DNA of 64,000 bases, taken from the NCBI RefSeq assembly GCF_007993035.1, contig NZ_VOOS01000003.1, positions 213,501 to 277,500 of the forward strand, read 5' to 3'. The stretch is from Vicingus serpentipes (lineage in GTDB: Bacteria > Bacteroidota > Bacteroidia > Flavobacteriales_E > Vicingaceae). Made by a program: the position numbers and the translations under genes. The notes under the pieces are model-generated. The model searched no databases and was not told the origin of the DNA. It saw only the letters and a program-made list of their open reading frames with translations. Shown one piece after another: positions 1-64,000 of this stretch (position 1 is its first letter; each line of letters starts with the position of its first letter).

Positions 1-1
1 C

Positions 2-1486
2 TTAATTGTTAATTATACAGGTCATGGTGGAGAAACCGGTCTTGGTCATGAAAGAGTTTTTACGGTTAGTGATATAAATGGTATAGAAAATCCTAATAAT
101 TTACCTCTGATGGTAACAGCAACATGTGAATTTAGTCGATTTGATGACCCTAAGAGGACTTCCGCAGGTGAATTAGTATTGTTAAATAAAGGAGGGGGAA
201 TTGCTTTGTTGACAACTGTAAGGTTGGTTTATTCAACTCCAAATTTTTATTTAAATAAAACTTTTTATGACAAAGTATTTGAACCTGTTAACAATGAAAT
301 GCCTAGGCTTGGTGATGTTTTTATGGAGGTTAAAAATTTAAATGCAAGTAATTCAAATAACAGAAATTTTACTCTTTTAGGTGACCCTGCTCTTCGATTG
401 GCATATCCTATACATGATGTTGCTACAAAAAAATTTAATGGAGCTTTTTTAAGCGCTACTATCGATACAGTTAGAGCTCTAGATAAGGTTACGGTTGAAG
501 GTCAGGTTCAAGACGAGAATGGACAAAAATTATCAAATTTTAATGGAATAATTTATCCTACAGTTTTTGATAAGAAAAAAGAAATAACTACGCTATCAAA
601 TGATGGAGGAACTCCATTTATTTTTGACTTACAAACTAACAAGCTTTTTAAAGGAAAAGTAAGCGTCGTAAATGGTGATTTTAGTTTCTCTTTTGTTGTG
701 CCTAAAGATATAGCATACAATTATGGAACTGGAAAGATTAGTTATTATGCCGAAAATCAAGTTGAAGATGCAAGTGGATCTTTTTCTGATTTTTATATTG
801 GAGGTACTTCTCAGAACTTTGAAGCGGATAATGAAGGTCCTGAAATTGAACTTTATATGAATGATAAGACTTTTGTTTTTGGAGGGTTGACAGATGAAAG
901 TCCAAATATGTTGGCCTATGTTAGTGATATACATGGTATTAATATGGTGGGGAATGGAATTGGACATGATATTGTTGCTGTTCTTGATGATAAAACAGAT
1001 GAAGCTTTTATTTTAAACGATTACTATGAAGCTGATTTAAATAGTTACCAAAGAGGTGTGATAAAGTTCCCTTTTAAAGATTTAGAGGAAGGAAGACATA
1101 AGTTAACATTGAAAGTTTGGGATGTTTATAATAACTCAAGGGAAGTAACGACAGAATTTGTGGTTCAAAAAGCTAAAGATATTGTTATAGATCGAGTATA
1201 TAATTATCCAAATCCATTTACAACGCATACAGAGTTTTGGTTTGAGCATAATCAGGCGAATAAGCAAATATATGCTCAGGTACAGATTTTTACTGTTTCA
1301 GGAAAGTTAGTTAAAACTTTAGAAAAAAATATTCTTAATGAAGGTTTTAGATCAACTTCAATAACTTGGGATGGTTTGGATGAATATGGAGATAAATTAG
1401 CTAGAGGTGTTTATGTATACCGACTGAAAGTTAGAGCTGAAAATTTATCGATGGCAGATAAATATGAAAAATTAGTTATTTTATAA
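2..1486 (+). CDS. porU: PorU, T9SS C-terminal sortase (3' part)
   Basis: This is the C-terminal 494 residues of a gingipain-family (C25) cysteine peptidase; the reading frame is open to the left edge, so the start lies outside the window. The catalytic His is visible in NYTGHGG (His codon 23-25) and the catalytic Cys in TATCEF (Cys codon 125-127). A beta-rich region follows and the protein ends in a FlgD-like Ig domain beginning at YNYPNPF with WDGLDEYGDKLARGVYVY. In the T9SS, PorU is the cell-surface transpeptidase that removes the sorting domain of secreted cargo and attaches cargo to lipopolysaccharide. The next gene is porV, its outer-membrane partner, which strongly supports PorU over other C25 peptidases. 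The window also holds three T9SS cargo genes. Confidence 0.93.
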   Translation, partial: LIVNYTGHGGETGLGHERVFTVSDINGIENPNNLPLMVTATCEFSRFDDPKRTSAGELVLLNKGGGIALLTTVRLVYSTPNFYLNKTFYDKVFEPVNNEMPRLGDVFMEVKNLNASNSNNRNFTLLGDPALRLAYPIHDVATKKFNGAFLSATIDTVRALDKVTVEGQVQDENGQKLSNFNGIIYPTVFDKKKEITTLSNDGGTPFIFDLQTNKLFKGKVSVVNGDFSFSFVVPKDIAYNYGTGKISYYAENQVEDASGSFSDFYIGGTSQNFEADNEGPEIELYMNDKTFVFGGLTDESPNMLAYVSDIHGINMVGNGIGHDIVAVLDDKTDEAFILNDYYEADLNSYQRGVIKFPFKDLEEGRHKLTLKVWDVYNNSREVTTEFVVQKAKDIVIDRVYNYPNPFTTHTEFWFEHNQANKQIYAQVQIFTVSGKLVKTLEKNILNEGFRSTSITWDGLDEYGDKLARGVYVYRLKVRAENLSMADKYEKLVIL

Positions 1487-1559
1487 TAACAACAATAAAG
1501 TTAGATACTTGTCGTTTTTTAATCTCTATATAAAAGGATAACAGATTTAAGAATTAACG

Positions 1560-1567
1560 TATATTTG
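1560..1567 (+). promoter_or_regulatory. Possible -7 box of porV
   Basis: TATATTTG fits the Bacteroidota -7 consensus TAnnTTTG and lies 24 bases before the porV start codon. No TTG -33 element is seen at 17-23 bases upstream, so this may be a weak or secondary promoter. The box lies inside a loose inverted repeat (AAGGATA at 1534, TATCCTT at 1569) that could instead be a weak end signal for porU. Confidence 0.35.
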
Positions 1568-1591
1568 CTATCCTTATAATTTTTTAAGTGA

Positions 1592-2806
1592 ATGAAAAGA
1601 GTAGTATTAGGATTATTAACTGTTATATCAGTTTCTCAAATAAAAGCACAAAGCGACCTTAATAGAGGAGCCTTACAATTAAACACAATTACAACTGCGG
1701 TACCTTTTTTATTGATAGCTCCTGACTCAAGAGCTGGTGCACTAGGAGATGCGGGTGTAGCAACTTCTCCTGATGCAAACTCAATACACTGGAATCCAGC
1801 AAAAATGGCTTTTATAGAAAAAGAAATGGGAGTTTCTATTTCTTATTCTCCATGGTTGAGAAGATTAGTTCCAGATATTAGTTTATCCTATGTTAGTTTG
1901 TATAAAAAATTAGGTGATGACCACGCAATAGGAGGTTCTCTTCGTTATTTTTCATTAGGAGATATTAAGTTTACAGATGAAACAGGTAATGCATTAGGAG
2001 ATTTTAGACCTGCAGAGTTCGCTGTTGACATTGCTTATGCAAGAAAATTAAGTGATCGTTTCTCAGGTGGTATTGCTGCTAGATATATTTATTCTAATTT
2101 AACTGGAGGTATTGATGTAAGTGGAGCTGGAACAAGAGCCGGAACAAGTTTTGCTGTTGATGTAAGTGGGTTTTACACGAATGAGGATGCTGAATTATTT
2201 GGACAAGATGTTATTTTTAATGTTGGATTAAATGTTTCAAATATAGGTGCCAAAATATCTTATACAGATGACGCAAATAAAGATTTTATTCCTATTAATA
2301 TGAAGTTAGGACAATCCTTAGCTTTTGTATTGGATGATTATAACTCTATTGCAATTATTACAGATGTAAATAAATTGTTAGTTCCAACCCCTCCAATTTA
2401 TGCAACTGATGATAAAGGAGATCCAATAATTGATAATACAACTGGAGAGCAAGTAATAGAATCTGGAAAAGATCCTAATGTAGGAATAATGTCTGGTATG
2501 ATTCAGTCGTTTAGTGATGCCCCAGGTGGGTTTTCGGAAGAGCTTAAGGAGTATAATCTATCTGCAGGTTTGGAATATTGGTACAATAAGCAATTTGCAG
2601 TTAGAACAGGATACTTTCATGAACATTTAACCAAAGGGAATAGAAAATACGTAACACTTGGTGCAGGATTAAAAATGAATGTTTTTAGTGTCGATTTTTC
2701 TTATTTAATAGCAATGACTCAAAATAATCCATTAGCAAACACAATGAGATTTTCGTTGATGTTTAATTTTGAAGACTTCAAAAAACAAGGTAAAAGCGGA
2801 GAATAA
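1592..2806 (+). CDS. porV: PorV (LptO), T9SS outer-membrane protein
   Basis: A 404-residue outer-membrane beta-barrel with a signal peptide (residues 1-20, ending KAQ). The conserved PorV segment at about 38-74 is present: PFLLIAPDSRAGALGDAG followed by SIHWNPAKMAF. The rest alternates short beta strands and loops and ends with an aromatic residue-rich strand (MRFSLMFNFEDF). PorV shuttles T9SS cargo from the translocon to the PorU attachment complex. It directly follows porU and is followed after 8 bases by ispF, an order often seen in Bacteroidota. Start chosen at the ATG opening the signal peptide. Confidence 0.95.
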   Translation: MKRVVLGLLTVISVSQIKAQSDLNRGALQLNTITTAVPFLLIAPDSRAGALGDAGVATSPDANSIHWNPAKMAFIEKEMGVSISYSPWLRRLVPDISLSYVSLYKKLGDDHAIGGSLRYFSLGDIKFTDETGNALGDFRPAEFAVDIAYARKLSDRFSGGIAARYIYSNLTGGIDVSGAGTRAGTSFAVDVSGFYTNEDAELFGQDVIFNVGLNVSNIGAKISYTDDANKDFIPINMKLGQSLAFVLDDYNSIAIITDVNKLLVPTPPIYATDDKGDPIIDNTTGEQVIESGKDPNVGIMSGMIQSFSDAPGGFSEELKEYNLSAGLEYWYNKQFAVRTGYFHEHLTKGNRKYVTLGAGLKMNVFSVDFSYLIAMTQNNPLANTMRFSLMFNFEDFKKQGKSGE

Positions 2807-2814
2807 GTTAAATT

Positions 2815-3291
2815 ATGAAGATTAAAGTTGGTTTCGGTTTTGATGTACATCAACTGAAAGATGGTGCTGATTTCTGGTTGGGTGGTATAATGATACCTCA
2901 CACAAAAGGTTCTATAGGACATTCAGATGCAGATGTTTTAATTCATACAATTTGTGATGCTTTATTGGGAGCAGCTAATCTAAGAGATATAGGTTTTCAC
3001 TTTCCACCTTCAGATAGTAAATACAAAGGGATAGATAGTAAAATTCTTTTAAAAGATGTGGTTGCTTTAGTTGAAGAAAAAGGTTTTTCTATAGGTAATA
3101 TCGATGCAACAATTGCTCTTCAAGAGCCCAAAATCAACCCTCATATTCCAGAAATGAAAAAAGTGCTATCTTCAATAATGAATATTGAAGAAGACGATGT
3201 TTCTATAAAAGCAACCACAACAGAGAGATTAGGATTTGAAGGTAGAGAAGAGGGTGTCTCAGCTTACGCTGTTGTCCTGATTCAAAAATAA
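2815..3291 (+). CDS. ispF: 2-C-methyl-D-erythritol 2,4-cyclodiphosphate synthase
   Basis: A 158-residue enzyme of the non-mevalonate isoprenoid pathway. It converts 4-diphosphocytidyl-methylerythritol 2-phosphate to the cyclic diphosphate with release of CMP, in the cytoplasm. The metal ligands are recognisable: D10 and H12 in GFGFDVHQL and H44 after HSDADVLIH. TTTERLGFEGREEG near the C-terminus forms the CDP-binding loop. Length is normal for the family. It begins 8 bases after porV and ends 1 base before murB, so it probably belongs to the same transcript. Confidence 0.97.
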   Translation: MKIKVGFGFDVHQLKDGADFWLGGIMIPHTKGSIGHSDADVLIHTICDALLGAANLRDIGFHFPPSDSKYKGIDSKILLKDVVALVEEKGFSIGNIDATIALQEPKINPHIPEMKKVLSSIMNIEEDDVSIKATTTERLGFEGREEGVSAYAVVLIQK

Positions 3292-3292
3292 A

Positions 3293-4303
3293 ATGGCAAT
3301 TATTCAACAAAAAATATCTTTAAAATCTTACAATACTTTTGGAATAGATGTTCTAGCAAATAAATTTATTGAAGTTTCAAGTCAAATAGAATTAAAAGAA
3401 GTTTTAGAGCATAATCAAGATCCCCTTCTAATTTTAGGAGGAGGTAGCAATATTCTTTTAATAGAAGATTTTAAGGGATTAGTTTTAAAAAATAATTTTA
3501 AAGGTATAGAATTAGTTAATGAAACTGAGAATGATGTTACACTTAATGTTGGAGGAGGAGAAACTTGGCATGAGTTTGTTTTATATTGTGTAAATAACGG
3601 TTTTGCAGGTATAGAGAATTTATCATTAATACCAGGGAATGTTGGTGCTAGTCCAATGCAAAACATTGGAGCCTATGGTGTAGAAGTTAAGGATGTTATT
3701 AAAGAGGTTGAAGCGATTAGTTTAGAAGATTTTTCTATTAGAAATTTTACTAATCAAGAATGTGATTTTGGCTATAGAACTAGCATTTTTAAAACTACGG
3801 AAAAAGGTAATTATTTTATTAGTTCCGTTACATTTAAGCTATCAAAGCAACCGCTTATAAATACAAGCTATGGTGCAATTAATAGTGAATTAGAACATAG
3901 AGGAATAAAAAACCCAACAATAAAAGATGTAAGTGAAGCTGTAATTGCCATACGACAAAGTAAGTTGCCTAATCCTTCCAAAATTGGTAATTCAGGAAGC
4001 TTTTTTAAAAATCCAGTTGTTTCTAAAATGGTAAAAGATAAAATTTTAGAAAAATATATTGATGTACCTAATTATGAGCAATCAAATGGGACATTTAAAA
4101 TTGCTGCAGGTTGGTTAATTGAACAATGTGGCTGGAAAGGTAAAAGAATCGCTAATTATGGTGTTCACGATAAGCAGGCATTAGTTTTAGTTAACTATGG
4201 CGGGTCTACTGGTAAGGAAATTTTCGACTTATCTTCTGACATTATAAAATCGGTTGAAAATAAATTTAATATAACTTTAGAAAGAGAAGTTAATATTATT
4301 TAG
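3293..4303 (+). CDS. murB: UDP-N-acetylenolpyruvoylglucosamine reductase
   Basis: A 336-residue FAD-dependent enzyme reducing enolpyruvyl-UDP-GlcNAc to UDP-MurNAc in peptidoglycan synthesis. FAD-binding motifs LGGGSNILL (about 47-55) and LSLIPGNVGASPMQNIGAYG (about 104-123) are present. The proton-donating Ser lies in GNSGSFFKNP, and the terminal Glu in ITLEREV. The insert containing GYRTSIFK and the overall length mark a type I (E. coli-like) MurB. The start codon is 1 base after the ispF stop. Confidence 0.97.
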   Translation: MAIIQQKISLKSYNTFGIDVLANKFIEVSSQIELKEVLEHNQDPLLILGGGSNILLIEDFKGLVLKNNFKGIELVNETENDVTLNVGGGETWHEFVLYCVNNGFAGIENLSLIPGNVGASPMQNIGAYGVEVKDVIKEVEAISLEDFSIRNFTNQECDFGYRTSIFKTTEKGNYFISSVTFKLSKQPLINTSYGAINSELEHRGIKNPTIKDVSEAVIAIRQSKLPNPSKIGNSGSFFKNPVVSKMVKDKILEKYIDVPNYEQSNGTFKIAAGWLIEQCGWKGKRIANYGVHDKQALVLVNYGGSTGKEIFDLSSDIIKSVENKFNITLEREVNII

Positions 4304-4311
4304 ATTTTAAT

Positions 4312-4340
4312 TTGTTGTTATAAAAAAAATACTACATTTG
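4312..4340 (+). promoter_or_regulatory. Promoter of rpmG operon
   Basis: TTG (4312-4314) and TACATTTG (4333-4340) are separated by 18 bases, matching the Bacteroidota vegetative promoter TTG-N17-23-TAnnTTTG. Transcription would start near 4346, giving about 25 bases of leader before rpmG. Another TTG at 4315 gives a shorter 15-base spacer. Confidence 0.75.
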
Positions 4341-4370
4341 CAGTCCGTAAAAAATTAAAGAGACCAAGAG

Positions 4371-4553
4371 ATGGCAAAAAAAGGAAATAGAGTACAAGTT
4401 ATAATGGAGTGTACAGAGCACAAGGAAAGCGGAATGCCTGGTACTTCAAGATATATTACTACTAAAAACAAAAAGAATACTCCAGACAGAATGGAGTTAA
4501 AAAAGTATAATCCTATACTTAAAAAAGTTACTGTTCACAAAGAAATTAAATAA
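4371..4553 (+). CDS. rpmG: 50S ribosomal protein L33
   Basis: A 60-residue basic protein ([18 protein letters not shown], then a [12 protein letters not shown] segment) that is a full-length bacterial L33. It has one Cys only, so it is the zinc-independent (C-minus) form. It is followed 7 bases later by the DUF4295 gene and then ftsY, a common Bacteroidota order. It is read from the promoter at 4312-4340. Confidence 0.95.
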
Positions 4554-4560
4554 TTAAGTT

Positions 4561-4713
4561 ATGGCTAAGAAAACCGTTGCATCGTTACAAACAGCAGGAA
4601 AAAGTTTAACCAAAGTTATTAAAATGGTTAAATCGGAAAAAACTGGTGCTTATGCTTTTCAAGAAAGTATTGTGCCTAATGATAAAGTACAAGAGTTTTT
4701 ATCAAAAAAATAA
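4561..4713 (+). CDS. DUF4295 family small protein
   Basis: A 50-residue lysine-rich protein starting MAKKTVASLQTAGKSLTK and ending QEFLSKK. This matches the small DUF4295 family of Bacteroidota, whose genes lie beside rpmG; the family's exact role is not established, though location and charge suggest a ribosome-associated part. The ATG is 7 bases after the rpmG stop and the gene ends 22 bases before a strong terminator, so rpmG and this gene form a short two-gene transcript. Confidence 0.88.
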   Translation: MAKKTVASLQTAGKSLTKVIKMVKSEKTGAYAFQESIVPNDKVQEFLSKK

Positions 4714-4735
4714 TTCAATAAAATTGTATAGATTT

Positions 4736-4770
4736 AAGCTTCTTTCACTTTAGAAAGAAGCTTTTTTTTT
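4736..4770 (+). terminator. Intrinsic terminator after DUF4295 gene
   Basis: A perfect 11-base-pair stem, AAGCTTCTTTC (4736-4746) with GAAAGAAGCTT (4753-4763), a 6-base loop, and a T run to 4770. It separates the ribosomal-protein transcript from ftsY, whose start is only 10 bases further. Confidence 0.88.
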
Positions 4771-4779
4771 ATTAGACAT

Positions 4780-5733
4780 ATGGGCTTTTTCAATCTATTT
4801 TCAAAAGAAAAGAAAGAAGTTTTAGACAAGGGATTGGATAAAACAAAACAAACTTTTTTCTCTAAATTATCTAAAGCAGTAGTTGGTAAATCTAAGGTTG
4901 ATGATGAGGTTTTAGATAGCTTAGAAGAAATATTGGTTACTTCTGATGTAGGTGTAGATACAACTCTTCGTATAATTGAAAAAATTGAAGCACGTATTGC
5001 TCGTGATAAATATGTTAGCACTTCTGAATTAAATCAAGTTTTAAGAGAAGAAGTAGCATCTTTATTGGAAGAAAATAATACTGGAGATTATAAAGAAATT
5101 GAAATTCCTCAACAAGAAGAACCATATGTGATTATGGTTGTTGGGGTTAATGGTGTTGGTAAAACAACTACTATTGGTAAGTTAGCTTATCAGTTAAAAA
5201 AACAAGGTAAAAGTGTTATACTTGGCGCTTCAGATACTTTTAGAGCTGCAGCAGTTGACCAATTAAAAATTTGGGCAAAAAGAGTAGATGTTCCAATTGT
5301 AGAGCAAGGCATGAATGCTGATCCTGCTTCTGTGGCTTTTGATACATTACAATCAGCTAAAGCTAAAGGTTCTGATGTTGTAATTATAGATACTGCTGGA
5401 CGTTTACATAATAAAGTTAACCTGATGAATGAGTTATCTAAAATTAAACGTGTTATGCAAAAGGTAGTGCCAGATGCACCTCACGAAATTTTATTGGTTT
5501 TAGATGGCTCAACTGGTCAAAATGCTTATGAACAAGCTAAACAATTTTCGTTAGCTACTGAAATAAATGCATTAGCTATAACCAAATTAGATGGAACTGC
5601 TAAAGGTGGTGTTGTAATTGGTATTTCTGACCAATTTAAAATACCTGTTAAATACATTGGAGTTGGAGAAGGTATGGAAGATTTACAAGTATTTAATAAA
5701 TATGAGTTTGTAGATTCATTGTTTAAAGACTAA
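4780..5733 (+). CDS. ftsY: Signal recognition particle receptor FtsY
   Basis: A 317-residue SRP GTPase that docks SRP-ribosome complexes at the membrane. The NG domain is complete: G1 GVNGVGKTTTIGKLA (about 124-138), DTFRAAAVDQL, G3 DTAGR, and TKLDGTAKGG for guanine recognition. The acidic A domain of E. coli FtsY is missing and replaced by a short basic N-terminus (MGFFNLFSKEKKEV), as is usual in this phylum. The ATG lies directly behind the terminator of the preceding transcript, so initiation may use a promoter overlapping that terminator or rely on read-through. Confidence 0.96.
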   Translation: MGFFNLFSKEKKEVLDKGLDKTKQTFFSKLSKAVVGKSKVDDEVLDSLEEILVTSDVGVDTTLRIIEKIEARIARDKYVSTSELNQVLREEVASLLEENNTGDYKEIEIPQQEEPYVIMVVGVNGVGKTTTIGKLAYQLKKQGKSVILGASDTFRAAAVDQLKIWAKRVDVPIVEQGMNADPASVAFDTLQSAKAKGSDVVIIDTAGRLHNKVNLMNELSKIKRVMQKVVPDAPHEILLVLDGSTGQNAYEQAKQFSLATEINALAITKLDGTAKGGVVIGISDQFKIPVKYIGVGEGMEDLQVFNKYEFVDSLFKD

Positions 5734-5773
5734 TAAGTAATGTTTGTAATTATAATTTGATATACGAACGAAG

Positions 5774-6427
5774 ATGTTCAAGTTATATACGTTTCTACTA
5801 ATTTTTATTGTTTTTCTTTATTTAAAATCGTTTTCTCAAGAAAATATAAAATATCAAATTGGAGATTTTGCTCATGGAGGAATCATCTTTTGGTTAGATG
5901 AGACGGGTGAACATGGTTTAGTTTGTACTAAATCGGATATTTCAGAATCAACTCAATGGGACACTGAATTGAAATATATTGGTGAACCAATGAATTCCCC
6001 TGAAAGAAATACAAAATCTGTTGCAATTCTTGATGGAATTTATGCTGGGAAAGAGAATACTCAATCAATCATTAAATTTGTAGGTAAAAGCGATATACCT
6101 TTCGCAGCACTTATTTGTGATGAATATGAATTATTAATAGATTCAATTTTGTATGATGATTGGTATTTGCCTTCGAGAGAAGAATTAAATATAATGTATT
6201 TAAATCGTACAATTATTAATGAAACTGCTTTACAAAAAGGTGGTGAATCTTTAAACAAGAATAGGTATTGGAGTTCTACAGATGTTGATTGTGGCGAGGA
6301 CCCGTATAATAAATTTGACAATGTTCATCAAGCTTATGGTCATGACTTTTCGTTAGGAAGCAAAAAGTACCAATTACCCAGTAAAAAATATATGCTTTAT
6401 TCTGTAAGGGCAATCCGATCTTTTTAG
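5774..6427 (+). CDS. Secreted DUF1566 domain protein
   Basis: A 217-residue protein with a signal peptide (about 1-21, ending SFSQ). The mature part matches the DUF1566 (Lcl C-terminal-like) pattern: GDFAHGGIIFWLDETGEHG near the start, WYLPSREELNIMY in the middle, RYWSSTD, and VRAIRSF at the end. Family members are exported proteins with a C-type-lectin-like core and no settled function. It is inserted between ftsY and rimO, genes that are normally close neighbours in Bacteroidota. The nearby sequence shows no mobile-element remnants. Confidence 0.8.
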   Translation: MFKLYTFLLIFIVFLYLKSFSQENIKYQIGDFAHGGIIFWLDETGEHGLVCTKSDISESTQWDTELKYIGEPMNSPERNTKSVAILDGIYAGKENTQSIIKFVGKSDIPFAALICDEYELLIDSILYDDWYLPSREELNIMYLNRTIINETALQKGGESLNKNRYWSSTDVDCGEDPYNKFDNVHQAYGHDFSLGSKKYQLPSKKYMLYSVRAIRSF

Positions 6428-6458
6428 ATAATTTTAAGCTTTTATAAAATCACTCATC

Positions 6459-7775
6459 TTGAAAACAAAAACCTTAAAAAATAATAAAGTTAATGTCATC
6501 ACTTTGGGTTGCTCTAAGAATCTTTTTGATTCTGAAGTAACCATGACTCAATTAAAAGCTAATGGCTACGAGGTAGAGCATGAAGCTCAGCAAGATGATT
6601 CTGAAATTGTAATCATAAATACTTGTGGTTTTATAGATAATGCAAAGGAAGAATCTATAAATACAATACTTAGATATGCCGAAGCAAAAAAAGATGGACA
6701 AGTTGATAAATTGTATGTTACAGGTTGTTTATCAGAAAGATATAAGGAAGGTTTAGAGGATGAAATAAAAGAGGTGGATGCTTTTTTTGGAACAAGAGAA
6801 TTACCTAAGTTGTTAAAAACATTAAAAGCTGATTATAAACATGAACTAGTTGGTGAAAGAATTATTACTACACCTAGTCATTACGCTTTTTTAAAGATAT
6901 CAGAAGGTTGTGACCGTAAATGCGCATTTTGTGCCATTCCATTAATGAGAGGAAAGCATATTTCAACACCAATAGAAGAATTGGTGTTACAAGCAAAAAA
7001 CTTAGCTAAGCAAGGAGTAAAAGAGTTGATATTAATTGCTCAAGAACTTACTTTTTATGGGTTAGATATTTATGGAGAGCGTCGTTTACCATTATTACTT
7101 CAGGAGTTGTCTAAGGTTGAAGGTGTAGAGTGGATTCGATTACATTATGCCTATCCAACAGGATTTCCTATGGAGATTATTGAGGAAATGAAAGTTAATC
7201 CAAAAGTTTGTAACTACCTTGACATTCCTTTACAGCATGCTTCTAACAATATGTTAAAAGCGATGAAAAGAGGTGCGACTCGCGAAAAAACAACTAAACT
7301 GATTAATGATATAAGAGTTTTAATTCCTGAAATTGCAATTCGAACTACTTTTATTGTTGGCTTCCCTGGAGAAACAAGAGAGGATATTGAAGAGATGAAA
7401 GAGTGGATTGCTGAAATGCAATTCGAGCGTTTAGGTGTTTTTACTTATTCTCACGAAGAAGATACAACAGCCTATGATTTAATTGATGATGTTTCAGAAA
7501 AAGATAAACAAGATAGAGCGCAAGAAGTTATGGATTTTCAACAAGGAATATCTCTTAGCTTAAATGAACAAAAAATAGGAAAAACCTTCAAAGTATTATT
7601 TGATAGAGTTGAGGGTGATTATTTTGTTGGTAGAACAGAATATGATTCTCCAGAGGTTGATAATGAAGTGCTAGTAAGTACTAAAGATAATTTTGTAAGG
7701 ATTGGAGATTTTGCAAATGTTACTATTACAGGAGCTTCTGATTTTGATTTGTATGGAGAGGTTGTAAATGAATAA
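6459..7775 (+). CDS. rimO: Ribosomal protein S12 methylthiotransferase RimO
   Basis: A 438-residue radical-SAM enzyme that methylthiolates an Asp of ribosomal protein S12. The N-terminal UPF0004 domain carries the auxiliary-cluster cysteines (LGCSKN, NTCGFID, TGCLSER). The radical-SAM cluster is CDRKCAFC (about 151-158), and a TRAM domain closes the protein (about 373-438). The start is TTG at 6459, because KTKTLKNNKVNVITLGCSKN is the usual N-terminus of flavobacterial RimO and no ATG lies upstream in frame. Its end overlaps bshC by 8 bases. Confidence 0.95.
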   Translation: MKTKTLKNNKVNVITLGCSKNLFDSEVTMTQLKANGYEVEHEAQQDDSEIVIINTCGFIDNAKEESINTILRYAEAKKDGQVDKLYVTGCLSERYKEGLEDEIKEVDAFFGTRELPKLLKTLKADYKHELVGERIITTPSHYAFLKISEGCDRKCAFCAIPLMRGKHISTPIEELVLQAKNLAKQGVKELILIAQELTFYGLDIYGERRLPLLLQELSKVEGVEWIRLHYAYPTGFPMEIIEEMKVNPKVCNYLDIPLQHASNNMLKAMKRGATREKTTKLINDIRVLIPEIAIRTTFIVGFPGETREDIEEMKEWIAEMQFERLGVFTYSHEEDTTAYDLIDDVSEKDKQDRAQEVMDFQQGISLSLNEQKIGKTFKVLFDRVEGDYFVGRTEYDSPEVDNEVLVSTKDNFVRIGDFANVTITGASDFDLYGEVVNE

Positions 7776-9354
7776 AATTAAAATTCCATATCAACAAACA
7801 GGTTATTTTTCCAACTTAATGTTGGATTATATCTCAGGTAATGAAAATTTAAAGCCCTTTTATAACCATTTTCATTCTATTGAAGGATATAAAAATCAAT
7901 TGGAAGAAAAACAGTTTTCAGATGAGAGTAGAAAGGTTTTATATGATTCGTTAAATAAACAATACCAAGAATTAAGTGTTGTTGATTCTGTAAAGCAAAA
8001 TATTGAAAGATTAAAAGAGCAGAATACTTATACAGTTACAACAGGACATCAGTTAAATTTATTTACAGGACCACTTTACTTCATTTATAAAATTATTTCT
8101 ACTATAAATTTGGCAAAGCAGTTAAAGAATAATTTTCCAGATAAAAACTTTGTTCCTGTTTTTTGGATGGCTACCGAAGATCATGATTTTGAAGAGATTA
8201 ATCATTTTAATTTATTTGGAAAGAAACATCTAATTAACTCACTCCAAACAGGTGCTGTAGGACGAATGAAGTTAGATGGAATTGAGGCTGTTTTTACTGA
8301 TATACAAGAAACCCTAAATGGTAGAAATGGGTTGGAAGAAATAATACAAAAGCTAAAAAAATATTACAATTCAAAAAACACTTTCACCCAAGCAGTAAGA
8401 GAATTAGTAAATGAGTTGTTTGGTAAACATGGATTAGTAATTATTGATGGTGATGATAAAGAACTTAAAAGAACATTTCAATCTTATATCAAATCTGAAT
8501 TATTAAATCAAACTAATTTTAAAAGTATTAATGTTAGTTCTGAAAAATTAGAAACTTTAGGCTTTAAAAAGCAAGTCAACCCAAGGGAGATAAATTTATT
8601 TTATCTCAAAAATAACTTACGTGAACGTATTGTTTTTGAGGATGGAAATTTTAAAGTTTTAAATACGGAAATTGAATTTTCTGAATCAGAAATTTTAAAA
8701 GAATTAGAAAACTACCCGGAAAACTTTAGTCCAAATGCGGTAATGAGACCTTTGTATCAGGAAGTTATTTTACCAAACTTAGCTTATATTGGTGGTGGTG
8801 GAGAATTGGCTTATTGGCTACAGTTAAAAGAGATGTTCGCTAATAATGGCGTAACATATCCAATATTAGTTTTACGAAATTCAGCACTATTATTAGATGG
8901 TGGAACCTCAAAAAAAATTAATAAATTGGGATTAACAACAAAACAATTGTTTCTTAAAGAAGACGATTTAATTAAAACTTACTTAAAAGAAGGAGCTGAA
9001 ATTATATTAGATTTAAAAGCAGAAGAGAGAGGAGTTGAATTAGTTTTTGAAGATGTGATTAAGAAAGCTGGTAAAATTGATCAAACTTTACAGCCAATGA
9101 TAAAAGCAGAACTACAAAAAAGCTTAAAATCATTACAAAATATTGAAGCAAGATTAATAAAAGCTGAAAAGCAAAAAGAGGAAGTAGCTATTAATCAAAT
9201 TAAAGGAATTAAAGATAAATTATTTCCTAATGGCTCATTACAAGAGCGTAAAGACAATTTTTTATATGCTTATTTATTGATAGGTGATTCTTTTATTGAA
9301 CAATTAATAGAGCAGTTAAATCCTTTTGAGCAAGAGTTTTTAGTCTTGTCTTAA
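7768..9354 (+). CDS. bshC: Bacillithiol biosynthesis cysteine-adding enzyme BshC
   Basis: A 528-residue protein of the BshC family, which attaches cysteine to glucosaminyl-malate in the last step of bacillithiol synthesis. Family hallmarks are VTTGHQLNLFTGPLYFIYK (about 90-108), FWMATEDHDFEEIN (about 132-145) and the later GGGGELAYWLQLK. A long charged coiled coil lies at about 425-490, as in family structures. It overlaps rimO by 8 bases and is presumably cotranscribed. It converges on the minus-strand gene with 7 bases between the stop codons; no terminator hairpin is visible there. Confidence 0.94.
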   Translation: MNKIKIPYQQTGYFSNLMLDYISGNENLKPFYNHFHSIEGYKNQLEEKQFSDESRKVLYDSLNKQYQELSVVDSVKQNIERLKEQNTYTVTTGHQLNLFTGPLYFIYKIISTINLAKQLKNNFPDKNFVPVFWMATEDHDFEEINHFNLFGKKHLINSLQTGAVGRMKLDGIEAVFTDIQETLNGRNGLEEIIQKLKKYYNSKNTFTQAVRELVNELFGKHGLVIIDGDDKELKRTFQSYIKSELLNQTNFKSINVSSEKLETLGFKKQVNPREINLFYLKNNLRERIVFEDGNFKVLNTEIEFSESEILKELENYPENFSPNAVMRPLYQEVILPNLAYIGGGGELAYWLQLKEMFANNGVTYPILVLRNSALLLDGGTSKKINKLGLTTKQLFLKEDDLIKTYLKEGAEIILDLKAEERGVELVFEDVIKKAGKIDQTLQPMIKAELQKSLKSLQNIEARLIKAEKQKEEVAINQIKGIKDKLFPNGSLQERKDNFLYAYLLIGDSFIEQLIEQLNPFEQEFLVLS

Positions 9355-9361
9355 AAATTAA

Positions 9362-12121
9362 TTATCTAACAACAATCTTTTTACTATATATCTGATTAGC
9401 TGTTTGAATAGTTACGATATACATTCCATTGGCAATATCTAAAGGAATATTTTCATTGTTAGCAAGGATTGTTTTTATTAGTTGCCCTTGTATATTGTAA
9501 ATAGATACCGTTCCATTCTCTATGTCTCCAATTTCTATTTTTTTGGAAGTATTATTATAATAAATCATGTTTGATAAATCAGTACTTAAGGCAATTGTAT
9601 TAGAATATGAATATTCACCATTAAAATCAGTTTGTTTTAATCGGTAATAATTGATAGGGTTTGTTATTCTGTCATCAGTAAACTGATAGTATTGATTTGT
9701 AGAACTATTACCTGCTCCATTTATTATTCCTATCTCATTAAAGTTAAAACCATCTTCTGCTCTTTCTAAAGTGAAATAATCGTTATTTATTTCAGTAGTA
9801 GTTGTCCATTCTAATAAATTACCATACACTGTTTTTTTGCCTTTAAAGAATAACAGTTTAATAGGTAATACTTCAGTTGTAACATTACAATCAGCTAAAA
9901 CTCCAACAGAAACAGCATTACCGCCTGGTGAAGTTGATGAAAAAGTTGCGAATTCACCATCGCCTTGATTACTAGAAGTATAAGAATAAGTATAAGAGTA
10001 AGTATTTCCATCAGTTGCAGTAATATCTAGATCGAAATCTTTCGTACCACTTGAATTCCCGAAATTACCACTATCATGCCAAGTGTCTCCAGTTGAAGCA
10101 GCTGATTGTCCAAAAACTACATAAATAGGACCTTGCCCGCATAAACCTGACCAATCAAAATTTACTTCTGCACAGATACTTGAAGATACTAATAACATAG
10201 TTGAATTCGGAGGTAGAGTTTGTCCGTTAGCATCATAAAATACAGTCCCACAAGCAGCACTATCATTCATTGTAGTGATAGTTGAATTATTGCTAACTAC
10301 TGTACCAAGAAGGTCGTAAGCAGGAAAAGCCGGATAGATTAAATCAAAATTAGCTGAATTCACTAAAACGCTATTTGCTCCTGTGTTAGCAAAAACAATT
10401 TCAGACCTTCCTTCACCACCACATCCTACAGGGTCGCAACCATTAAATAATACACTTGTAATATGTGGGGGAGCACAATGTCCATCTGTTAGATTGATTG
10501 TAAAAGTTGAAGATTCACTACCAATAACATATGGGTTTGATGAAATTACTCTTATTTTATAGTTTGCTCCGTTTGGTGTGCCTCCTGGTATAGTAAAGTT
10601 TATTGTTCCACTATTAGCAGTAGAAACTAATGTTCCAATGTTAATTGGAGATCCAAAATTTCCTGAACCATCTGATAATTGAGCGGTGTATACGTTACCA
10701 GCACCAAAAGTATCTGTAGAGGTGAAAGCAACTGTTCCATTATCACTTACTGCACATTGAACACTAAAAGGACTTCCTGAAACTGATCCAGTAGTAATTG
10801 TATTTGTAGGTGGTGTTGATCCACAAATACTAACATCATCAATCCATAATTCTCCAGCGCGGGTTGTTGAAAATTCAAATAAGCCTCCAGTATATTGTCC
10901 AGAGGTATAATCTATATCAGTTTGAGTTCCTGCTGAAGTTTCTCCAGATCCTGAATCATAGTATAATTGCCAAATACCAGCACTGGTACGAGTAATTCTT
11001 ATACAAACATCATCAGTACTATTCCAATCATAAGCACTAGTTATTATTGCAGTATAAACACCAGCATCAACTCTATATAAAGTAATTAAATCAGAGGTTC
11101 CAGTTAGATTAACACCAACTGTATAACCGTTAGGAGTGCCAAAAAAATCTGAGCCATCAGAAATTAAATAATAACCAAAATAATTACTTCCAGAAGGGTC
11201 CCAATTTCCATTTCGCATACAAAAAGACCATTCAAAATCACTAGTAGTTAAATCTTGAACACCAAGGTCGTGAAAAATATAACTTGTACCTGATACTCCA
11301 GATAAGTTATGATTTAGTTCTCCTGAAGATATGGCCCAATCAGTAGTGTTCGACCATTGGGATAAGGTTGCACTAAAATCATCTGAAAAAATAGGAGTAC
11401 AACTAACTGGGCAATTCCATTGAGCATATAACGTAATGTCAGCAGAAAAATCATAAGTTGCTCCATCAGAATAAGATGTGCCGCTCCCGTTTGAAACTGT
11501 ATTCCATTCAATAAAAGTACAACCAGTTTGTGTAAATGAATTGGTTGTTAAAGCAGTTGAACTACTAGCAGTTTGATCGCTCATAGATCCACCATCACTT
11601 CCATTTCCGTTAAAGTTCACAGTGTAATTGCTTGATCCACTACAAACACCGGTTGAAATAGAAACATCATCGAGAGCTATATTGCCACTAGTCTTATTTG
11701 TGTAAATAAACTTTAAATATCTAGAGTTGCAAGACAATGTTTCTGTTTCTGAATTACTTGTATTTGATATGTTTATATAATTATTTACATCTGAATAAGT
11801 AATTCCATCTATTGACTCTTGAACAGTAAATGTTCCAGTAATGTTTGATCCTGAGCTTGGATTACCTTTAATACAAAAAGTTAAATCTGAAGCAGGACCA
11901 TTATAATTAACGATGATGTAATCGCCCGAAGTATTAAATTGTGCTGATGATGAATTAGATGCGCCACAAACATCAGTTCCATAAGTAGATGTACCTGATT
12001 TAGACCAGCCAGTTGGCTCCGCTCCTGACCATGTATCTCTGGAAACCGGAATTGTAGCTTGTGAATGTAAATTCCTGCAGATAAGAAGAACAATACTTAA
12101 TAGTATTACTCGAAAAAGCAT
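9362..12121 (-). CDS. Large secreted protein, T9SS type A cargo
   Basis: A 919-residue exported protein with a signal peptide (1-21). Domains by eye: an N-terminal discoidin/F5-8-like beta region (about 25-157), one InlB/Listeria-Bacteroides B-repeat (about 166-236, ending ITLYAQW), a LamG-like jelly roll (about 243-434), an Ig-like stretch (about 440-545), a domain shared with the neighbouring 743-residue protein (about 553-735), a FTLERAEDG/YYRLKQTDFNGEYSYS module, and a T9SS type A sorting domain (about 848-919, IYNIQGQLIKT...GMYIVTI...KKIVVR). It is probably a surface adhesin or matrix protein. The start codon follows a structured leader by 9 bases. No enzyme motif was recognised. Confidence 0.85.
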   Translation of the reverse strand: MLFRVILLSIVLLICRNLHSQATIPVSRDTWSGAEPTGWSKSGTSTYGTDVCGASNSSSAQFNTSGDYIIVNYNGPASDLTFCIKGNPSSGSNITGTFTVQESIDGITYSDVNNYINISNTSNSETETLSCNSRYLKFIYTNKTSGNIALDDVSISTGVCSGSSNYTVNFNGNGSDGGSMSDQTASSSTALTTNSFTQTGCTFIEWNTVSNGSGTSYSDGATYDFSADITLYAQWNCPVSCTPIFSDDFSATLSQWSNTTDWAISSGELNHNLSGVSGTSYIFHDLGVQDLTTSDFEWSFCMRNGNWDPSGSNYFGYYLISDGSDFFGTPNGYTVGVNLTGTSDLITLYRVDAGVYTAIITSAYDWNSTDDVCIRITRTSAGIWQLYYDSGSGETSAGTQTDIDYTSGQYTGGLFEFSTTRAGELWIDDVSICGSTPPTNTITTGSVSGSPFSVQCAVSDNGTVAFTSTDTFGAGNVYTAQLSDGSGNFGSPINIGTLVSTANSGTINFTIPGGTPNGANYKIRVISSNPYVIGSESSTFTINLTDGHCAPPHITSVLFNGCDPVGCGGEGRSEIVFANTGANSVLVNSANFDLIYPAFPAYDLLGTVVSNNSTITTMNDSAACGTVFYDANGQTLPPNSTMLLVSSSICAEVNFDWSGLCGQGPIYVVFGQSAASTGDTWHDSGNFGNSSGTKDFDLDITATDGNTYSYTYSYTSSNQGDGEFATFSSTSPGGNAVSVGVLADCNVTTEVLPIKLLFFKGKKTVYGNLLEWTTTTEINNDYFTLERAEDGFNFNEIGIINGAGNSSTNQYYQFTDDRITNPINYYRLKQTDFNGEYSYSNTIALSTDLSNMIYYNNTSKKIEIGDIENGTVSIYNIQGQLIKTILANNENIPLDIANGMYIVTIQTANQIYSKKIVVR

Positions 12122-12130
12122 TTGTATTCT

Positions 12131-12188
12131 GTAATAATTATAAAATGGTTTCGGGAATTTCCCTGTAGGTGATCATTTTATAATTTAC
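12131..12188 (-). promoter_or_regulatory. Structured leader element, copy 1
   Basis: Read on the minus strand, an 11-base-pair perfect stem (12184-12174 with 12147-12137) plus 4 further pairs (12188-12185 with 12134-12131, two-base bulge) encloses a 26-base core, 12173-12148. The core starts ATCACCTA, contains GGGAAATTCCC and ends GAAAC. It matches 23 of 26 bases of the core at 14644-14669, while the stem arms are unrelated in sequence. Nine bases separate the stem from the ATG at 12121. The likely transcription start (about 12187) coincides with the first stem base. Probable cis-acting RNA; ligand or partner unknown. Confidence 0.75.
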
Positions 12189-12193
12189 AGAAG

Positions 12194-12228
12194 TAAAGTT
12201 ACTTAAATTAGGTGTTTAATTTGTTAAG
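12194..12228 (-). promoter_or_regulatory. Likely promoter of the 919-residue cargo gene
   Basis: On the minus strand CTTAACA (12228-12222) lies 20 bases before TAACTTTA (12201-12194), which matches TAnnTTTG in 7 of 8 positions. The same CTTAACA box occurs 21 bases before the -7 box of the upstream neighbour gene (14688-14723). Transcription would begin at or beside the first base of the hairpin leader. Confidence 0.55.
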
Positions 12229-12252
12229 GATAGGTTAAGCAGCTATTAATAT

Positions 12253-12273
12253 TTTTCAACAAAATGTTGAAAA
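12253..12273. other. Short perfect hairpin / inverted repeat
   Basis: TTTTCAACA (12253-12261) and TGTTGAAAA (12265-12273) form 9 pairs around a 3-base loop. It lies between the terminator of the upstream gene and the putative promoter of the 919-residue protein gene. It lacks a following T run on the minus strand beyond AAAAATATT, so it could be an operator site rather than a terminator. Confidence 0.4.
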
Positions 12274-12308
12274 CGAATTAAATATGAAATTTAGTTTACT
12301 AAAAAAAG

Positions 12309-12354
12309 AAAAATTGGTATTAAAAGAATAATTAAAATTTTAATACCAATTTTT
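12309..12354 (-). terminator. Terminator of the 743-residue cargo gene
   Basis: AAAAATTGGTATTAAAA (12309-12325) and TTTTAATACCAATTTTT (12338-12354) form a perfect 17-base-pair stem with a 12-base loop. On the minus strand the stem runs into TTTTTCTTTTTT. It lies about 33 bases past the stop codon at 12387 and indicates that the two tandem cargo genes are separate transcripts. Confidence 0.85.
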
Positions 12355-12386
12355 GAAAATCTTGAACAGTTTTAATTTTAATCATT

Positions 12387-14618
12387 TTATTTTAATAAAG
12401 TTATATGCCCTGTTAAAGTTTCTGTTAATTCATTATTCCAAGTAATTGTAGAAATATAAAAATAAGTTCCATCAGCAACTAGTGTTCCTTCGTAATAGCC
12501 ATCCCAACTTCCATCAATAGCATCCCAACTATATAATTCTTTTCCCCATCTATTAAATATTTTACAAGTTAAGCTAGAAATATTTTCTCCTTTAATTGTA
12601 AAAACGTCATTTGTAAAGTCGTTATTTGGAGTAAATACATTTGGTATGTAAACGGTATTTGGCCTTTCAAAAAGAAGTGTTTCTTGATAAGTGTCTTGAC
12701 AGTTATTATTTGAAGCAGTTAAAGTTACAGTGTATTCTCCATTCTCTATGTACGAAGTTGAAGGGTTTTCATTTAAACTTAATTGACCATTACCAAAATT
12801 CCAGCTAAAATTTGTAGCAGAAAGGGAAGATTCATTTGTAAAATTGATAATTGATGGAAGTTCACTGCCATAAAAATAATCAGAAGAAAATAATGCTGTA
12901 ATGCTATTGTCTAAAATTGTTTTGTAGGCTGTATCTGATCCGCATTCATTGGTTACAGATAAAAAGACATTAGCGGCTGAGCTAAAGTTTTGGGTTATAG
13001 AATTGCTACCAGTTGACCATAAATAATTTCCATTTCCACCAGCAGTTAATTGAACAACATTGTTACAAATTATGGTATCTCCAGTAATAGAAGCAACAGG
13101 TAAAGTTCCAGGAGAAACTATTAATGATTCGCTATCAGAACCGCAAGAGTTTGTAGATGAAACAGAATAGGTACCAATTGAACTTACGGTAATACTTGAC
13201 GTAGTCTCGGAAGTATTCCATAAATAATTGTCTGATCCGCTGGCTATTAATGTAATGGTTTCACCATTACAAATAACATTGGTAGCTGAAGAACTACTTA
13301 ATGAAATTGTTGGTGGAAATAATACGGTGATTGAAATACTTTGAGAATCGCGATAGCAATTGTTATATCCAATTACATAATAATCACCAGTATTACTAAC
13401 ACTTTGAGAGGTTGAATTAGCGTTGTTGAACCAGGTGTAATTTGGGGCTCCGCTAGCTGTTAAAACTGCTGAATTACCATTGCAAATAGTAGTATTTGGC
13501 GTTGTTAAGTTTAGATTAATTGTTGGTGCATCAGTAATTGTTATATTATCAGAAGCACTTCCACAAGAAGAGTTACTAGTTACACTATAATTTCCTGAAG
13601 TTAAAACATAAATTGAATTAGAAGTACTTCCTGTGTTCCAGGTGTAATTTCCTGAACCACTTGCAGTAAGTAAAATACTATCACCACTACAAAGCTCTGT
13701 TGAGGATGAGGTAATCGTTGCTATAGAAGTATTTCCTCCAACTTCTACTAGAACACTATCTTTTGTTGGCTGACCACAATTTGTAGCACCTTCGTAATAA
13801 ATATAGAAATCACTATTGTCAGTTGAAACAGAATAATAACTTGTAGTTGAATTAGAGTTTGAAGAAAAAGTCCCGTTACCTCCAATCCATGTTGTTGAAG
13901 AAAAGCTTCCATTTATAGTTGCTGATAAATCAATTGTATCTCCAGGACATATAGTAAAACCAGTTTCATTAATATCAATTGTATTAATTACTATTGGGGC
14001 GGTACATCCATTATTAATATATGTAGGAGAACCAGGCCAAGTATAATCAACTGCAGCCCCGTCACCTCCAGTCAAATCAGTAGGTAAATAAGATACAACA
14101 TCTGAACAACCTGCGGGAGAGCTAAAACTAATAGTTAAAGTTTTTACTGATGAAGAGGAATTAGAAAAATGACCAAGTGTATTCCCTGGGCATTGAAAAA
14201 TTGCATAAACGGTATCATTTAAATTTGCAAATGAATTTGCAGAAACATCAAATAATGTGCTCGTAAATAAAATAACAGAAGCTCCTGCGGGAAGAATATT
14301 TGCAGTTGGTTCTAATATTACTCCGCACCCAGTAATTGTACTATTTAAACTTGCTACTTTAGATGCTGTTGTTCCATTTTTACAAATTCCATCGTAAGAG
14401 TTACTAGTTGTTGGCCAACTGACATTCATGTCATTATAATTTAAATTGTTTGGTCCAACTGTAAAACGTACCATTTCGTTGTCAGATTCAGGAGAACCAC
14501 AGGCATCTACAAGAATGCTTTCAATTTCAAAACAAGAACTAGGAGTTTGAGATTTAACAGTTGTAATTGTAAAAACAACAAAAGTAGCTATAAGGCATAC
14601 TCTATTAAAAAATAACAT
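12387..14618 (-). CDS. Secreted Ig/PKD protein, T9SS type B cargo
   Basis: A 743-residue exported protein with a signal peptide (1-24, ending VKSQ). Residues about 33-200 form a Cys-containing domain also seen at 553-735 of the downstream neighbour. Five Ig-like repeats of about 55-70 residues follow (about 220-293, 304-363, 374-432, 445-503, 512-568), each with C.G then LTASG...NY.W and a second Cys. A PKD-like domain occupies about 575-651 (FSWNFGNG, GEYTVTLTASN). The end (655-743) is a T9SS type B (CHU_C) domain: IPNVFTPNNDFTNDVF, IFNRWGKELY, DGTYFYI. This is the class of protein associated with adhesion and gliding. The start codon lies 12 bases after a structured leader. Confidence 0.88.
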   Translation of the reverse strand: MLFFNRVCLIATFVVFTITTVKSQTPSSCFEIESILVDACGSPESDNEMVRFTVGPNNLNYNDMNVSWPTTSNSYDGICKNGTTASKVASLNSTITGCGVILEPTANILPAGASVILFTSTLFDVSANSFANLNDTVYAIFQCPGNTLGHFSNSSSSVKTLTISFSSPAGCSDVVSYLPTDLTGGDGAAVDYTWPGSPTYINNGCTAPIVINTIDINETGFTICPGDTIDLSATINGSFSSTTWIGGNGTFSSNSNSTTSYYSVSTDNSDFYIYYEGATNCGQPTKDSVLVEVGGNTSIATITSSSTELCSGDSILLTASGSGNYTWNTGSTSNSIYVLTSGNYSVTSNSSCGSASDNITITDAPTINLNLTTPNTTICNGNSAVLTASGAPNYTWFNNANSTSQSVSNTGDYYVIGYNNCYRDSQSISITVLFPPTISLSSSSATNVICNGETITLIASGSDNYLWNTSETTSSITVSSIGTYSVSSTNSCGSDSESLIVSPGTLPVASITGDTIICNNVVQLTAGGNGNYLWSTGSNSITQNFSSAANVFLSVTNECGSDTAYKTILDNSITALFSSDYFYGSELPSIINFTNESSLSATNFSWNFGNGQLSLNENPSTSYIENGEYTVTLTASNNNCQDTYQETLLFERPNTVYIPNVFTPNNDFTNDVFTIKGENISSLTCKIFNRWGKELYSWDAIDGSWDGYYEGTLVADGTYFYISTITWNNELTETLTGHITLLK

Positions 14619-14630
14619 GTTTTAGCGCAA

Positions 14631-14683
14631 CAAAAACAAAGTGGTTTCAGGAATTTCCATCTAGGTGATCACGTTTGTTTTTC
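14631..14683 (-). promoter_or_regulatory. Structured leader element, copy 2
   Basis: On the minus strand 14682-14674 (AAAAACAAA) pairs with 14640-14632 (TTTGTTTTT), and GTG (14672-14670) pairs with CAC (14643-14641), with one bulged C. They enclose a 26-base core, 14669-14644, beginning ATCACCTA, containing GGAAATTCC and ending GAAAC. The core differs from copy 1 (12148-12173) at only 3 positions, whereas the arms have changed in sequence but kept pairing (including A-T to G-C at the closing pairs). The ATG at 14618 follows 12 bases after the stem. Same geometry as copy 1. Confidence 0.75.
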
Positions 14684-14687
14684 AATG

Positions 14688-14723
14688 CAAATTTAAGAAG
14701 ATTAATACTTTATGAATGTTAAG
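14688..14723 (-). promoter_or_regulatory. Likely promoter of the 743-residue cargo gene
   Basis: Minus-strand TAAATTTG (14695-14688) is a perfect TAnnTTTG -7 box. CTTAACA (14723-14717) lies 21 bases upstream, taking the place of the usual TTG. The predicted start, about 14682, is the first base of the hairpin leader. Confidence 0.6.
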
Positions 14724-14814
14724 AGCAAGTTAATTTTTGCACAATTGTTTATAAGTAGCTTATTATTTTTAAAAGTTGGCACTAAAAATATACCATAATA
14801 TCTGTTCCAAATTT

Positions 14815-14822
14815 TATCTTTG
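14815..14822 (+). promoter_or_regulatory. -7 box of guaA, possible leaderless start
   Basis: TATCTTTG is a perfect TAnnTTTG box that ends 4 bases before the guaA ATG at 14827. With the usual distance from this box to the start point, transcription would begin at or next to the start codon. No TTG at 17-23 bases upstream was found. Confidence 0.55.
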
Positions 14823-14826
14823 CGAA

Positions 14827-16356
14827 ATGGAAAAAATAGTGATTTTAGATTTTGGCTCACAATACACGCAATTAATTGCAAGAAGAGTTAGAGAATTAAA
14901 TGTTTATTGTGAAATACATCCACATAATAAACCTCCAGAAATTGATAAAACAGTAAAAGGAGTAATCCTTTCAGGAAGTCCATTTTCTGTTAGAGATGAA
15001 AAATCTCCAAAACCAGATTTATCTATTTATAGAAAAAAATTACCATTATTGGGAGTTTGTTTTGGAGCTCAATATTTAGCATCTAGTAATGGAGGTGAAG
15101 TACTACCATCTAGCACCAGAGAATATGGACGTGCAAATTTATCTTTTGTTGATAATACTCATCCTTTGATGAAAGGAGTTAGTGATAATTCACAGGTATG
15201 GATGTCGCATGGAGATACGATTAAAAAATTACCCGAAAACACAAAAATATTTGCAAGTACTGCTGATGTTGAAATTGCTGGGTATGAGTTTGAAAATGAA
15301 GACACTTATGCTATTCAATTTCACCCAGAAGTATACCATTCAAAAGATGGAGGAACAATGCTTAAGAATTTTATAGTTGGTGTTTGTAAATGTGCCCAAG
15401 ATTGGACACCAAATTCTTTTGTAGAAGAAACGGTTGAAGGATTAAAAGAAAAAATTGGAAACGATAAAGTTGTTTTAGGTTTATCGGGAGGAGTTGATAG
15501 CACAGTCGCTGCAGTATTACTTCATAAAGCAATAGGTAAAAATTTGTATTGCATTTTTGTTGATAATGGTTTACTGCGTAAAAATGAATTTGAAAGTGTT
15601 TTAAAACAATATGAACATTTAGGACTAAATGTAAAAGGAGTTGACGCAAAAAATAAGTTTTATTCAGCATTAGAAGGAGAAAAAGATCCAGAGAAAAAGC
15701 GAAAAGCAATTGGTAAAGTTTTTATTGATGTTTTTGATGAAGAATCTCATTTAATTGAAGATGTTAAATGGTTAGCACAAGGAACTATATATCCAGATGT
15801 AATTGAATCAGTTTCAGCAACAGGAGGACCATCACAAACTATAAAATCGCATCATAATGTTGGTGGATTGCCTGATTACATGAAATTACAAATTGTAGAA
15901 CCTTTACGTTTATTATTTAAAGATGAAGTTAGACGTGTTGGTCGTTCAATGGGCTTAAATGAAGAGCTTTTAGGAAGGCATCCTTTTCCTGGTCCTGGAC
16001 TAGCAATTCGTATATTAGGAGATATTACAGCTGAAAAGGTACGGATTTTGCAAGAGGTCGATTATATTTTTATTGAAGGGTTGAAAAAATCAAATTTATA
16101 TGATGAGGTATGGCAAGCGGGAGCTATTCTTTTACCTGTTCAATCTGTAGGGGTAATGGGAGATGAACGTACATATGAGCAAGCAGTTGCGTTACGTGCA
16201 GTTGAGTCAACGGATGGAATGACTGCTGATTGGTGTCATCTACCTTATGAATTTTTAGCAAAAACTTCTAATGAGATAATTAACAAAGTAAAAGGAGTTA
16301 ATCGTGTGGTTTATGACATTAGTTCAAAACCTCCAGCAACAATTGAGTGGGAATAA
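14827..16356 (+). CDS. guaA: GMP synthase (glutamine-hydrolysing)
   Basis: A 509-residue enzyme making GMP from XMP, ATP and glutamine. The class I amidotransferase domain has the Cys nucleophile in [10 protein letters not shown] and the His/Glu pair in FHPEVYHS. The ATP-pyrophosphatase P-loop is [19 protein letters not shown] (about 217-235). The dimerisation domain has [15 protein letters not shown], and the protein ends in the XMP-binding [11 protein letters not shown]. An upstream in-frame TTG at 14776 would add 17 residues that do not belong to the family; the ATG at 14827 ([13 protein letters not shown]) is the family start. Confidence 0.97.
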
Positions 16357-16372
16357 TTTAATTTTATTAATA

Positions 16373-18232
16373 TTGATTATCAAAAAGTTAATACCATATT
16401 ATGTTTTAGCAATAGCATTAATTTTTTCATTAAAAATTAATGCTCAAGTTGACACGACCACAGTTCATCAAATAAATGGTAAGGATTATTACATTCATAA
16501 TATAGAACAAGGTAATACGCTATATTTTTTGAGTAAAGTATATAATACTCCGATTGATATTATTCAAAAAGAAAATCCAAGTGTAAATGACGGCCTTAGT
16601 GTTGGAGAAAAAATATTTATTCCACTAAAAAGAGAAGTTGATACAGAAGTTATAGTAAACGGTAATTATATTCTTCATACTGTTGAAAAAGGAAGAACAC
16701 TTTATGCTTTAGCTAAAGAGTATAATGTTCAGCAAAATGATATTATTGTTTTAAATCCTGAAATTGTTGATAATGGAATAAAAGAAGGTCAGGTTATTAA
16801 AATTCCTGTCCTAAAAATTAAACAAGAGCAAGTTCCAACAAAAGAAATTAAGGAGAAGCCTATTTATAAAACACATAATGTTAATGCGGGAGAAACACTT
16901 TACTCATTAAGTAAGTTATATAAAGTTTCAGTAGACTCTATTAAAATTGTTAATGATGGCTTATTGAATGGTTTAAGGGTTGGTGAAAAAATTTATTTGC
17001 CAATTTTAGTTGAGCAAAAAAGAATAGCTACAAGTTCTACATTTAATAACATGCTTTCTTCAGACAGTATTGTTAATTCAATTAATCTGAATCTGTTTAA
17101 CACTGATTCAATCATTAAAAAGTCAGTTTATAAAATTGCCCTTTTATTGCCCTTTTATATTGAAGAAAATGAAGAAATAGTTACTAGTGCATTGCAACAA
17201 AAAGAAATTTACCCAAAATCTAAATATGCAGTAGAGTTTTACCATGGAGTTGTTTTAGCGCTAGATTCTTTATCAAATCAAGATGTTAATTTTGAGTTAT
17301 TGGTTTATGATACTAAAGGACAAGACTCAATATCTACAAGAAAAGCTTTGAAAAAAATAGATATTGAAAAAGTGGATTTAATTATTGGGCCTCTTTATTA
17401 TAGTAACTTTGAAGTTGCTTCTCAATTTGCTTTAGAAAGAAATATCCCGATTATATCCCCTGTAAAACAAAACAATAAAATCCTTTTAGGAAACCAATTT
17501 GTATTTAAAGCAGTTCCTTCAAAAATGTCAATTCTTAAGCATATAGCTCATTTAGCAGTAGATAGCTTTAGTACAAATAATAATTTAATAACGATAGAGC
17601 ATATAACTTCTAAAGAAAAATCATTAGCTGATGCTTACATCAAAGATTATAATGAGTTAATGATGAATAAGACAGATACACTAATCTATTCTTCAATGAA
17701 AAAAGTTCAGTTATCTAATGCTCAAGAAATTATTTCTAGTTTAAATAAATTAACTAACAATGTCATGTTTGTTCCTTCTAGCAATAGCACATTTGTAACT
17801 AACTTGTTTAGTGTTTTAACAAATGTTTTAACCACCAAAGATTATAAGTCATGTAAAGTTACTTTGATTGGATTAGAAGAATGGTTACAATTCGACAATA
17901 TTGATTTAGAATATTTTCAAACACTTAATGTTTACCTACCAATAAATCAATTTATTGATTATGAAAATGAAAGTGTGGTAACAATGATAAATAAATATTA
18001 TGAAAGCACTAAAACTTATCCTTCAAATTCATCTTTCTTAGGTTTTGATATTGCCTATTATTTTGGGAATAAGTTAAAAACAAATGGAAATGTTTTTACT
18101 AATGAAGAAAAATTATCATCTTTTACTTCATTAGAATTTAATTTTCTTAAAACCGGAGTTGAAAGTGGTTTTGAAAATACACATTCAACTATAGTTGGAT
18201 TTCAAAATTACAAGGTCGAAAGGATAGATTAA
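16373..18232 (+). CDS. Triple LysM protein with periplasmic-binding fold
   Basis: A 619-residue exported protein. I chose TTG at 16373 because it gives a clean signal peptide (IIKKLIPYYVLAIALIFSLK, then INAQ); the open frame continues upstream into guaA but that part is not plausible protein. Three LysM domains at about 38-83, 95-140 and 165-208 each have a HN(I/V)..G.TLY.L(S/A)K..(Y) core and should bind peptidoglycan. The rest (about 250-610) resembles a type I periplasmic-binding protein (LivK-like): KIALLLPFYIEE, DLIIGPLYYSNFE, NIPIISPVKQNN. The fusion is known in Bacteroidota; the ligand is unknown. It follows guaA by 16 bases. Confidence 0.85.
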   Translation: MIIKKLIPYYVLAIALIFSLKINAQVDTTTVHQINGKDYYIHNIEQGNTLYFLSKVYNTPIDIIQKENPSVNDGLSVGEKIFIPLKREVDTEVIVNGNYILHTVEKGRTLYALAKEYNVQQNDIIVLNPEIVDNGIKEGQVIKIPVLKIKQEQVPTKEIKEKPIYKTHNVNAGETLYSLSKLYKVSVDSIKIVNDGLLNGLRVGEKIYLPILVEQKRIATSSTFNNMLSSDSIVNSINLNLFNTDSIIKKSVYKIALLLPFYIEENEEIVTSALQQKEIYPKSKYAVEFYHGVVLALDSLSNQDVNFELLVYDTKGQDSISTRKALKKIDIEKVDLIIGPLYYSNFEVASQFALERNIPIISPVKQNNKILLGNQFVFKAVPSKMSILKHIAHLAVDSFSTNNNLITIEHITSKEKSLADAYIKDYNELMMNKTDTLIYSSMKKVQLSNAQEIISSLNKLTNNVMFVPSSNSTFVTNLFSVLTNVLTTKDYKSCKVTLIGLEEWLQFDNIDLEYFQTLNVYLPINQFIDYENESVVTMINKYYESTKTYPSNSSFLGFDIAYYFGNKLKTNGNVFTNEEKLSSFTSLEFNFLKTGVESGFENTHSTIVGFQNYKVERID

Positions 18233-18306
18233 TTCACTTATCTATAAAAATATACCGCTTATTTAGGAATACAACCCTTTAGTATAATTATACCTGTTTG
18301 TAAGGA

Positions 18307-18356
18307 TAAGAATTGTTAAATTGCAACAACATTTAACTAAACTATCTAAATTCTTA
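18307..18356 (+). promoter_or_regulatory. Imperfect hairpin in the leader of the next cargo gene
   Basis: TAAGAATT (18307-18314) pairs with AATTCTTA (18349-18356), and immediately inside GTTAAAT (18315-18321) pairs with ATTTAAC (18331-18337), leaving a 9-base loop and an 11-base one-sided bulge. The structure ends 8 bases before the ATG at 18365. It does not contain the core found in the two leaders at 12131 and 14631. The stems are AT-rich, so chance pairing is possible. Confidence 0.4.
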
Positions 18357-18364
18357 CACCCAAA

Positions 18365-20731
18365 ATGAAAAAAATTCTATTATTTGCAATAGTTCTTTTA
18401 CAAATAAACTTTGCTTCTGCTCAATTAAATATGTCGCTTTTAAGTCAATTTACGTTTCCAGGAAGTAGAGGAGATGTTTCTGATATTTGGGGGTATGTTG
18501 ATGAAAATGGTAATGAATACGCAATTGTTGGGCTTCAAGAAGGTGTTGCTATAGTTGACGTTACAAATCCTACTTCTCCAAATGAAGTTTTTTATACTGC
18601 AGGAGCTACTACTATATGGAGAGATATGAAAACATGGGGTGATAAGGCGTATATTACTAATGAAGGAGGTAATGGATTGATGATAATTGATATGTCTCCT
18701 TTACCAGGTAGTACTTCGTTAACAGTTACTAATTATACGGGATCTAATTACCCTTTTACAACTGCTCATAATTTATATATCGATGAAAATGGTTACTGTT
18801 ATATAATAGGTGCAGATAACGGTGTTGGCGGTGCAATTATTTTAAACTTAAATGTACCAACAACAGATACTAATTTTGAAGTAGGAAGATATAATGATTA
18901 TTATTTACACGATGGTATGGTTAGAGGAGACACATTGTGGGGAGGAGCTATTAATGATGGTTTTTTAGTAGCAGTTGATGTGTCAACCAAAAGTAATCCA
19001 GTTACAATGGCAACAAAAATAACCCCTAGTAGTTTTACTCATAATATTTGGATTTCTCCAGATGGACAAACTGTTGTGACTACTGATGAGAAGAGTAATG
19101 CATATTTAGCTGCATATGATGTTAGTAATTTAGCAAACATAACAGAAACGGATAGAATTCAGTCTAGTCCTGGCCAAAATGTTATACCGCATAATGTTCA
19201 TTTTAAAGATAATTTTATTGTAACTTCTTATTACAGAGATGGTGTGACTATTCATGATGTTAGTGATCCATATAATATTATTGAAGTAGGCAATTATGAT
19301 ACATCTCCAGCATTTAGTGGAAATGGATTCAATGGTTGTTGGGGAGTATATCCATGGTTACCTTCTGGTAATGTAATAGCAAGTGATATTGAAAATGGAT
19401 TATTTGTTTTGGGAGCAACTTATGCAGGGGCATGTTATTTAAAAGGTAATGTTACCAACTTAAACACAACTGCAAATCTTGATGGAGTTCAAGTTGATAT
19501 TTTATCAAGTTCAATATCTACAAATTCTAACGTTATTGGTAATTACTCTACAGGGTTGGCTACAGCAGGAAGTTATGATGTAGTTTTTTCTAAAGCTGGA
19601 TTTAAAAATGATACTACGTTTAATGTATCTTTAACTAATGGAAATACGACTATTGTAGATGCTCAACTTGAACCTTTAGTAGCATTTAATTTTTCTGGAC
19701 AAGTTTTAGAATCAGGAACCATGAATCCAATAGCAAATGCAAAAGTTAGAATTGAAAACTCACAATCTTCAACGGTAGTTTCAACAAACGCTTCTGGAAA
19801 TTTTACTGTTAACGGATTTACCGAAGCAACATATAACGTAACTGCTGGTAAGTGGGGGTATGTAACATCATGTTCTAATAACCAGACTATAAATCAGTCA
19901 ACTACAGCTTATACTGTTGTTTTAGATAAAGGTTATTATGATGATTTTTCTTTAGATTTTAATTGGGTAGCAACAGGTAATGCTTCTACAGGTGATTGGG
20001 AAAGAGGTGTTCCAAATGGAACTATGCTAGGCAGTTTAGAGTCTAATCCTGGAGCTGATGTATTAACAGATTGTAATGATGAAGCATTTGTTACTGGTAA
20101 TGCAGGTGGTGGAGCAGGTGATGATGATGTAGATGATGGAACAGTAATTTTGACGTCTCCAGTTTTTGATGCTACTTTGTTCTTTGATCCTTATGTTGAA
20201 TATGATCGTTGGTTTTTTACAGGTAGTGGAGGTTCTCAATCTACAGATGTTTTATCTGTTAAATTAAGTAATGGGTCAGCTTCAATTGAAATTGATAATG
20301 CCAATATAAATTCTTCAGATAATTCAACTTGGGCTAATAGATCTATTAGAATTTCTGATTTTATTACTCCAACAAATAATATGAGATTTATTATTGAAAC
20401 AGCAGATTTAGGCTCTGGCCATCTTGTTGAGGCTGGTTTAGATAAGTTTATGGTTTTTGATGGTGCAGTTGCTATTAATGAGATTGATGATAATGATAAA
20501 TTCATTATTTCACCAAATCCATTTAATGAAGTAATTAATGTTAAACTGAATACTGAGCTAAGCAATATTGAGATTAAAATATTTGATGTTACTGGTAAAT
20601 TGTTAGATTCATATTCATTTAATAATCAGCAAATTATTAGTTTAAATAACAATTATGAAAATGGTATATATATGATAAATATATATACTAATAATGAGTT
20701 AGTAAAAACTCAAAAACTGATTAAATTTTAA
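18365..20731 (+). CDS. Choice-of-anchor B protein, T9SS type A cargo
   Basis: A 788-residue secreted protein with a signal peptide (1-19, ending ASAQ). Residues about 20-350 match the choice-of-anchor B (LVIVD-repeat-like) propeller: DVSDIWGYVDENGNEYAIVG, GVAIVDVTNPTSP, WRDMKTWGDKAYITNEGG and later HDVSDPYNIIEVGNYDT. Two carboxypeptidase-regulatory-like beta sandwiches follow (about 356-436 and 438-515). A jelly-roll region with acidic repeats (GAGDDDVDDGT) lies at about 520-690. The C-terminus (about 715-788, SPNPFNEVINVKL...IKIFDVTGKLL...YMINI) is a T9SS type A sorting domain. Role inferred: surface or secreted carbohydrate/matrix binding. It ends just before a bidirectional terminator. Confidence 0.87.
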   Translation: MKKILLFAIVLLQINFASAQLNMSLLSQFTFPGSRGDVSDIWGYVDENGNEYAIVGLQEGVAIVDVTNPTSPNEVFYTAGATTIWRDMKTWGDKAYITNEGGNGLMIIDMSPLPGSTSLTVTNYTGSNYPFTTAHNLYIDENGYCYIIGADNGVGGAIILNLNVPTTDTNFEVGRYNDYYLHDGMVRGDTLWGGAINDGFLVAVDVSTKSNPVTMATKITPSSFTHNIWISPDGQTVVTTDEKSNAYLAAYDVSNLANITETDRIQSSPGQNVIPHNVHFKDNFIVTSYYRDGVTIHDVSDPYNIIEVGNYDTSPAFSGNGFNGCWGVYPWLPSGNVIASDIENGLFVLGATYAGACYLKGNVTNLNTTANLDGVQVDILSSSISTNSNVIGNYSTGLATAGSYDVVFSKAGFKNDTTFNVSLTNGNTTIVDAQLEPLVAFNFSGQVLESGTMNPIANAKVRIENSQSSTVVSTNASGNFTVNGFTEATYNVTAGKWGYVTSCSNNQTINQSTTAYTVVLDKGYYDDFSLDFNWVATGNASTGDWERGVPNGTMLGSLESNPGADVLTDCNDEAFVTGNAGGGAGDDDVDDGTVILTSPVFDATLFFDPYVEYDRWFFTGSGGSQSTDVLSVKLSNGSASIEIDNANINSSDNSTWANRSIRISDFITPTNNMRFIIETADLGSGHLVEAGLDKFMVFDGAVAINEIDDNDKFIISPNPFNEVINVKLNTELSNIEIKIFDVTGKLLDSYSFNNQQIISLNNNYENGIYMINIYTNNELVKTQKLIKF

Positions 20732-20749
20732 GTTTTAGTTGAATAAAAG

Positions 20750-20783
20750 AAAAAAGGCTCTGATTAATTTCAGAGCCTTTTTT
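20750..20783. terminator. Bidirectional terminator
   Basis: AAAAAAGGCTCTGA (20750-20763) and TCAGAGCCTTTTTT (20770-20783) form a perfect 14-base-pair stem around a 6-base loop. It has a T run on both strands and sits between two convergent genes whose stops are at 20731 and 20790. Confidence 0.92.
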
Positions 20784-20789
20784 TATGAA

Positions 20790-21110
20790 TTATAATTCTT
20801 CTTTTAATTCTAATAAAAATGATTTGATGTTTTTTAACTTCTGAATAATTTCAAAATTATCCGTAGTCTCTTTTTTACTTGATTTAAGCTTGTTTTTAGC
20901 TCCTTCAAGAGTAAATCCTCTTTCCTTAACTAAATGGAATATTAAATGAAAATTATCAATATCTTGTTTAGTGAATAATCGATTTCCTTTTTTATTTTTC
21001 TTTGGTTTTATAATGTCAAATTCTTTTTCCCAAAAGCGAATAAGAGATGTGTTTACATTAAACATTTCAGCAACTTCTCCAATAGCGTAATATAATTTAT
21101 CGTCTGACAT
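20790..21110 (-). CDS. MerR family transcriptional regulator
   Basis: A 106-residue DNA-binding protein. The winged helix-turn-helix at about 7-76 is typical of MerR (YYAIGEVAEMFNVNTSLIRF, WEKEFDIIKP, NRLFTKQDIDNFHLI), followed by a short coiled-coil tail. There is no Cys-rich effector domain, so the inducer cannot be guessed. This compact MerR form is widespread in Flavobacteriia. The gene begins 10 bases after the MATE gene, so it is probably the last gene of that minus-strand operon. Confidence 0.9.
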   Translation of the reverse strand: MSDDKLYYAIGEVAEMFNVNTSLIRFWEKEFDIIKPKKNKKGNRLFTKQDIDNFHLIFHLVKERGFTLEGAKNKLKSSKKETTDNFEIIQKLKNIKSFLLELKEEL

Positions 21111-21120
21111 TAAAACAAAT

Positions 21121-22452
21121 TTAAATATTTAAACTCTTCCAGTTCCCTTTTTTTAAATAAAGATAGGATAAGAGACCTAAACATCCAAAATAAATAAATT
21201 CAGAAGCCCATACTACAGGTAAAGATGATTGAAGTGTTATACCTATATAATAAGCAGAAGCTAAGTAGATAACTATATTAATAAATTCAATTAATAAAGA
21301 TGCTCTTGTATTTCCAGTTCCTGTTACGCCATTAAATAAGATAAATGAGACACAAAAAAAGAACATAGTAATATTAATTACCCGAAGAGTTTCAACTGTT
21401 TGAGAAATTAATAGGCTGTCGCTTGTATAAAAACTTACTAATAATTCAGGGATGAAAAAGCATATTAAAGAAAGAACAAAAGTACAGGCAAGGCTCAATA
21501 AAATAATTTTTTTGATAACAGGCAGAACTGATTCTGTTCTGTTTTCACCAATAAGATTACTCACTAAAGTGTTTGTAGCATTACTAAATCCAAAAAGAGG
21601 TATCATTAACACCATATATATACTTCTTACAATATGAGAAATTGCTAACTCAGTTTCCCCAATTTTTTCTATAATCATAAAAAATATAAACCATGAACTT
21701 AAGGATAAGAAGTTTTGTGCCATTATAGGACTACTTACATTAAAGAGCCTAAAGAATAATTTGCTTTCAAATTTTTGAAATTTAAAGAGACTATATTTAT
21801 TTAAATCAACTTTAGTTAATGTATAGCCTAAAATAAAAAGAAAAGCAATACCCTCTGATATTACTGAAGCTAGTGCAGCTCCACTAACTCCCATAGGAGC
21901 AAACCCTAGATGTCCAAAAATTAAAATATAATCAAGTATAACATTAACAACCATCATTAGAATTGTAACATATGAGAGTATTTTAGTTTGGGTAGTACCT
22001 ACAAAAAAAGCAATAAATGTAAAGTTTATAAAAGCAAAAAATATTCCCCAGATTCTATAATCTAAGTATTGATTAGCAGCAATCAATATGTTTTCCGACT
22101 TTATAATTTCTGATAAAAAATTCGAAGAATAAAATTGAACAATTGTAAAAAGTAATAATGCAAAAGGGATAATAAAATAAAAAGTATGGTCTGTTATTTT
22201 ACCTATTTGTTTATAATTCTGTTCTCCATTTCTTCGCCCAATTAGAATTTGAGTGCCAGTTGTAAACCCCATTCCTGTAATGATGATAACAAAATATAGA
22301 ATGCCAGCATTGCCAGCAGCACCTAGTGCAACATTACTAACCTGACCTAAAAAAGCAGTATCAGTAACATTTACAATGTTTTGAGCTACACCACTAATTA
22401 TAATAGGCAAAGAGATTTGCCATATTTTTTTATAGGATACGTTGTTAAGCAA
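21121..22452 (-). CDS. MATE family efflux transporter
   Basis: A 443-residue integral membrane protein with about 12 hydrophobic helices in two related halves. The first half opens with ISLPIIISGVAQNIVNVTDT and AFLGQVSN, the MATE pattern; the second starts near FNVSSPIMAQNFLSLSSWF. It is a cation-coupled multidrug or metabolite exporter; the substrate is not predictable. The start is TTG (22452-22450 on the minus strand): the first in-frame ATG would remove the conserved first helix. It lies 37 bases after rsmD and 10 before the MerR gene. Confidence 0.92.
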   Translation of the reverse strand: MLNNVSYKKIWQISLPIIISGVAQNIVNVTDTAFLGQVSNVALGAAGNAGILYFVIIITGMGFTTGTQILIGRRNGEQNYKQIGKITDHTFYFIIPFALLLFTIVQFYSSNFLSEIIKSENILIAANQYLDYRIWGIFFAFINFTFIAFFVGTTQTKILSYVTILMMVVNVILDYILIFGHLGFAPMGVSGAALASVISEGIAFLFILGYTLTKVDLNKYSLFKFQKFESKLFFRLFNVSSPIMAQNFLSLSSWFIFFMIIEKIGETELAISHIVRSIYMVLMIPLFGFSNATNTLVSNLIGENRTESVLPVIKKIILLSLACTFVLSLICFFIPELLVSFYTSDSLLISQTVETLRVINITMFFFCVSFILFNGVTGTGNTRASLLIEFINIVIYLASAYYIGITLQSSLPVVWASEFIYFGCLGLLSYLYLKKGNWKSLNI

Positions 22453-22489
22453 AATAAGTATTTAAAGTCTCAAGATTAGGACTAAAATA

Positions 22490-23032
22490 TTAGATAGATA
22501 AGTTTTTGAAAATACTAAAGTTTACATTTCCATATTTCCGTTGTTGGTAAAAGTTTGGATGTGTTTCAAAATTAGTGTGCTTATCGTGTTCAATTATTAG
22601 CCAGCCATTTTCATTTAGTATATTCTTTTCAAAAACTAAATCAGGAATATCGATATAGTTTGAAATATCATAAGGAGGATCAGCAAAAATTAAATCAAAA
22701 GATTGTGTGTTTTTTTTCAAATATTTAAATACATCATTTTTGAAAACAACAATTTGGTTAAAACCAAACGTTCTAATTGTTTTCTTTATGTGATTTATAC
22801 AATTAAAATTTTGTTCTACACATAAAATACTCTTTGCTTCTCTTGATGCAAACTCAAAAGTAATATTTCCAGTTCCAGTAAATAAGTCTAAAACCGTTAG
22901 ATCATCAATGTCAAATTCATTAATAATTACATTAAATAATCCTTCTTTAGCAAAGTCGGTAGTAGGTCTTGTGGGTAAATTTTTAGGGGCACTAAAAACT
23001 TTTCCTTTATGTATTCCAGATATTATTCGCAC
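22490..23032 (-). CDS. rsmD: 16S rRNA (guanine966-N2)-methyltransferase RsmD
   Basis: A 180-residue SAM-dependent methyltransferase acting on 16S rRNA. It begins MRIISGIHKGKVFSAPKNLP and TRPTTDFAKEGLFNV, both typical of RsmD. Motif I is LDLFTGTGNITFEFASR and the N6/N2-methylase catalytic motif is ADPPYD. The first 10 bases overlap the end of the DUF3822 gene, the usual partner in Bacteroidota. Confidence 0.95.
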   Translation of the reverse strand: MRIISGIHKGKVFSAPKNLPTRPTTDFAKEGLFNVIINEFDIDDLTVLDLFTGTGNITFEFASREAKSILCVEQNFNCINHIKKTIRTFGFNQIVVFKNDVFKYLKKNTQSFDLIFADPPYDISNYIDIPDLVFEKNILNENGWLIIEHDKHTNFETHPNFYQQRKYGNVNFSIFKNLSI

Positions 23033-23886
23033 AAATATTGATTAAACAATGAATAGTAATGATGTTGAGGTATTTCTTCAAAAACATAAGAAAATTTTAA
23101 ATTCTCCGTTCTTTTACCTAAAGTTATAGAGTTTGAATATTTGTAAAGAATTTCATAAATAGCTGAATTTTTATCTACTTCACCTAATAATCTAATGTTA
23201 ATGTCTTTTGGTTTAATATCAAGTTGATTTAATACAAAAAGAACATAATAAATAAAATCTTCACTAGTTTGATAAGGAAAAGAATTATACAATTCTAACG
23301 ATTGGTTTTTTACTACCATCATTTGAAATGAAGAAGGTAAAATATGAATGTCAATTATTAAATCGTTAGTTGTTTTTTTAGCATATAAAACTGAAGCTTC
23401 TATTAATGAAGAAGAAAAGTGGTGATAATTAACTTTTTCAATTTTATTAAAAAGATTAATTATATAATCAGGAATACTATACACATTATGAGCCGGTATG
23501 TTAATTAAGTTATCCGCATAGAATAAATCTTCTTCTTGCTCAGAAAAGTTAAATTGATGGTAAGTTTTTAATTCGTTATTATTAAACAGAACATTAGGTA
23601 TTAAAGTGGCTCTATGATTCACATAAGCAACATTAAAAGATTTAAGTGGTTGTTTAAATAAAATAGTTTGATTAACTATTTGGGTTAAAGGATCAACTAA
23701 AGAATAGTCGTTATAGATATCGTTTAACAAATATTTTTCTAGTCCAATAAATGTATTATTCTGAGTGTTTAAAATAGTATAGGTAATAGCATTAAAGTCA
23801 ATGCTCAAATACACTTGATAATGACTTGTATTAGCTGCAGAAAATGATTTGTCAAAAATACTTATGTGAGGAACAATACTACTCAT
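23023..23886 (-). CDS. DUF3822 family protein
   Basis: A 287-residue soluble protein of the DUF3822 family, recognised from its HISIFDKSFSAANTSHYQVY start, its length and its overlap with rsmD. The fold resembles an actin/ASKHA-type ATPase in outline, but no phosphate-binding motif is clear to me. Function unknown. It is the first gene of a minus-strand operon (DUF3822, rsmD, MATE, MerR) and begins 19 bases after a terminator for the gene to its right. Confidence 0.82.
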   Translation of the reverse strand: MSSIVPHISIFDKSFSAANTSHYQVYLSIDFNAITYTILNTQNNTFIGLEKYLLNDIYNDYSLVDPLTQIVNQTILFKQPLKSFNVAYVNHRATLIPNVLFNNNELKTYHQFNFSEQEEDLFYADNLINIPAHNVYSIPDYIINLFNKIEKVNYHHFSSSLIEASVLYAKKTTNDLIIDIHILPSSFQMMVVKNQSLELYNSFPYQTSEDFIYYVLFVLNQLDIKPKDINIRLLGEVDKNSAIYEILYKYSNSITLGKRTENLKFSYVFEEIPQHHYYSLFNQYLCE

Positions 23887-23904
23887 GAATTGCTAAGTTA
23901 AAAA

Positions 23905-23934
23905 AAAAGGATATGAATTCAATCATATCCTTTT
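23905..23934 (-). terminator. Terminator of the 198-residue protein gene
   Basis: AAAAGGATATGA (23905-23916) and TCATATCCTTTT (23923-23934) form a perfect 12-base-pair stem around a 6-base loop, and the minus strand continues into a long T run (A run at about 23900-23908 on the plus strand). It ends the gene 23955-24551 and precedes the DUF3822 start. Confidence 0.88.
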
Positions 23935-23954
23935 AAGTATAAAAGATTAAATTT

Positions 23955-24551
23955 TTAATCCCAATTTCCGTTTGTTGTTGGTTCTGTCATTGAGCCAATA
24001 GTTAAAGCTTGGTTCATGTCAATACCTTCATTATCAGTTTTTAAGCCTTTAAAGATTTCTTTATAAGGTGCTGAAACTTCAAACACTTTAACTTTAACTT
24101 TCCCTTTTTCAATTTCTCCTGCATCAATAGAAAATTCTGTTCCTTCAGAGAATGGAATGATGTTGATTTCTGAAACAACTTTTTCAAAGTTATCTTTAAA
24201 TAATTCTGCTCTCACAGGAATTTTAGTTGTATCACGCGTTATTATTCCCATTTCTAAAGCTTTGGATTCTTGTCCTAATAAGCTGTCAGGTACTTCTCCA
24301 ATTGCTTTAACAATAATTAAAGAATCATTTTCTAAAAAGTGTTTAAGTTGTGCAAATGATTTTGCGTAATGACCTTTAACTTTTTTAAAGCTAATTTGAG
24401 CTTCTTTAACATTCTCAAGTCTTTCAATTACGACATCTTTTCGAGACCTAATTTCTTCTTCTAATTTAATTTTACTGTCAATACTATCGTAAATCATATA
24501 GCCCATAAAAGCTGATGCTACTAAAAGTACAAGTTGAATTACCAATTTCAT
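23955..24551 (-). CDS. Conserved membrane-anchored protein, function unknown
   Basis: A 198-residue protein with one N-terminal membrane segment or uncleaved signal (about 4-24, LVIQLVLLVASAFMGYMIYD), then a charged helix (about 26-60) containing VKEAQISFKKVKGHYAKSF. This layout recalls type IV pilin-like or pseudopilin N-termini in which a helix leads into a small beta domain, but no prepilin cleavage site is seen. The C-terminal part is beta-rich and ends TEPTTNGNWD. I do not recognise a named family. It is flanked by DUF3822 and the RecD-like helicase and has its own promoter and terminator. Confidence 0.7.
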   Translation of the reverse strand: MKLVIQLVLLVASAFMGYMIYDSIDSKIKLEEEIRSRKDVVIERLENVKEAQISFKKVKGHYAKSFAQLKHFLENDSLIIVKAIGEVPDSLLGQESKALEMGIITRDTTKIPVRAELFKDNFEKVVSEINIIPFSEGTEFSIDAGEIEKGKVKVKVFEVSAPYKEIFKGLKTDNEGIDMNQALTIGSMTEPTTNGNWD

Positions 24552-24579
24552 ATAAATAATTTTTTTATCTAGATTATCA

Positions 24580-24587
24580 CAAATCTA
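24580..24587 (-). promoter_or_regulatory. -7 box of the 198-residue protein gene
   Basis: Minus-strand TAGATTTG (24587-24580) is a perfect TAnnTTTG box located 28 bases before the ATG at 24551. No TTG -33 element with normal spacing was found. Confidence 0.5.
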
Positions 24588-24653
24588 CAATTTTTTTTAG
24601 CCTTTAATAACACTATTTGAAAAATTAATCTAAGTTTAATTTTAATTACTTTA

Positions 24654-24684
24654 TTAAAGGTACAAATTAAGCATTTAAAGGTAC
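24654..24684. repeat. 10-base direct repeat in a divergent intergenic region
   Basis: TTAAAGGTAC occurs at 24654-24663 and again at 24675-24684, exactly 21 bases apart, two helical turns. The copies lie between the minus-strand gene at 24551 and the helicase gene at 24725. The spacing fits a pair of protein-binding half sites on one DNA face. Confidence 0.45.
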
Positions 24685-24724
24685 TTTTATTTGCTAATTG
24701 AGTGTAATAGCTATTAATTTTTAA

Positions 24725-26164
24725 ATGCAGAATTTATTTTATCAATCTCTTCTAAACAACTTTGGGTTTAAACCAACTCAAAACCAACTTAAAGTTATTG
24801 GTGAGCTAACTGATTTTACATTTAGTAATATAAAAAAACATGTTTTTGTTTTAAAAGGCTATGCCGGTACAGGTAAAACATCTATAGTAGGAGCAATGGT
24901 AAAAACCATTCCACACTTTAACTATACTTCAGTTTTATTAGCACCTACAGGTAGGGCGGCAAAGGTATTGTCTAATTATTCTAATCAACCTGCTTTTACT
25001 ATCCATAAAATGATATACCAGTTAACTTCTGGTGGTGATGGTTATACTAAGTTTTCGATTAAGCAAAATAAATTTCAGAACACTATTTTTTTTATTGATG
25101 AAGCCTCTATGATTGGTAATGGGGGAGGGTTAAGCTCAATGGAATGGGGTAAACAAAAAAGCTTACTAGATGACTTATTAGAATATGTGTTTTCTGGAAT
25201 TAATTGTAAATTGATATTGATTGGAGATACTGCTCAATTACCACCAATAGGGTTAGAGATTAGTCCTGCTTTGGATGAAGATGAATTGTATAAACTATAT
25301 GGATTAAATCTTGAATTTAATGAGTTGATAGAGGTAGTTCGTCAGCAAAAAGATTCTGGTATTCTTGAGTTAGCTACTTTTTTAAGAAATAAAATTCTTT
25401 TTAAAAAATACTCACTTCCTTTATTTAATGATATTAAAAAGCCAGATGTAAAAATAACTTCAGGTTACGATTTAGAAGATGCTTTAGATAACGCTTATAG
25501 TAAATATGGTGACGAAAATGTGATGGTGATTTGTAGAAGCAATAAAAGAGCTAATTTATTTAATCTTCAAATACGTTCACGAATAAAATGGCTGGAAGAT
25601 GAACTTTCTACTGGAGATTATTTAATGATAGTAAAAAATAATTATTATTGGTTAGACGAATCTTCTAAAGCTGGTTTTATTGCAAATGGTGATATTGTTG
25701 AGGTAATGAAAGTAAGAGGAGAGGAAGAGAAGTATGGATTTAGATTTTTTAATATCACTATTCGATTAATTGACTACCCGGATGAGCCTAATTTGGAAGT
25801 AAAAATATTACCTGAAACGATGTTGGCAGAATCGCCTTCAATATCTCCTGAAAGGTTTTATAAACTTTATGAAGCAATTTCTGAAGAGTATAGTTACGAG
25901 CCAAATAAAAAGAAACGAAATGAATTGATTCGTAAAAATGAATATTACCAAGCATTACAAGTAAAATTTTCTTACGCAGTAACTTGTCATAAATCTCAAG
26001 GTGGCCAATGGGATGCTGTTTTTGTTGAACAAGGATATTTAACTGAAGAAATGTTAAATATTGAATATTTGCGCTGGCTTTACACAGCGGTAACTAGGGC
26101 GAAAAAAGAACTTCATTTAGTTAATTTTAATCCTCAATTTTTTGATGGAAATAAAGAGGAATAA
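24725..26164 (+). CDS. RecD-like ATP-dependent DNA helicase/exonuclease
   Basis: A 479-residue superfamily 1B helicase. Walker A is LKGYAGTGKTSIVGAMV (about 43-59), Walker B is FFIDEASMI, motif III is LIGDTAQLPPIG, and the C-terminal UvrD-like motifs are YAVTCHKSQGGQWDAVFVEQ and WLYTAVTRAKKELHLV. It lacks the RecD2 N-terminal extension and any RecB/RecC-like domains, so it is the stand-alone short RecD-like type common in Bacteroidota; a DNA repair or recombination role is inferred. It lies next to DUF3822/rsmD, a frequent arrangement. Confidence 0.92.
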   Translation: MQNLFYQSLLNNFGFKPTQNQLKVIGELTDFTFSNIKKHVFVLKGYAGTGKTSIVGAMVKTIPHFNYTSVLLAPTGRAAKVLSNYSNQPAFTIHKMIYQLTSGGDGYTKFSIKQNKFQNTIFFIDEASMIGNGGGLSSMEWGKQKSLLDDLLEYVFSGINCKLILIGDTAQLPPIGLEISPALDEDELYKLYGLNLEFNELIEVVRQQKDSGILELATFLRNKILFKKYSLPLFNDIKKPDVKITSGYDLEDALDNAYSKYGDENVMVICRSNKRANLFNLQIRSRIKWLEDELSTGDYLMIVKNNYYWLDESSKAGFIANGDIVEVMKVRGEEEKYGFRFFNITIRLIDYPDEPNLEVKILPETMLAESPSISPERFYKLYEAISEEYSYEPNKKKRNELIRKNEYYQALQVKFSYAVTCHKSQGGQWDAVFVEQGYLTEEMLNIEYLRWLYTAVTRAKKELHLVNFNPQFFDGNKEE

Positions 26165-26284
26165 TTTTTTTTTGATAATTAAGATTTCGATAGTATCAAT
26201 TTGCATCTAAACATATTTCCATCAATAATAACACAATCATCTTAAGTCATAAATAATTATCTTAGCAGCATATAATATATAGCT

Positions 26285-27385
26285 ATGTCTAAAAAAATAA
26301 TGATAGTTGTGGGTACAAGGCCCAACTTTATTAAAATCACCCAGTTTGAAAAAGAGTTTAAAGCTTATGGAGATAGATTTGAGTATATATTAATTCATAC
26401 ACAACAACATTATGACGAAAATATGTCTGACATATTTTTCAAGCAATTACAACTAAAAGAACCCCAGTATTTAAATATAAAACCTGCAAGTCCAGCTAAT
26501 CAAATTGGTCAAACTATAATTGAAATAGAAAGAGTAATAGTTCAACATCAACCAGATGCTTTAATTGTAGTGGGAGATGTAAATTCAACATTAGCAGCTA
26601 GTATTGTAGGCAATAAGTCAAAAATTAAAATATTTCATTTAGAGAGTGGTTTAAGAAGTTTTGATAATGAAATGCCTGAGGAAATTAATAGGATAATCAC
26701 AGATTTAATTTCTGATCATTATTTTATTACAGAGCAGAGTGGTTTAGATAATTTATTAGCCGAAGGCAAAGATGAAAAACAACTTCATTTTGTTGGTAAT
26801 ACCATGATTGACACTTTAGTTGCCTATGAGCATGAAATTCAACAAAGTTTAATTTTAAAAGAATTAAAGTTAGAAAGAAAAAGCTTTGTATTGATGACAA
26901 TTCATAGACCAAGTAATGTTGATGAAAAAGATAGATTAGAAATTTTGATTAACATCATTAACAAAGTTGCTGAGTTCAATTATTTAGTTCTTCCAATTCA
27001 TCATAGAACAAAAAATAGTTTAATTAAACATGGGTTATTTGATCAATTAAAAAGTAATTCGAAAGTAATACTAACCGACGCTTTAAATTATTTAGCCTTT
27101 CAGAAGTTAATAAGTGCTTGCAAGTATGTATTGACTGATAGTGGTGGAATTCAAGAAGAAACCACTTTTAGAAAAGTTCCTTGTTTAACTTTAAGAGATA
27201 ATACAGAACGGCCAAGCACAATAACAATAGGTACTAATACATTGGTTGAGTTTAATTTTGATGTTGTAGCTGAAAAAATTAATGAAATTGAAAATGGAAC
27301 ATATAAGTTAGGAGAAGTTCCTCCTCTTTGGGATGGTAAAGCTACTGCCCGTATTGTTAAAGTACTTGATGAATTATTGAAATAA
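26285..27385 (+). CDS. wecB: UDP-N-acetylglucosamine 2-epimerase (non-hydrolysing)
   Basis: A 366-residue cytoplasmic enzyme interconverting UDP-GlcNAc and UDP-ManNAc, supplying a precursor for surface polysaccharides. Characteristic segments are MIVVGTRPNFIKITQFEKEF near the start, HLESGLRSFDNEMPEEINR, the substrate loop LTDSGGIQEETTFRKVPCL and TLRDNTERP. The lysine usually following GTRP is replaced here by Asn (GTRPNFIK), as in many bacterial homologues. It opens the exopolysaccharide locus. A weak -7-like TATCTTAG lies at 26258-26265. Confidence 0.93.
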   Translation: MSKKIMIVVGTRPNFIKITQFEKEFKAYGDRFEYILIHTQQHYDENMSDIFFKQLQLKEPQYLNIKPASPANQIGQTIIEIERVIVQHQPDALIVVGDVNSTLAASIVGNKSKIKIFHLESGLRSFDNEMPEEINRIITDLISDHYFITEQSGLDNLLAEGKDEKQLHFVGNTMIDTLVAYEHEIQQSLILKELKLERKSFVLMTIHRPSNVDEKDRLEILINIINKVAEFNYLVLPIHHRTKNSLIKHGLFDQLKSNSKVILTDALNYLAFQKLISACKYVLTDSGGIQEETTFRKVPCLTLRDNTERPSTITIGTNTLVEFNFDVVAEKINEIENGTYKLGEVPPLWDGKATARIVKVLDELLK

Positions 27386-27528
27386 ACCAATCCTATATTG
27401 TCAGATAAATAAGACGTTAGTTTTTTATAATCATTTAATTACTGACAATCATCTTTTGACAACTAATAAAAATCTACTTCTTTTTAAAGCTCGATAAAAT
27501 TATTTTTATAGTGAGATTGTAAAAAGAA

Positions 27529-28740
27529 ATGAATATTAAAAGATTTATAAGTTTATTGATTTTGATAACTTCTTTCCTCACTATTTTTGGACAAGAAGAA
27601 CATCCTAATTGTATTAGTGCAAAAGAATTTAACCTTCCTTTTGGTGATAATATTATTAGTTTCAATGAAATTTATTATCAAGCCGAAGATAAATACACCT
27701 ATTGGTATAAGGTAAACATAACTTCTGATTGTCAGTTTTCTTATCGAGTAAGTTCCATAGGTAAAGATGATGATTATGAGTTATTAATGTATAAATATGA
27801 AGGGGAAGATTTTTGTAATGATAGGATTGTAAATGATATAATGCCTATATCCATCAGGAATAAAGGTGTTTTATCTGTAAAAAAAGGAGAGTTATATTAT
27901 TTGAGTATAATTCATATACAAGGACAAGGTTGTGGACATGTTATAGAGCTTGATGATGGAGTTAAAAATATACATATAAAAGCGATTCAAAATGATTGTG
28001 TAGAGGAAGCTATAGAATTAGTAACTAAAGAAGAAAATATTGTCCAGGTTCAAGTGGTTGATACAGTAAAACCAGTTCCTCCTTTAAATTTAAATAAACA
28101 AGTAAAAGGATATCTAGTTAATAGTGTTACGCAAAAAAATATTGAAGCAGATATTTTAGTTTTAAATATTAGAGGAGAAAAAATACAAGAAGTTATTAAA
28201 TTCAATAATTCTGGTGGTTTTGAATTAAATAATTTAAAAGGAGATACTATTGTTTTATCTATAACTAAGTTTGGTTATGAGAATTTATTAGATACGATTA
28301 TCCTTAAATCAGATTCTTTAAAACTAGAGTTGAATCCAATAAAAGTAGGGGATAAATTAGTGATGTATCAAATCTATTTTCATCCTAATACTTATGCATT
28401 GAAAAATGAATCGAAAAATGAATTAAAAAAACTTTGTCAGTTTATGTTAGAAAATGATAAGTACATTTTTGAAATTCAAGGTCATACTAATGGAAACAGA
28501 TCAGTGAAGCTGACAAAACAATATGAAAATTTGGGTCAAGAATGGAATTTCAAAGGTTCATCAAAGAAATTATCGAAACTTAGAGCTGAAAAAATTAAAT
28601 CATATTTAATTGAAAATGGAGTTTTAGAAAATCAATTACAAACAGAAGGTTTTGGTGGAGATCAAATGATAGTAGCAAAACCAAAAAATATGAAGCAAGC
28701 AATGAAAAACATTAGAGTTGAAGTAAAAGTTATTGAATAA
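27529..28740 (+). CDS. OmpA family outer-membrane protein
   Basis: A 403-residue exported protein with a signal peptide (about 1-20, ending IFGQ). An N-terminal beta domain (about 21-165) contains several Cys. A carboxypeptidase-regulatory-like sandwich lies at about 187-260 (VKGYLVNSVTQKNIEADILV). The C-terminal OmpA domain (about 285-403) has YQIYFHPNTYALKNESKNEL, the peptidoglycan-binding helix FEIQGHTNG and LSKLRAEKIKSYLIENGV. It should sit in the outer membrane or periplasm and hold on to peptidoglycan. Its place between wecB and wzc suggests an envelope role in polysaccharide export, which is inference. Confidence 0.85.
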   Translation: MNIKRFISLLILITSFLTIFGQEEHPNCISAKEFNLPFGDNIISFNEIYYQAEDKYTYWYKVNITSDCQFSYRVSSIGKDDDYELLMYKYEGEDFCNDRIVNDIMPISIRNKGVLSVKKGELYYLSIIHIQGQGCGHVIELDDGVKNIHIKAIQNDCVEEAIELVTKEENIVQVQVVDTVKPVPPLNLNKQVKGYLVNSVTQKNIEADILVLNIRGEKIQEVIKFNNSGGFELNNLKGDTIVLSITKFGYENLLDTIILKSDSLKLELNPIKVGDKLVMYQIYFHPNTYALKNESKNELKKLCQFMLENDKYIFEIQGHTNGNRSVKLTKQYENLGQEWNFKGSSKKLSKLRAEKIKSYLIENGVLENQLQTEGFGGDQMIVAKPKNMKQAMKNIRVEVKVIE

Positions 28741-28761
28741 TGATACTCAGTTACAAAATTG

Positions 28762-28769
28762 TATTTTTG
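28762..28769 (+). promoter_or_regulatory. -7 box upstream of wzc
   Basis: TATTTTTG matches TAnnTTTG and is followed 17 bases later by the wzc start at 28787. The only TTG upstream (28733-28735) gives a long 26-base spacer. Confidence 0.45.
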
Positions 28770-28786
28770 TTAAGTAAAATAAGTTA

Positions 28787-31189
28787 ATGCAGGAAAGTAC
28801 ATCAACAGAAAATTTTGACGAAGAGGAATCGGATTTTAACCTAAAAGGTTTTATTTTCAGCTATCTTCGATATTGGTATATATATGCCATAGCTCTATTT
28901 ATAGGGTTAGGTACCGCTTATTTTTATAATTGGTATGTAAAACCAGTTTATAGTATTTCCAGTAAAATTTTAATTAAAGATGATAAAAGTACCAGTATTG
29001 GTACTCAGGAACTATTAAAAGACTTAGATGTTTATAATGTAAATAAGAACATCGAGAATGAAATTGAAATTTTAAAGTCACGTAAAATTTTAAAAAGAAC
29101 ACTACAGCAATTAGAAGTAGATGTTCTATATTATTTAGTTGGAAATGTTAAGAAGAGTCAGGTATACAAAGACTCTCCGTTTAAAATTAATTATGACTCA
29201 CTAAATTTCTATGCTTATAACAATCTCTTTTTTATAAAGATAGTTGATGAGAGTAAGTTTGAGTTGCAATATACCAACGAACAAACTAATGAAACCTACG
29301 AAAAAGAACATTTGTTTGGAGAAAAAATACATCTTCCTGTTGGAATTTTTACGGTAAACAAAAGACCTCATTTTGATAATGATATGTTTAACAATGAGGC
29401 TTATGAAAAAAGAGAGTTTAGAGTCAAATTCAATAACATTAGAAACAATGTTGAGTTTTATCGAGCTAAACTAAATGTAGAGCAACCAGGTAAAAATTCT
29501 TCTGTTTTAATATTAGGTATAGAAGATGAAATTCCTCAAAGAGGGATGGATTTTTTAAACACTTTGGTAAAGGTTTATCTAGAAAATGATATTCTCGAAA
29601 AGAATAAAATAGCTAGTAGTACTGCTAGTTTTATTGGAGCTCAATTAGAAACTATTTCTAAAGAGTTGAAACAAATAGAAACCACTAAACAAGATTTTAA
29701 AATTGAAAAAGGGATTACAGATGTAAGTGCCGAATCACAAATGATTTTAGATAATGTAAGATCAAAAGATGACGAGCTCTCTAATTTCAATTTACAAATT
29801 AGTTTTATTGATTATTTGTATGATTATGTAAATGAAAATAAAAGCTTAGCTGATATAGCACCATCTTCTTTAGGTATTGATGATCCTTTATTGGTTAAAT
29901 TAATAGGAAACATTACAGAGTTAGAAATAGAAAAACAAAGAATAGGGATTGATACAAAAGGGAATAGTCCTGCATTATCTGCAGTAAACGAACAAATTGA
30001 ATACACTCGAAAAAAATTACTTCAAAATATTCAAAGTATAAAGAGTGGTTTAGATGCTTCAAAAAAAGAAACGTTAAGGTCTCTTGCCATTTCTGAAAAT
30101 GAATTACGCTCTATACCAAAAACAGAAAGAGAGTTGGTAAGTATTGAACGTGAGTATCGAGTTAAAGAGAGTTTGTATTTGTATTTACTTCAAAAAGAAG
30201 CTGAAACATCTTTAGCATTAGCTGCCTCGGTATCAGATAATAGAATTATAGAAGAGGCTCGTTCTACTCCTTATCCAATTAGGCCTATACCTCAAAAAAG
30301 TTATTCTTTAGCATTATTATTATCTCTACTCGTTCCAACAGGATTAATTTTCATTAAAGAACAATTTAATGATACTGTTAGAGATAAAAAAATGATTGAA
30401 AAAATGACAAAGATGCCTATGTTAGGAGTCGTTGGATTGAGTAAAGAAAGTTACGCTCTTATTGTTTCAGAAAAACCTAAATCACTTGTAGCAGAATCAT
30501 TTAGATCTATTAGAACAAATTTAAAATACTTTTTATCAGGCAAAGAACAGAATGTGATTTTGATTACATCTTCAGTTGGCTCTGAAGGTAAAACCTACAC
30601 AGCAATGAACTTATCTTCTATTATTGCTGCATCAGGAAATAAAACTGTGTTATTGGGATTGGATTTAAGGAAACCTAAAATTGTAAATGATTTTAATATA
30701 TCTAATGACAAGGGAATAAGCTCATTTTTAATAGGTTCAGAAACTTTTGATTCTATCGTTCAAAAATCGAGTGTGGAAAATTTAGATATCATTCCATCAG
30801 GACCTATTCCTCCTAATCCTTCAGAGTTAATTATGAATGAAAAAATGGATGAATTGATTGAAATTCTGAAAACAAAATATGATACTATTATTATAGATTC
30901 GCCTCCTATTGGATTAGTAACAGATGCGTTATTGTTGAATAAATATTCTGATGCATTGATTTTTGTAGTTCGTCAAAATGTAACAAAAAAGGATCATCTT
31001 ACTCATATTGGTCAGTTATACAAAGAAGGAAAATTAAAAAATGCTTCGGTTTTGTTTAATGCTGTAAAAGCAGGGGGTGCGGGTTATGGCTATGGCTACG
31101 GTTATGGCTACGGCTATGGTTATGGAAGCGGCTACTATGAGGAAGATTCTCAAAAAGGATGGTATAATCGAATATTTAAAAAATCTTGA
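28787..31189 (+). CDS. wzc: Wzc-like polysaccharide co-polymerase/tyrosine autokinase
   Basis: An 800-residue inner-membrane protein controlling capsule or EPS chain assembly. The Wzz domain has the first membrane helix at about 28-48 and long coiled-coil regions (about 290-470). The second helix follows a proline-rich segment (ARSTPYPIRPIPQKSYSLAL). The cytoplasmic BY-kinase has Walker A SSVGSEGKTYTAMN, Walker A' GLDLRKPKIV and Walker B IIIDSPPIG. The C-terminus carries seven GY dipeptides and GSGYYEED, a Tyr cluster of the type phosphorylated in Wzc. Its stop overlaps the flippase start. Confidence 0.93.
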   Translation: MQESTSTENFDEEESDFNLKGFIFSYLRYWYIYAIALFIGLGTAYFYNWYVKPVYSISSKILIKDDKSTSIGTQELLKDLDVYNVNKNIENEIEILKSRKILKRTLQQLEVDVLYYLVGNVKKSQVYKDSPFKINYDSLNFYAYNNLFFIKIVDESKFELQYTNEQTNETYEKEHLFGEKIHLPVGIFTVNKRPHFDNDMFNNEAYEKREFRVKFNNIRNNVEFYRAKLNVEQPGKNSSVLILGIEDEIPQRGMDFLNTLVKVYLENDILEKNKIASSTASFIGAQLETISKELKQIETTKQDFKIEKGITDVSAESQMILDNVRSKDDELSNFNLQISFIDYLYDYVNENKSLADIAPSSLGIDDPLLVKLIGNITELEIEKQRIGIDTKGNSPALSAVNEQIEYTRKKLLQNIQSIKSGLDASKKETLRSLAISENELRSIPKTERELVSIEREYRVKESLYLYLLQKEAETSLALAASVSDNRIIEEARSTPYPIRPIPQKSYSLALLLSLLVPTGLIFIKEQFNDTVRDKKMIEKMTKMPMLGVVGLSKESYALIVSEKPKSLVAESFRSIRTNLKYFLSGKEQNVILITSSVGSEGKTYTAMNLSSIIAASGNKTVLLGLDLRKPKIVNDFNISNDKGISSFLIGSETFDSIVQKSSVENLDIIPSGPIPPNPSELIMNEKMDELIEILKTKYDTIIIDSPPIGLVTDALLLNKYSDALIFVVRQNVTKKDHLTHIGQLYKEGKLKNASVLFNAVKAGGAGYGYGYGYGYGYGYGSGYYEEDSQKGWYNRIFKKS
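31082..31123 (+). repeat. GY-coding hexanucleotide repeat in wzc tail
   Basis: Seven consecutive Gly-Tyr codon pairs (GGY TAY, six-base units with third-base variation) encode the tyrosine-rich tail of the Wzc-like kinase. The repeat unit is short and in frame, so gain or loss of units would change the number of phosphorylatable Tyr without a frameshift. Confidence 0.85.
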
Positions 31190-32538
31190 TAACCAATTTA
31201 TTCAATAAATTCTTTTCTGGACACGAACGCTCTGTTAAAGCAAAAAAAAATATACTAGGTTCTTTTGCATTAAAAGGAATGAGTATGTTAATTAGTTTAC
31301 TTTTAGTTCCTTTAACAATAGATTATTTAAACCCTACTAAATATGGCATTTGGATTACATTAATGTCCGTAATAGCATGGTTTAATTTTTTTGATGTAGG
31401 ATTAGGAAACGGACTCAGAAACAAATTTGCTACAGCTAAAGCTGAAGGAAAAGATGAACTAGCCAGAACTTATATAAGTACAACTTATGCTATTATTACT
31501 ATAATTTCTATTTCTCTTTTCATCATTTTTTTTCTTATTAATCACTTTTTAAATTGGGGGAAGATATTAAATACTACTAATGATTTAGTAGAATTAGAAA
31601 AATTAGTATTTATAGTTTTTAGTGTGTTTTGCATGCAGTTTATTGTAAAGCTTATTAATGTTATTTTTATAGCTGATCAGCGACCAGTAATGAGCAATTT
31701 AATTAATACAACTGCTAGTTTAGTCTCTTTAATTACTGTGGTAATTTTAATGAAAACTACTAAAGGGTCTTTATTTTATTTAGGAGCTTCTTTTAGTCTT
31801 ATCAATTTAATTATTCCATTGTTGGCTGGAATTTGGTTTTTTAATACATCATACAAAAAATACAAACCAACATTTAGTTCGGTAGATTTTTCACACTTAA
31901 AAGAATTAGTCAGTTTAGGAATGCGTTTTTTTATTATGCAGGGAGCAGCTTTAGTAGTGTTTATGACCGATAATATGATTATTACTCAAACCACTGGTCC
32001 ACAAGATGTAACACCTTATAATATTGCTTATAAATACTTTGGTATTGTTACGATGGTTTTCACTATTGTCACAACTCCTTTGTGGTCGGCATACACAGAA
32101 GCTTATGTGAAGAAAGATTTTTCGTGGATAAGACAAGCAACTAAAAAAGTATATAAATTGTGGGGATTAGTATTTGTAGGATTAGTTGTTATGCTGTTGG
32201 TTTCTAATTATGCATATTCATTTTGGGTGGGAGATAAAGTTTCTGTTCCATTTTTACTTTCTGCAATTATGGCGCTTTGGGTATTGTTAAGTACTAGTAC
32301 GATGGTCTTTTCTAATTTTTTGAGTGGAATTTCTAAAATAAAATTAAGCCTTTGGCATTCGGTTTTTGTGAGTATTATCAATATTCCTTTATCAATATTT
32401 TTTGCTAAAAATTTAGCAATGGGAAGTGCTGGAGTTATTTTAGCTTCGGTAATTTGTGTTTTTCCAAGGGCTATATTTCAGCCTATTCAATACTGGAAAA
32501 TAATTAATGGAAAAGCTAAAGGTATCTGGAATCAATAG
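31186..32538 (+). CDS. Wzx-like polysaccharide flippase
   Basis: A 450-residue membrane protein with about 12-14 hydrophobic helices of the MATE/MVF polysaccharide-transporter superfamily, expected to flip undecaprenyl-linked repeat units. Typical segments are GSFALKGMSMLISLLLVPLT, TKYGIWITLMSVIAWFNFFD and GLGNGLRNKFA near the N-terminus. The start is TTG at 31186, overlapping the TGA of wzc (TTGA), so translation is probably coupled. It converges on the FkbM gene with 4 bases between stops. Confidence 0.88.
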   Translation: MITNLFNKFFSGHERSVKAKKNILGSFALKGMSMLISLLLVPLTIDYLNPTKYGIWITLMSVIAWFNFFDVGLGNGLRNKFATAKAEGKDELARTYISTTYAIITIISISLFIIFFLINHFLNWGKILNTTNDLVELEKLVFIVFSVFCMQFIVKLINVIFIADQRPVMSNLINTTASLVSLITVVILMKTTKGSLFYLGASFSLINLIIPLLAGIWFFNTSYKKYKPTFSSVDFSHLKELVSLGMRFFIMQGAALVVFMTDNMIITQTTGPQDVTPYNIAYKYFGIVTMVFTIVTTPLWSAYTEAYVKKDFSWIRQATKKVYKLWGLVFVGLVVMLLVSNYAYSFWVGDKVSVPFLLSAIMALWVLLSTSTMVFSNFLSGISKIKLSLWHSVFVSIINIPLSIFFAKNLAMGSAGVILASVICVFPRAIFQPIQYWKIINGKAKGIWNQ

Positions 32539-32542
32539 ATCT

Positions 32543-33202
32543 TTATAGAAGCTTTTGCAATAAACTCAATTTCGTTTTCTTCCTATACACTTCATCATGA
32601 CCAATTTTCTTAATTCGTTTAAATCCTTTTGAGGTCATAAATTCATTCATTTCTTCAGTTTGGTAATTGTTTTCCACTAATAAAATATCAAAATCAAAAC
32701 CATCAAAATCAATAGTCTTTAATATTTTTAGCTCATTACCTTCTGTATCAATGGTAAAAAAATCAACTTGCTTTATGCTATTTTCTTTAAGCACTTGATT
32801 AATATCGTAGCATTTTACTTCAATTTCTTCTTTACTTCCTCCGTATTCTTTTATTTCTCTGTCAATTCTTTCAAGGTGTCTAGCATCATAATCTTCTAAT
32901 AATCCGCTCAACATTTCTGTATCCACATATTCCCCTCTAACTCTAAGAAATTTTTCAGTTCCTACTTTATTAGAAACACATCCATTTATTTTAATGCAGT
33001 TTCTGGTTTCATTCAACTTTGCAAAAATTTCAGGAATAGGTTCTACACAAACGCCTTTCCAGTTTCTTACTTTCTCAAAAAAGTAACTATTGCTGAATGT
33101 TAATCCATCATGTGCACCAATATCCACAAAAGTCCCGTTCGACTTACCTTTAAAAAGTTTGTCTAAATATTTATCCTGTTGATATTGTCCGTAATATTTC
33201 AT
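32543..33202 (-). CDS. FkbM family methyltransferase
   Basis: A 219-residue SAM-dependent methyltransferase. The motif I region is GTFVDIGAHDGLTFSNSYFF (about 23-42), with GVCVEPIPEIFAKL for cofactor binding and DFFTIDTEGNELKIL, the diagnostic FkbM segment. Such enzymes O-methylate sugars in polysaccharide loci. With the sulfotransferase gene, whose stop overlaps this start by 4 bases (ATGA), it forms a two-gene unit on the strand opposite to the rest of the EPS locus. Confidence 0.88.
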   Translation of the reverse strand: MKYYGQYQQDKYLDKLFKGKSNGTFVDIGAHDGLTFSNSYFFEKVRNWKGVCVEPIPEIFAKLNETRNCIKINGCVSNKVGTEKFLRVRGEYVDTEMLSGLLEDYDARHLERIDREIKEYGGSKEEIEVKCYDINQVLKENSIKQVDFFTIDTEGNELKILKTIDFDGFDFDILLVENNYQTEEMNEFMTSKGFKRIKKIGHDEVYRKKTKLSLLQKLL

Positions 33203-34149
33203 TGTTCTAAATAATAATCTTTGGCATATTTATTTAAACCTAATTCAGGATATTTCGCATGAAGTATTGAATTGTTTTTATGGAAATAAGCTTTTAATTC
33301 GGTTTCCTTTTTAGTAGAAAAAAATGGTTTAGAGCCATTACTTTTAGCCTGAATGATGTTTCTTTTAAGTTTGTTATAAACCCTATTTCCTAAAGCTGAT
33401 TTTTCTGAAATAGCACTATACTTATTCAGTTTAGTCAATTTGTTGGCTTGTTTTTGAGAAACCCCAGAATTCATTTTAGGTTGATTAGAAATTCGGTGTT
33501 CGATGATTTCTTTATCTGTATCAAAAAAAGTAGCCAATTGAGTAGAAAATTGCTCTGGTTGATTGATAAAATCTTCAAAAAGCAAAACTTCTACTTTATT
33601 AAATAACGATTGATAAAGCTCAATTAAAGGTAAATAATTGTATCCATCTAAGCATTCATATCCTTCTGTTGTGTTATAATAAGAACTAGCCGGGCCACCT
33701 ACATTTTGAACTTTTTCCTGAAAAGGTTCCCAGATAAAATCATCAATATTTCGGGTTTCTTTCCATTGCAAATTAATTGAATATAAAGAAGCGAGTAAGT
33801 CAACTTGATTTCTCAAAACCAATAGAATTTTAGCATCAGGGAAACTATCACTTAATCTTTTAGCAATCATACTCCTATTAATGTGATTAAAGTGTGTAGA
33901 CTGTCCAATAAAATTTTCATTGGAGAGCAAGATTTTATTCGCTTTCCATGTTTGCTTTACTTCTTGGATGATTGTTGCATCATAAAAACTATCATCAGCA
34001 AATTGAAGCTTGTTAAAAGCTTCAGAATAATGTGTTTCATTTAATCCATAAAATTCTATTTCGGGCAAATGAGGGAAAATTTCTTGTTGCAAAAAAGTAG
34101 TCGCTGTTCGCGGCATTCCAATATGAATATAAACTTGCTGTTTGTCCAT
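33199..34149 (-). CDS. Sulfotransferase-like protein
   Basis: A 316-residue protein with an N-terminal PAPS-binding loop typical of sulfotransferases (VYIHIGMPRTATTFLQQEI, about 6-24) and the 3'-phosphate-binding segment ILLVLRNQVDLLASLYSINL (about 116-135). It probably transfers sulfate from PAPS to a sugar hydroxyl. An open frame extends 22 codons further upstream, but the ATG at 34149 starts MDKQQVYIHIG, a natural N-terminus. It is divergent from the glycosyltransferase at 34206 with 56 bases between them. A carbohydrate rather than protein acceptor is inferred from context. Confidence 0.82.
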   Translation of the reverse strand: MDKQQVYIHIGMPRTATTFLQQEIFPHLPEIEFYGLNETHYSEAFNKLQFADDSFYDATIIQEVKQTWKANKILLSNENFIGQSTHFNHINRSMIAKRLSDSFPDAKILLVLRNQVDLLASLYSINLQWKETRNIDDFIWEPFQEKVQNVGGPASSYYNTTEGYECLDGYNYLPLIELYQSLFNKVEVLLFEDFINQPEQFSTQLATFFDTDKEIIEHRISNQPKMNSGVSQKQANKLTKLNKYSAISEKSALGNRVYNKLKRNIIQAKSNGSKPFFSTKKETELKAYFHKNNSILHAKYPELGLNKYAKDYYLEQ

Positions 34150-34205
34150 TATAATAGCGAAAGTAGTGAATAATTTCAAATAATTCTTGTATTTTGGTAC
34201 ACTCA

Positions 34206-35357
34206 ATGAAACCAAATTTTGTAACCATATTTCCTGTTGCGCAAAATGTGCATTTAATTAAAGACGTTGGTCAAATTGCCAATGCGATGGCTAAGAATGG
34301 TATTTTTAAATCTACTTTGGTTTGTTATCCGAATAGTAAAACTTACGATAACCTTAAAACGGAGGCCAATCATTTAAAAATTGAATTTTTAAAACCATCA
34401 GGGCGATTTCTTTTTATGGAAAAAGCGGTTTTAAGCTACCTAAAAGAAAATGCTAAAAACATTGATGTTTTACATTTATTCCATTTGACTAAAGAAACAA
34501 TTTATTATGGGCTTCATTATTTAAAACACAATAAAAAAGGGAAAATCTATCTAAAAATGGATGTTTATAATGAAACACTGAAACAAGAAATTATATATTC
34601 CAAGAAGTGGATATTTCAGAAATTTCATAAACTAAAAGAGCAATCATTTTTAAAAAAAATATCGGTTGTTTCAGCAGAGAATCCAATTAGCCTGGATTTA
34701 TTGAAACAACGTTTTCCTATTTTAGAAAATAAAGCAATATTAGTGACTAACGGAATTAATGTCGATTTTATTTCAAAAGCATTTCCGCAACCAAAATCAT
34801 TCGAAGAAAAAGAAAATATCATTTTATCTGTAGGAAGAATAGGGGCAGAAGAAAAGAATTATAAAATGTTGATGGATTCAATTTTGGGTTGTGATTTAAA
34901 TGATTGGAAACTAGTTTTAGTTGGCCCGATAGAAAATAATTTTGATTCATATGTGGAGCAAAAGATTAAAGAACATCCTCATTTAAAAGATAAAATTGAG
35001 TTGGTAGGTAATGTGGAAGATAGAGTAGCTTTATACCAATACTACAATCGTTCAAAAATTTTTTGCTTAACCTCTCCCTTTGAATCTTTTGGAATTGCTT
35101 TTATAGAAGCGATGTATTTTGGTAATTATATTATTGGTACAGACGGAATGTCAAGTTTCGATTATATTTCTAATGATTTAGAATTAGGAAGTAGAGTATC
35201 CGTAAATGATGAAGAAGCATTAACTTTGCAACTGAATGAGCTTATAATTCATCCAGAAAAAATGGAAGAAACATATTCAAAAGTTCAACAACAAGTTGCC
35301 GAAAAATTTTATTGGTCAGAAATAATTAAAAATCTGGAAGAAGTTTTGTCAAAATAG
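34206..35357 (+). CDS. Glycosyltransferase family 4
   Basis: A 383-residue GT-B glycosyltransferase. The C-terminal nucleotide-sugar domain has ILSVGRIGAEEKNYKMLMDS and the E-x7-E motif in SPFESFGIAFIEAMYFG. The N-terminal acceptor domain begins MKPNFVTIFPVAQNVHLIKD. I chose the ATG at 34206; an in-frame TTG at 34194 would add only four residues. It begins a plus-strand series of tightly packed genes. Confidence 0.88.
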   Translation: MKPNFVTIFPVAQNVHLIKDVGQIANAMAKNGIFKSTLVCYPNSKTYDNLKTEANHLKIEFLKPSGRFLFMEKAVLSYLKENAKNIDVLHLFHLTKETIYYGLHYLKHNKKGKIYLKMDVYNETLKQEIIYSKKWIFQKFHKLKEQSFLKKISVVSAENPISLDLLKQRFPILENKAILVTNGINVDFISKAFPQPKSFEEKENIILSVGRIGAEEKNYKMLMDSILGCDLNDWKLVLVGPIENNFDSYVEQKIKEHPHLKDKIELVGNVEDRVALYQYYNRSKIFCLTSPFESFGIAFIEAMYFGNYIIGTDGMSSFDYISNDLELGSRVSVNDEEALTLQLNELIIHPEKMEETYSKVQQQVAEKFYWSEIIKNLEEVLSK

Positions 35358-35358
35358 A

Positions 35359-36216
35359 ATGAATAAGATCAGGAGAATATTAAAGCAGTATTGGCATGAA
35401 GTAGAATGGTTTTTTATAAGATTAAGCTGGCTTTTTATTGCAATGCCCAAAGAATGTAAGTCTTACTCAGATACTTCTTTTACTTTTGGAATAACAACAT
35501 ATAAAGAACGATTTGAAACATACTTAAAGCCATTGGTAAAAAAAATGGTCTATTTGTTTCCTGAATCACCAATTATTATTGCTGTTAATGGTTACCATAA
35601 TTTAATTGAACAAGAGAAATATTTAGAACAAATTACTAAATGGGTTCAACCTTACCAGAATGTAAGTTTAATTACCTATAAAGAACCTCAAGGATTATGT
35701 AAGTTATGGAATCAAATTTTAATTAAATCACCATCGCAAAAAGTGTTTTTAATGAATGAGGATATCAATATTTCTCAATCGTTTAAAAAAGATATCATTT
35801 CATGCGGAATTTTAAACTCAGAATTTGGATTAATTAATGGTAGTTTTAGTCATTATATGCTCAGTAAAAAACTGGTAAAAACAGTCGGTTGGTTTGATGA
35901 ACGTTTTCCTGGAATAGGTTATGAAGATCATGATTATGAAATACGAATGACATTACTAGGGAAAAAAGTAGAACATTTTACTGTAAATGGAATTAAAAAT
36001 GAAAGAGTAGTACCTAAAGATTGGTCTTACGATAAAAAGCATGAGGTTATTTTAACAAAATATTCTGGTCCAAACGAAAAACATTATTTTAGCAAATGGG
36101 AGTTTTCGGATACTGAAGAAAAAGGCTACGAATACGTTCGTATTATTCAAGGTTATGCAAAGTTGAAAGAGCAGATGAAAACACCTAATTTTTACCCTGA
36201 AATTGAATTGAAATAA
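35359..36216 (+). CDS. GT-A type glycosyltransferase-like protein
   Basis: A 285-residue protein with the layout of a family 2-like glycosyltransferase: TSFTFGITTYKERFETYL at the start of the fold, a likely metal-binding FLMNEDINIS, and GWFDERFPGIGYEDHDYEIR, the acceptor-side ED motif typical of these enzymes. The N-terminus has an amphipathic membrane-proximal helix. It begins 1 base after the preceding stop. The donor and linkage are unknown. Confidence 0.75.
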   Translation: MNKIRRILKQYWHEVEWFFIRLSWLFIAMPKECKSYSDTSFTFGITTYKERFETYLKPLVKKMVYLFPESPIIIAVNGYHNLIEQEKYLEQITKWVQPYQNVSLITYKEPQGLCKLWNQILIKSPSQKVFLMNEDINISQSFKKDIISCGILNSEFGLINGSFSHYMLSKKLVKTVGWFDERFPGIGYEDHDYEIRMTLLGKKVEHFTVNGIKNERVVPKDWSYDKKHEVILTKYSGPNEKHYFSKWEFSDTEEKGYEYVRIIQGYAKLKEQMKTPNFYPEIELK

Positions 36217-36788
36217 TGGTTGGATTAATTGTTTACATAGAACAAGCATGTCGAAATATTAGGTATCGTTGCAAAGGGAGGTTTTTCAAATTGTATTTAC
36301 AACTTCATGGCTGTAAAGTTGGGAAAGGCTTAAAGTGTATGGGATTTCCTAAAATGAGAGCAGTACCTAAAAAGAATATTGTAATTGGTAACAATGTCAC
36401 CTTGGGTAGACATGTGGTTTTTGAAATTGGCTCCGAAGGAAAATTAACTTTAGGAAATAATGTTTTATTAGCCGACAATATTTTATTGAGTACCATTTCT
36501 GAAATTAAAATAGACGATTGGGCTGCTATTGCTGAGAATGTGAGCGTACGAGGAAGTTTTCACGAAATGAAAAAAGATAAACCTTATCGTTTGCAAGGTA
36601 ATGTTTCTGAACCTATTGTTTTAGGAGAAGATACTGGAATTGGTGCTGGTTGTGTAGTGTTGATGGGAGTAACTGTTCCTAAAGGAGTTTTTATTGGCTC
36701 TAATTCAACTGTGGTAAAAAATATCGAGCTAGTTCCTTATGGAATTTATGGAGGTACTCCGTTGAAGCTTTTAAAAATGAGAGATTAA
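36216..36788 (+). CDS. Hexapeptide-repeat acyltransferase
   Basis: A 190-residue left-handed beta-helix protein of the acetyltransferase type. Hexapeptide-like turns run from about 50 to 170 (NIVIGNNVTLGRHVVFEIGS, LTLGNNVLLADNIL, IVLGEDTGIGAGCVVLMGVT, GVFIGSNSTVV). It likely O-acetylates a sugar of the polymer. The stop of the previous gene and this ATG share one base (TAATG), as does this stop and the next start. Confidence 0.88.
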   Translation: MVGLIVYIEQACRNIRYRCKGRFFKLYLQLHGCKVGKGLKCMGFPKMRAVPKKNIVIGNNVTLGRHVVFEIGSEGKLTLGNNVLLADNILLSTISEIKIDDWAAIAENVSVRGSFHEMKKDKPYRLQGNVSEPIVLGEDTGIGAGCVVLMGVTVPKGVFIGSNSTVVKNIELVPYGIYGGTPLKLLKMRD

Positions 36789-37588
36789 TGAATCCATTGG
36801 TCTCAATCATTACAGTTGTTTTCAACGGAAAAAATCATATTGAGCAATCGATTCAAAGTGTATTAGCGCAAACTTATGGCAACATTGAATATATTATAAT
36901 CGATGGAGCTTCCAACGATGGAACAATAGATATTATTAAAAAGTACGAGGCAAAAATTGACACTTTTATTTCAGAGAAAGATTCTGGCATTTACAATGCG
37001 ATGAATAAAGGGTTAAAATTGGCAAAAGGAGATATCATAGCCATTTTAAATGCTGATGATTATTACTACCCCGAAACGATACAACTAGTAGTCGATAAAT
37101 TTGAAGATACCAAAGCCGATGTGGTGTATGGAAACATGACCAAACTTCGAGCTTTTAGCGGACAAGAATATTTAAAAGAAGTAGAACCGAACATTGAGCT
37201 AATGGAGCAAACTATGCCCATTTTTCATCCAGCTACTTTTATTAAAAAACAAGTGTACGGTGATGTAGGACTTTTTAATGAAAGCTATAAACTTTCAGCT
37301 GATTACGATTTGATATACAGAATTTACAAAGCAGGGAAGCAGTTTAAATATATTAACAAAGCTTTAACAGTATTTAGAATTGGCGGAGCCAGTAATGTGA
37401 ATTGCAATTCATATAAAGAAGGCTATCAAATACTCTTGTCACAAAATTCACTTCATGCAGCTGAGATGAAAGCACTCATTAGCAAATGCCAACGCAAGAA
37501 TTTAATGCGCTCTATTGTTACTTTTATCATTACCATTTTTGGACTAAAAAAATGGAATGAAAAACGATTGGAGAGGAAGTGGAATTAA
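36788..37588 (+). CDS. Glycosyltransferase family 2
   Basis: A 266-residue inverting GT-A enzyme. It begins with the canonical PLVSIITVVFNGKNHIEQSI and SVLAQTYGNIEYIIIDGASN; the metal-binding motif is ILNADDYYYP and the DYDLIYRIYKAG segment belongs to the acceptor site. It resembles WcaA/PGL-type EPS transferases. It overlaps the preceding gene by one base (TAATG) and ends the first tight block of the plus-strand locus. Confidence 0.93.
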   Translation: MNPLVSIITVVFNGKNHIEQSIQSVLAQTYGNIEYIIIDGASNDGTIDIIKKYEAKIDTFISEKDSGIYNAMNKGLKLAKGDIIAILNADDYYYPETIQLVVDKFEDTKADVVYGNMTKLRAFSGQEYLKEVEPNIELMEQTMPIFHPATFIKKQVYGDVGLFNESYKLSADYDLIYRIYKAGKQFKYINKALTVFRIGGASNVNCNSYKEGYQILLSQNSLHAAEMKALISKCQRKNLMRSIVTFIITIFGLKKWNEKRLERKWN

Positions 37589-37606
37589 TATAACTTTAAT
37601 TAATTT

Positions 37607-38074
37607 TTAATAAAAATCAGACCGAAGTTGATTGACAATTTTATTTAATTTTTCTTCGAATTGATCAAATTCTTTAGGATGATCTTCTGGATCAAGATAA
37701 ATTATTTTATTACTAAATTTAATTAAAATACCACATTGATCAACACAGTCAGGACATCCAATTTTTTCAGGATATTTATTAAGGTTGTCAGGAAGAAGGT
37801 TTATTAATCCTATCAATTCTTTCTGAGGGATGATAGATTGATTTACTCCTTCATTATTTTCAAAATAATTATAATTTTTTGTTTGAAAAAAGAAATCAGA
37901 AGTGTCAATTTTGTTAGAATTATTTTTCACCATAATCATTATTGAACAATGATTATAGCACATACCACAATAAGAACCTATAATAATATTTTCATATTTA
38001 GGTTCAAAAAAGCGACAACTTACAACCGAAGTAAGTAATATACTAATAAAGAATAGGTATATTTTATGTTTCAT
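37607..38074 (-). CDS. Cys-rich lipoprotein, function unknown
   Basis: A 155-residue predicted lipoprotein: membrane signal and lipobox SVVSC with the modified Cys at residue 20. The mature part has two identical cysteine patterns, CxxCxxxC: CGMCYNHC (36-43) and CPDCVDQC (107-114), which may bind a metal or form disulfides. I recognise no named family. It lies on the minus strand in the middle of the EPS locus, separate from the packed plus-strand genes, and is probably not part of the polysaccharide pathway. Confidence 0.7.
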   Translation of the reverse strand: MKHKIYLFFISILLTSVVSCRFFEPKYENIIIGSYCGMCYNHCSIMIMVKNNSNKIDTSDFFFQTKNYNYFENNEGVNQSIIPQKELIGLINLLPDNLNKYPEKIGCPDCVDQCGILIKFSNKIIYLDPEDHPKEFDQFEEKLNKIVNQLRSDFY

Positions 38075-38161
38075 TGATTTAGATTATAGAGAATATATTT
38101 TATTGGCTTTGTAATTCAAATATAACAAAACCAAGTTATTAATAATTGCTTCTCCATCTCA

Positions 38162-38191
38162 TTGCAAAATTCAACAAGAACTTTATCTTTG
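38162..38191 (+). promoter_or_regulatory. Promoter of the second EPS gene block
   Basis: TTG (38162-38164), a 19-base spacer and TATCTTTG (38184-38191) match the Bacteroidota promoter consensus closely. Transcription from about 38197 would read the methyltransferase gene at 38209 and the tightly coupled genes beyond it. Confidence 0.75.
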
Positions 38192-38208
38192 AGGGATAGA
38201 AAATAACT

Positions 38209-38934
38209 ATGAAGCGCAAGGAAGAAGTAAAGCATTTTTTTGAACAAACCGATATCTATTTTAATTTTGATTATAACATCAAAATAAGAACTGAAACGGT
38301 GGCTGAGATGATAGTGGATGAGCAGTTTGATAATGTGTTGGATATGCCTTGTGGTAATGGAGTTATTTCATTAAAAAACAAAAAACAATTTGAAAAATTA
38401 ACGTTAGTTGATTTTTCTGAAAGCATGATTGCACTGGCAAAAAAATATGCCGAACAAGAAAATGCAAACAATATTTCCTTTACCTGTGGAGATATTTTCG
38501 ATACCAATTTTCAGGATGAAGAATTTGATTTAATTATTTCTTTAGGCATTTTAGCACACATTGATGATATTGATAAATTTCTGAATTACATTCAAAGCAA
38601 AGTGAAAAAGGGCGGAAGCATTATTATACAAAACACCAATAGCGACCATTTTTACAGTAAACTTATTCGTTTGTATTTGGGAGTTCGTAAGTTGTTAGGA
38701 AAAGATAAATACTCTTTAAACAAAGTGCCAACCAGTCTGGTAGAAAACAGTTTTAAAAAAGCAGGATTTACTTGCCAGAAAGTATTTCGTTACAATCAAT
38801 CATTTATTGGTTTTTCTAAATTATTTTCTAATACTAAAAAATACAAACTAACCAGAAAGTGGTTTGGAAAAGTAGGGAACAACAAAAATGCTTCTTTAGG
38901 AAGTGATTACATTTATCTCTTTAAAAAAGATTGA
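38209..38934 (+). CDS. Class I SAM-dependent methyltransferase
   Basis: A 241-residue cytoplasmic methyltransferase with motif I VLDMPCGNGVISLKN (about 44-58), motif II-like FTCGDIFDTNFQDEEFDLI and motif III SKVKKGGSIIIQNTNS. Context suggests sugar methylation, but the acceptor is not evident from sequence. It follows a good promoter by 17 bases and its TGA overlaps the TTG start of the next gene. Confidence 0.85.
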   Translation: MKRKEEVKHFFEQTDIYFNFDYNIKIRTETVAEMIVDEQFDNVLDMPCGNGVISLKNKKQFEKLTLVDFSESMIALAKKYAEQENANNISFTCGDIFDTNFQDEEFDLIISLGILAHIDDIDKFLNYIQSKVKKGGSIIIQNTNSDHFYSKLIRLYLGVRKLLGKDKYSLNKVPTSLVENSFKKAGFTCQKVFRYNQSFIGFSKLFSNTKKYKLTRKWFGKVGNNKNASLGSDYIYLFKKD

Positions 38935-40055
38935 CCGAACAAAAACATATCAAACTTTTGGTACTGCCCGAACTTTTCCCCGATTTTGAAGGCGACTGGA
39001 AAGGTGTTTTTGTAGAAGATTATTTAAAAAGTGTCGAAAATATTGATACTCAAACTCTTTATATTCGGTTAAGAGGAAAAGAAAAAGGAATTAGTGATGA
39101 ACTTTTTCGAGGTCAATTTAAAGTAAGACGATACAACCTTGCCAATAAAAAAGTAAGTGCATTTTTAAAGCCTTTCAAATATGTTCAATGGTTTTTAAAA
39201 GGAACTCAATTAGGCTCATCGTATAGCGATACAACAATAATTCATGCACATGGAGCTATTTTAAACGGAACACTGGCTTATTTAATTAGCAAAAAATTAA
39301 AGGTTCCTTTTGTAGTTACTGAACATACTGGTCCTTATTCCAGAATTTTAGATAGTTGGCTAAAAAGCAAAATTTCCAAATTTGTATTCAATAAAGCAGC
39401 CAAAGTATTGGTGGTGAGTAAACATCAAAAACAGCAGGTGTTAAAGTTGGGAATCGCTGCCGATAAAGTTGAAGTATCTTACAATCCTGTTAATACCGAC
39501 ATTTATCAATTAAGCACTTCAACTGCTAAAAATATAGTCTTTGTAAGTCGGCTAGATAAATTTAAGGGAGGGTTAAGAACGCTTAAAGCGTTTCATCAAC
39601 TTTTAGATAAACATCCAGATTATACCTTAACGATTATTGGAGAAGGAGAAGATTTGGAGGCGATTGAACGATACATTTCCAAAAATAATTTATCAAAGAA
39701 TGTAATTTTAAAAGGAACATTAACTAAAGCTGAAATTGCTGAAGTGTTTAGCAATAGTAGTTTTATGGTTTTTCCTAGCCGGCACGAAACTTTTGGTTTA
39801 GTGGTAGCAGAAGCATTAAGTTCTGGTTTGCCTGTTGTTTGTACTAACCAAACAGCACCGAAAGAATTTATCAACGATAAAAATGGTATATTAGTTCAGC
39901 CCAATAATGTAAATGAAATAGCTGCGGCTATGGAGCAAATAATAAAGCATAGAAGCGATTACAATGCTCAAGAAATTCGCCAACAAGTGATAGATCGATT
40001 TGGATTGGAAAGTTTTGGAAAGTATTTGATAGACGTTTATAAAGCAATAATTTAA
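38931..40055 (+). CDS. Glycosyltransferase family 4
   Basis: A 374-residue GT-B enzyme. The N-terminal domain shows IIHAHGAILNGTLAYLISK and VTEHTGPYSRIL; the C-terminal donor domain shows NIVFVSRLDKFKGGLRTLKA, LTIIGEGEDLEAIERYI and the E-x7-E motif PSRHETFGLVVAEALSSGLP. The start is a TTG overlapping the previous stop (TTGA). It shares one base with asnB downstream (TAATG). Confidence 0.92.
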   Translation: MTEQKHIKLLVLPELFPDFEGDWKGVFVEDYLKSVENIDTQTLYIRLRGKEKGISDELFRGQFKVRRYNLANKKVSAFLKPFKYVQWFLKGTQLGSSYSDTTIIHAHGAILNGTLAYLISKKLKVPFVVTEHTGPYSRILDSWLKSKISKFVFNKAAKVLVVSKHQKQQVLKLGIAADKVEVSYNPVNTDIYQLSTSTAKNIVFVSRLDKFKGGLRTLKAFHQLLDKHPDYTLTIIGEGEDLEAIERYISKNNLSKNVILKGTLTKAEIAEVFSNSSFMVFPSRHETFGLVVAEALSSGLPVVCTNQTAPKEFINDKNGILVQPNNVNEIAAAMEQIIKHRSDYNAQEIRQQVIDRFGLESFGKYLIDVYKAII

Positions 40056-41980
40056 TGTGCGGAATAGCAGGAATATATCAGCCCAAAGGAATTGAGATTG
40101 AAGAAGTTATCACTTTGTCTCAAACCATAAAACATCGCGGACCCGACGATGAAGGGTTTTTTCTAGCTAGCCCTGAACAAGTGCAACATTGCAGAGGAAA
40201 CGATACCATTTCTGAATTACAATCGTTAAAGCACCTTTCTGAAATTAATTATTCACCCAACTTAGCTTTAGTCCACAGGCGATTATCCATTTTAGATATT
40301 TCGGCTTTAGGACACCAGCCCTTAACAACAGCAGACGAAAGATATACGATTGTTTTTAATGGGGAGGTATATAATTTTAAGGAAATTCGGCAAGAATTAG
40401 AACAAAAAGGGTATGGATTTAAATCACATTCAGATACCGAAGTAATTATCAATGCTTTTGCTGAATGGGGAAAAAATTGTGTTTCTCAGTTTGTAGGGAT
40501 GTGGGCATTTGTTATTTACGATAATCAAGAAAATACTTTAACACTTTCTAGAGATAGATTTGGAATAAAACCGCTTTATCTTTTTAAGAACGAAAATTGT
40601 TTTGCTTTTGCTTCTGAAATTAAAGCTTTACTAAAATTAAAAGCAGTTGACAAAAGTATTTCGAATGAAAATTTAGGAAGTTATTTAGCATTTGGAACAA
40701 CTGCAAAACCCTATCAAAACTTATTTGAAAACATTGTAGATGTTGAACCAGGCTGTAATTATCAGTTCTACTTAGAAGACTTTTCATTGACTAAAGAATC
40801 CTATTTTTCAATTGATGAAAAGGTTGCTAATAATAAAGCAGACATTGAAACCAACATTCAAAATTTTGAGGAACTGTTTAATGATTCTATTGCTTTGCAT
40901 TTAAGATCAGATGTGGAAATTGGATCCTGTTTAAGTGGTGGATTAGACTCAAGTGCAATAGTTTACTCAGCTAGTAAGCAATTAAAAGATGTTCCGTTAA
41001 AAACGATAACAGCAGCATATCAAAACAAAATTATTGATGAATCGGAATATGCCAAAATGGTGGCTAACGATTTAAAAAATGTAAAAGATATTTATACTTA
41101 TCCTGATGCTAAAACTTTAGTAGCGGATATGGATAAAATGATTTATGCTCAGGATTTGCCTATTGGTTCAACTTCTATTTTTGCACAATGGGAAGTGATG
41201 AAATGTGCTGGGCAGAACAATATAAAAGTTTTATTGGACGGGCAAGGAGCTGATGAAGTTTTGGGTGGCTACTACAATTTTGCTGGAATTCATTTAATTG
41301 AATTATTGAAAAAATTTCAGTTTAATCGATTTTTTAAGGAATACCAGCAACTCAAAAATAACTTTACCCCCCAAATAAAAAATGCAGTATTAAGAGCTGC
41401 ATATTATTATTTACCAAGCAGCTTACAAAAGCAACTTAGAGCAAAAGAACGTTTGAGTTATAATTTTATCAATCCAAATAAGGTAAACGAACTACAATTA
41501 GTTATTCCTAAAAGAGGAGGAAAAACCTATTATGAACACGTTGATTTAAGTGTTAAATTTGGTATGTATGAATTATTGAGGTATGAGGATAGAAATTCAA
41601 TGGCTTTTTCTATTGAATCACGAGTTCCATTTTTAGACCATAGATTGGTAGAATTTATCAGAGCTTTACCCAACGAACAAAAGATACACAAAGGATGGAC
41701 GAAGTATGTGCTTCGAAAAATGTTAAATGATAAACTGGACGATAAAGTAGTTTGGCGAAAAGATAAAAAAGGTTTTGTAACGCCTCAGCAAGATTGGAAA
41801 AATGAATTGATGAAGAAACTGACCGAGGAGTTAAAAGATAGTGAAATCCCATCAATAATGGATAGAAGTTATGTGTTGCAGTTGTGTGATAAAGACTTCT
41901 CTAATGCATCGCATTTAAGTGAGTTTTGGAGAGCTTATTCAGTTATTAAATGGTATAATATTTATAATTTAAAAGGATAA
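40055..41980 (+). CDS. asnB: Asparagine synthase-type amidotransferase, copy 1
   Basis: A 641-residue glutamine-dependent amidotransferase of the AsnB family. The class II glutaminase domain starts at MCGIAGIYQP with the nucleophilic Cys2, HRGPDDEGFF and FNGEVYNFKE. The synthetase domain has the pyrophosphate loop SGGLDSSAIVYSA (about 293-305) and DGQGADEVLGGYY. In polysaccharide clusters such proteins often amidate uronic acids instead of aspartate, so the substrate here may be a sugar carboxylate (inference). One-base overlaps join it to both neighbours. A second copy lies at 45584. Confidence 0.92.
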   Translation: MCGIAGIYQPKGIEIEEVITLSQTIKHRGPDDEGFFLASPEQVQHCRGNDTISELQSLKHLSEINYSPNLALVHRRLSILDISALGHQPLTTADERYTIVFNGEVYNFKEIRQELEQKGYGFKSHSDTEVIINAFAEWGKNCVSQFVGMWAFVIYDNQENTLTLSRDRFGIKPLYLFKNENCFAFASEIKALLKLKAVDKSISNENLGSYLAFGTTAKPYQNLFENIVDVEPGCNYQFYLEDFSLTKESYFSIDEKVANNKADIETNIQNFEELFNDSIALHLRSDVEIGSCLSGGLDSSAIVYSASKQLKDVPLKTITAAYQNKIIDESEYAKMVANDLKNVKDIYTYPDAKTLVADMDKMIYAQDLPIGSTSIFAQWEVMKCAGQNNIKVLLDGQGADEVLGGYYNFAGIHLIELLKKFQFNRFFKEYQQLKNNFTPQIKNAVLRAAYYYLPSSLQKQLRAKERLSYNFINPNKVNELQLVIPKRGGKTYYEHVDLSVKFGMYELLRYEDRNSMAFSIESRVPFLDHRLVEFIRALPNEQKIHKGWTKYVLRKMLNDKLDDKVVWRKDKKGFVTPQQDWKNELMKKLTEELKDSEIPSIMDRSYVLQLCDKDFSNASHLSEFWRAYSVIKWYNIYNLKG

Positions 41981-43119
41981 TGAAAATTGCAATTGTATGT
42001 GGACACTTTATTCCTTCAATGGGTTACATTGAAGTCCATTTAGCAAATGCTTTTCATCAATTAGGACATGAAGTAAAAGTCTTTACTTCAAGAATTATTC
42101 CTTCTTATGTTCAATCGGTAGCTAAGCTAACAGATAATACACCTTATAAAATTTTGAGATTGCCTGCCAGTTTTTCTATGGGGCAAATGGTTAAATCGAA
42201 AGGATTGGCTAAAGAAGTTCAACTTTTTGAACCTCAATTAGTCATCTGTATTGGTGTGGGAAAATTATTTCCTAATCCGATTTATGAAATTAAAGACAGA
42301 AAATTTAAGCTCATTACCTTATTAGGTGATAATGAAGAAACTTACACTACGAAAAGTGCTATTAAAAAGCTGAAGAATACCATTCTTCAACAGGTGTTTA
42401 AGAAAAAAGTTTACTTAAAAGCCATCAAAAAATCGGATGTTCTTTTACCTTATACACCATCAACTATTGATGTAATCACTCAATTTGTGAGTGAAAAATA
42501 TGCTAATTTGTTAAAAGAAAAAAGCCAGCAAATTTCCCTAGGATTTGATGAAGCGCATTTTTTTTATAATGACTTGGAACGAAGAGAAGAACGAAAACAG
42601 TTGGGAATTGGAGAGAATGATACACTTCTCATTACAACAACTCGTGTAGTTCCAGAAAAAGGATTGGAGAAAGTAATTGATTTAGTAGAGTCAGTAAATC
42701 AAAAAGGATTTCATATTAATTACCTCATTGTTGGTTTTTTGGAAGATGAATATGGTATACAATTGCAGCAATACATTTCTCAAAAGGAATTTAAAAACAG
42801 AATTATTTGTAAGTCGTTTACTCACGCTTCTGAAACTAGAAAATATTACAATGCAGCCGATTCAGCAATTTTTACTCGTGCTGCCATTTCTATTTTTGAA
42901 GCACTGGCAACTGGGTTGTTTTTGTTGTTACCAAAACAAAAAAACATCAGTCATATCTTAACCAATAAAAATGGCTTTTATTTTACAGATTTGAACGAAG
43001 AAGTGATGATTGAAAGTATTAATCATCAGAAAGAAAAAAGGCAAGAACGCATAAGTGAAGCAAAGAAATTTTCTTATGGTAATTTAGCAACTCAAATTAT
43101 AGCCTTAAGTGAAATTTAA
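41980..43119 (+). CDS. Glycosyltransferase family 4
   Basis: A 379-residue GT-B protein. The N-terminus MKIAIVCGHFIPSMGYIEVH followed by LANAFHQLGHEVKVFTSR is the acceptor-domain pattern. In the donor domain, LITTTRVVPEKGLEKVIDLV and INYLIVGFLEDEYG are visible, and the usual E-x7-E region is FTRAAISIFEALATGL, lacking the first Glu in its normal place. It may therefore be a divergent transferase. It overlaps the following polymerase gene by 11 bases. Confidence 0.85.
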   Translation: MKIAIVCGHFIPSMGYIEVHLANAFHQLGHEVKVFTSRIIPSYVQSVAKLTDNTPYKILRLPASFSMGQMVKSKGLAKEVQLFEPQLVICIGVGKLFPNPIYEIKDRKFKLITLLGDNEETYTTKSAIKKLKNTILQQVFKKKVYLKAIKKSDVLLPYTPSTIDVITQFVSEKYANLLKEKSQQISLGFDEAHFFYNDLERREERKQLGIGENDTLLITTTRVVPEKGLEKVIDLVESVNQKGFHINYLIVGFLEDEYGIQLQQYISQKEFKNRIICKSFTHASETRKYYNAADSAIFTRAAISIFEALATGLFLLLPKQKNISHILTNKNGFYFTDLNEEVMIESINHQKEKRQERISEAKKFSYGNLATQIIALSEI

Positions 43120-44356
43120 AGATTGGAAAATATGGCTGAAATCCAAACCGTGGATTTTAAAATGGTTTATCATTGTGGTACTTTTACGACCAATTATTGA
43201 TAACCTTTATTTTCTAAAAAACATTTCTCCATTTTTATCGCCACTTTATATTGTGGGAGTCTTAACTCCTGTTTTGGTTCTTATAGTTATAGCTAAACTT
43301 CCAAAACCCAAAAGAACCAAGTTGGATAAATATTTTAATATTTGGTCGGTTTTTATATTGTTGGGTACTTTTTTTGTTATTCTTTTCGATCCACTTTCAG
43401 CTATTTCATTTGAATTTTTATTGAAATTAACCATCCCAATTTACCTCTATTATTTTGCTCGAAGGTTTATCCAATCTAAAAAGGATTTAGATGGAATTTT
43501 AACTACATTTTTATACTCTGGAGCATTTGTAGCAGCTATTCTTATTTATGAGTTAGTTTTCGGAGCCATAAGAGTAGTTGAAAGTAGAGGTATGGAAAGA
43601 ATACAAGGGAGTTTTGGTGATGTAGTTAGTTATGGTATTTACTTAGCTTTTTGTTTTTTAATTGCTACCTACTTTTACTTTTCACGCAAGGGTGAAATTC
43701 CTAAAATAAAGCGAACTAGAACAGTTATTATCGTTGGAGTTTTGTGTGTGTTAACTTTGGTTAATATTCATCACATTGCATCTTATACTATCTTTTTCGG
43801 AATCTTGTTATTGTTTATGGTGTTTAATTTTAAAGCCAATAAAGGTGCAGCAATAAGTTTATCTGTTTTGGTGTTTTTAATTTTTTACCTTTTTGGTCAA
43901 CCCATTATCGAAGAAAAAATAGCACCCTTACTAGAAACTGATATTGAGGTTTATGAAGGAGAACAAGAGTCTGGACGATTAATGCATGGTAGAGTAGGGC
44001 GTTGGACTGCAATGTTTGAAACCTTTACTAACGAAAATGTATTTGCACAATTTTTTGGATACCCAACAACTTTAAAATATTCATTTCATTATGTAGGAGT
44101 AGGGTCGCACAACGATTATGTAAGAATGTTGTTCTTGTCAGGTTATTTTGGGTTGTTTTATTACATCACTTTATTAGTAATATTTTATAATCGTGCAAAG
44201 AAATTAAAGAATGCTACCAAGTATTTAGCCTTTGGAACACTCGGAATTTTAGTTCTGTTTTCAATTAGTATTGTGCCTACTTATTACCCTCCATTTATGT
44301 ATGTGGTAATGTGTGTGTTTGCCTATGTGGCTTTACCTAAACAAATGCAAACATAA
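43109..44356 (+). CDS. Wzy-like O-antigen/EPS polymerase
   Basis: A 415-residue membrane protein with about 10-11 hydrophobic helices and a periplasmic loop of about 60 residues (about 275-340, containing GRLMHGRVGRWTAM and GVGSHNDYVRMLFLSGYFG), the pattern of the O-antigen ligase/polymerase (Wzy) group. It would polymerise lipid-linked repeat units outside the inner membrane. The start is GTG at 43109 inside the end of the preceding gene, giving MKFKDWKIWLKSKPW. The next gene overlaps by one base. Confidence 0.82.
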   Translation: MKFKDWKIWLKSKPWILKWFIIVVLLRPIIDNLYFLKNISPFLSPLYIVGVLTPVLVLIVIAKLPKPKRTKLDKYFNIWSVFILLGTFFVILFDPLSAISFEFLLKLTIPIYLYYFARRFIQSKKDLDGILTTFLYSGAFVAAILIYELVFGAIRVVESRGMERIQGSFGDVVSYGIYLAFCFLIATYFYFSRKGEIPKIKRTRTVIIVGVLCVLTLVNIHHIASYTIFFGILLLFMVFNFKANKGAAISLSVLVFLIFYLFGQPIIEEKIAPLLETDIEVYEGEQESGRLMHGRVGRWTAMFETFTNENVFAQFFGYPTTLKYSFHYVGVGSHNDYVRMLFLSGYFGLFYYITLLVIFYNRAKKLKNATKYLAFGTLGILVLFSISIVPTYYPPFMYVVMCVFAYVALPKQMQT

Positions 44357-45453
44357 TGGAACATAAACCAACCATATTGATTTTAGGTAAATTGCCTCCA
44401 CCTTTAATGGGACCAGCTATTGCTACACAAATTATTCTTAATTCATCATTAAAAAATCAGTTTAAACTCATCCATTTTGATACAAGAATAAATGCAGAAG
44501 TTGCCACGATGGGTAAATGGAGTTTTTCTAAATTTTTTAAAAGTATAACCTTATACAAACGTTATAAATCAATTGTTAAAGAGCAAAAGCCAGATGTAAT
44601 ATTGGTACCCATTAGCCAAACTACAATGGGGTTTGTAAAAGATGCGCCATTCATTTTCATAGGAGCAAAATATGCTAAAGTTATTGTTCAATTAAGAGGA
44701 AGTAATTTTAAGAATTGGCTTTCGGCTGCAGGAAATTCGACTAATAATTTTGTAAGGAAAACCCTAAAAAAATGTGAGGGAGTTATTGTTTTAGGAAAAA
44801 ACTTAAAACATTTATTTGAAGATTTTTTTACCGAAGAACAGATTTTTGTGGTTCCTAATGGGGCTGATTATGAGTTGAAAACAAAAAATGAAGAAGGGTT
44901 AAATCTATTATATTTAGCTAATTTTTTACCCTCAAAAAGCTTTGATGACGTGCTAAAAGCAGTAGCGTTGTTAAAACAAAAAGGGATTACAAATTTTAAG
45001 CTAAATGCTGCCGGAGCTTGGGATAACGAAACCTTTAAGCAAAATTGCTTGTCTATAATTGAAGAAAATAAATTGGACAATGTAACATTGTTTAAACCAC
45101 AAGCAGGAGAAGATAAAATGCAGTTGTTCGCCAACGCTGATATTTTTGTTTTTTGCCCAAAAATGCCTGAAGGACATCCATGGGTAATTGTTGAAGCCAT
45201 GGCGAATAGTTTGCCGATTATTGCTACCGACCAAGGTGCAATAATAGAATCGGTAATAGATGGAGAAAACGGGTTTATAATACCTGCAGAAAAGCCAGAA
45301 ATGATTGCTGAAAAATTAGAACTATTAATTACAGACAGTAATTTACGTGCTCAATTTTCGATAAAATCTAAAGCAATTTATACGGCTAATTTTACGGAAG
45401 AAAAAATGGTGGAAAATTTAAAAAGTGTATTTAAATGGATAATTGAAAGCTAG
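44356..45453 (+). CDS. Glycosyltransferase family 4
   Basis: A 365-residue GT-B transferase. It begins ILGKLPPPLMGPAIATQIIL, a loop seen in EPS glycosyltransferases. The donor domain has LLYLANFLPSKSFDDVLKAV, FKLNAAGAWDNETF and the E-x7-E motif MPEGHPWVIVEAMANSLP. It is the last gene of the block read from 38162; after it comes a 130-base gap with a short palindrome at the stop codon. Confidence 0.92.
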   Translation: MEHKPTILILGKLPPPLMGPAIATQIILNSSLKNQFKLIHFDTRINAEVATMGKWSFSKFFKSITLYKRYKSIVKEQKPDVILVPISQTTMGFVKDAPFIFIGAKYAKVIVQLRGSNFKNWLSAAGNSTNNFVRKTLKKCEGVIVLGKNLKHLFEDFFTEEQIFVVPNGADYELKTKNEEGLNLLYLANFLPSKSFDDVLKAVALLKQKGITNFKLNAAGAWDNETFKQNCLSIIEENKLDNVTLFKPQAGEDKMQLFANADIFVFCPKMPEGHPWVIVEAMANSLPIIATDQGAIIESVIDGENGFIIPAEKPEMIAEKLELLITDSNLRAQFSIKSKAIYTANFTEEKMVENLKSVFKWIIES

Positions 45454-45570
45454 CTTTCGTATAACGTCTTTGTTGGAAACGTTTTAATGTTTCTTACATT
45501 GTGTTAAACGAAGTTAGCGTATTTTAAGGAGAAAGTCAATACATAAAAAAGTAAAACCAGCAATTTCTTT

Positions 45571-45578
45571 TACCTTTG
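45571..45578 (+). promoter_or_regulatory. -7 box of second asnB, possible leaderless start
   Basis: TACCTTTG matches TAnnTTTG and ends 5 bases before the ATG at 45584, so the transcript would start at or next to the start codon. No TTG was found at 17-23 bases upstream. Confidence 0.5.
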
Positions 45579-45583
45579 TCTTT

Positions 45584-47449
45584 ATGTGCGGAATAACAGG
45601 TTATATAGCTAATCGTAAATTACCATTAAATACTATGGTAAGCGCATTAGAGCATCGTGGTCCAGATGCTTTTGGTCTATATGAATCTACCATTAATAAC
45701 AAGTTTGTTGGTTTAGGTCATACTCGATTAAGTATTTTAGATTTATCTGAAAATGGCAATCAACCTTTTGTATCTAATGACAAAAAAGTTCAATTGGTTT
45801 TCAATGGAGAAATCTACAATTTTAAAGAGTTAAAAGCAACATATTTAAAAAACGAGAGCTATAAATCGAATACCGATACTGAGGTTATTTTAAAGTTGTA
45901 TCAGCAAAAAGGAATATCTTTTTTAGACTTTTTAAATGGTGATTTTGCTATCGCTATATTAGATGAGAACGAGAATAAATTTTACCTGATTAGAGATAGA
46001 GCAGGGGTAAAACCACTTTATTTTTCATTTAAAAATGAGGAGTTAATTTTTGGGTCGGAAATTAAATCTATTTTAAAAGCAGGTGTAAAAGCTGAATTGG
46101 AAATAGAAAATTTACAAAAGTATTTTGTGTTTAAATATTCTCCGGCAAATGAAACCTTGTTTAAAAATATTAATCGCTTAAAAGCTGGACATTTTGCAGT
46201 TTATGACATTAATGATTCTTCTTTTCAAATAAAAAAATATTGGGAGCCTCACCAAAAAGATAAATACAAGGGCATTAGCTTTCAAGACGCACAAATAGAA
46301 ATAAAAAGTTTATTGCAAGATGCTACCGAAAAACGTTTAATTGCAGATGTTCCCGTAGGTACTTTTTTATCTGGTGGGTTGGATTCTTCCATTATTGCTT
46401 CCTTTTTAAAAGGAAATGAAAATATTATGCATTATTGTGCAAGTAAGGAAACAAAAGACCTTATTAAAGAAGGGACAACTTCCGATTTTAAATACGCTCA
46501 ACAACTGGCTAATGAGTGGCATTTAAATATGACAGAAATTCCAATAGGAAGCGATAATACTAACATAGAGCAAATTAGAAATACCATTAAATATAGTGAT
46601 GATTTAATTGCTGATGGCTCACAGATTCCTTCGTTTTTGATTACCCAAAAAGCTGCAGAACAATCTAAAGTTATTTTGAGTGGAATGGGTGCCGATGAAA
46701 TATTTTTAGGTTATGCAGGTCATCAAATGACTTTGTTGGATGGTTGGCTTGGCAAACTTCCGTTAGATAAATTTATCGCTAAAAAATTATACAGCATTGA
46801 TCAAGGAAATGGAAGGTTAAAAGCCTTTAGAAGGTACTTACATAAACTGGGTAAATATTATAATTATCCAAATTATAAATATGGTTTATATACAATTGTA
46901 GGAGATTTTGAAAATTCGCTATCAATTTTTAAAGGAGATACTGAAGCAACAAAACAAATGTTAAGTAATTATTTTCCTGAAGGAAAAGACCCTTATGAAT
47001 GCTTTAAAACTTTTGAGTTTGAGAATTTTTTACAAAAAAATGTTGCTTATTTAGACAGAATGACCATGGCAAATGGAGTAGAAGGAAGAGTTCCTTTTTT
47101 AGATCATAGAGTTATAGAATTTGCTCATTCTATCCCAAGAAAATATAAATTAAGTAATTCGGGCACAACAAAAACTGTTTTAAAAGAAGCATTTAAAAAC
47201 GACTTACCCAATTATGTTACCAATAGAAGAAAAGCTGGTTTTGGGATGCCTTTAAGAAGTATATTTAGTTCAGAAAAAAAGATTAACGATTTATTAGATA
47301 GAGAGTTATTAGTAAGTATTGATGGTTTTTCTATGGATGATATTGAGAAATCTATTCAGTCTCATTTATCAGGTAGAGAAGATAATTCAGCATTAATTTA
47401 TGCTTTAATTTCTTTTCAGGAGTGGTACAAAATGTACATTTTAGATTAG
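45584..47449 (+). CDS. asnB: Asparagine synthase-type amidotransferase, copy 2
   Basis: A 621-residue AsnB-family protein. Cys2 (MCGITGYIAN), EHRGPDAFGLYE and VFNGEIYNFKEL mark the glutaminase domain; SGGLDSSIIASF (about 263-274) and SGMGADEIFLGYAG mark the ATP-dependent synthetase domain. It differs widely from copy 1 in the C-terminal half (for example TVLKEAFKNDLPNYVTNRRK here) and is not a recent duplication. Its product may amidate a sugar acid rather than make asparagine. It is transcribed independently of the preceding block. Confidence 0.92.
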   Translation: MCGITGYIANRKLPLNTMVSALEHRGPDAFGLYESTINNKFVGLGHTRLSILDLSENGNQPFVSNDKKVQLVFNGEIYNFKELKATYLKNESYKSNTDTEVILKLYQQKGISFLDFLNGDFAIAILDENENKFYLIRDRAGVKPLYFSFKNEELIFGSEIKSILKAGVKAELEIENLQKYFVFKYSPANETLFKNINRLKAGHFAVYDINDSSFQIKKYWEPHQKDKYKGISFQDAQIEIKSLLQDATEKRLIADVPVGTFLSGGLDSSIIASFLKGNENIMHYCASKETKDLIKEGTTSDFKYAQQLANEWHLNMTEIPIGSDNTNIEQIRNTIKYSDDLIADGSQIPSFLITQKAAEQSKVILSGMGADEIFLGYAGHQMTLLDGWLGKLPLDKFIAKKLYSIDQGNGRLKAFRRYLHKLGKYYNYPNYKYGLYTIVGDFENSLSIFKGDTEATKQMLSNYFPEGKDPYECFKTFEFENFLQKNVAYLDRMTMANGVEGRVPFLDHRVIEFAHSIPRKYKLSNSGTTKTVLKEAFKNDLPNYVTNRRKAGFGMPLRSIFSSEKKINDLLDRELLVSIDGFSMDDIEKSIQSHLSGREDNSALIYALISFQEWYKMYILD

Positions 47450-47521
47450 GAGTTTTTCCTTTATGAATGTTATCTTTACATTCTATCAATTTTTAACTAA
47501 ACGATTTACTGAATTCTACTT

Positions 47522-49627
47522 ATGGATCAATTAACACAGAATTTAAAAGATGGACATATGCAGTTACTTGAAGTGCCATTTCCAGCTTTAGGTGAAGGAC
47601 AAGTAATGGTAAGAAATCATTATTCGGTAATTAGTGCAGGTACAGAAGGGAAAACAGTTAAAGATGCTCGATTAAGTTATATTGGAAAAGCTAAAGCCAG
47701 ACAAGAAGAAGTAAAGAAAGTAATTGCTGCCGCGAAAACGCATGGAGTAATGAAAACCTATAAAATGGTGATGAATAAGCTAGAATCACCAAATCCTATG
47801 GGGTATAGTTGTGCTGGAGAAGTCATTGCCATATCTGATGATATAAAACATTTAAAAGTGGGAGATTTTGTAGCGTGTGGAGGTCAAACTGCCAATCATT
47901 CAGAAGTTGTAGTTGTACCTAAAAATTTATGTGTTAAAATAGATAATCCAGAGGTAGTTAAAAGTGCATCTTTTGCAACCATTGGAGCTATTGCTTTACA
48001 AGGAGTTAGACAAGCAGAACTAACCCTAGGAGAGAATTGTGTGGTAATTGGTTTAGGAATAGTTGGTCAGTTAACCGCTCAGCTGTTAAGAGCTTCAGGA
48101 GTTAAAGTTATTGCTTTAGATATAGACCAGAATCAGGTAGATTTAGCCATGAAAACTGGATTTAAAAATGCTTTTAACAGTAATGATGAGGGTATAGGAA
48201 GTGTGATAGAACAAATTACCAATGGTAATGGTGCCGATGCAGTAATCATTACAGCAGGTACATCATCTTTACGGCCTGTTAATTTTGCTGGTGAAATAGC
48301 AAGAAAAAAAGCGAAAGTGGTAATTGTTGGTGCAGTTCCAACAGGATTTGATAGAAAACATTACTTCAAAAAAGAATTAGATTTAAGAATGTCATCTTCT
48401 TATGGCCCTGGTCGTTATGATAACGATTATGAACAAAAAGGCAATGACTATCCAATAGGTTATGTTCGTTGGACAGAGAATAGAAATATGCAAGCTTTTG
48501 TAAGCTTAGTAGAAGATGGGAAGTTAGATTTAGAGAGTTTAATCTCTCACCAGTTTAATTTTGAAAAAGCTAAAGATGCTTATCAATTAATAGTTGATAG
48601 ATCAGAGCATATATGTGGGATTGTTTTAAAATATGACACCACAAAAGAGTTGAAAAGAACCATAAAAATCAACGAAAAAAGTTACAATTCTAAAGATGTA
48701 AATATTGGTTTTATTGGAGCAGGTTCTTTTGCACAAAACTTTTTACTTCCTAATTTAAGAAACGAAAAGTTAGTTAATGTTGCTACTGCTAGAGCAACAA
48801 CAGCAAGAAATGTAGCCAATAAGTATGGTTTTGATAACTGTACTGGAGATGCTAATGAGGTAATTAACGATAAAAATATAAATACAGTTTTTATTGCTAC
48901 GCCTCATAATTTACATGCTAATTATGTTATCCAAGCTTTAGATGCAAACAAAAATGTTTTTGTAGAAAAGCCACTTTCTTTAACAAAAGAAGAATTAGAA
49001 GCGATTAAAGAAGCAGAAAGTAAAAGTTCGGGGCAAGTAATGGTTGGATTTAATAGACGATTTGCTCCTCAAATTATAGCTTTAAAAAAGGAATTAAATG
49101 AGGGTTTGCCAAAAGCCATTAATTATAGAATTAATGCAGGTAAACTTCCTGCTGATCATTGGACTCAAGATCCAAAAGTAGGTGGAGGAAGAATTATTGG
49201 AGAAGCTTGCCATTTTATAGATTTATGTGCTTTTATAGCTGGTTCAGCAATAACTAAAGTAGATGCAAATGCATTAAAAGATGCCAATAACTTGTTAGAT
49301 ACAGTGAGCATAAGTCTAGCTTTTGAAAATGGAAGTGTTGCAAGTATTTCTTATTTTTCTAATGGTAGTAAATCATTAAATAAAGAATATTTAGAGGTTT
49401 TTTGTGGTGAAAAAGCCATTGTTTTAGATGATTATAAAACAATGGATATTTTAGGAAAAGGAAAGAAAACCATAAAAAATGGATCTCAAGATAAAGGACA
49501 TGCTACAGAAATAGAAGAATTTTTATTGGCAATAAAAGAAGGGAAGGAACTTCCAATTTCTTTTACTGACTGTTACAATTCAAGCAAAGCTACTTTTACA
49601 GTTTTAGATAAAATTAAAGGAGCCTAG
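47522..49627 (+). CDS. Bi-domain oxidoreductase (ADH + Gfo/Idh/MocA)
   Basis: A 701-residue fusion. The N-terminal half is a medium-chain dehydrogenase (PMGYSCAGEVIAI, VGDFVACGG, Rossmann VIGLGIVGQLTAQLLRAS at about 175-192). The C-terminal half (from about 393) is a Gfo/Idh/MocA oxidoreductase with VNIGFIGAGSFAQNFLLP, the catalytic EKPLSLTKEELEAI and GGGRIIGEACHFIDLC. The fused pair acts on nucleotide sugars or glycosides in polysaccharide loci; the precise reaction is unclear. Its TAG overlaps the GTG start of the next gene. Confidence 0.9.
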   Translation: MDQLTQNLKDGHMQLLEVPFPALGEGQVMVRNHYSVISAGTEGKTVKDARLSYIGKAKARQEEVKKVIAAAKTHGVMKTYKMVMNKLESPNPMGYSCAGEVIAISDDIKHLKVGDFVACGGQTANHSEVVVVPKNLCVKIDNPEVVKSASFATIGAIALQGVRQAELTLGENCVVIGLGIVGQLTAQLLRASGVKVIALDIDQNQVDLAMKTGFKNAFNSNDEGIGSVIEQITNGNGADAVIITAGTSSLRPVNFAGEIARKKAKVVIVGAVPTGFDRKHYFKKELDLRMSSSYGPGRYDNDYEQKGNDYPIGYVRWTENRNMQAFVSLVEDGKLDLESLISHQFNFEKAKDAYQLIVDRSEHICGIVLKYDTTKELKRTIKINEKSYNSKDVNIGFIGAGSFAQNFLLPNLRNEKLVNVATARATTARNVANKYGFDNCTGDANEVINDKNINTVFIATPHNLHANYVIQALDANKNVFVEKPLSLTKEELEAIKEAESKSSGQVMVGFNRRFAPQIIALKKELNEGLPKAINYRINAGKLPADHWTQDPKVGGGRIIGEACHFIDLCAFIAGSAITKVDANALKDANNLLDTVSISLAFENGSVASISYFSNGSKSLNKEYLEVFCGEKAIVLDDYKTMDILGKGKKTIKNGSQDKGHATEIEEFLLAIKEGKELPISFTDCYNSSKATFTVLDKIKGA

Positions 49628-50787
49628 TGGATATTTTTCAATCACGAAATAATCTTCAGGCTTATATAGAATCTGAAAATTTTAAGGGGTATGACCCTTA
49701 TGACACCTTGAATTCTCCTATACCTTTTCATTGGTTAGGGAAGTGGGGGCCAATTTTGGCTATTCAATTTCAGAAAAGAAATCCATTTAACATTAGAAAT
49801 CTTTTAGGTATAAATAAAGATTATAATCCGAAAGCAATTGGGTTGCTCTTGCATACTTATTCTTTAGATTATCAGAAAAATAAAAGCGAAACAACATTAA
49901 CCAAAATGGAGTTTCTTTTTACTTGGTTAATCGATAACAAAACCAAAGGGTTTGATGAATATTGTTGGGGGTATAATTTTGATTGGGCAAGTCCAGTTAA
50001 GTTTTTAGAAAAATTTTCTCCAACAATAGTGGTTAGTGGATTTGTATCTAAAGGAGTTTTTGAATATTACCAAGCTACTAAAAATCCTAAAGCTTTAGAG
50101 GTTTTAAAAAGCATAGGTGATTTTACTGAACATAAGTTGACTTGGAGTAAGACAGAAAAAGGGTGTTGTGTAAGTTACAGCACAAAAGCTGTAGATTGTT
50201 GTTACAATGCTAATATGTTAGGAGCAGAGTTGTATGCAAGATTATATTTTTTAACTAAAGAAGAAAAGTATAAAGATTTAGCATGTAAAATGACAGATTT
50301 TACAATTGCTTATCAAAAAGACTCTGGTTTATGGAATTATAGTATTGATTTAAAAACAGGAAAAGAGCGAACCCAAATTGATTTTCATCAAGGATATGTG
50401 TTGGATTCGATTCATTATGTTTTAAAATATTGTGGAGAAAACGCTAGTTATTTAAATGCACTTAAACTTGGTGCAGCTTATTATTTCAAAAATCAGTTTA
50501 AAGAAACAGGTCAATCTATTTTTAGAGTTCCCAATGAATATCCAGTAGAAATTCATAACCAATCACAAGGAATAATTACCTTCACAAGGTTGTCTTATTT
50601 GTCGGCAGACTATTCAGTTTTTTCTGCTACTATTGCTAATTGGACTATAAAAAATATGCAGAGTAAAAAAGGGTTCTTCTATTATAAAAAGTATCCTTTG
50701 TATACGATAAAAACTCCTTTTATGCGTTGGAGCCAAGCATGGATGTTCTTAGCGTTAACAGAGTTAAAAAATGCTCAAAATGGCTAA
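49627..50787 (+). CDS. Alpha/alpha-barrel glycosidase-like protein
   Basis: A 386-residue soluble protein without a signal peptide. Repeated aromatic helical hairpins (FDEYCWGYNFDWASPVKFLE, VDCCYNANMLGAELYARLYF, IDFHQGYVLDSIHYVLKYCG, MRWSQAWMFLALTEL) indicate an (alpha/alpha)6 toroid like glycoside hydrolases, epimerases or heparinase-associated proteins. No catalytic signature is certain. Homologues are found beside the bi-domain oxidoreductase in polysaccharide loci. The start is GTG at 49627 overlapping the upstream stop; it overlaps the next gene by 17 bases (8 if the second ATG is used). Confidence 0.72.
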   Translation: MDIFQSRNNLQAYIESENFKGYDPYDTLNSPIPFHWLGKWGPILAIQFQKRNPFNIRNLLGINKDYNPKAIGLLLHTYSLDYQKNKSETTLTKMEFLFTWLIDNKTKGFDEYCWGYNFDWASPVKFLEKFSPTIVVSGFVSKGVFEYYQATKNPKALEVLKSIGDFTEHKLTWSKTEKGCCVSYSTKAVDCCYNANMLGAELYARLYFLTKEEKYKDLACKMTDFTIAYQKDSGLWNYSIDLKTGKERTQIDFHQGYVLDSIHYVLKYCGENASYLNALKLGAAYYFKNQFKETGQSIFRVPNEYPVEIHNQSQGIITFTRLSYLSADYSVFSATIANWTIKNMQSKKGFFYYKKYPLYTIKTPFMRWSQAWMFLALTELKNAQNG

Positions 50788-51538
50788 AGATTTTACGTTA
50801 GAGAAATATGAAGCATTTTTAAAAGCTGCAATTGATAATGGATATCAATTAGTTTCTTATCAAAACTATTTAAATAATGATTTTGAAAAGGTTTTGATTT
50901 TAAGGCATGATGTGGATAAAAAACCACAAAATTCATTAAGAACAGCTCAATTACAACATCAATTAGGTGTAACAGGAACCTATTATTTTAGAGCTGTTCC
51001 TGAAAGTTTTGATGTTAGCGTAATTAAACAAATAGCAAATTTGGGTCATGAAATTGGTTACCATTATGAAGACCTTACAATTTGTAAAGGTGATTATGAA
51101 AATGCAATTGTTCATTTTGAGAAATGGTTAACTAAGCTAAGAGAATTCTATCCTGTTAAAACAGTTTGTATGCATGGGAGTCCGCTTTCAAGACATGATA
51201 ACCGAAAGCTTTGGGATAAATACAACTATAAAGATTTTGGTTCAGTAGCTGAACCTTATTTTGATATTGATTTTAATGAAGTTTTTTACATTACCGATAC
51301 AGGAAGAAAATGGGATGGAAATAAAGTGAGTGTTAGAGATAAAGTAGCCTCAAAATTTGAGCTCACATTTCATTCTACAGATGATTTGATAATAGCTTTC
51401 AAAGAAGGAAAATTGCCTAATAAAATAATGCAGAATATTCATCCACAACGTTGGTCAAATAATAGGTTAGAATGGATACAAGAGTTATTTTTGCAAAACA
51501 TTAAAAACAGCATAAAAAAAGCATTATTTGTTAAGTGA
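50771..51538 (+). CDS. NodB-like polysaccharide deacetylase
   Basis: A 255-residue protein with the CE4 deacetylase layout: metal/catalytic motif ILRHDVDKKP (about 46-55), HEIGYHYEDL (about 93-102), and MHGSPLSRHD (about 137-146). The first motif is RHDVD rather than TFDD, as in a divergent subgroup found in sugar-biosynthesis loci. It may deacetylate a sugar to free the amine acted on by the formyltransferase downstream (inference). Two ATGs are possible, at 50771 and 50780; the first is kept. Confidence 0.8.
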   Translation: MLKMAKDFTLEKYEAFLKAAIDNGYQLVSYQNYLNNDFEKVLILRHDVDKKPQNSLRTAQLQHQLGVTGTYYFRAVPESFDVSVIKQIANLGHEIGYHYEDLTICKGDYENAIVHFEKWLTKLREFYPVKTVCMHGSPLSRHDNRKLWDKYNYKDFGSVAEPYFDIDFNEVFYITDTGRKWDGNKVSVRDKVASKFELTFHSTDDLIIAFKEGKLPNKIMQNIHPQRWSNNRLEWIQELFLQNIKNSIKKALFVK

Positions 51539-52368
51539 GTAAATTAAGAGTATTTATAGTATCTCAAGAAGAACCTTTTTACATTCCTAAAGTAATTCGT
51601 TATTTAGTTGAGCATCAAAATGAAAATTTTGAAATAGTTGGAGCATCACGCTTACAGCCTCATCGTAAAAATAAAACAATGAAAGATTGGTTGCTGGAGC
51701 GTACTCAAATTTATACTTATTGGGAGCTTTTTATAACAACTTGTTTTTTTATTTATTGTAAAATTGGATTTAAAATTTTAGCAAAAATGGGTGTTGATAA
51801 TCCATTTTCTGTAAAACATGTTTATGCTAAAAATGCAATTAATGAAATTGAAACAAACGATATCAATTCCCCATTCTATTTAACTAAACTCAGAGAGTTA
51901 AAAATAGATGTTGTATTGTCTATTTCACCCCCTCAATTATTTGGTAAAGATTTATTAAATCTTCCAAACAAGGTTTGTTTAAATGCACATGGCACCTTGT
52001 TGCCAAGGCATAGAGGTGTTTTTGGAAGTTGGTGGATGTTGTTTAATGGGGACAAAGAAATAGGAACAACTATTCATACAATGGTAGAGAAACTAGATGC
52101 TGGAGAAATTGTATGGCAAAAAGAAATTCCAATGCCAGCTCAACCAACCCAATATGCAATTGCTTACCATACAAAAAAAATTATGGCAGTAGGTTTAGTA
52201 GAAACCTTAAATAAATTGAATGTTAAGAGTTTAGATGTAATTAAATCTCCTTATCAAGAGAGTTATCATAGAGCACCAACAAAAGAACAAGGACGAAGTT
52301 TTCACAAAAAAGGATTGAGAGTAGTGACATTCAAAAATGCTAAGCTCACGCTTTCAAAAAGTTTTTAA
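51535..52368 (+). CDS. Formyltransferase-like protein
   Basis: A 277-residue protein of the formyltransferase (GART/Fmt) superfamily. The catalytic elements are LNAHGTLLPRHRGVFGSWW (about 143-161, containing the Asn-x-His pair) and KLDAGEIVWQKEIPMP with the catalytic Asp. An N-terminal Rossmann-like part begins SKLRVFIVSQEEPFYIPKV. Homologues in O-antigen loci use formyl-tetrahydrofolate to N-formylate amino sugars. The start is a GTG overlapping the previous stop (GTGA), so translation is probably coupled to the deacetylase gene. Confidence 0.85.
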   Translation: MSKLRVFIVSQEEPFYIPKVIRYLVEHQNENFEIVGASRLQPHRKNKTMKDWLLERTQIYTYWELFITTCFFIYCKIGFKILAKMGVDNPFSVKHVYAKNAINEIETNDINSPFYLTKLRELKIDVVLSISPPQLFGKDLLNLPNKVCLNAHGTLLPRHRGVFGSWWMLFNGDKEIGTTIHTMVEKLDAGEIVWQKEIPMPAQPTQYAIAYHTKKIMAVGLVETLNKLNVKSLDVIKSPYQESYHRAPTKEQGRSFHKKGLRVVTFKNAKLTLSKSF

Positions 52369-52437
52369 ACAAAATGCTGTATTTCTTTATCGTTCCTTTA
52401 TAAGGATTTACTCTCATTTTTATTATTATTGCTGAAT

Positions 52438-53496
52438 ATGGCAAACAAAGCGGAAACATTTTTATTTTATTTGGGTCACCCTGCTCATTATCATAATGTT
52501 TCTGTGGTTATTAAGCAATTATCTGCAAAAGGTTTTAGAGTAGTTATTGTTGCTAGAGGTAAAGATGTGCTTTTTGATTTATTGGAGGGATTACCTTATG
52601 AAATTATTTACCTTAAACCGAGAAAAGGTAAAAGTAAATTAGCATTGGTTAAAACAATTCTTTTTAGAGAGTTCGTTTTATTTCGTTTAGCTTTAAAGTA
52701 TCGCCCTAAAATGCTTATAGGAACAGATATTGTTATTGCTCATATAGGTAAAATCATAAATATTCCTTCTGTAATATTAAATGAAGATGACGCTAAAGAG
52801 GTTCCTTTTTTAGCTAAATACGGCTTTAAATATGCAACAGCAGTATTTTCACCTAATAGCTGTGATATAACTCCCTATAATAATAAAGTTGCTTATCAAG
52901 GCTACCACGAGTTAGCTTATTTGCATCCTAATTATTTTACCCCAGATAAATCTAAAGTTTCAGAGTTGGTTAAAGATGATGAAGATTACTTTATTTTAAG
53001 GTTTGCCGAACTTACAGCGCATCATGATGAAGGTAAAAATGGTATTGATTTGGTTATAGCAAAAAAGCTAATCAAGCTATTATCTCCTTTTGGTCGAGTT
53101 TATATTACCTCAGAGCGAAAATTAGAAACGGAACTTGAATCTTACCGTATTCATATACAACCTAAAAATATACATCATGCATTATTTTATGCTAAGATGT
53201 ATATTGGGGATAGCCAAACTATGGCAGCTGAAGCGGCAGTTTTAGGAACTCCTTCGGTTCGTTTTAATGATTTTGTTGGTAGATTAGGGTATTTAGAAGA
53301 GTTGGAACATAAGTATAGGTTAACGGTTGGTGTGCCAACTAATAATCCTGATTTGCTTTTTTCTAGAATAGAAACGTTGTTGAATAACAAAAATCTTGAA
53401 GGAGATTTTAAACAAAGAAAAGAGTTAATGCTGAGAGATACTATTGATGTAGCTGAGTTATGGACTAAGTATTTTATTGAAAACAGGAAAAAATAA
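52438..53496 (+). CDS. DUF354 family GT-B-like protein
   Basis: A 352-residue protein with a GT-B fold related to UDP-GlcNAc 2-epimerases and MurG-type transferases. FLFYLGHPAHYHNVSVVIKQ starts the first Rossmann domain, with KMLIGTDIVIAHIGKI and SVILNEDDAKEVPF after it; IGDSQTMAAEAAVLGTPSVR is the second-domain signature of DUF354. Members occur in EPS loci, with unproven activity. I chose ATG at 52438; an in-frame TTG three codons upstream is possible. It is 69 bases after the formyltransferase gene. Confidence 0.82.
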   Translation: MANKAETFLFYLGHPAHYHNVSVVIKQLSAKGFRVVIVARGKDVLFDLLEGLPYEIIYLKPRKGKSKLALVKTILFREFVLFRLALKYRPKMLIGTDIVIAHIGKIINIPSVILNEDDAKEVPFLAKYGFKYATAVFSPNSCDITPYNNKVAYQGYHELAYLHPNYFTPDKSKVSELVKDDEDYFILRFAELTAHHDEGKNGIDLVIAKKLIKLLSPFGRVYITSERKLETELESYRIHIQPKNIHHALFYAKMYIGDSQTMAAEAAVLGTPSVRFNDFVGRLGYLEELEHKYRLTVGVPTNNPDLLFSRIETLLNNKNLEGDFKQRKELMLRDTIDVAELWTKYFIENRKK

Positions 53497-53512
53497 CTAC
53501 TTTTAAGAGAGA

Positions 53513-54547
53513 ATGAATAAAGGGATAATTATAGCGGAGCAAGGAGAGAAAACTTATGCGTATTTATCTAAATTTCTTGATATAGAAAGTGAAGATGTTG
53601 AAGTTGTTAAAACTACTACTGCTTTTAATGTGTTAAAAATACCTTCATCAAAAAAGGGAATTATCAACTTAAATAAGATTAACGATATTAAAAAAATCAA
53701 TGATTTTTTTAAGTTAATTAATGATAAATTAGAGAATGGTGGAGTTTTTATTGGTTGTGTAGAAACCAAGAAGGAACGAAGAAAGAGAATTTATAAGAAG
53801 TATCCGATTGGAATTGCTCAAATATACTATCTATTTGATTTTATTTTTAAACGTGTTTTTTCAAAGCTTTGGATTACTAGATGGCTTTATTTTTTTGTTA
53901 CTGCAGGAAGAAATCAGGTTCTATCTAGGGCTGAAGCATTAGGAAGATTGGCTTATTGTGGCTTTGAAATAGTTAATGAACATGAAATTGATAACATTAA
54001 CTATTTTGTAGCTAAAAAAATAAAGACTATTGAAAATGTAAAAGAACCTCGTTTTAGTATTTTATTTAGAATGAATAGAGTAGGAGAAAATGGAGAGCTA
54101 ATTAATGTTTATAAAATAAGGACAATGCATCCTTATGCAGAGTATTTGCAAGACTATATTTATAAAATTAATGATTTACAGAAAGGAGGTAAATTTAAAA
54201 ATGATTTTAGGGTAACTACTTGGGGGAAAGTTTTAAGAAAGTTATGGATAGATGAGTTACCAATGTTAGTTAATTTAATTAAAGGACAGCTTAAAATTGT
54301 GGGTGTTCGACCTTTAAGCAAACATTATTTAAGTTTATATAGTTCAGAACTAATCGAAAAGAGAAAAACAATTAAACCTGGATTGATTCCACCATTTTAT
54401 GCTGATATGCCTGAAACCTTGGATGAAATAATGGATTCAGAATTAAAATATATAGATGCCTATTTAAAGAATCCTTTTTCTACTGATTTAAAGTATTTTT
54501 TTAAGGCGTTTTCAAATATTATTATTAAAAAAGTTAGAAGTAATTAA
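53513..54547 (+). CDS. Initiating sugar-phosphate transferase
   Basis: A 344-residue protein of the polyprenyl sugar-phosphate transferase (WcaJ/WbaP-like) family. The catalytic part is at about 180-344: RMNRVGENGELINVYKIRTM, DFRVTTWGKVLRKLWIDELP, and KGQLKIVGVRPLSKHY. A membrane-helix segment with FDFIFKRVF lies at about 107-132 and is separated from the catalytic part by about 50 residues. The first 100 residues contain a GGVFIGCVETKKERR segment. This is a Bacteroidota variant lacking the four-helix N-terminus of WcaJ. It would load the first sugar onto undecaprenyl phosphate. It is the last cytoplasmic gene of the locus. Confidence 0.85.
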   Translation: MNKGIIIAEQGEKTYAYLSKFLDIESEDVEVVKTTTAFNVLKIPSSKKGIINLNKINDIKKINDFFKLINDKLENGGVFIGCVETKKERRKRIYKKYPIGIAQIYYLFDFIFKRVFSKLWITRWLYFFVTAGRNQVLSRAEALGRLAYCGFEIVNEHEIDNINYFVAKKIKTIENVKEPRFSILFRMNRVGENGELINVYKIRTMHPYAEYLQDYIYKINDLQKGGKFKNDFRVTTWGKVLRKLWIDELPMLVNLIKGQLKIVGVRPLSKHYLSLYSSELIEKRKTIKPGLIPPFYADMPETLDEIMDSELKYIDAYLKNPFSTDLKYFFKAFSNIIIKKVRSN

Positions 54548-54556
54548 TCAATAAAT

Positions 54557-56173
54557 ATGTTAAAAAGAATCACTCTTTTACTTTTTGTGTTTGTAGGTTT
54601 TAATACAATTAAAGCACAGGTTGTTATGCAGCCAATTTCGTCAAGTGTATATGAATTTTTAGATGAAATGGCACAAATGAAATACATTGAGTTGAACTCT
54701 TCGGTAAAGCCATATTCTAGAAATTTTATAGCAAAAAAGTTAGTTGAAATAGAAACTCATAAAGATGAATTAAACAAAAGGCAAACAAAAGAACTAGCTT
54801 TTTACTTTAGAGATTTTAATAAAGAATTAAAGGCGAAAGGTGATTTTGAAAAAAGGAAAGATTTGTTTTTTTATAAAGATAGTCTATTCACTTTAAGTGT
54901 AAATCCAATACTAGGAATGGAATATGGAACAAATAGTTCTGGAAATTATATTCATCGGCGTAACGGAGGAGAATTATATGGATATGTAGGAAAGCATTTA
55001 GGTTTTTCTGCAAGTTTAAGAGATAATGGTATTTCGGATATTTTAACTTCACCACAATTTTTAACTTATAGCCAAGGAGGTAATTTTAAGATTAATCAAG
55101 GTCAAGAAGGAGCAAGAAGTGATTATAGTGAAGCCTTGGGTTCGATTTATTATTCAACTGAATGGATGAGGTTAGGTTTTTCTAAAAATAATTTTACTTG
55201 GGGAGATAATTATCACGGAGCTAACATCCGTTCTGATAAAGCTCCTTCTGTAGGCTACATAGATTTTAACTTATCACCAGTTAAATGGTTTGAATTAAAC
55301 TATACGCATTCTTGGTTGGTTTCGGAGCTTATAGATAGTAACAGAAGTTTTACTTATAATAATGTAGCTCGCGATATATTTATTAATAAAAATAGAGCAG
55401 CTAATCTTTTTACATTTAAACCTTTTAAAAGATTACATTTTTCTGTTGGTAATTCTATCATTTATTCAGATGATGCAATAAAACCATTTTATTTAATCCC
55501 TTTTATGTTTTACAAATCTGTAGATCATACCTATAATAGTGCAGGAAGTAATGCGTTAGGTCAAAATTCGCAGATGTTTATAAATATTAGCTCTAGACAA
55601 ATTAAACACCTACACTTATATACCTCAGTTTTTATCGATGAGATTAGTATTGGAAAAATATTTGATTCAGAAAAAAGTTCTAATATATTGAGTGCTAAAT
55701 TAGGTTTCAAGATAAATAACTTTCCTATAAAAAATACATACATAATTGCAGAGTATACAAGAACAAATCCATGGACATACCGTCATCAAATTGAAACAAC
55801 AACATATGCTTCTAATGATTATACACTTGGACATTATTTAGGTGAAAATGCACAGGAGATTTATTTAGAGGGTGGTTTTAGGTTGTTTAGAGGTCTTAAA
55901 GCTTCATTGTCTTACTTGTTTGCTAAAAAAGGAGCAGAACATGTATATGAACTTGTTGCAGGTAATGCTAATGTTAAGGGTTTACCATTTCTAGAAACTG
56001 TTGTATGGCAAAACCAAACTGTTGAAGCATCACTTAGTTACGAAATAATTAATGATGGTTTTGTTTATGCAAAAGTAAGATTAAGTGATATTACTGGTGA
56101 TGAAAATTATACACCTAAAATTTATAGAGGTGATAAAACAACAATAGTAGGAGGAATAAACTTTGGATTCTAG
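54557..56173 (+). CDS. Wzi-like capsule assembly outer-membrane protein
   Basis: A 538-residue protein with a signal peptide (about 1-20, ending IKAQ) and a beta-barrel with alternating strands and large loops, starting with VYEFLDEMAQMKYIELNSSV. This fits the capsule assembly Wzi family, which anchors capsule polymer at the surface. It ends with an outer-membrane-type strand (TTIVGGINFGF). It lies 9 bases after the initiating transferase. It converges on the next gene, with 14 bases between stops. Confidence 0.85.
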   Translation: MLKRITLLLFVFVGFNTIKAQVVMQPISSSVYEFLDEMAQMKYIELNSSVKPYSRNFIAKKLVEIETHKDELNKRQTKELAFYFRDFNKELKAKGDFEKRKDLFFYKDSLFTLSVNPILGMEYGTNSSGNYIHRRNGGELYGYVGKHLGFSASLRDNGISDILTSPQFLTYSQGGNFKINQGQEGARSDYSEALGSIYYSTEWMRLGFSKNNFTWGDNYHGANIRSDKAPSVGYIDFNLSPVKWFELNYTHSWLVSELIDSNRSFTYNNVARDIFINKNRAANLFTFKPFKRLHFSVGNSIIYSDDAIKPFYLIPFMFYKSVDHTYNSAGSNALGQNSQMFINISSRQIKHLHLYTSVFIDEISIGKIFDSEKSSNILSAKLGFKINNFPIKNTYIIAEYTRTNPWTYRHQIETTTYASNDYTLGHYLGENAQEIYLEGGFRLFRGLKASLSYLFAKKGAEHVYELVAGNANVKGLPFLETVVWQNQTVEASLSYEIINDGFVYAKVRLSDITGDENYTPKIYRGDKTTIVGGINFGF

Positions 56174-56187
56174 GAGAGAATTAAATT

Positions 56188-57288
56188 CTATTTTCCAATA
56201 AGGTATTGCATTTCAAAAAGCTTAAGCTGAGTTTCAAATAATTTGAGCCTTATGTTAAGTAACTCATCATCTTCTTTAACTTTCTTTTTATTACTTCCGA
56301 ATAGTCCTATTTTATTTACAGGTGCTTCACTAACGTTTTCAACCTTTTCTTTGGTAGGTTTATTTTTTTTTTGACGTTTTTTAGGTGCATCATCAAGGGT
56401 TCTATTAAAGTTATAGGTTAACCCAATACCTGTGTAATTATATTTGTCTTTTGCTGTCCAGCTTCTGTTAAAAGCATCAAGTCGATCTGTAAAAGTTGAA
56501 GTTTGTGTAAGATCAAAATGAACATCTACTTTATGACTGATTTTGTAAGTTAAAATTATTCCATAAGGTATAGTAAAGGCTTTAGCCTTTGGAGTTTTAT
56601 CGCTTAGAACTTTTTGAGCAGTACTAATAGTGTTATCAGACTCTATGTAACCTTCAAAATCTTTAGTGTTTAATGTTTCAGAATCAAATAATTGTGTCCT
56701 ATACCACATGTATCCAAGCCCAAAGTTAGAGTATAGCTTTAATCTAGTCTCAGTTTTCTTTTTGAATAAAACAGCACCTAAATCATATTTTACTTGTAGA
56801 GCCAAATTAAAAAATTGATTTCTGAAAGATATTTGTGATGAATTTTTACCGGTTTTTCGTGTTCCAATTAAACGTCCTCTTTGGTAGCTTAATTCAGCTC
56901 CTAAGCCCCATTTTATATCTCTAGCAATAGAAAGCTTAAATCCAGGAGTAAGATATTGTTTCAATTGGTCTGTACGAGGTAAAAAGCTATAAGCGGCTAA
57001 ATCTCCAAAATAATTATTTGTTCCTAAAGAGAAGCTTACTGAAGCTCCGTCAAAGACTTTTCCTAAATTTTTATCTGGTATAATTTCAGATGAATTATCA
57101 TCTTCGGAAGAAGAAATAATATTTTCTTCTTTAACTATAGGGAATGAAGAAGTTGTATTATCTTCGGGAGTAGTGTTAATTATTTCTTCCTCGTTCAATA
57201 CAGGAGAAGATACACTTGCGCTATCTGTAGATTCTTGGGCATAAGAATTTATGCTTAAGAAAATAAATATTGATAAAAGGTATCTCAT
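56188..57288 (-). CDS. Outer-membrane beta-barrel protein
   Basis: A 366-residue exported protein with a signal peptide (about 1-17, ending SYAQ) and an acidic Ser/Glu/Asp-rich linker (about 18-75). A barrel of about 230 residues follows: GASVSFSLGTNNYFGDLAAY, LSIARDIKWGLGAELSYQRG, FFNLALQVKYDLGAVLF and YNYTGIGLTYNFNR. The barrel resembles DUF6089/PorG-type T9SS barrels, but the family is uncertain. A basic segment (KKRQKKNKPTKEK) and a coiled-coil tail ending MQYLIGK lie beyond the last strand. Confidence 0.75.
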   Translation of the reverse strand: MRYLLSIFIFLSINSYAQESTDSASVSSPVLNEEEIINTTPEDNTTSSFPIVKEENIISSSEDDNSSEIIPDKNLGKVFDGASVSFSLGTNNYFGDLAAYSFLPRTDQLKQYLTPGFKLSIARDIKWGLGAELSYQRGRLIGTRKTGKNSSQISFRNQFFNLALQVKYDLGAVLFKKKTETRLKLYSNFGLGYMWYRTQLFDSETLNTKDFEGYIESDNTISTAQKVLSDKTPKAKAFTIPYGIILTYKISHKVDVHFDLTQTSTFTDRLDAFNRSWTAKDKYNYTGIGLTYNFNRTLDDAPKKRQKKNKPTKEKVENVSEAPVNKIGLFGSNKKKVKEDDELLNIRLKLFETQLKLFEMQYLIGK

Positions 57289-57395
57289 AGGTTTAGTATA
57301 CTAAAAACAACTAACAAATATCGAGTAATATTATAGTTTATCCAAATTTTGCTTGTAATTTGTTTATGTTTACTTACAAATATCAACATTGTTTG

Positions 57396-57403
57396 TATTT
57401 TTG
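57396..57403 (+). promoter_or_regulatory. -7 box of SPOR gene, possible leaderless start
   Basis: TATTTTTG matches TAnnTTTG and ends 4 bases before the ATG at 57408. It is the third case in the window where this box lies 4-5 bases before a start codon. Confidence 0.5.
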
Positions 57404-57407
57404 ATAT

Positions 57408-58517
57408 ATGATTAAACATCAGTTAATTTATATTCTTTTTTGCATCTTTTCTACATTTTTTCAGTCATTAAATGCTCAAAAAATTGAATTAAACGCTTAT
57501 GAAAATAAAGCTAAAGCTTTTGCCATATTAGCTGCACAATACAATACTGATGCTTATAACTATTCTAGAAAGAACTATTTTTTAAGTTCTAAAAAAGAAA
57601 TATTAAGTAATTGCGATAGTGGATTAGTTTCTATAGAAATAGCTCAAAAATTTACAGATAGTTCTTTGTTTTACGCAGGAGATACTTGTTATCATGCTAA
57701 GAAATTATTGCAGATAGTAAGAGCATATCAAACAGAATCTAAAAATGCTTTTTTAAATGTTGCTAATGGCTCTAATTTCCAATCTTTTAATCGCTTTTCT
57801 GAAATTGCTATGTACAATATGGGGAACGCTATTTCTGATGCTTATATGGCCTCTTTACTTATTAAAACGAAGACGATTACTTCACAATTAAAAGATGATA
57901 AAAGGAGTTTCACCCGTTTAGAATCGGATGAGAATTCTTATGTTACAATTAAACAACTTTATACAAATAGATTGATTGAAATAAGAGATGAAATTAAATT
58001 ACTTGAAGTTGAAAGTAAAAATAGTAGCGGAAAAGATTTACTTGAGATTAATAATGCAATTAACCTTTTAAATGAAGAAGAAAAACAATATGTAAATAAG
58101 GTTAATAATTCTGAATACAAATTAATTAATGTGAAGAATGAATTGAGTGCTGAAATGATGCAAATAGTTAATGGAGATGTCTTTGTTACAGATAAAAAAG
58201 GATTTTATAATGAAAATGTTCCAATACCAACTAATGTTGAAATACCAATGGGACTAGTTTATCGAATTCAAATAGGCTTTTTTGCTAACCAGCTTACTCC
58301 TGAACATTTTGATGGTATTTTTCCAATTTCTTCTCAAAAAATAGATAATGTTTATTACCGATATGAAGCTGGAAATTTCCCTACATATGAAGAAGCTCAA
58401 CAGTCAAAAAAGATTATTATTAATAAAGGATACTCAGATTCTTTTTTGATAGCTTATTATAATCGAAAAAAAATATCAATTAGCGAAGCATTACAGAAAC
58501 AACAACAATCTAATTAA
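57408..58517 (+). CDS. SPOR-domain exported protein
   Basis: A 369-residue exported protein with a signal peptide (about 1-23, ending LNAQ). The middle is largely helical and coiled coil (about 25-240). Residues about 283-350 are a SPOR domain, the peptidoglycan-binding domain for denuded glycan at division sites: VYRIQIGFFANQLTPEHFDG, then YYRYEAGNFPTYEEAQQSKK. The function beyond septal or envelope binding is unknown. It overlaps the convergent lipoprotein gene by 4 bases at the stop codons. Confidence 0.82.
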   Translation: MIKHQLIYILFCIFSTFFQSLNAQKIELNAYENKAKAFAILAAQYNTDAYNYSRKNYFLSSKKEILSNCDSGLVSIEIAQKFTDSSLFYAGDTCYHAKKLLQIVRAYQTESKNAFLNVANGSNFQSFNRFSEIAMYNMGNAISDAYMASLLIKTKTITSQLKDDKRSFTRLESDENSYVTIKQLYTNRLIEIRDEIKLLEVESKNSSGKDLLEINNAINLLNEEEKQYVNKVNNSEYKLINVKNELSAEMMQIVNGDVFVTDKKGFYNENVPIPTNVEIPMGLVYRIQIGFFANQLTPEHFDGIFPISSQKIDNVYYRYEAGNFPTYEEAQQSKKIIINKGYSDSFLIAYYNRKKISISEALQKQQQSN

Positions 58518-59302
58518 TCTTCTAATCTAGAAACCCATTTAATACTATTAATCATCATTAAGTTAGTATTAGGAGTTGCATTTATACCTTTTAAACCGAA
58601 AACTAAATTAATATCTTGCATATATCTGTTTGTGAAATCAGTAAGGGGAATTTTAATTTCTTTAAATGAGTTAGTGTCTAATATATTGGTAGAAACTGTT
58701 AGTGGATCACTCTGAAGGAATACACCACAATTACTTCCTCCGGCATTAAGTTGATTACCGTGAATCATAACTTCAAAAGTTGAAATTAATGCATCTGGAT
58801 GAAGTTTAGCATTAAAAATTAGATACCCATTTTTAAATTCGGCAGCATTTTTCTTGTTCAAAAGTTGAACAATTAATTGATATTTACCTTCAGCATCACT
58901 ACTTAATAACAAATAAGTATCACCTTTTACAATAGTATCTCCAGGGGTTATAGTAGTATCTGGTAAAAGTATAGGTGTTAATGTGCTGTCGCCAGGAGTA
59001 ATAGTTGTATCAGCAGGAATAAAAGTAGAGTCTGGATTTAAAAAAATTGTAGTGATATCTGTATGACAACTTTTAACAATAAATGATCCTGTAACTGCAT
59101 CTCCCCAATAACCAATCTTACCGTTTTCCCATATTGTAAAGGTAGAGTCTAAATATTGACAAGAGCCATCATCTTCAACTGCCAAGTTGTTGTAATTAAT
59201 TGATTTAGGATCTGTACAACCTTTCTTAACCTCATCTTTACCACAAGAAACAGCAAAAAAAGTAATAACTGAAAGAGTAACAATGCTTAGTAAAGTTTTC
59301 AT
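58514..59302 (-). CDS. Lipoprotein with Asp-rich CTDP motif and Pro/Thr linker
   Basis: A 262-residue lipoprotein: lipobox FAVSC with the modified Cys at about 20. The start of the mature part has GCTDPKSINYNNLAVEDDGS followed by C, the disulfide-bonded Asp-rich CTDPxxxNYNxxAxxDDGSC module common in flavobacterial surface proteins. A low-complexity linker with repeated DTTITPGD (about 97-124) leads to a beta-rich C-terminal domain resembling a carbohydrate-binding jelly roll (FEVMIHGNQLNAGGSNCG, VFGLKGINATPNTNLM). The ligand is unknown. A perfect -7 box lies at 59340-59347. Confidence 0.78.
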   Translation of the reverse strand: MKTLLSIVTLSVITFFAVSCGKDEVKKGCTDPKSINYNNLAVEDDGSCQYLDSTFTIWENGKIGYWGDAVTGSFIVKSCHTDITTIFLNPDSTFIPADTTITPGDSTLTPILLPDTTITPGDTIVKGDTYLLLSSDAEGKYQLIVQLLNKKNAAEFKNGYLIFNAKLHPDALISTFEVMIHGNQLNAGGSNCGVFLQSDPLTVSTNILDTNSFKEIKIPLTDFTNRYMQDINLVFGLKGINATPNTNLMMINSIKWVSRLED

Positions 59303-59339
59303 AGTATAGGTATTAAATAATCCTTCAAATTAATTAAAT

Positions 59340-59347
59340 CAAAGATA
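59340..59347 (-). promoter_or_regulatory. -7 box of the 262-residue lipoprotein gene
   Basis: Minus-strand TATCTTTG (59347-59340) is a perfect TAnnTTTG box located 37 bases before the ATG at 59302. No clear -33 TTG is visible. Confidence 0.5.
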
Positions 59348-59404
59348 CATTTTTTTAAGCATCATAAAAAAATGGATTTTATCAATAAAATGATGGCAAG
59401 AATT

Positions 59405-59863
59405 TTATAAACATTTTTTCACTTTTCTTTCGTGAGCTTGTTTTGCTTCCATATTAGATTGATCACCTTCAAATAGAATTTTACAATCACCAGTTTTCAT
59501 GTTATTTAACTCTTCCATTGCATTATCAAATTCAGCATCATCTTCTGTTTCAAGCATTGTTTTTTCTAATTGCTTTTGTTTTTTTACGCAATCACAAAAA
59601 GACATTCCGCCTGTTTCTTCAATGTTAGTTTCTGAATTAGCTTTTAAAGATTCTTGTAATGTTAAATTCTCGTCTTCATTAACTTCCTCTTGATAAACAC
59701 CTGTTGAACTTGTATCGGCAGCTGTAACTTCAGCATTAGCATTATCTATAAAAACTTCTTCAACTACGGTTGAATCTTGATTGATTTCTTCTTGATTATT
59801 TTCAGTTGAATTGCAAGAAAATAACAGTAAAGTAATTGAAAGTAAAAAAGTTAAGTGTTTCAT
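59405..59863 (-). CDS. Acidic Cys-containing lipoprotein
   Basis: A 152-residue lipoprotein with lipobox LLFSC (modified Cys about 17), a long acidic, Asn/Glu/Thr-rich linker (about 20-85), and a small helical C-terminal domain with FCDCVKKQKQLEKTML, GDCKILFEG and terminal KKCL. The four cysteines probably form two disulfides. This type of short lipoprotein is common in Flavobacteriales and has no assigned function. A near-consensus -7 box (TATCTTTA) is at 59898-59891 on the minus strand. Confidence 0.75.
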   Translation of the reverse strand: MKHLTFLLSITLLLFSCNSTENNQEEINQDSTVVEEVFIDNANAEVTAADTSSTGVYQEEVNEDENLTLQESLKANSETNIEETGGMSFCDCVKKQKQLEKTMLETEDDAEFDNAMEELNNMKTGDCKILFEGDQSNMEAKQAHERKVKKCL

Positions 59864-59908
59864 TGAGTAGCCTGTTTTATTTGTTTTGTTTAAAGATAGA
59901 AAAATATT

Positions 59909-61738
59909 TTAGTTTGAGAAAGTTTGTAAATCAGATAGCCTTTTATAAATTCCTTCTTGAGATAAAAGTTGACTATGCGTACCTCTTTCAGCTATTTCGC
60001 CTTTTTGTAATACTATAATTTCATCTGCATTTTGAATAGTAGAAAGTCGGTGTGCAATAACTATTGAAGTTCTGTTTTTCATCAATTTAGTCAATGCATC
60101 TTGAACCAATTTTTCTGATTCGGTATCAAGAGCAGATGTTGCTTCATCTAAAATTAAAATAGGTGGATTTTTTAATACCGCTCTAGCAATACTTAATCGC
60201 TGTCTTTGTCCGCCAGATAATTTACCACCTCTGTCACCGATGTTTGTATCGTATCCATTTTCTAGTTGAATAATAAATTCATGAGCATTTGCAATTTTAG
60301 CAGCTTCTATTACTTCTTCTCTTGAAGCATTATTAGTCCCGAATGAAATATTATTAAATACACTATCATTAAATAAAATAGATTCTTGTGTTACAACACC
60401 AATTAAACTTCTTAAACCATGTAGAGATAGATTTTTAATATTGATTCCATCAATTTCAATAGCTCCAGAACTTACATCATAAAAACGAGGTAATAAATCA
60501 GCTAAAGTAGATTTACCTCCACCAGATTCTCCAACCAAAGCAATAGTCTTCCCTTTTTCTATTTTTAAATCAATATTATTTAAAACGATATCGCTTTTAT
60601 TGTAAGAAAAAGAAACATTATTATAATGGATATTTTCATTGATTGTATTAAGAATTTCTGGATTTTCTTTTTCAAGTATTGGATTTTTAGCACTTAAAAT
60701 TGCATCAACTCTATCTGCTGAAGCAGCACCTTTTTGAACGATTGCATAGGCAGAAGAAAATGCTTTAACAGGGGCGATAAGTTTTGCAAAAATGATAATA
60801 TAACCTATAAATTCTCCGCCATTAAAATCTGAATTTCCATCTAAAACTAAACTACCTCCATAATATGCTAAACCAACCATAGCCATTGCTCCTAAAAACT
60901 CACTAATTGGAGAAGCTAAATCTCTTTTTCGTGTCATTTTAAGAGTTAACGAAGCGTAAGAAGAATTTTGTTGATCAAAATGCTTGTTTGAACTCTCTTC
61001 AGCATTAAATGCTTTAATTATTCTTAATCCTGTAAGTGTTTCTTCAACAGTAGATAATAAAACACCCATTTGTTGTTGCACTCTTGAAGATGAACGTTTT
61101 AAACTTTTTCCTAAACGACCAATTACTAGTCCTGTTATAGGAAGCAGTATTAAAGAAAAGAGGGTTAAATGAGGATTAATTGCTATCATTACTGCCAATG
61201 ATAGGATTACAGAAATAGGCTCTCTAAAAAGCATCTCTAATGAATTTAGAATAGAGAATTCTATTTCCTGAACATCAGTAGTAATCCGAGATAAGATGTC
61301 GCCTTTTTTTTCTTCTGAATAATAGGATAGTGGTAGAATTAGTATTTTGTTATAAATATCTTTTCTTAAATCTTTTACAATACCAGTTCTCATTACAGCA
61401 ATAAAAAACAAAGCTAAATATCTAAACAAGTTCTTTAATAAGAACATAGCTCCAACAAGAACGCAAACAAAATATAGTGCAGCTAATTTGTCATTATCTG
61501 CAATGTATTGGTTCATTGTAAAATTAAAATAGGCTTCAAAATAGTCTTTAGAGAAACTGAATTGAGGTAATGAAGAAACAATAACTGTTTTTTCATTGAA
61601 CAAAAGATTTAAAAAAGGGATGAAAAGTAGCATTGCTACAAGTTCAAATATTACAGAAAGAATATTGCTAATAATATTTAATAGCGCGTACTTCTTATAG
61701 TTTAAAGCATACTTTAATATTTTCTGGAGGTTTTTCAT
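59909..61738 (-). CDS. ABC exporter, MsbA-like (fused permease and ATPase)
   Basis: A 609-residue half-transporter. The N-terminal membrane domain has six helices (about 20-330). The ATPase domain has Walker A VGESGGGKSTLADLLPRF, Q-loop TQESILF, signature LSGGQRQRLSIARAVLK, Walker B PILILDEATSALD and H-loop IVIAHRLSTI. It resembles MsbA and other lipid or polysaccharide exporters. The neighbouring glycosyltransferase suggests export of a glycolipid or lipopolysaccharide core, but this is inference. The gene starts 23 bases after the glycosyltransferase gene. Confidence 0.93.
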   Translation of the reverse strand: MKNLQKILKYALNYKKYALLNIISNILSVIFELVAMLLFIPFLNLLFNEKTVIVSSLPQFSFSKDYFEAYFNFTMNQYIADNDKLAALYFVCVLVGAMFLLKNLFRYLALFFIAVMRTGIVKDLRKDIYNKILILPLSYYSEEKKGDILSRITTDVQEIEFSILNSLEMLFREPISVILSLAVMIAINPHLTLFSLILLPITGLVIGRLGKSLKRSSSRVQQQMGVLLSTVEETLTGLRIIKAFNAEESSNKHFDQQNSSYASLTLKMTRKRDLASPISEFLGAMAMVGLAYYGGSLVLDGNSDFNGGEFIGYIIIFAKLIAPVKAFSSAYAIVQKGAASADRVDAILSAKNPILEKENPEILNTINENIHYNNVSFSYNKSDIVLNNIDLKIEKGKTIALVGESGGGKSTLADLLPRFYDVSSGAIEIDGINIKNLSLHGLRSLIGVVTQESILFNDSVFNNISFGTNNASREEVIEAAKIANAHEFIIQLENGYDTNIGDRGGKLSGGQRQRLSIARAVLKNPPILILDEATSALDTESEKLVQDALTKLMKNRTSIVIAHRLSTIQNADEIIVLQKGEIAERGTHSQLLSQEGIYKRLSDLQTFSN

Positions 61739-61761
61739 TTATTAAATTATAATCAAATCTA

Positions 61762-62628
61762 CTAAAAACGATAGTTTTTATATTCACCAATTCTATATCC
61801 AGTTAATTTTTCTATAAAGTGGGTTATCTTTATCTTAAGCGGAAGTCTAATAATTGTAGGATCAAAACTAAAATTCCAATTCATTTTTTCAATTCTATTT
61901 TTCATTACGGATGGATGAGATTCATTAAACTTTTCTAATAAATCTATTGCGGTGTAATCAAATTCCTCAACATCTTTTATGTTTTGTTTCATCCAATTAT
62001 CATCATGCCACATTTTGTTAAAACTTTGTTGTTTGGCTTGTTGCTGTTCTGGGTGTTTAACCCATCCATAGTGATAAATATAAGCATCAATTGCTTTTAC
62101 TTTTAGTTTTTGATTATTAATTCTAAAACCTTGAGCATCTCTATAAGAACGTATTTTTTTATTGTTTTTTATGATTCTGATTTCATGTCTATACCATTTT
62201 CTTGATATGCCAACATAGTCGTAAGAGCCATAAAAATGTTTGTATTTAAAGAGTAATCCATCAATTGAAGAATTATTAGCTTCAAGCTCCAATTGTTTTT
62301 TAATTTCAGCGTGATATTTTTCGTGTACTATTTCGTCACTTTGGATATAAAAACACCAATCAAAATCTTCAGAAATTGCATCAAAAGCTTTATTTGTTTC
62401 GTCTGCTAAAACTTTACCTCCAACTCTTAAATTATCGTCCCAAATAGTTTCAATAATTTTTATTTTAGGTGAATTAATGCTTTTTATGAGTTCAAGTGTA
62501 TCATCATCAGAATTTCCGACAGCGACTACAAACTCATCACAAAGAGGTAGAATAGAGTTAATAGATTCAACTACTGGATAGTCAAATTTTAGAGCATTTC
62601 TAATTATGGTAAAACCACAAACTTTCAT
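61762..62628 (-). CDS. Glycosyltransferase family 2 (LPS-core-like)
   Basis: A 288-residue GT-A enzyme. It begins KVCGFTIIRNALKFDYPVVE and CDEFVVAVGNSDDDTLELI; the metal-binding region is WCFYIQSDEIVHEKYH, with SDE in the DxD position. YIYHYGWVKHPEQQQAKQQS is a conserved segment of this subfamily. Members are often found in lipopolysaccharide core or glycolipid synthesis. It shares one base with purB (stop/start overlap) and precedes the ABC exporter gene. Confidence 0.88.
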   Translation of the reverse strand: MKVCGFTIIRNALKFDYPVVESINSILPLCDEFVVAVGNSDDDTLELIKSINSPKIKIIETIWDDNLRVGGKVLADETNKAFDAISEDFDWCFYIQSDEIVHEKYHAEIKKQLELEANNSSIDGLLFKYKHFYGSYDYVGISRKWYRHEIRIIKNNKKIRSYRDAQGFRINNQKLKVKAIDAYIYHYGWVKHPEQQQAKQQSFNKMWHDDNWMKQNIKDVEEFDYTAIDLLEKFNESHPSVMKNRIEKMNWNFSFDPTIIRLPLKIKITHFIEKLTGYRIGEYKNYRF

Positions 62629-63983
62629 TAAAATAATTCTACTCCTGTAAAGTTATAAGGAGTGATTTTTTTTAATTCAGCTTTGATTTCATCGTTTACA
62701 TTTAATGTTTCAATAAAATCTGCAATAGAGGAAGCTGTAATTTTAGAATTAGTTCTTGTTAATTCTTTTAGCGCTTCATATGGTTTCGGGTAACTTTCTC
62801 TTCTTAATACAGTTTGAATAGCTTCTGCAACTACAGCCCAATTATTTTCTAAATCAGCAGCAATTTTATCTTCATTAATTAATAGTTTATTTAATCCTTT
62901 TATTAAAGAAGCAAGAGCAATTACAGAATGGCCGATAGGTACCCCAACATTCCTTAAAACAGTAGAATCAGTTAAATCTCTTTGCAAACGAGAAATAGGA
63001 AGTTTAGCCGAAAGGTGTTCAAAAATAGCATTTGCAATTCCTAAGTTTCCTTCAGAATTTTCAAAATCGATTGGATTAACCTTGTGTGGCATTGCAGATG
63101 AACCTATTTCACCTTCTTTAATTTTTTGTTTAAAATAGTCCATAGAGACATAAGTCCAAACATCTCGATCTAAGTCAATTAATATGTTATTTATTCTTTT
63201 TAGACCATCAAATAATGCGGCTAAATTATCGTAATGTTCAATTTGAGTTGTTGTTTGAGAACGATCTAAACCTAATTTCTTGTTTACATAATTATTAGAA
63301 AATTCAATCCAATTGTATTCTGGATAAGCAACGTGATGAGCATTTAAATTTCCAGTTGCGCCACCAAATTTTGCTGAAAAAGGGACAGCTTTAACTTGAG
63401 CTAATTGTTTTTCGATACGCTCAACAAAAACATAAAATTCTTTCCCCAATTTAGTTGGAGAAGCAGGTTGCCCGTGAGTTTTTGCTAACATTGGAATGTT
63501 TTTCCAATCGTTTGCTTTTTGTTTTATTAAATTTAATGCTTCCTCCAATAATGGATAAAAAACATCATTTAAAGCCTCTTTCAAGGTTAAAGGTACAGAA
63601 GTGTTATTGATGTCTTGAGAAGTTAACCCAAAATGAACAAATTCCTTAAATGCAGGGTTAATATTTAATTTGTCGAATTTATCTTTAATAAAATATTCAA
63701 CAGCTTTAACATCGTGGTTGGTTACTTTTTCAGTTTCTTTAACTACTAAAGCATCTTCGTTAGAAAAATTGATGTAAATGTTTCTTAGATCAGAAAAACG
63801 ATTCTTATCAAAATCTTTTAGTTGTGGTAAAGGTAATTCACATAAAGCGATAAAATATTCAATTTCTACTCTTACTCGATATTTAATTAAAGCTTCTTCT
63901 GAAAAGTAAGCTGATAAACTATTTGTAACTCTTCCATATCTTCCATCAATTGGAGAAATAGCTGTTAAAGGAGATAAATTCAT
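62628..63983 (-). CDS. purB: Adenylosuccinate lyase
   Basis: A 451-residue enzyme of the fumarase/aspartase superfamily that cleaves SAICAR and adenylosuccinate in purine synthesis. The family signature SSAMPHKVNPIDFENSEGNL is at about 290-310; the N-terminus LSPLTAISPIDGRYGRVTNS and HFGLTSQDINNTSVPLTL are typical of the E. coli-like PurB. It is full length. The ATG lies 17 bases from the window's right edge, so its promoter is largely outside. Confidence 0.97.
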   Translation of the reverse strand: MNLSPLTAISPIDGRYGRVTNSLSAYFSEEALIKYRVRVEIEYFIALCELPLPQLKDFDKNRFSDLRNIYINFSNEDALVVKETEKVTNHDVKAVEYFIKDKFDKLNINPAFKEFVHFGLTSQDINNTSVPLTLKEALNDVFYPLLEEALNLIKQKANDWKNIPMLAKTHGQPASPTKLGKEFYVFVERIEKQLAQVKAVPFSAKFGGATGNLNAHHVAYPEYNWIEFSNNYVNKKLGLDRSQTTTQIEHYDNLAALFDGLKRINNILIDLDRDVWTYVSMDYFKQKIKEGEIGSSAMPHKVNPIDFENSEGNLGIANAIFEHLSAKLPISRLQRDLTDSTVLRNVGVPIGHSVIALASLIKGLNKLLINEDKIAADLENNWAVVAEAIQTVLRRESYPKPYEALKELTRTNSKITASSIADFIETLNVNDEIKAELKKITPYNFTGVELF

Positions 63984-64000
63984 TTCTTAAAAAATTATAA

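Follow-up and report, generated by a model that had tools for sequence, protein, structure and literature searches.

Two neighbouring genes on the minus strand of the Vicingus serpentipes DNA analysed here are each preceded by a nearly identical short sequence, which raises the question of whether this sequence belongs to a structured leader RNA and, if so, how widely that RNA occurs and what it does. The window is the whole 64,000-nucleotide stretch analysed (contig NZ_VOOS01000003.1, positions 213,501 to 277,500), and all coordinates without a locus label refer to it.

Two copies of the element in the window

The features of the two copies and their genes are as follows.

12135..12186, minus strand: copy 1 of the leader RNA, made up of the P1 stem, the conserved internal loop and the P2 hairpin, within the 5' UTR of the gene for the 919-aa T9SS cargo protein; 72.3 bits with model R2, genome E 1e-15
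12148..12173, minus strand: conserved core of copy 1, ATCACCTACAGGGAAATTCCCGAAAC; exact pattern match
12194..12201, minus strand: -7 promoter box of copy 1, TAACTTTA; from the sequence and the consensus TAnnTTTG (PMC9723704)
9362..12121, minus strand: gene behind copy 1; its 919-aa secreted product has a signal peptide, a List_Bact repeat and a T9SS type A sorting domain
14631..14682, minus strand: copy 2 of the leader RNA, within the 5' UTR of the gene for the 743-aa T9SS cargo protein; 60.1 bits with model R2, E 3e-12
14644..14669, minus strand: conserved core of copy 2, ATCACCTAGATGGAAATTCCTGAAAC; exact pattern match
14688..14695, minus strand: -7 promoter box of copy 2, TAAATTTG; from the sequence and the consensus TAnnTTTG (PMC9723704)
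12387..14618, minus strand: gene behind copy 2, a 743-aa secreted protein with N-terminus CFEIESILVDACGSPE, PKD and CHU_C T9SS type B sorting domain
12309..12354, minus strand: 17-bp perfect inverted repeat followed by a T run, past the stop codon of the 743-aa gene; read from the sequence

The two cores are identical at 23 of 26 positions and the arms flanking each are complementary, in agreement with a preliminary description of this locus. When the 2.92 Mb genome was searched with the core pattern at up to three mismatches, these two copies were the only matches, and the reversed pattern, used as a control, gave none. Directly upstream of each copy lies a -7 box of the form TAnnTTT(G/A), with predicted transcription starts near 12189 for copy 1 and near 14683 for copy 2, in keeping with the earlier proposal that both copies begin where transcription is expected to start. 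The predicted leaders are about 68 nt and about 65 nt long, respectively, and in both the ATG lies 12-13 nt beyond the end of the modelled stem. When copy 1 is folded in isolation, starting at the 5' end predicted for it, its stability greatly exceeds that of shuffled sequences (z -4.0). The fold of copy 2 is unremarkable on its own (z -1.2, with 24 of 200 shuffles equally stable), and the case for copy 2 therefore rests on comparative data.

Judged by their sorting domains, both genes encode cargo of type IX secretion (T9SS). The 743-aa product matches CHU_C at 1.5e-18, while the Por_Secre_tail match of the 919-aa product scores 22.8 bits in the protein search, just below the Pfam cut-off of 27, and 29.1 bits in a six-frame search, above that cut-off. 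The inverted repeat at 12309-12354 is likely a terminator, and the two genes are likely separate transcripts.

The gene behind copy 1 occupies a syntenic site between guaA and bshC at which the leader and signal peptide are constant and the N-terminal passenger domain varies among species (window 9362-12121; L041 8421-11057; L042 8552-10561; L043 near 5767; L044 7272-9302; further loci, g9, are L048, L050, L052, L076 and L077). Compared with the protein of L041, residues 1-410 of the copy-1 protein are unmatched and residues 411-916 are 66% identical. Judged on sequence grounds, this site looks like passenger swapping behind a fixed leader.

Extent of the family

In two genomes of the same genus, the core precedes the corresponding genes, with arms that differ yet pair. 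A first covariance model, made from the window copies and these same-genus relatives (four sequences), was run on 46 members of the taxonomic family and found 18 strong members of the element in three genera, and the broader models R2 and R3 reached other families of the class. A threshold of E 0.01 per genome was applied, the E-values of the models being rough. At this threshold a search of 395 genomes of the class gave 49 matches, with about 4 expected by chance. Carriers made up 30 of these 395 class genomes, 19 of 36 genomes sampled in one order, 38 of 87 in another and 12 of 199 in a third. Altogether, the covariance searches of Bacteroidota added more than 110 members to the two window copies; these come from about 85-90 genomes and represent nine or more family-level groups of the class. 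A sample spanning the phylum gave almost nothing, with one marginal match (G657, E 0.002) outside the groups already found. All matches were gathered regardless of the genes nearby. The preliminary description had suggested a covariance search for further copies with paired variable arms; many were found, nearly all of them at the starts of T9SS cargo genes.

Searches of the window and 20 further loci against Rfam 15 gave no match at the gathering threshold, Flavo-1 included, and relaxed thresholds (E up to 10 or 5) gave matches at chance level only. The preliminary description had likewise named no riboswitch or leader family with this core. The element is also not described in the literature searched, which left subscription journals outside its coverage. 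With neither an Rfam family nor a description in that literature, we regard the element as a new family among structured leader RNAs.

Several candidates were rejected along the way. Exact-pattern matches in Hinthialibacteria (L038) and in two viral contigs (L039 and L040) proved to be unrelated sequence with unpaired arms, and four more pattern matches in viral contigs were rejected because the stem was unpaired. Weak matches in G010, G012:C112, G038, G039 and G004, with unpaired arms and a coding-like character, were discarded as chance. Separately, a look-alike, TTGATYACCTGTAGGCAATTTTCCCAAACTAA, is conserved in L057 (G016; 6425-6456) and L058 (G027; 6619-6650) downstream of a TAACTTTG box; its arms are unpaired, and it was excluded from the member count.

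Structure and covariation

All members of a 114-member alignment are built alike: the outer stem, P1, stays paired although its sequence varies, and between it and an inner hairpin, P2, lies a strictly conserved asymmetric internal loop. This loop reads GA-NN-A-(Y)-CCUANA on its 5' side and (G)AAAC on its 3' side, so that the full consensus runs from a P1 5' arm ending in RUG or GCG through A-N-N-A-(Y)-CC-U-A-N-A, P2 and (G)AAAC to a P1 3' arm beginning with C. G13, A25, the CC and the U are essentially invariant, AAAC is present in at least 109 members, and more than 12 loop positions in all are nearly invariant across many families. P2 varies among members in both sequence and length, and its apical loop is variable, with none conserved. 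The G-C pair closing P1 is invariant; farther out, the pairs change freely but remain paired.

The preliminary description had read the element as a structured RNA kept by selection, and the covariation strongly favours this. Double-sided changes are seen at 12 of 16 pairs in an initial set of 16 members and at 15 of 16 in the 114-member set, and in neither case did any of 500 shuffles match the score, the shuffle tests correcting only partly for relatedness among members. Double-sided changes fill 266 cells in the 114-member alignment versus 121 in shuffles, and sliding the partners by 1-3 columns lowers the covariation score from 0.335 to 0.06-0.12. An alignment-free arm swap gave the same picture, with a member's own P1 arms pairing at 6.36 of 8 positions versus 5.24 of 8 for swapped arms (the maximum of 1000 shuffles being 5.54), and this also holds on members outside model training, of which about 83 are new and the rest are re-fetched training loci. 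The P2 region averages -4.5 kcal/mol versus -2.0 kcal/mol for dinucleotide shuffles, and RNAalifold recovered both P1 and P2 unaided from the first alignment. The inner five pairs of P1 contain 68 G-U or U-G cells versus 4 A-C or C-A cells, an excess which places the structure in RNA and on the sense strand of the gene. The fold is thus conserved with compensatory changes, as in structured leaders, and we are close to certain that this is a real structured RNA family.

One further likeness was considered and set aside. Both window cores contain GATCACCT, which equals what we take to be the 3' tail of 16S rRNA adjoining the anti-Shine-Dalgarno. Two variable positions and an extra C in most members break this likeness; it is probably a coincidence, and other members lack it.

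Position in the transcript

The sigma-A -7 box TAnnTTTG occupies -12 to -5 relative to the transcription start (PMC9723704). In 69 of the 114 members a box of the form TAnnTTT(G/A) begins 8-20 nt upstream of P1, while equal windows farther upstream hold 19, 13, 4 and 5 such boxes. Among members with a box in the 8-20 nt window, the spacing from box to P1 is 13.7 +/- 3.0 nt, as opposed to 43.9 +/- 44.1 nt from P1 to the AUG, with start-codon distances ranging from about 0 to more than 150 nt. The tight spacing to the box and the loose spacing to the AUG indicate that the element is anchored to the predicted 5' end of the mRNA and not to the start codon. As in ompA-type stem-loops, then, a paired structure lies at the 5' end of the message, as predicted from the -7 box spacing. 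In gene clusters (L190, L184, L175, L041, L042 and L044), each gene has its own leader copy. Two complete tandem leaders occur in one 5' UTR in L174 (6428-6569), L179 (501-643) and L242 (435-589).

No terminator-like hairpins were found in the spacers between leader and gene, and a terminator-based switch was accordingly rejected. Folding of the leaders revealed no consistent change in predicted start-codon accessibility, which blocking of P1 hardly alters (0.52 versus 0.51), and masking of the start codon was likewise rejected as a general mechanism. Direct control of ribosome access, which the preliminary description had offered as one mode of action, is therefore not supported as a general mechanism, given the lack of a consistent accessibility change and the wide range of start-codon distances.

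Downstream genes

Members lie in 5' UTRs, in sense orientation, before a consistent class of genes. The 79 complete downstream proteins gave 44 Por_Secre_tail and 22 CHU_C matches with Pfam, while NCBIfam assigned 44 T9SS domains to type A and 18 to type B, so that about 62-66 of the 79 carry a T9SS sorting domain, a few possibly matching both types. The association with T9SS cargo genes seen in the window thus extends to the family. A signal-peptide-like N-terminus is present in 105 of 111 downstream proteins. The cargo is of several kinds, including lamin-tail-domain, PKD, SprB repeat, M43 peptidase or peptidase-like, F5/8 and PLD-like proteins. Once signal peptides and sorting domains are trimmed off, BLAST still sorts the proteins into 13 groups, including a large one linked by repeat domains in common. 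Gene types such as the CFEIESILVDACG type and the lamin-tail type are found behind the leader again in distant families. A further seven downstream proteins have ends resembling those of outer-membrane barrels, and the ones scanned match the TonB plug weakly. The suggestion that the element could regulate surface adhesins is too narrow, the cargo being diverse and outer-membrane barrels being present as well.

The 2.9 Mb window genome has about 105 sorting-domain sites (75 Por_Secre_tail and 37 CHU_C matches, partly overlapping), and the element marks 2 of these roughly 105 cargo genes. As most of them lack it, the element is not a general T9SS signal. Nor is it strictly limited to T9SS cargo, since a family of barrel-like outer-membrane proteins of about 850 aa carries the leader without a T9SS domain (L218, L220, L229, L235, L240, L247, L214 and relatives). 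No ribosomal protein gene, of the kind that follows a ribosomal-protein leader, was seen among the downstream genes.

A few leaders stand before other genes. In L200 (547-1734) the downstream gene is lipoprotein-like and strongly matches the thiol-activated cytolysin family (Pfam, 1.6e-34). Leaders also precede ordinary cytoplasmic genes, namely deoC in L204 (1051-1133) and L206 (6512-6593) and a dihydropyrimidinase gene in L199 (6509-6579); these are possibly false positives or cases of missed small upstream genes.

Proposed function and alternative explanations

The fold, the sense strand, the placement next to the promoter box at the 5' end and the link with T9SS cargo are results of the computation; that the element regulates in cis, that a factor recognises its loop and that mRNA stability or translation is affected is what we infer. 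During promoter escape, the first 50-90 nt of the transcript would fold into P1, the internal loop and P2, with the stems free to vary as long as pairing holds and the loop fixed. A trans-acting factor, most likely an RNA-binding protein, would read the internal loop and thereby set mRNA lifetime, translation or both for selected type IX-secreted and outer-membrane proteins. Acting at the 5' end, the factor could shield the mRNA from decay or expose it, or it could deliver the mRNA to ribosomes. A long downstream mRNA can gain stability from a 5' hairpin or from a protein bound near the 5' end (PMC3997798), and the 5' UTRs of outer-membrane protein genes are targets of RRM proteins in Bacteroides (PMC11697453). 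Loop recognition by a trans-acting factor is the simplest reading in view of three facts: conservation is higher in the loop than in the stems, the position of the element follows the 5' end, and the leaders contain neither a terminator nor a start-site switch. Action in cis on the downstream gene is very probable. We lean slightly towards the whole proposal, a new 5'-terminal cis-regulatory RNA family whose loop is read by a trans-acting factor controlling lifetime or translation; for action specifically via a protein that reads the loop, the chances fall a little short of even. A further reading, somewhat unlikely, is a signal sensor specific to genes for secreted proteins: its loop would sense a ligand or factor reporting the status of the envelope or of type IX export, and a small group of surface proteins would be turned on or off accordingly.

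The conserved loop would be just as fitting for an aptamer that binds a small molecule. The element could then be a new riboswitch class, with the internal loop that separates P1 from P2 as its ligand-binding aptamer, responding for example to a second messenger or an envelope metabolite and changing the expression of surface proteins. A small, strictly conserved loop between two variable helices, the free length of P2 and the tandem copies in at least three leaders are all consistent with this, and other phyla have c-di-GMP riboswitches that control surface adhesins (PMC4933901, PMC4759541). However, no expression platform is apparent (the spacers hold no terminators and can be near zero in length, and predicted accessibility barely moves when P1 is blocked, 0.52 versus 0.51), and the targets have a secretion route in common, not a metabolite. 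We consider a riboswitch unlikely, and the label premature, since no expression platform was found. The predicted location at the 5' terminus of the mRNA also fits a passive stabiliser in which the terminal stem blocks 5'-end-dependent decay and the loop is unbound; 5' hairpins are described as stabilising mRNAs for surface or secreted proteins in other bacteria, namely ompA, papA and aprE (PMC3997798 and references therein). Such a stabiliser would need no conserved loop, yet more than 12 loop positions are nearly invariant across families, and the element sits on a small subset of cargo genes only, which makes this reading improbable.

The same predicted location at the very start of the transcript could allow the nascent RNA to load an antitermination or elongation factor (a LoaP/UpxY-type NusG paralogue) onto RNA polymerase, as a leader hairpin recruits LoaP in Bacillus (PMC12691694). 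The variable P2 loop and the lack of leader terminators do not correspond to a dfn-type UNCG hairpin followed by a leader terminator, however, and the targets include many single genes about 900 bp long, so that we judge such loading quite improbable. The last alternative, already disfavoured, is a DNA-level element (a protein binding site, a recombination site or a mobile repeat) that merely resembles a leader. The constant leader and signal peptide with differing passengers at one locus could suggest recombination, but the 68 G-U versus 4 A-C cells on the sense strand and the compensatory changes point to RNA, and the element has one orientation relative to genes, no array context and only two copies in the window genome; we give this reading hardly any weight.

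Comparison with known systems

To our knowledge, post-transcriptional control of T9SS cargo is almost unexplored, the controls known being transcriptional. Bacteroidota lack Shine-Dalgarno control, and few RNA regulators are known in them, so that the element adds an RNA family with strong covariation to a phylum poor in such regulators. The family probably controls the amount of surface proteins made. Its 50-90-nt leader offers a testable handle and a bait for the partner, and the covariance model lists candidate regulated genes in any Bacteroidota genome. If the element does sense envelope or export status, a protein secretion route would be coupled to an RNA switch in much of the class.

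Functionally, the element is filed with structured leader RNAs, as a new family. Like the stem-loops of ompA, papA and aprE, it is a 5'-terminal hairpin on mRNAs for surface or secreted proteins, but those stem-loops need no conserved internal loop, whereas here the loop is the most conserved part. With the c-di-GMP riboswitches before adhesin genes it shares the form of a small conserved 5' UTR RNA, sometimes in tandem; those riboswitches belong to a different phylum, and the present element has neither an Rfam match nor a visible expression platform. The LoaP dfn leader is likewise a leader hairpin and recruits a factor, as proposed for the present element, but it has a UNCG tetraloop and a leader terminator, both absent here. 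We know of no structured loop target for RbpB of Bacteroides, which prefers AU-rich stretches and is thus a candidate only for the kind of partner involved. RbpB/RRM regulation is nevertheless similar in that RNA-binding proteins act on the 5' UTRs of outer-membrane protein mRNAs (PMC11697453). Flavo-1 (RF01705) is also a structured RNA motif confined to Bacteroidota, with no function assigned, but it occurs in either orientation and often outside transcripts (PMC9723704), whereas the present element stands at gene starts in one orientation.
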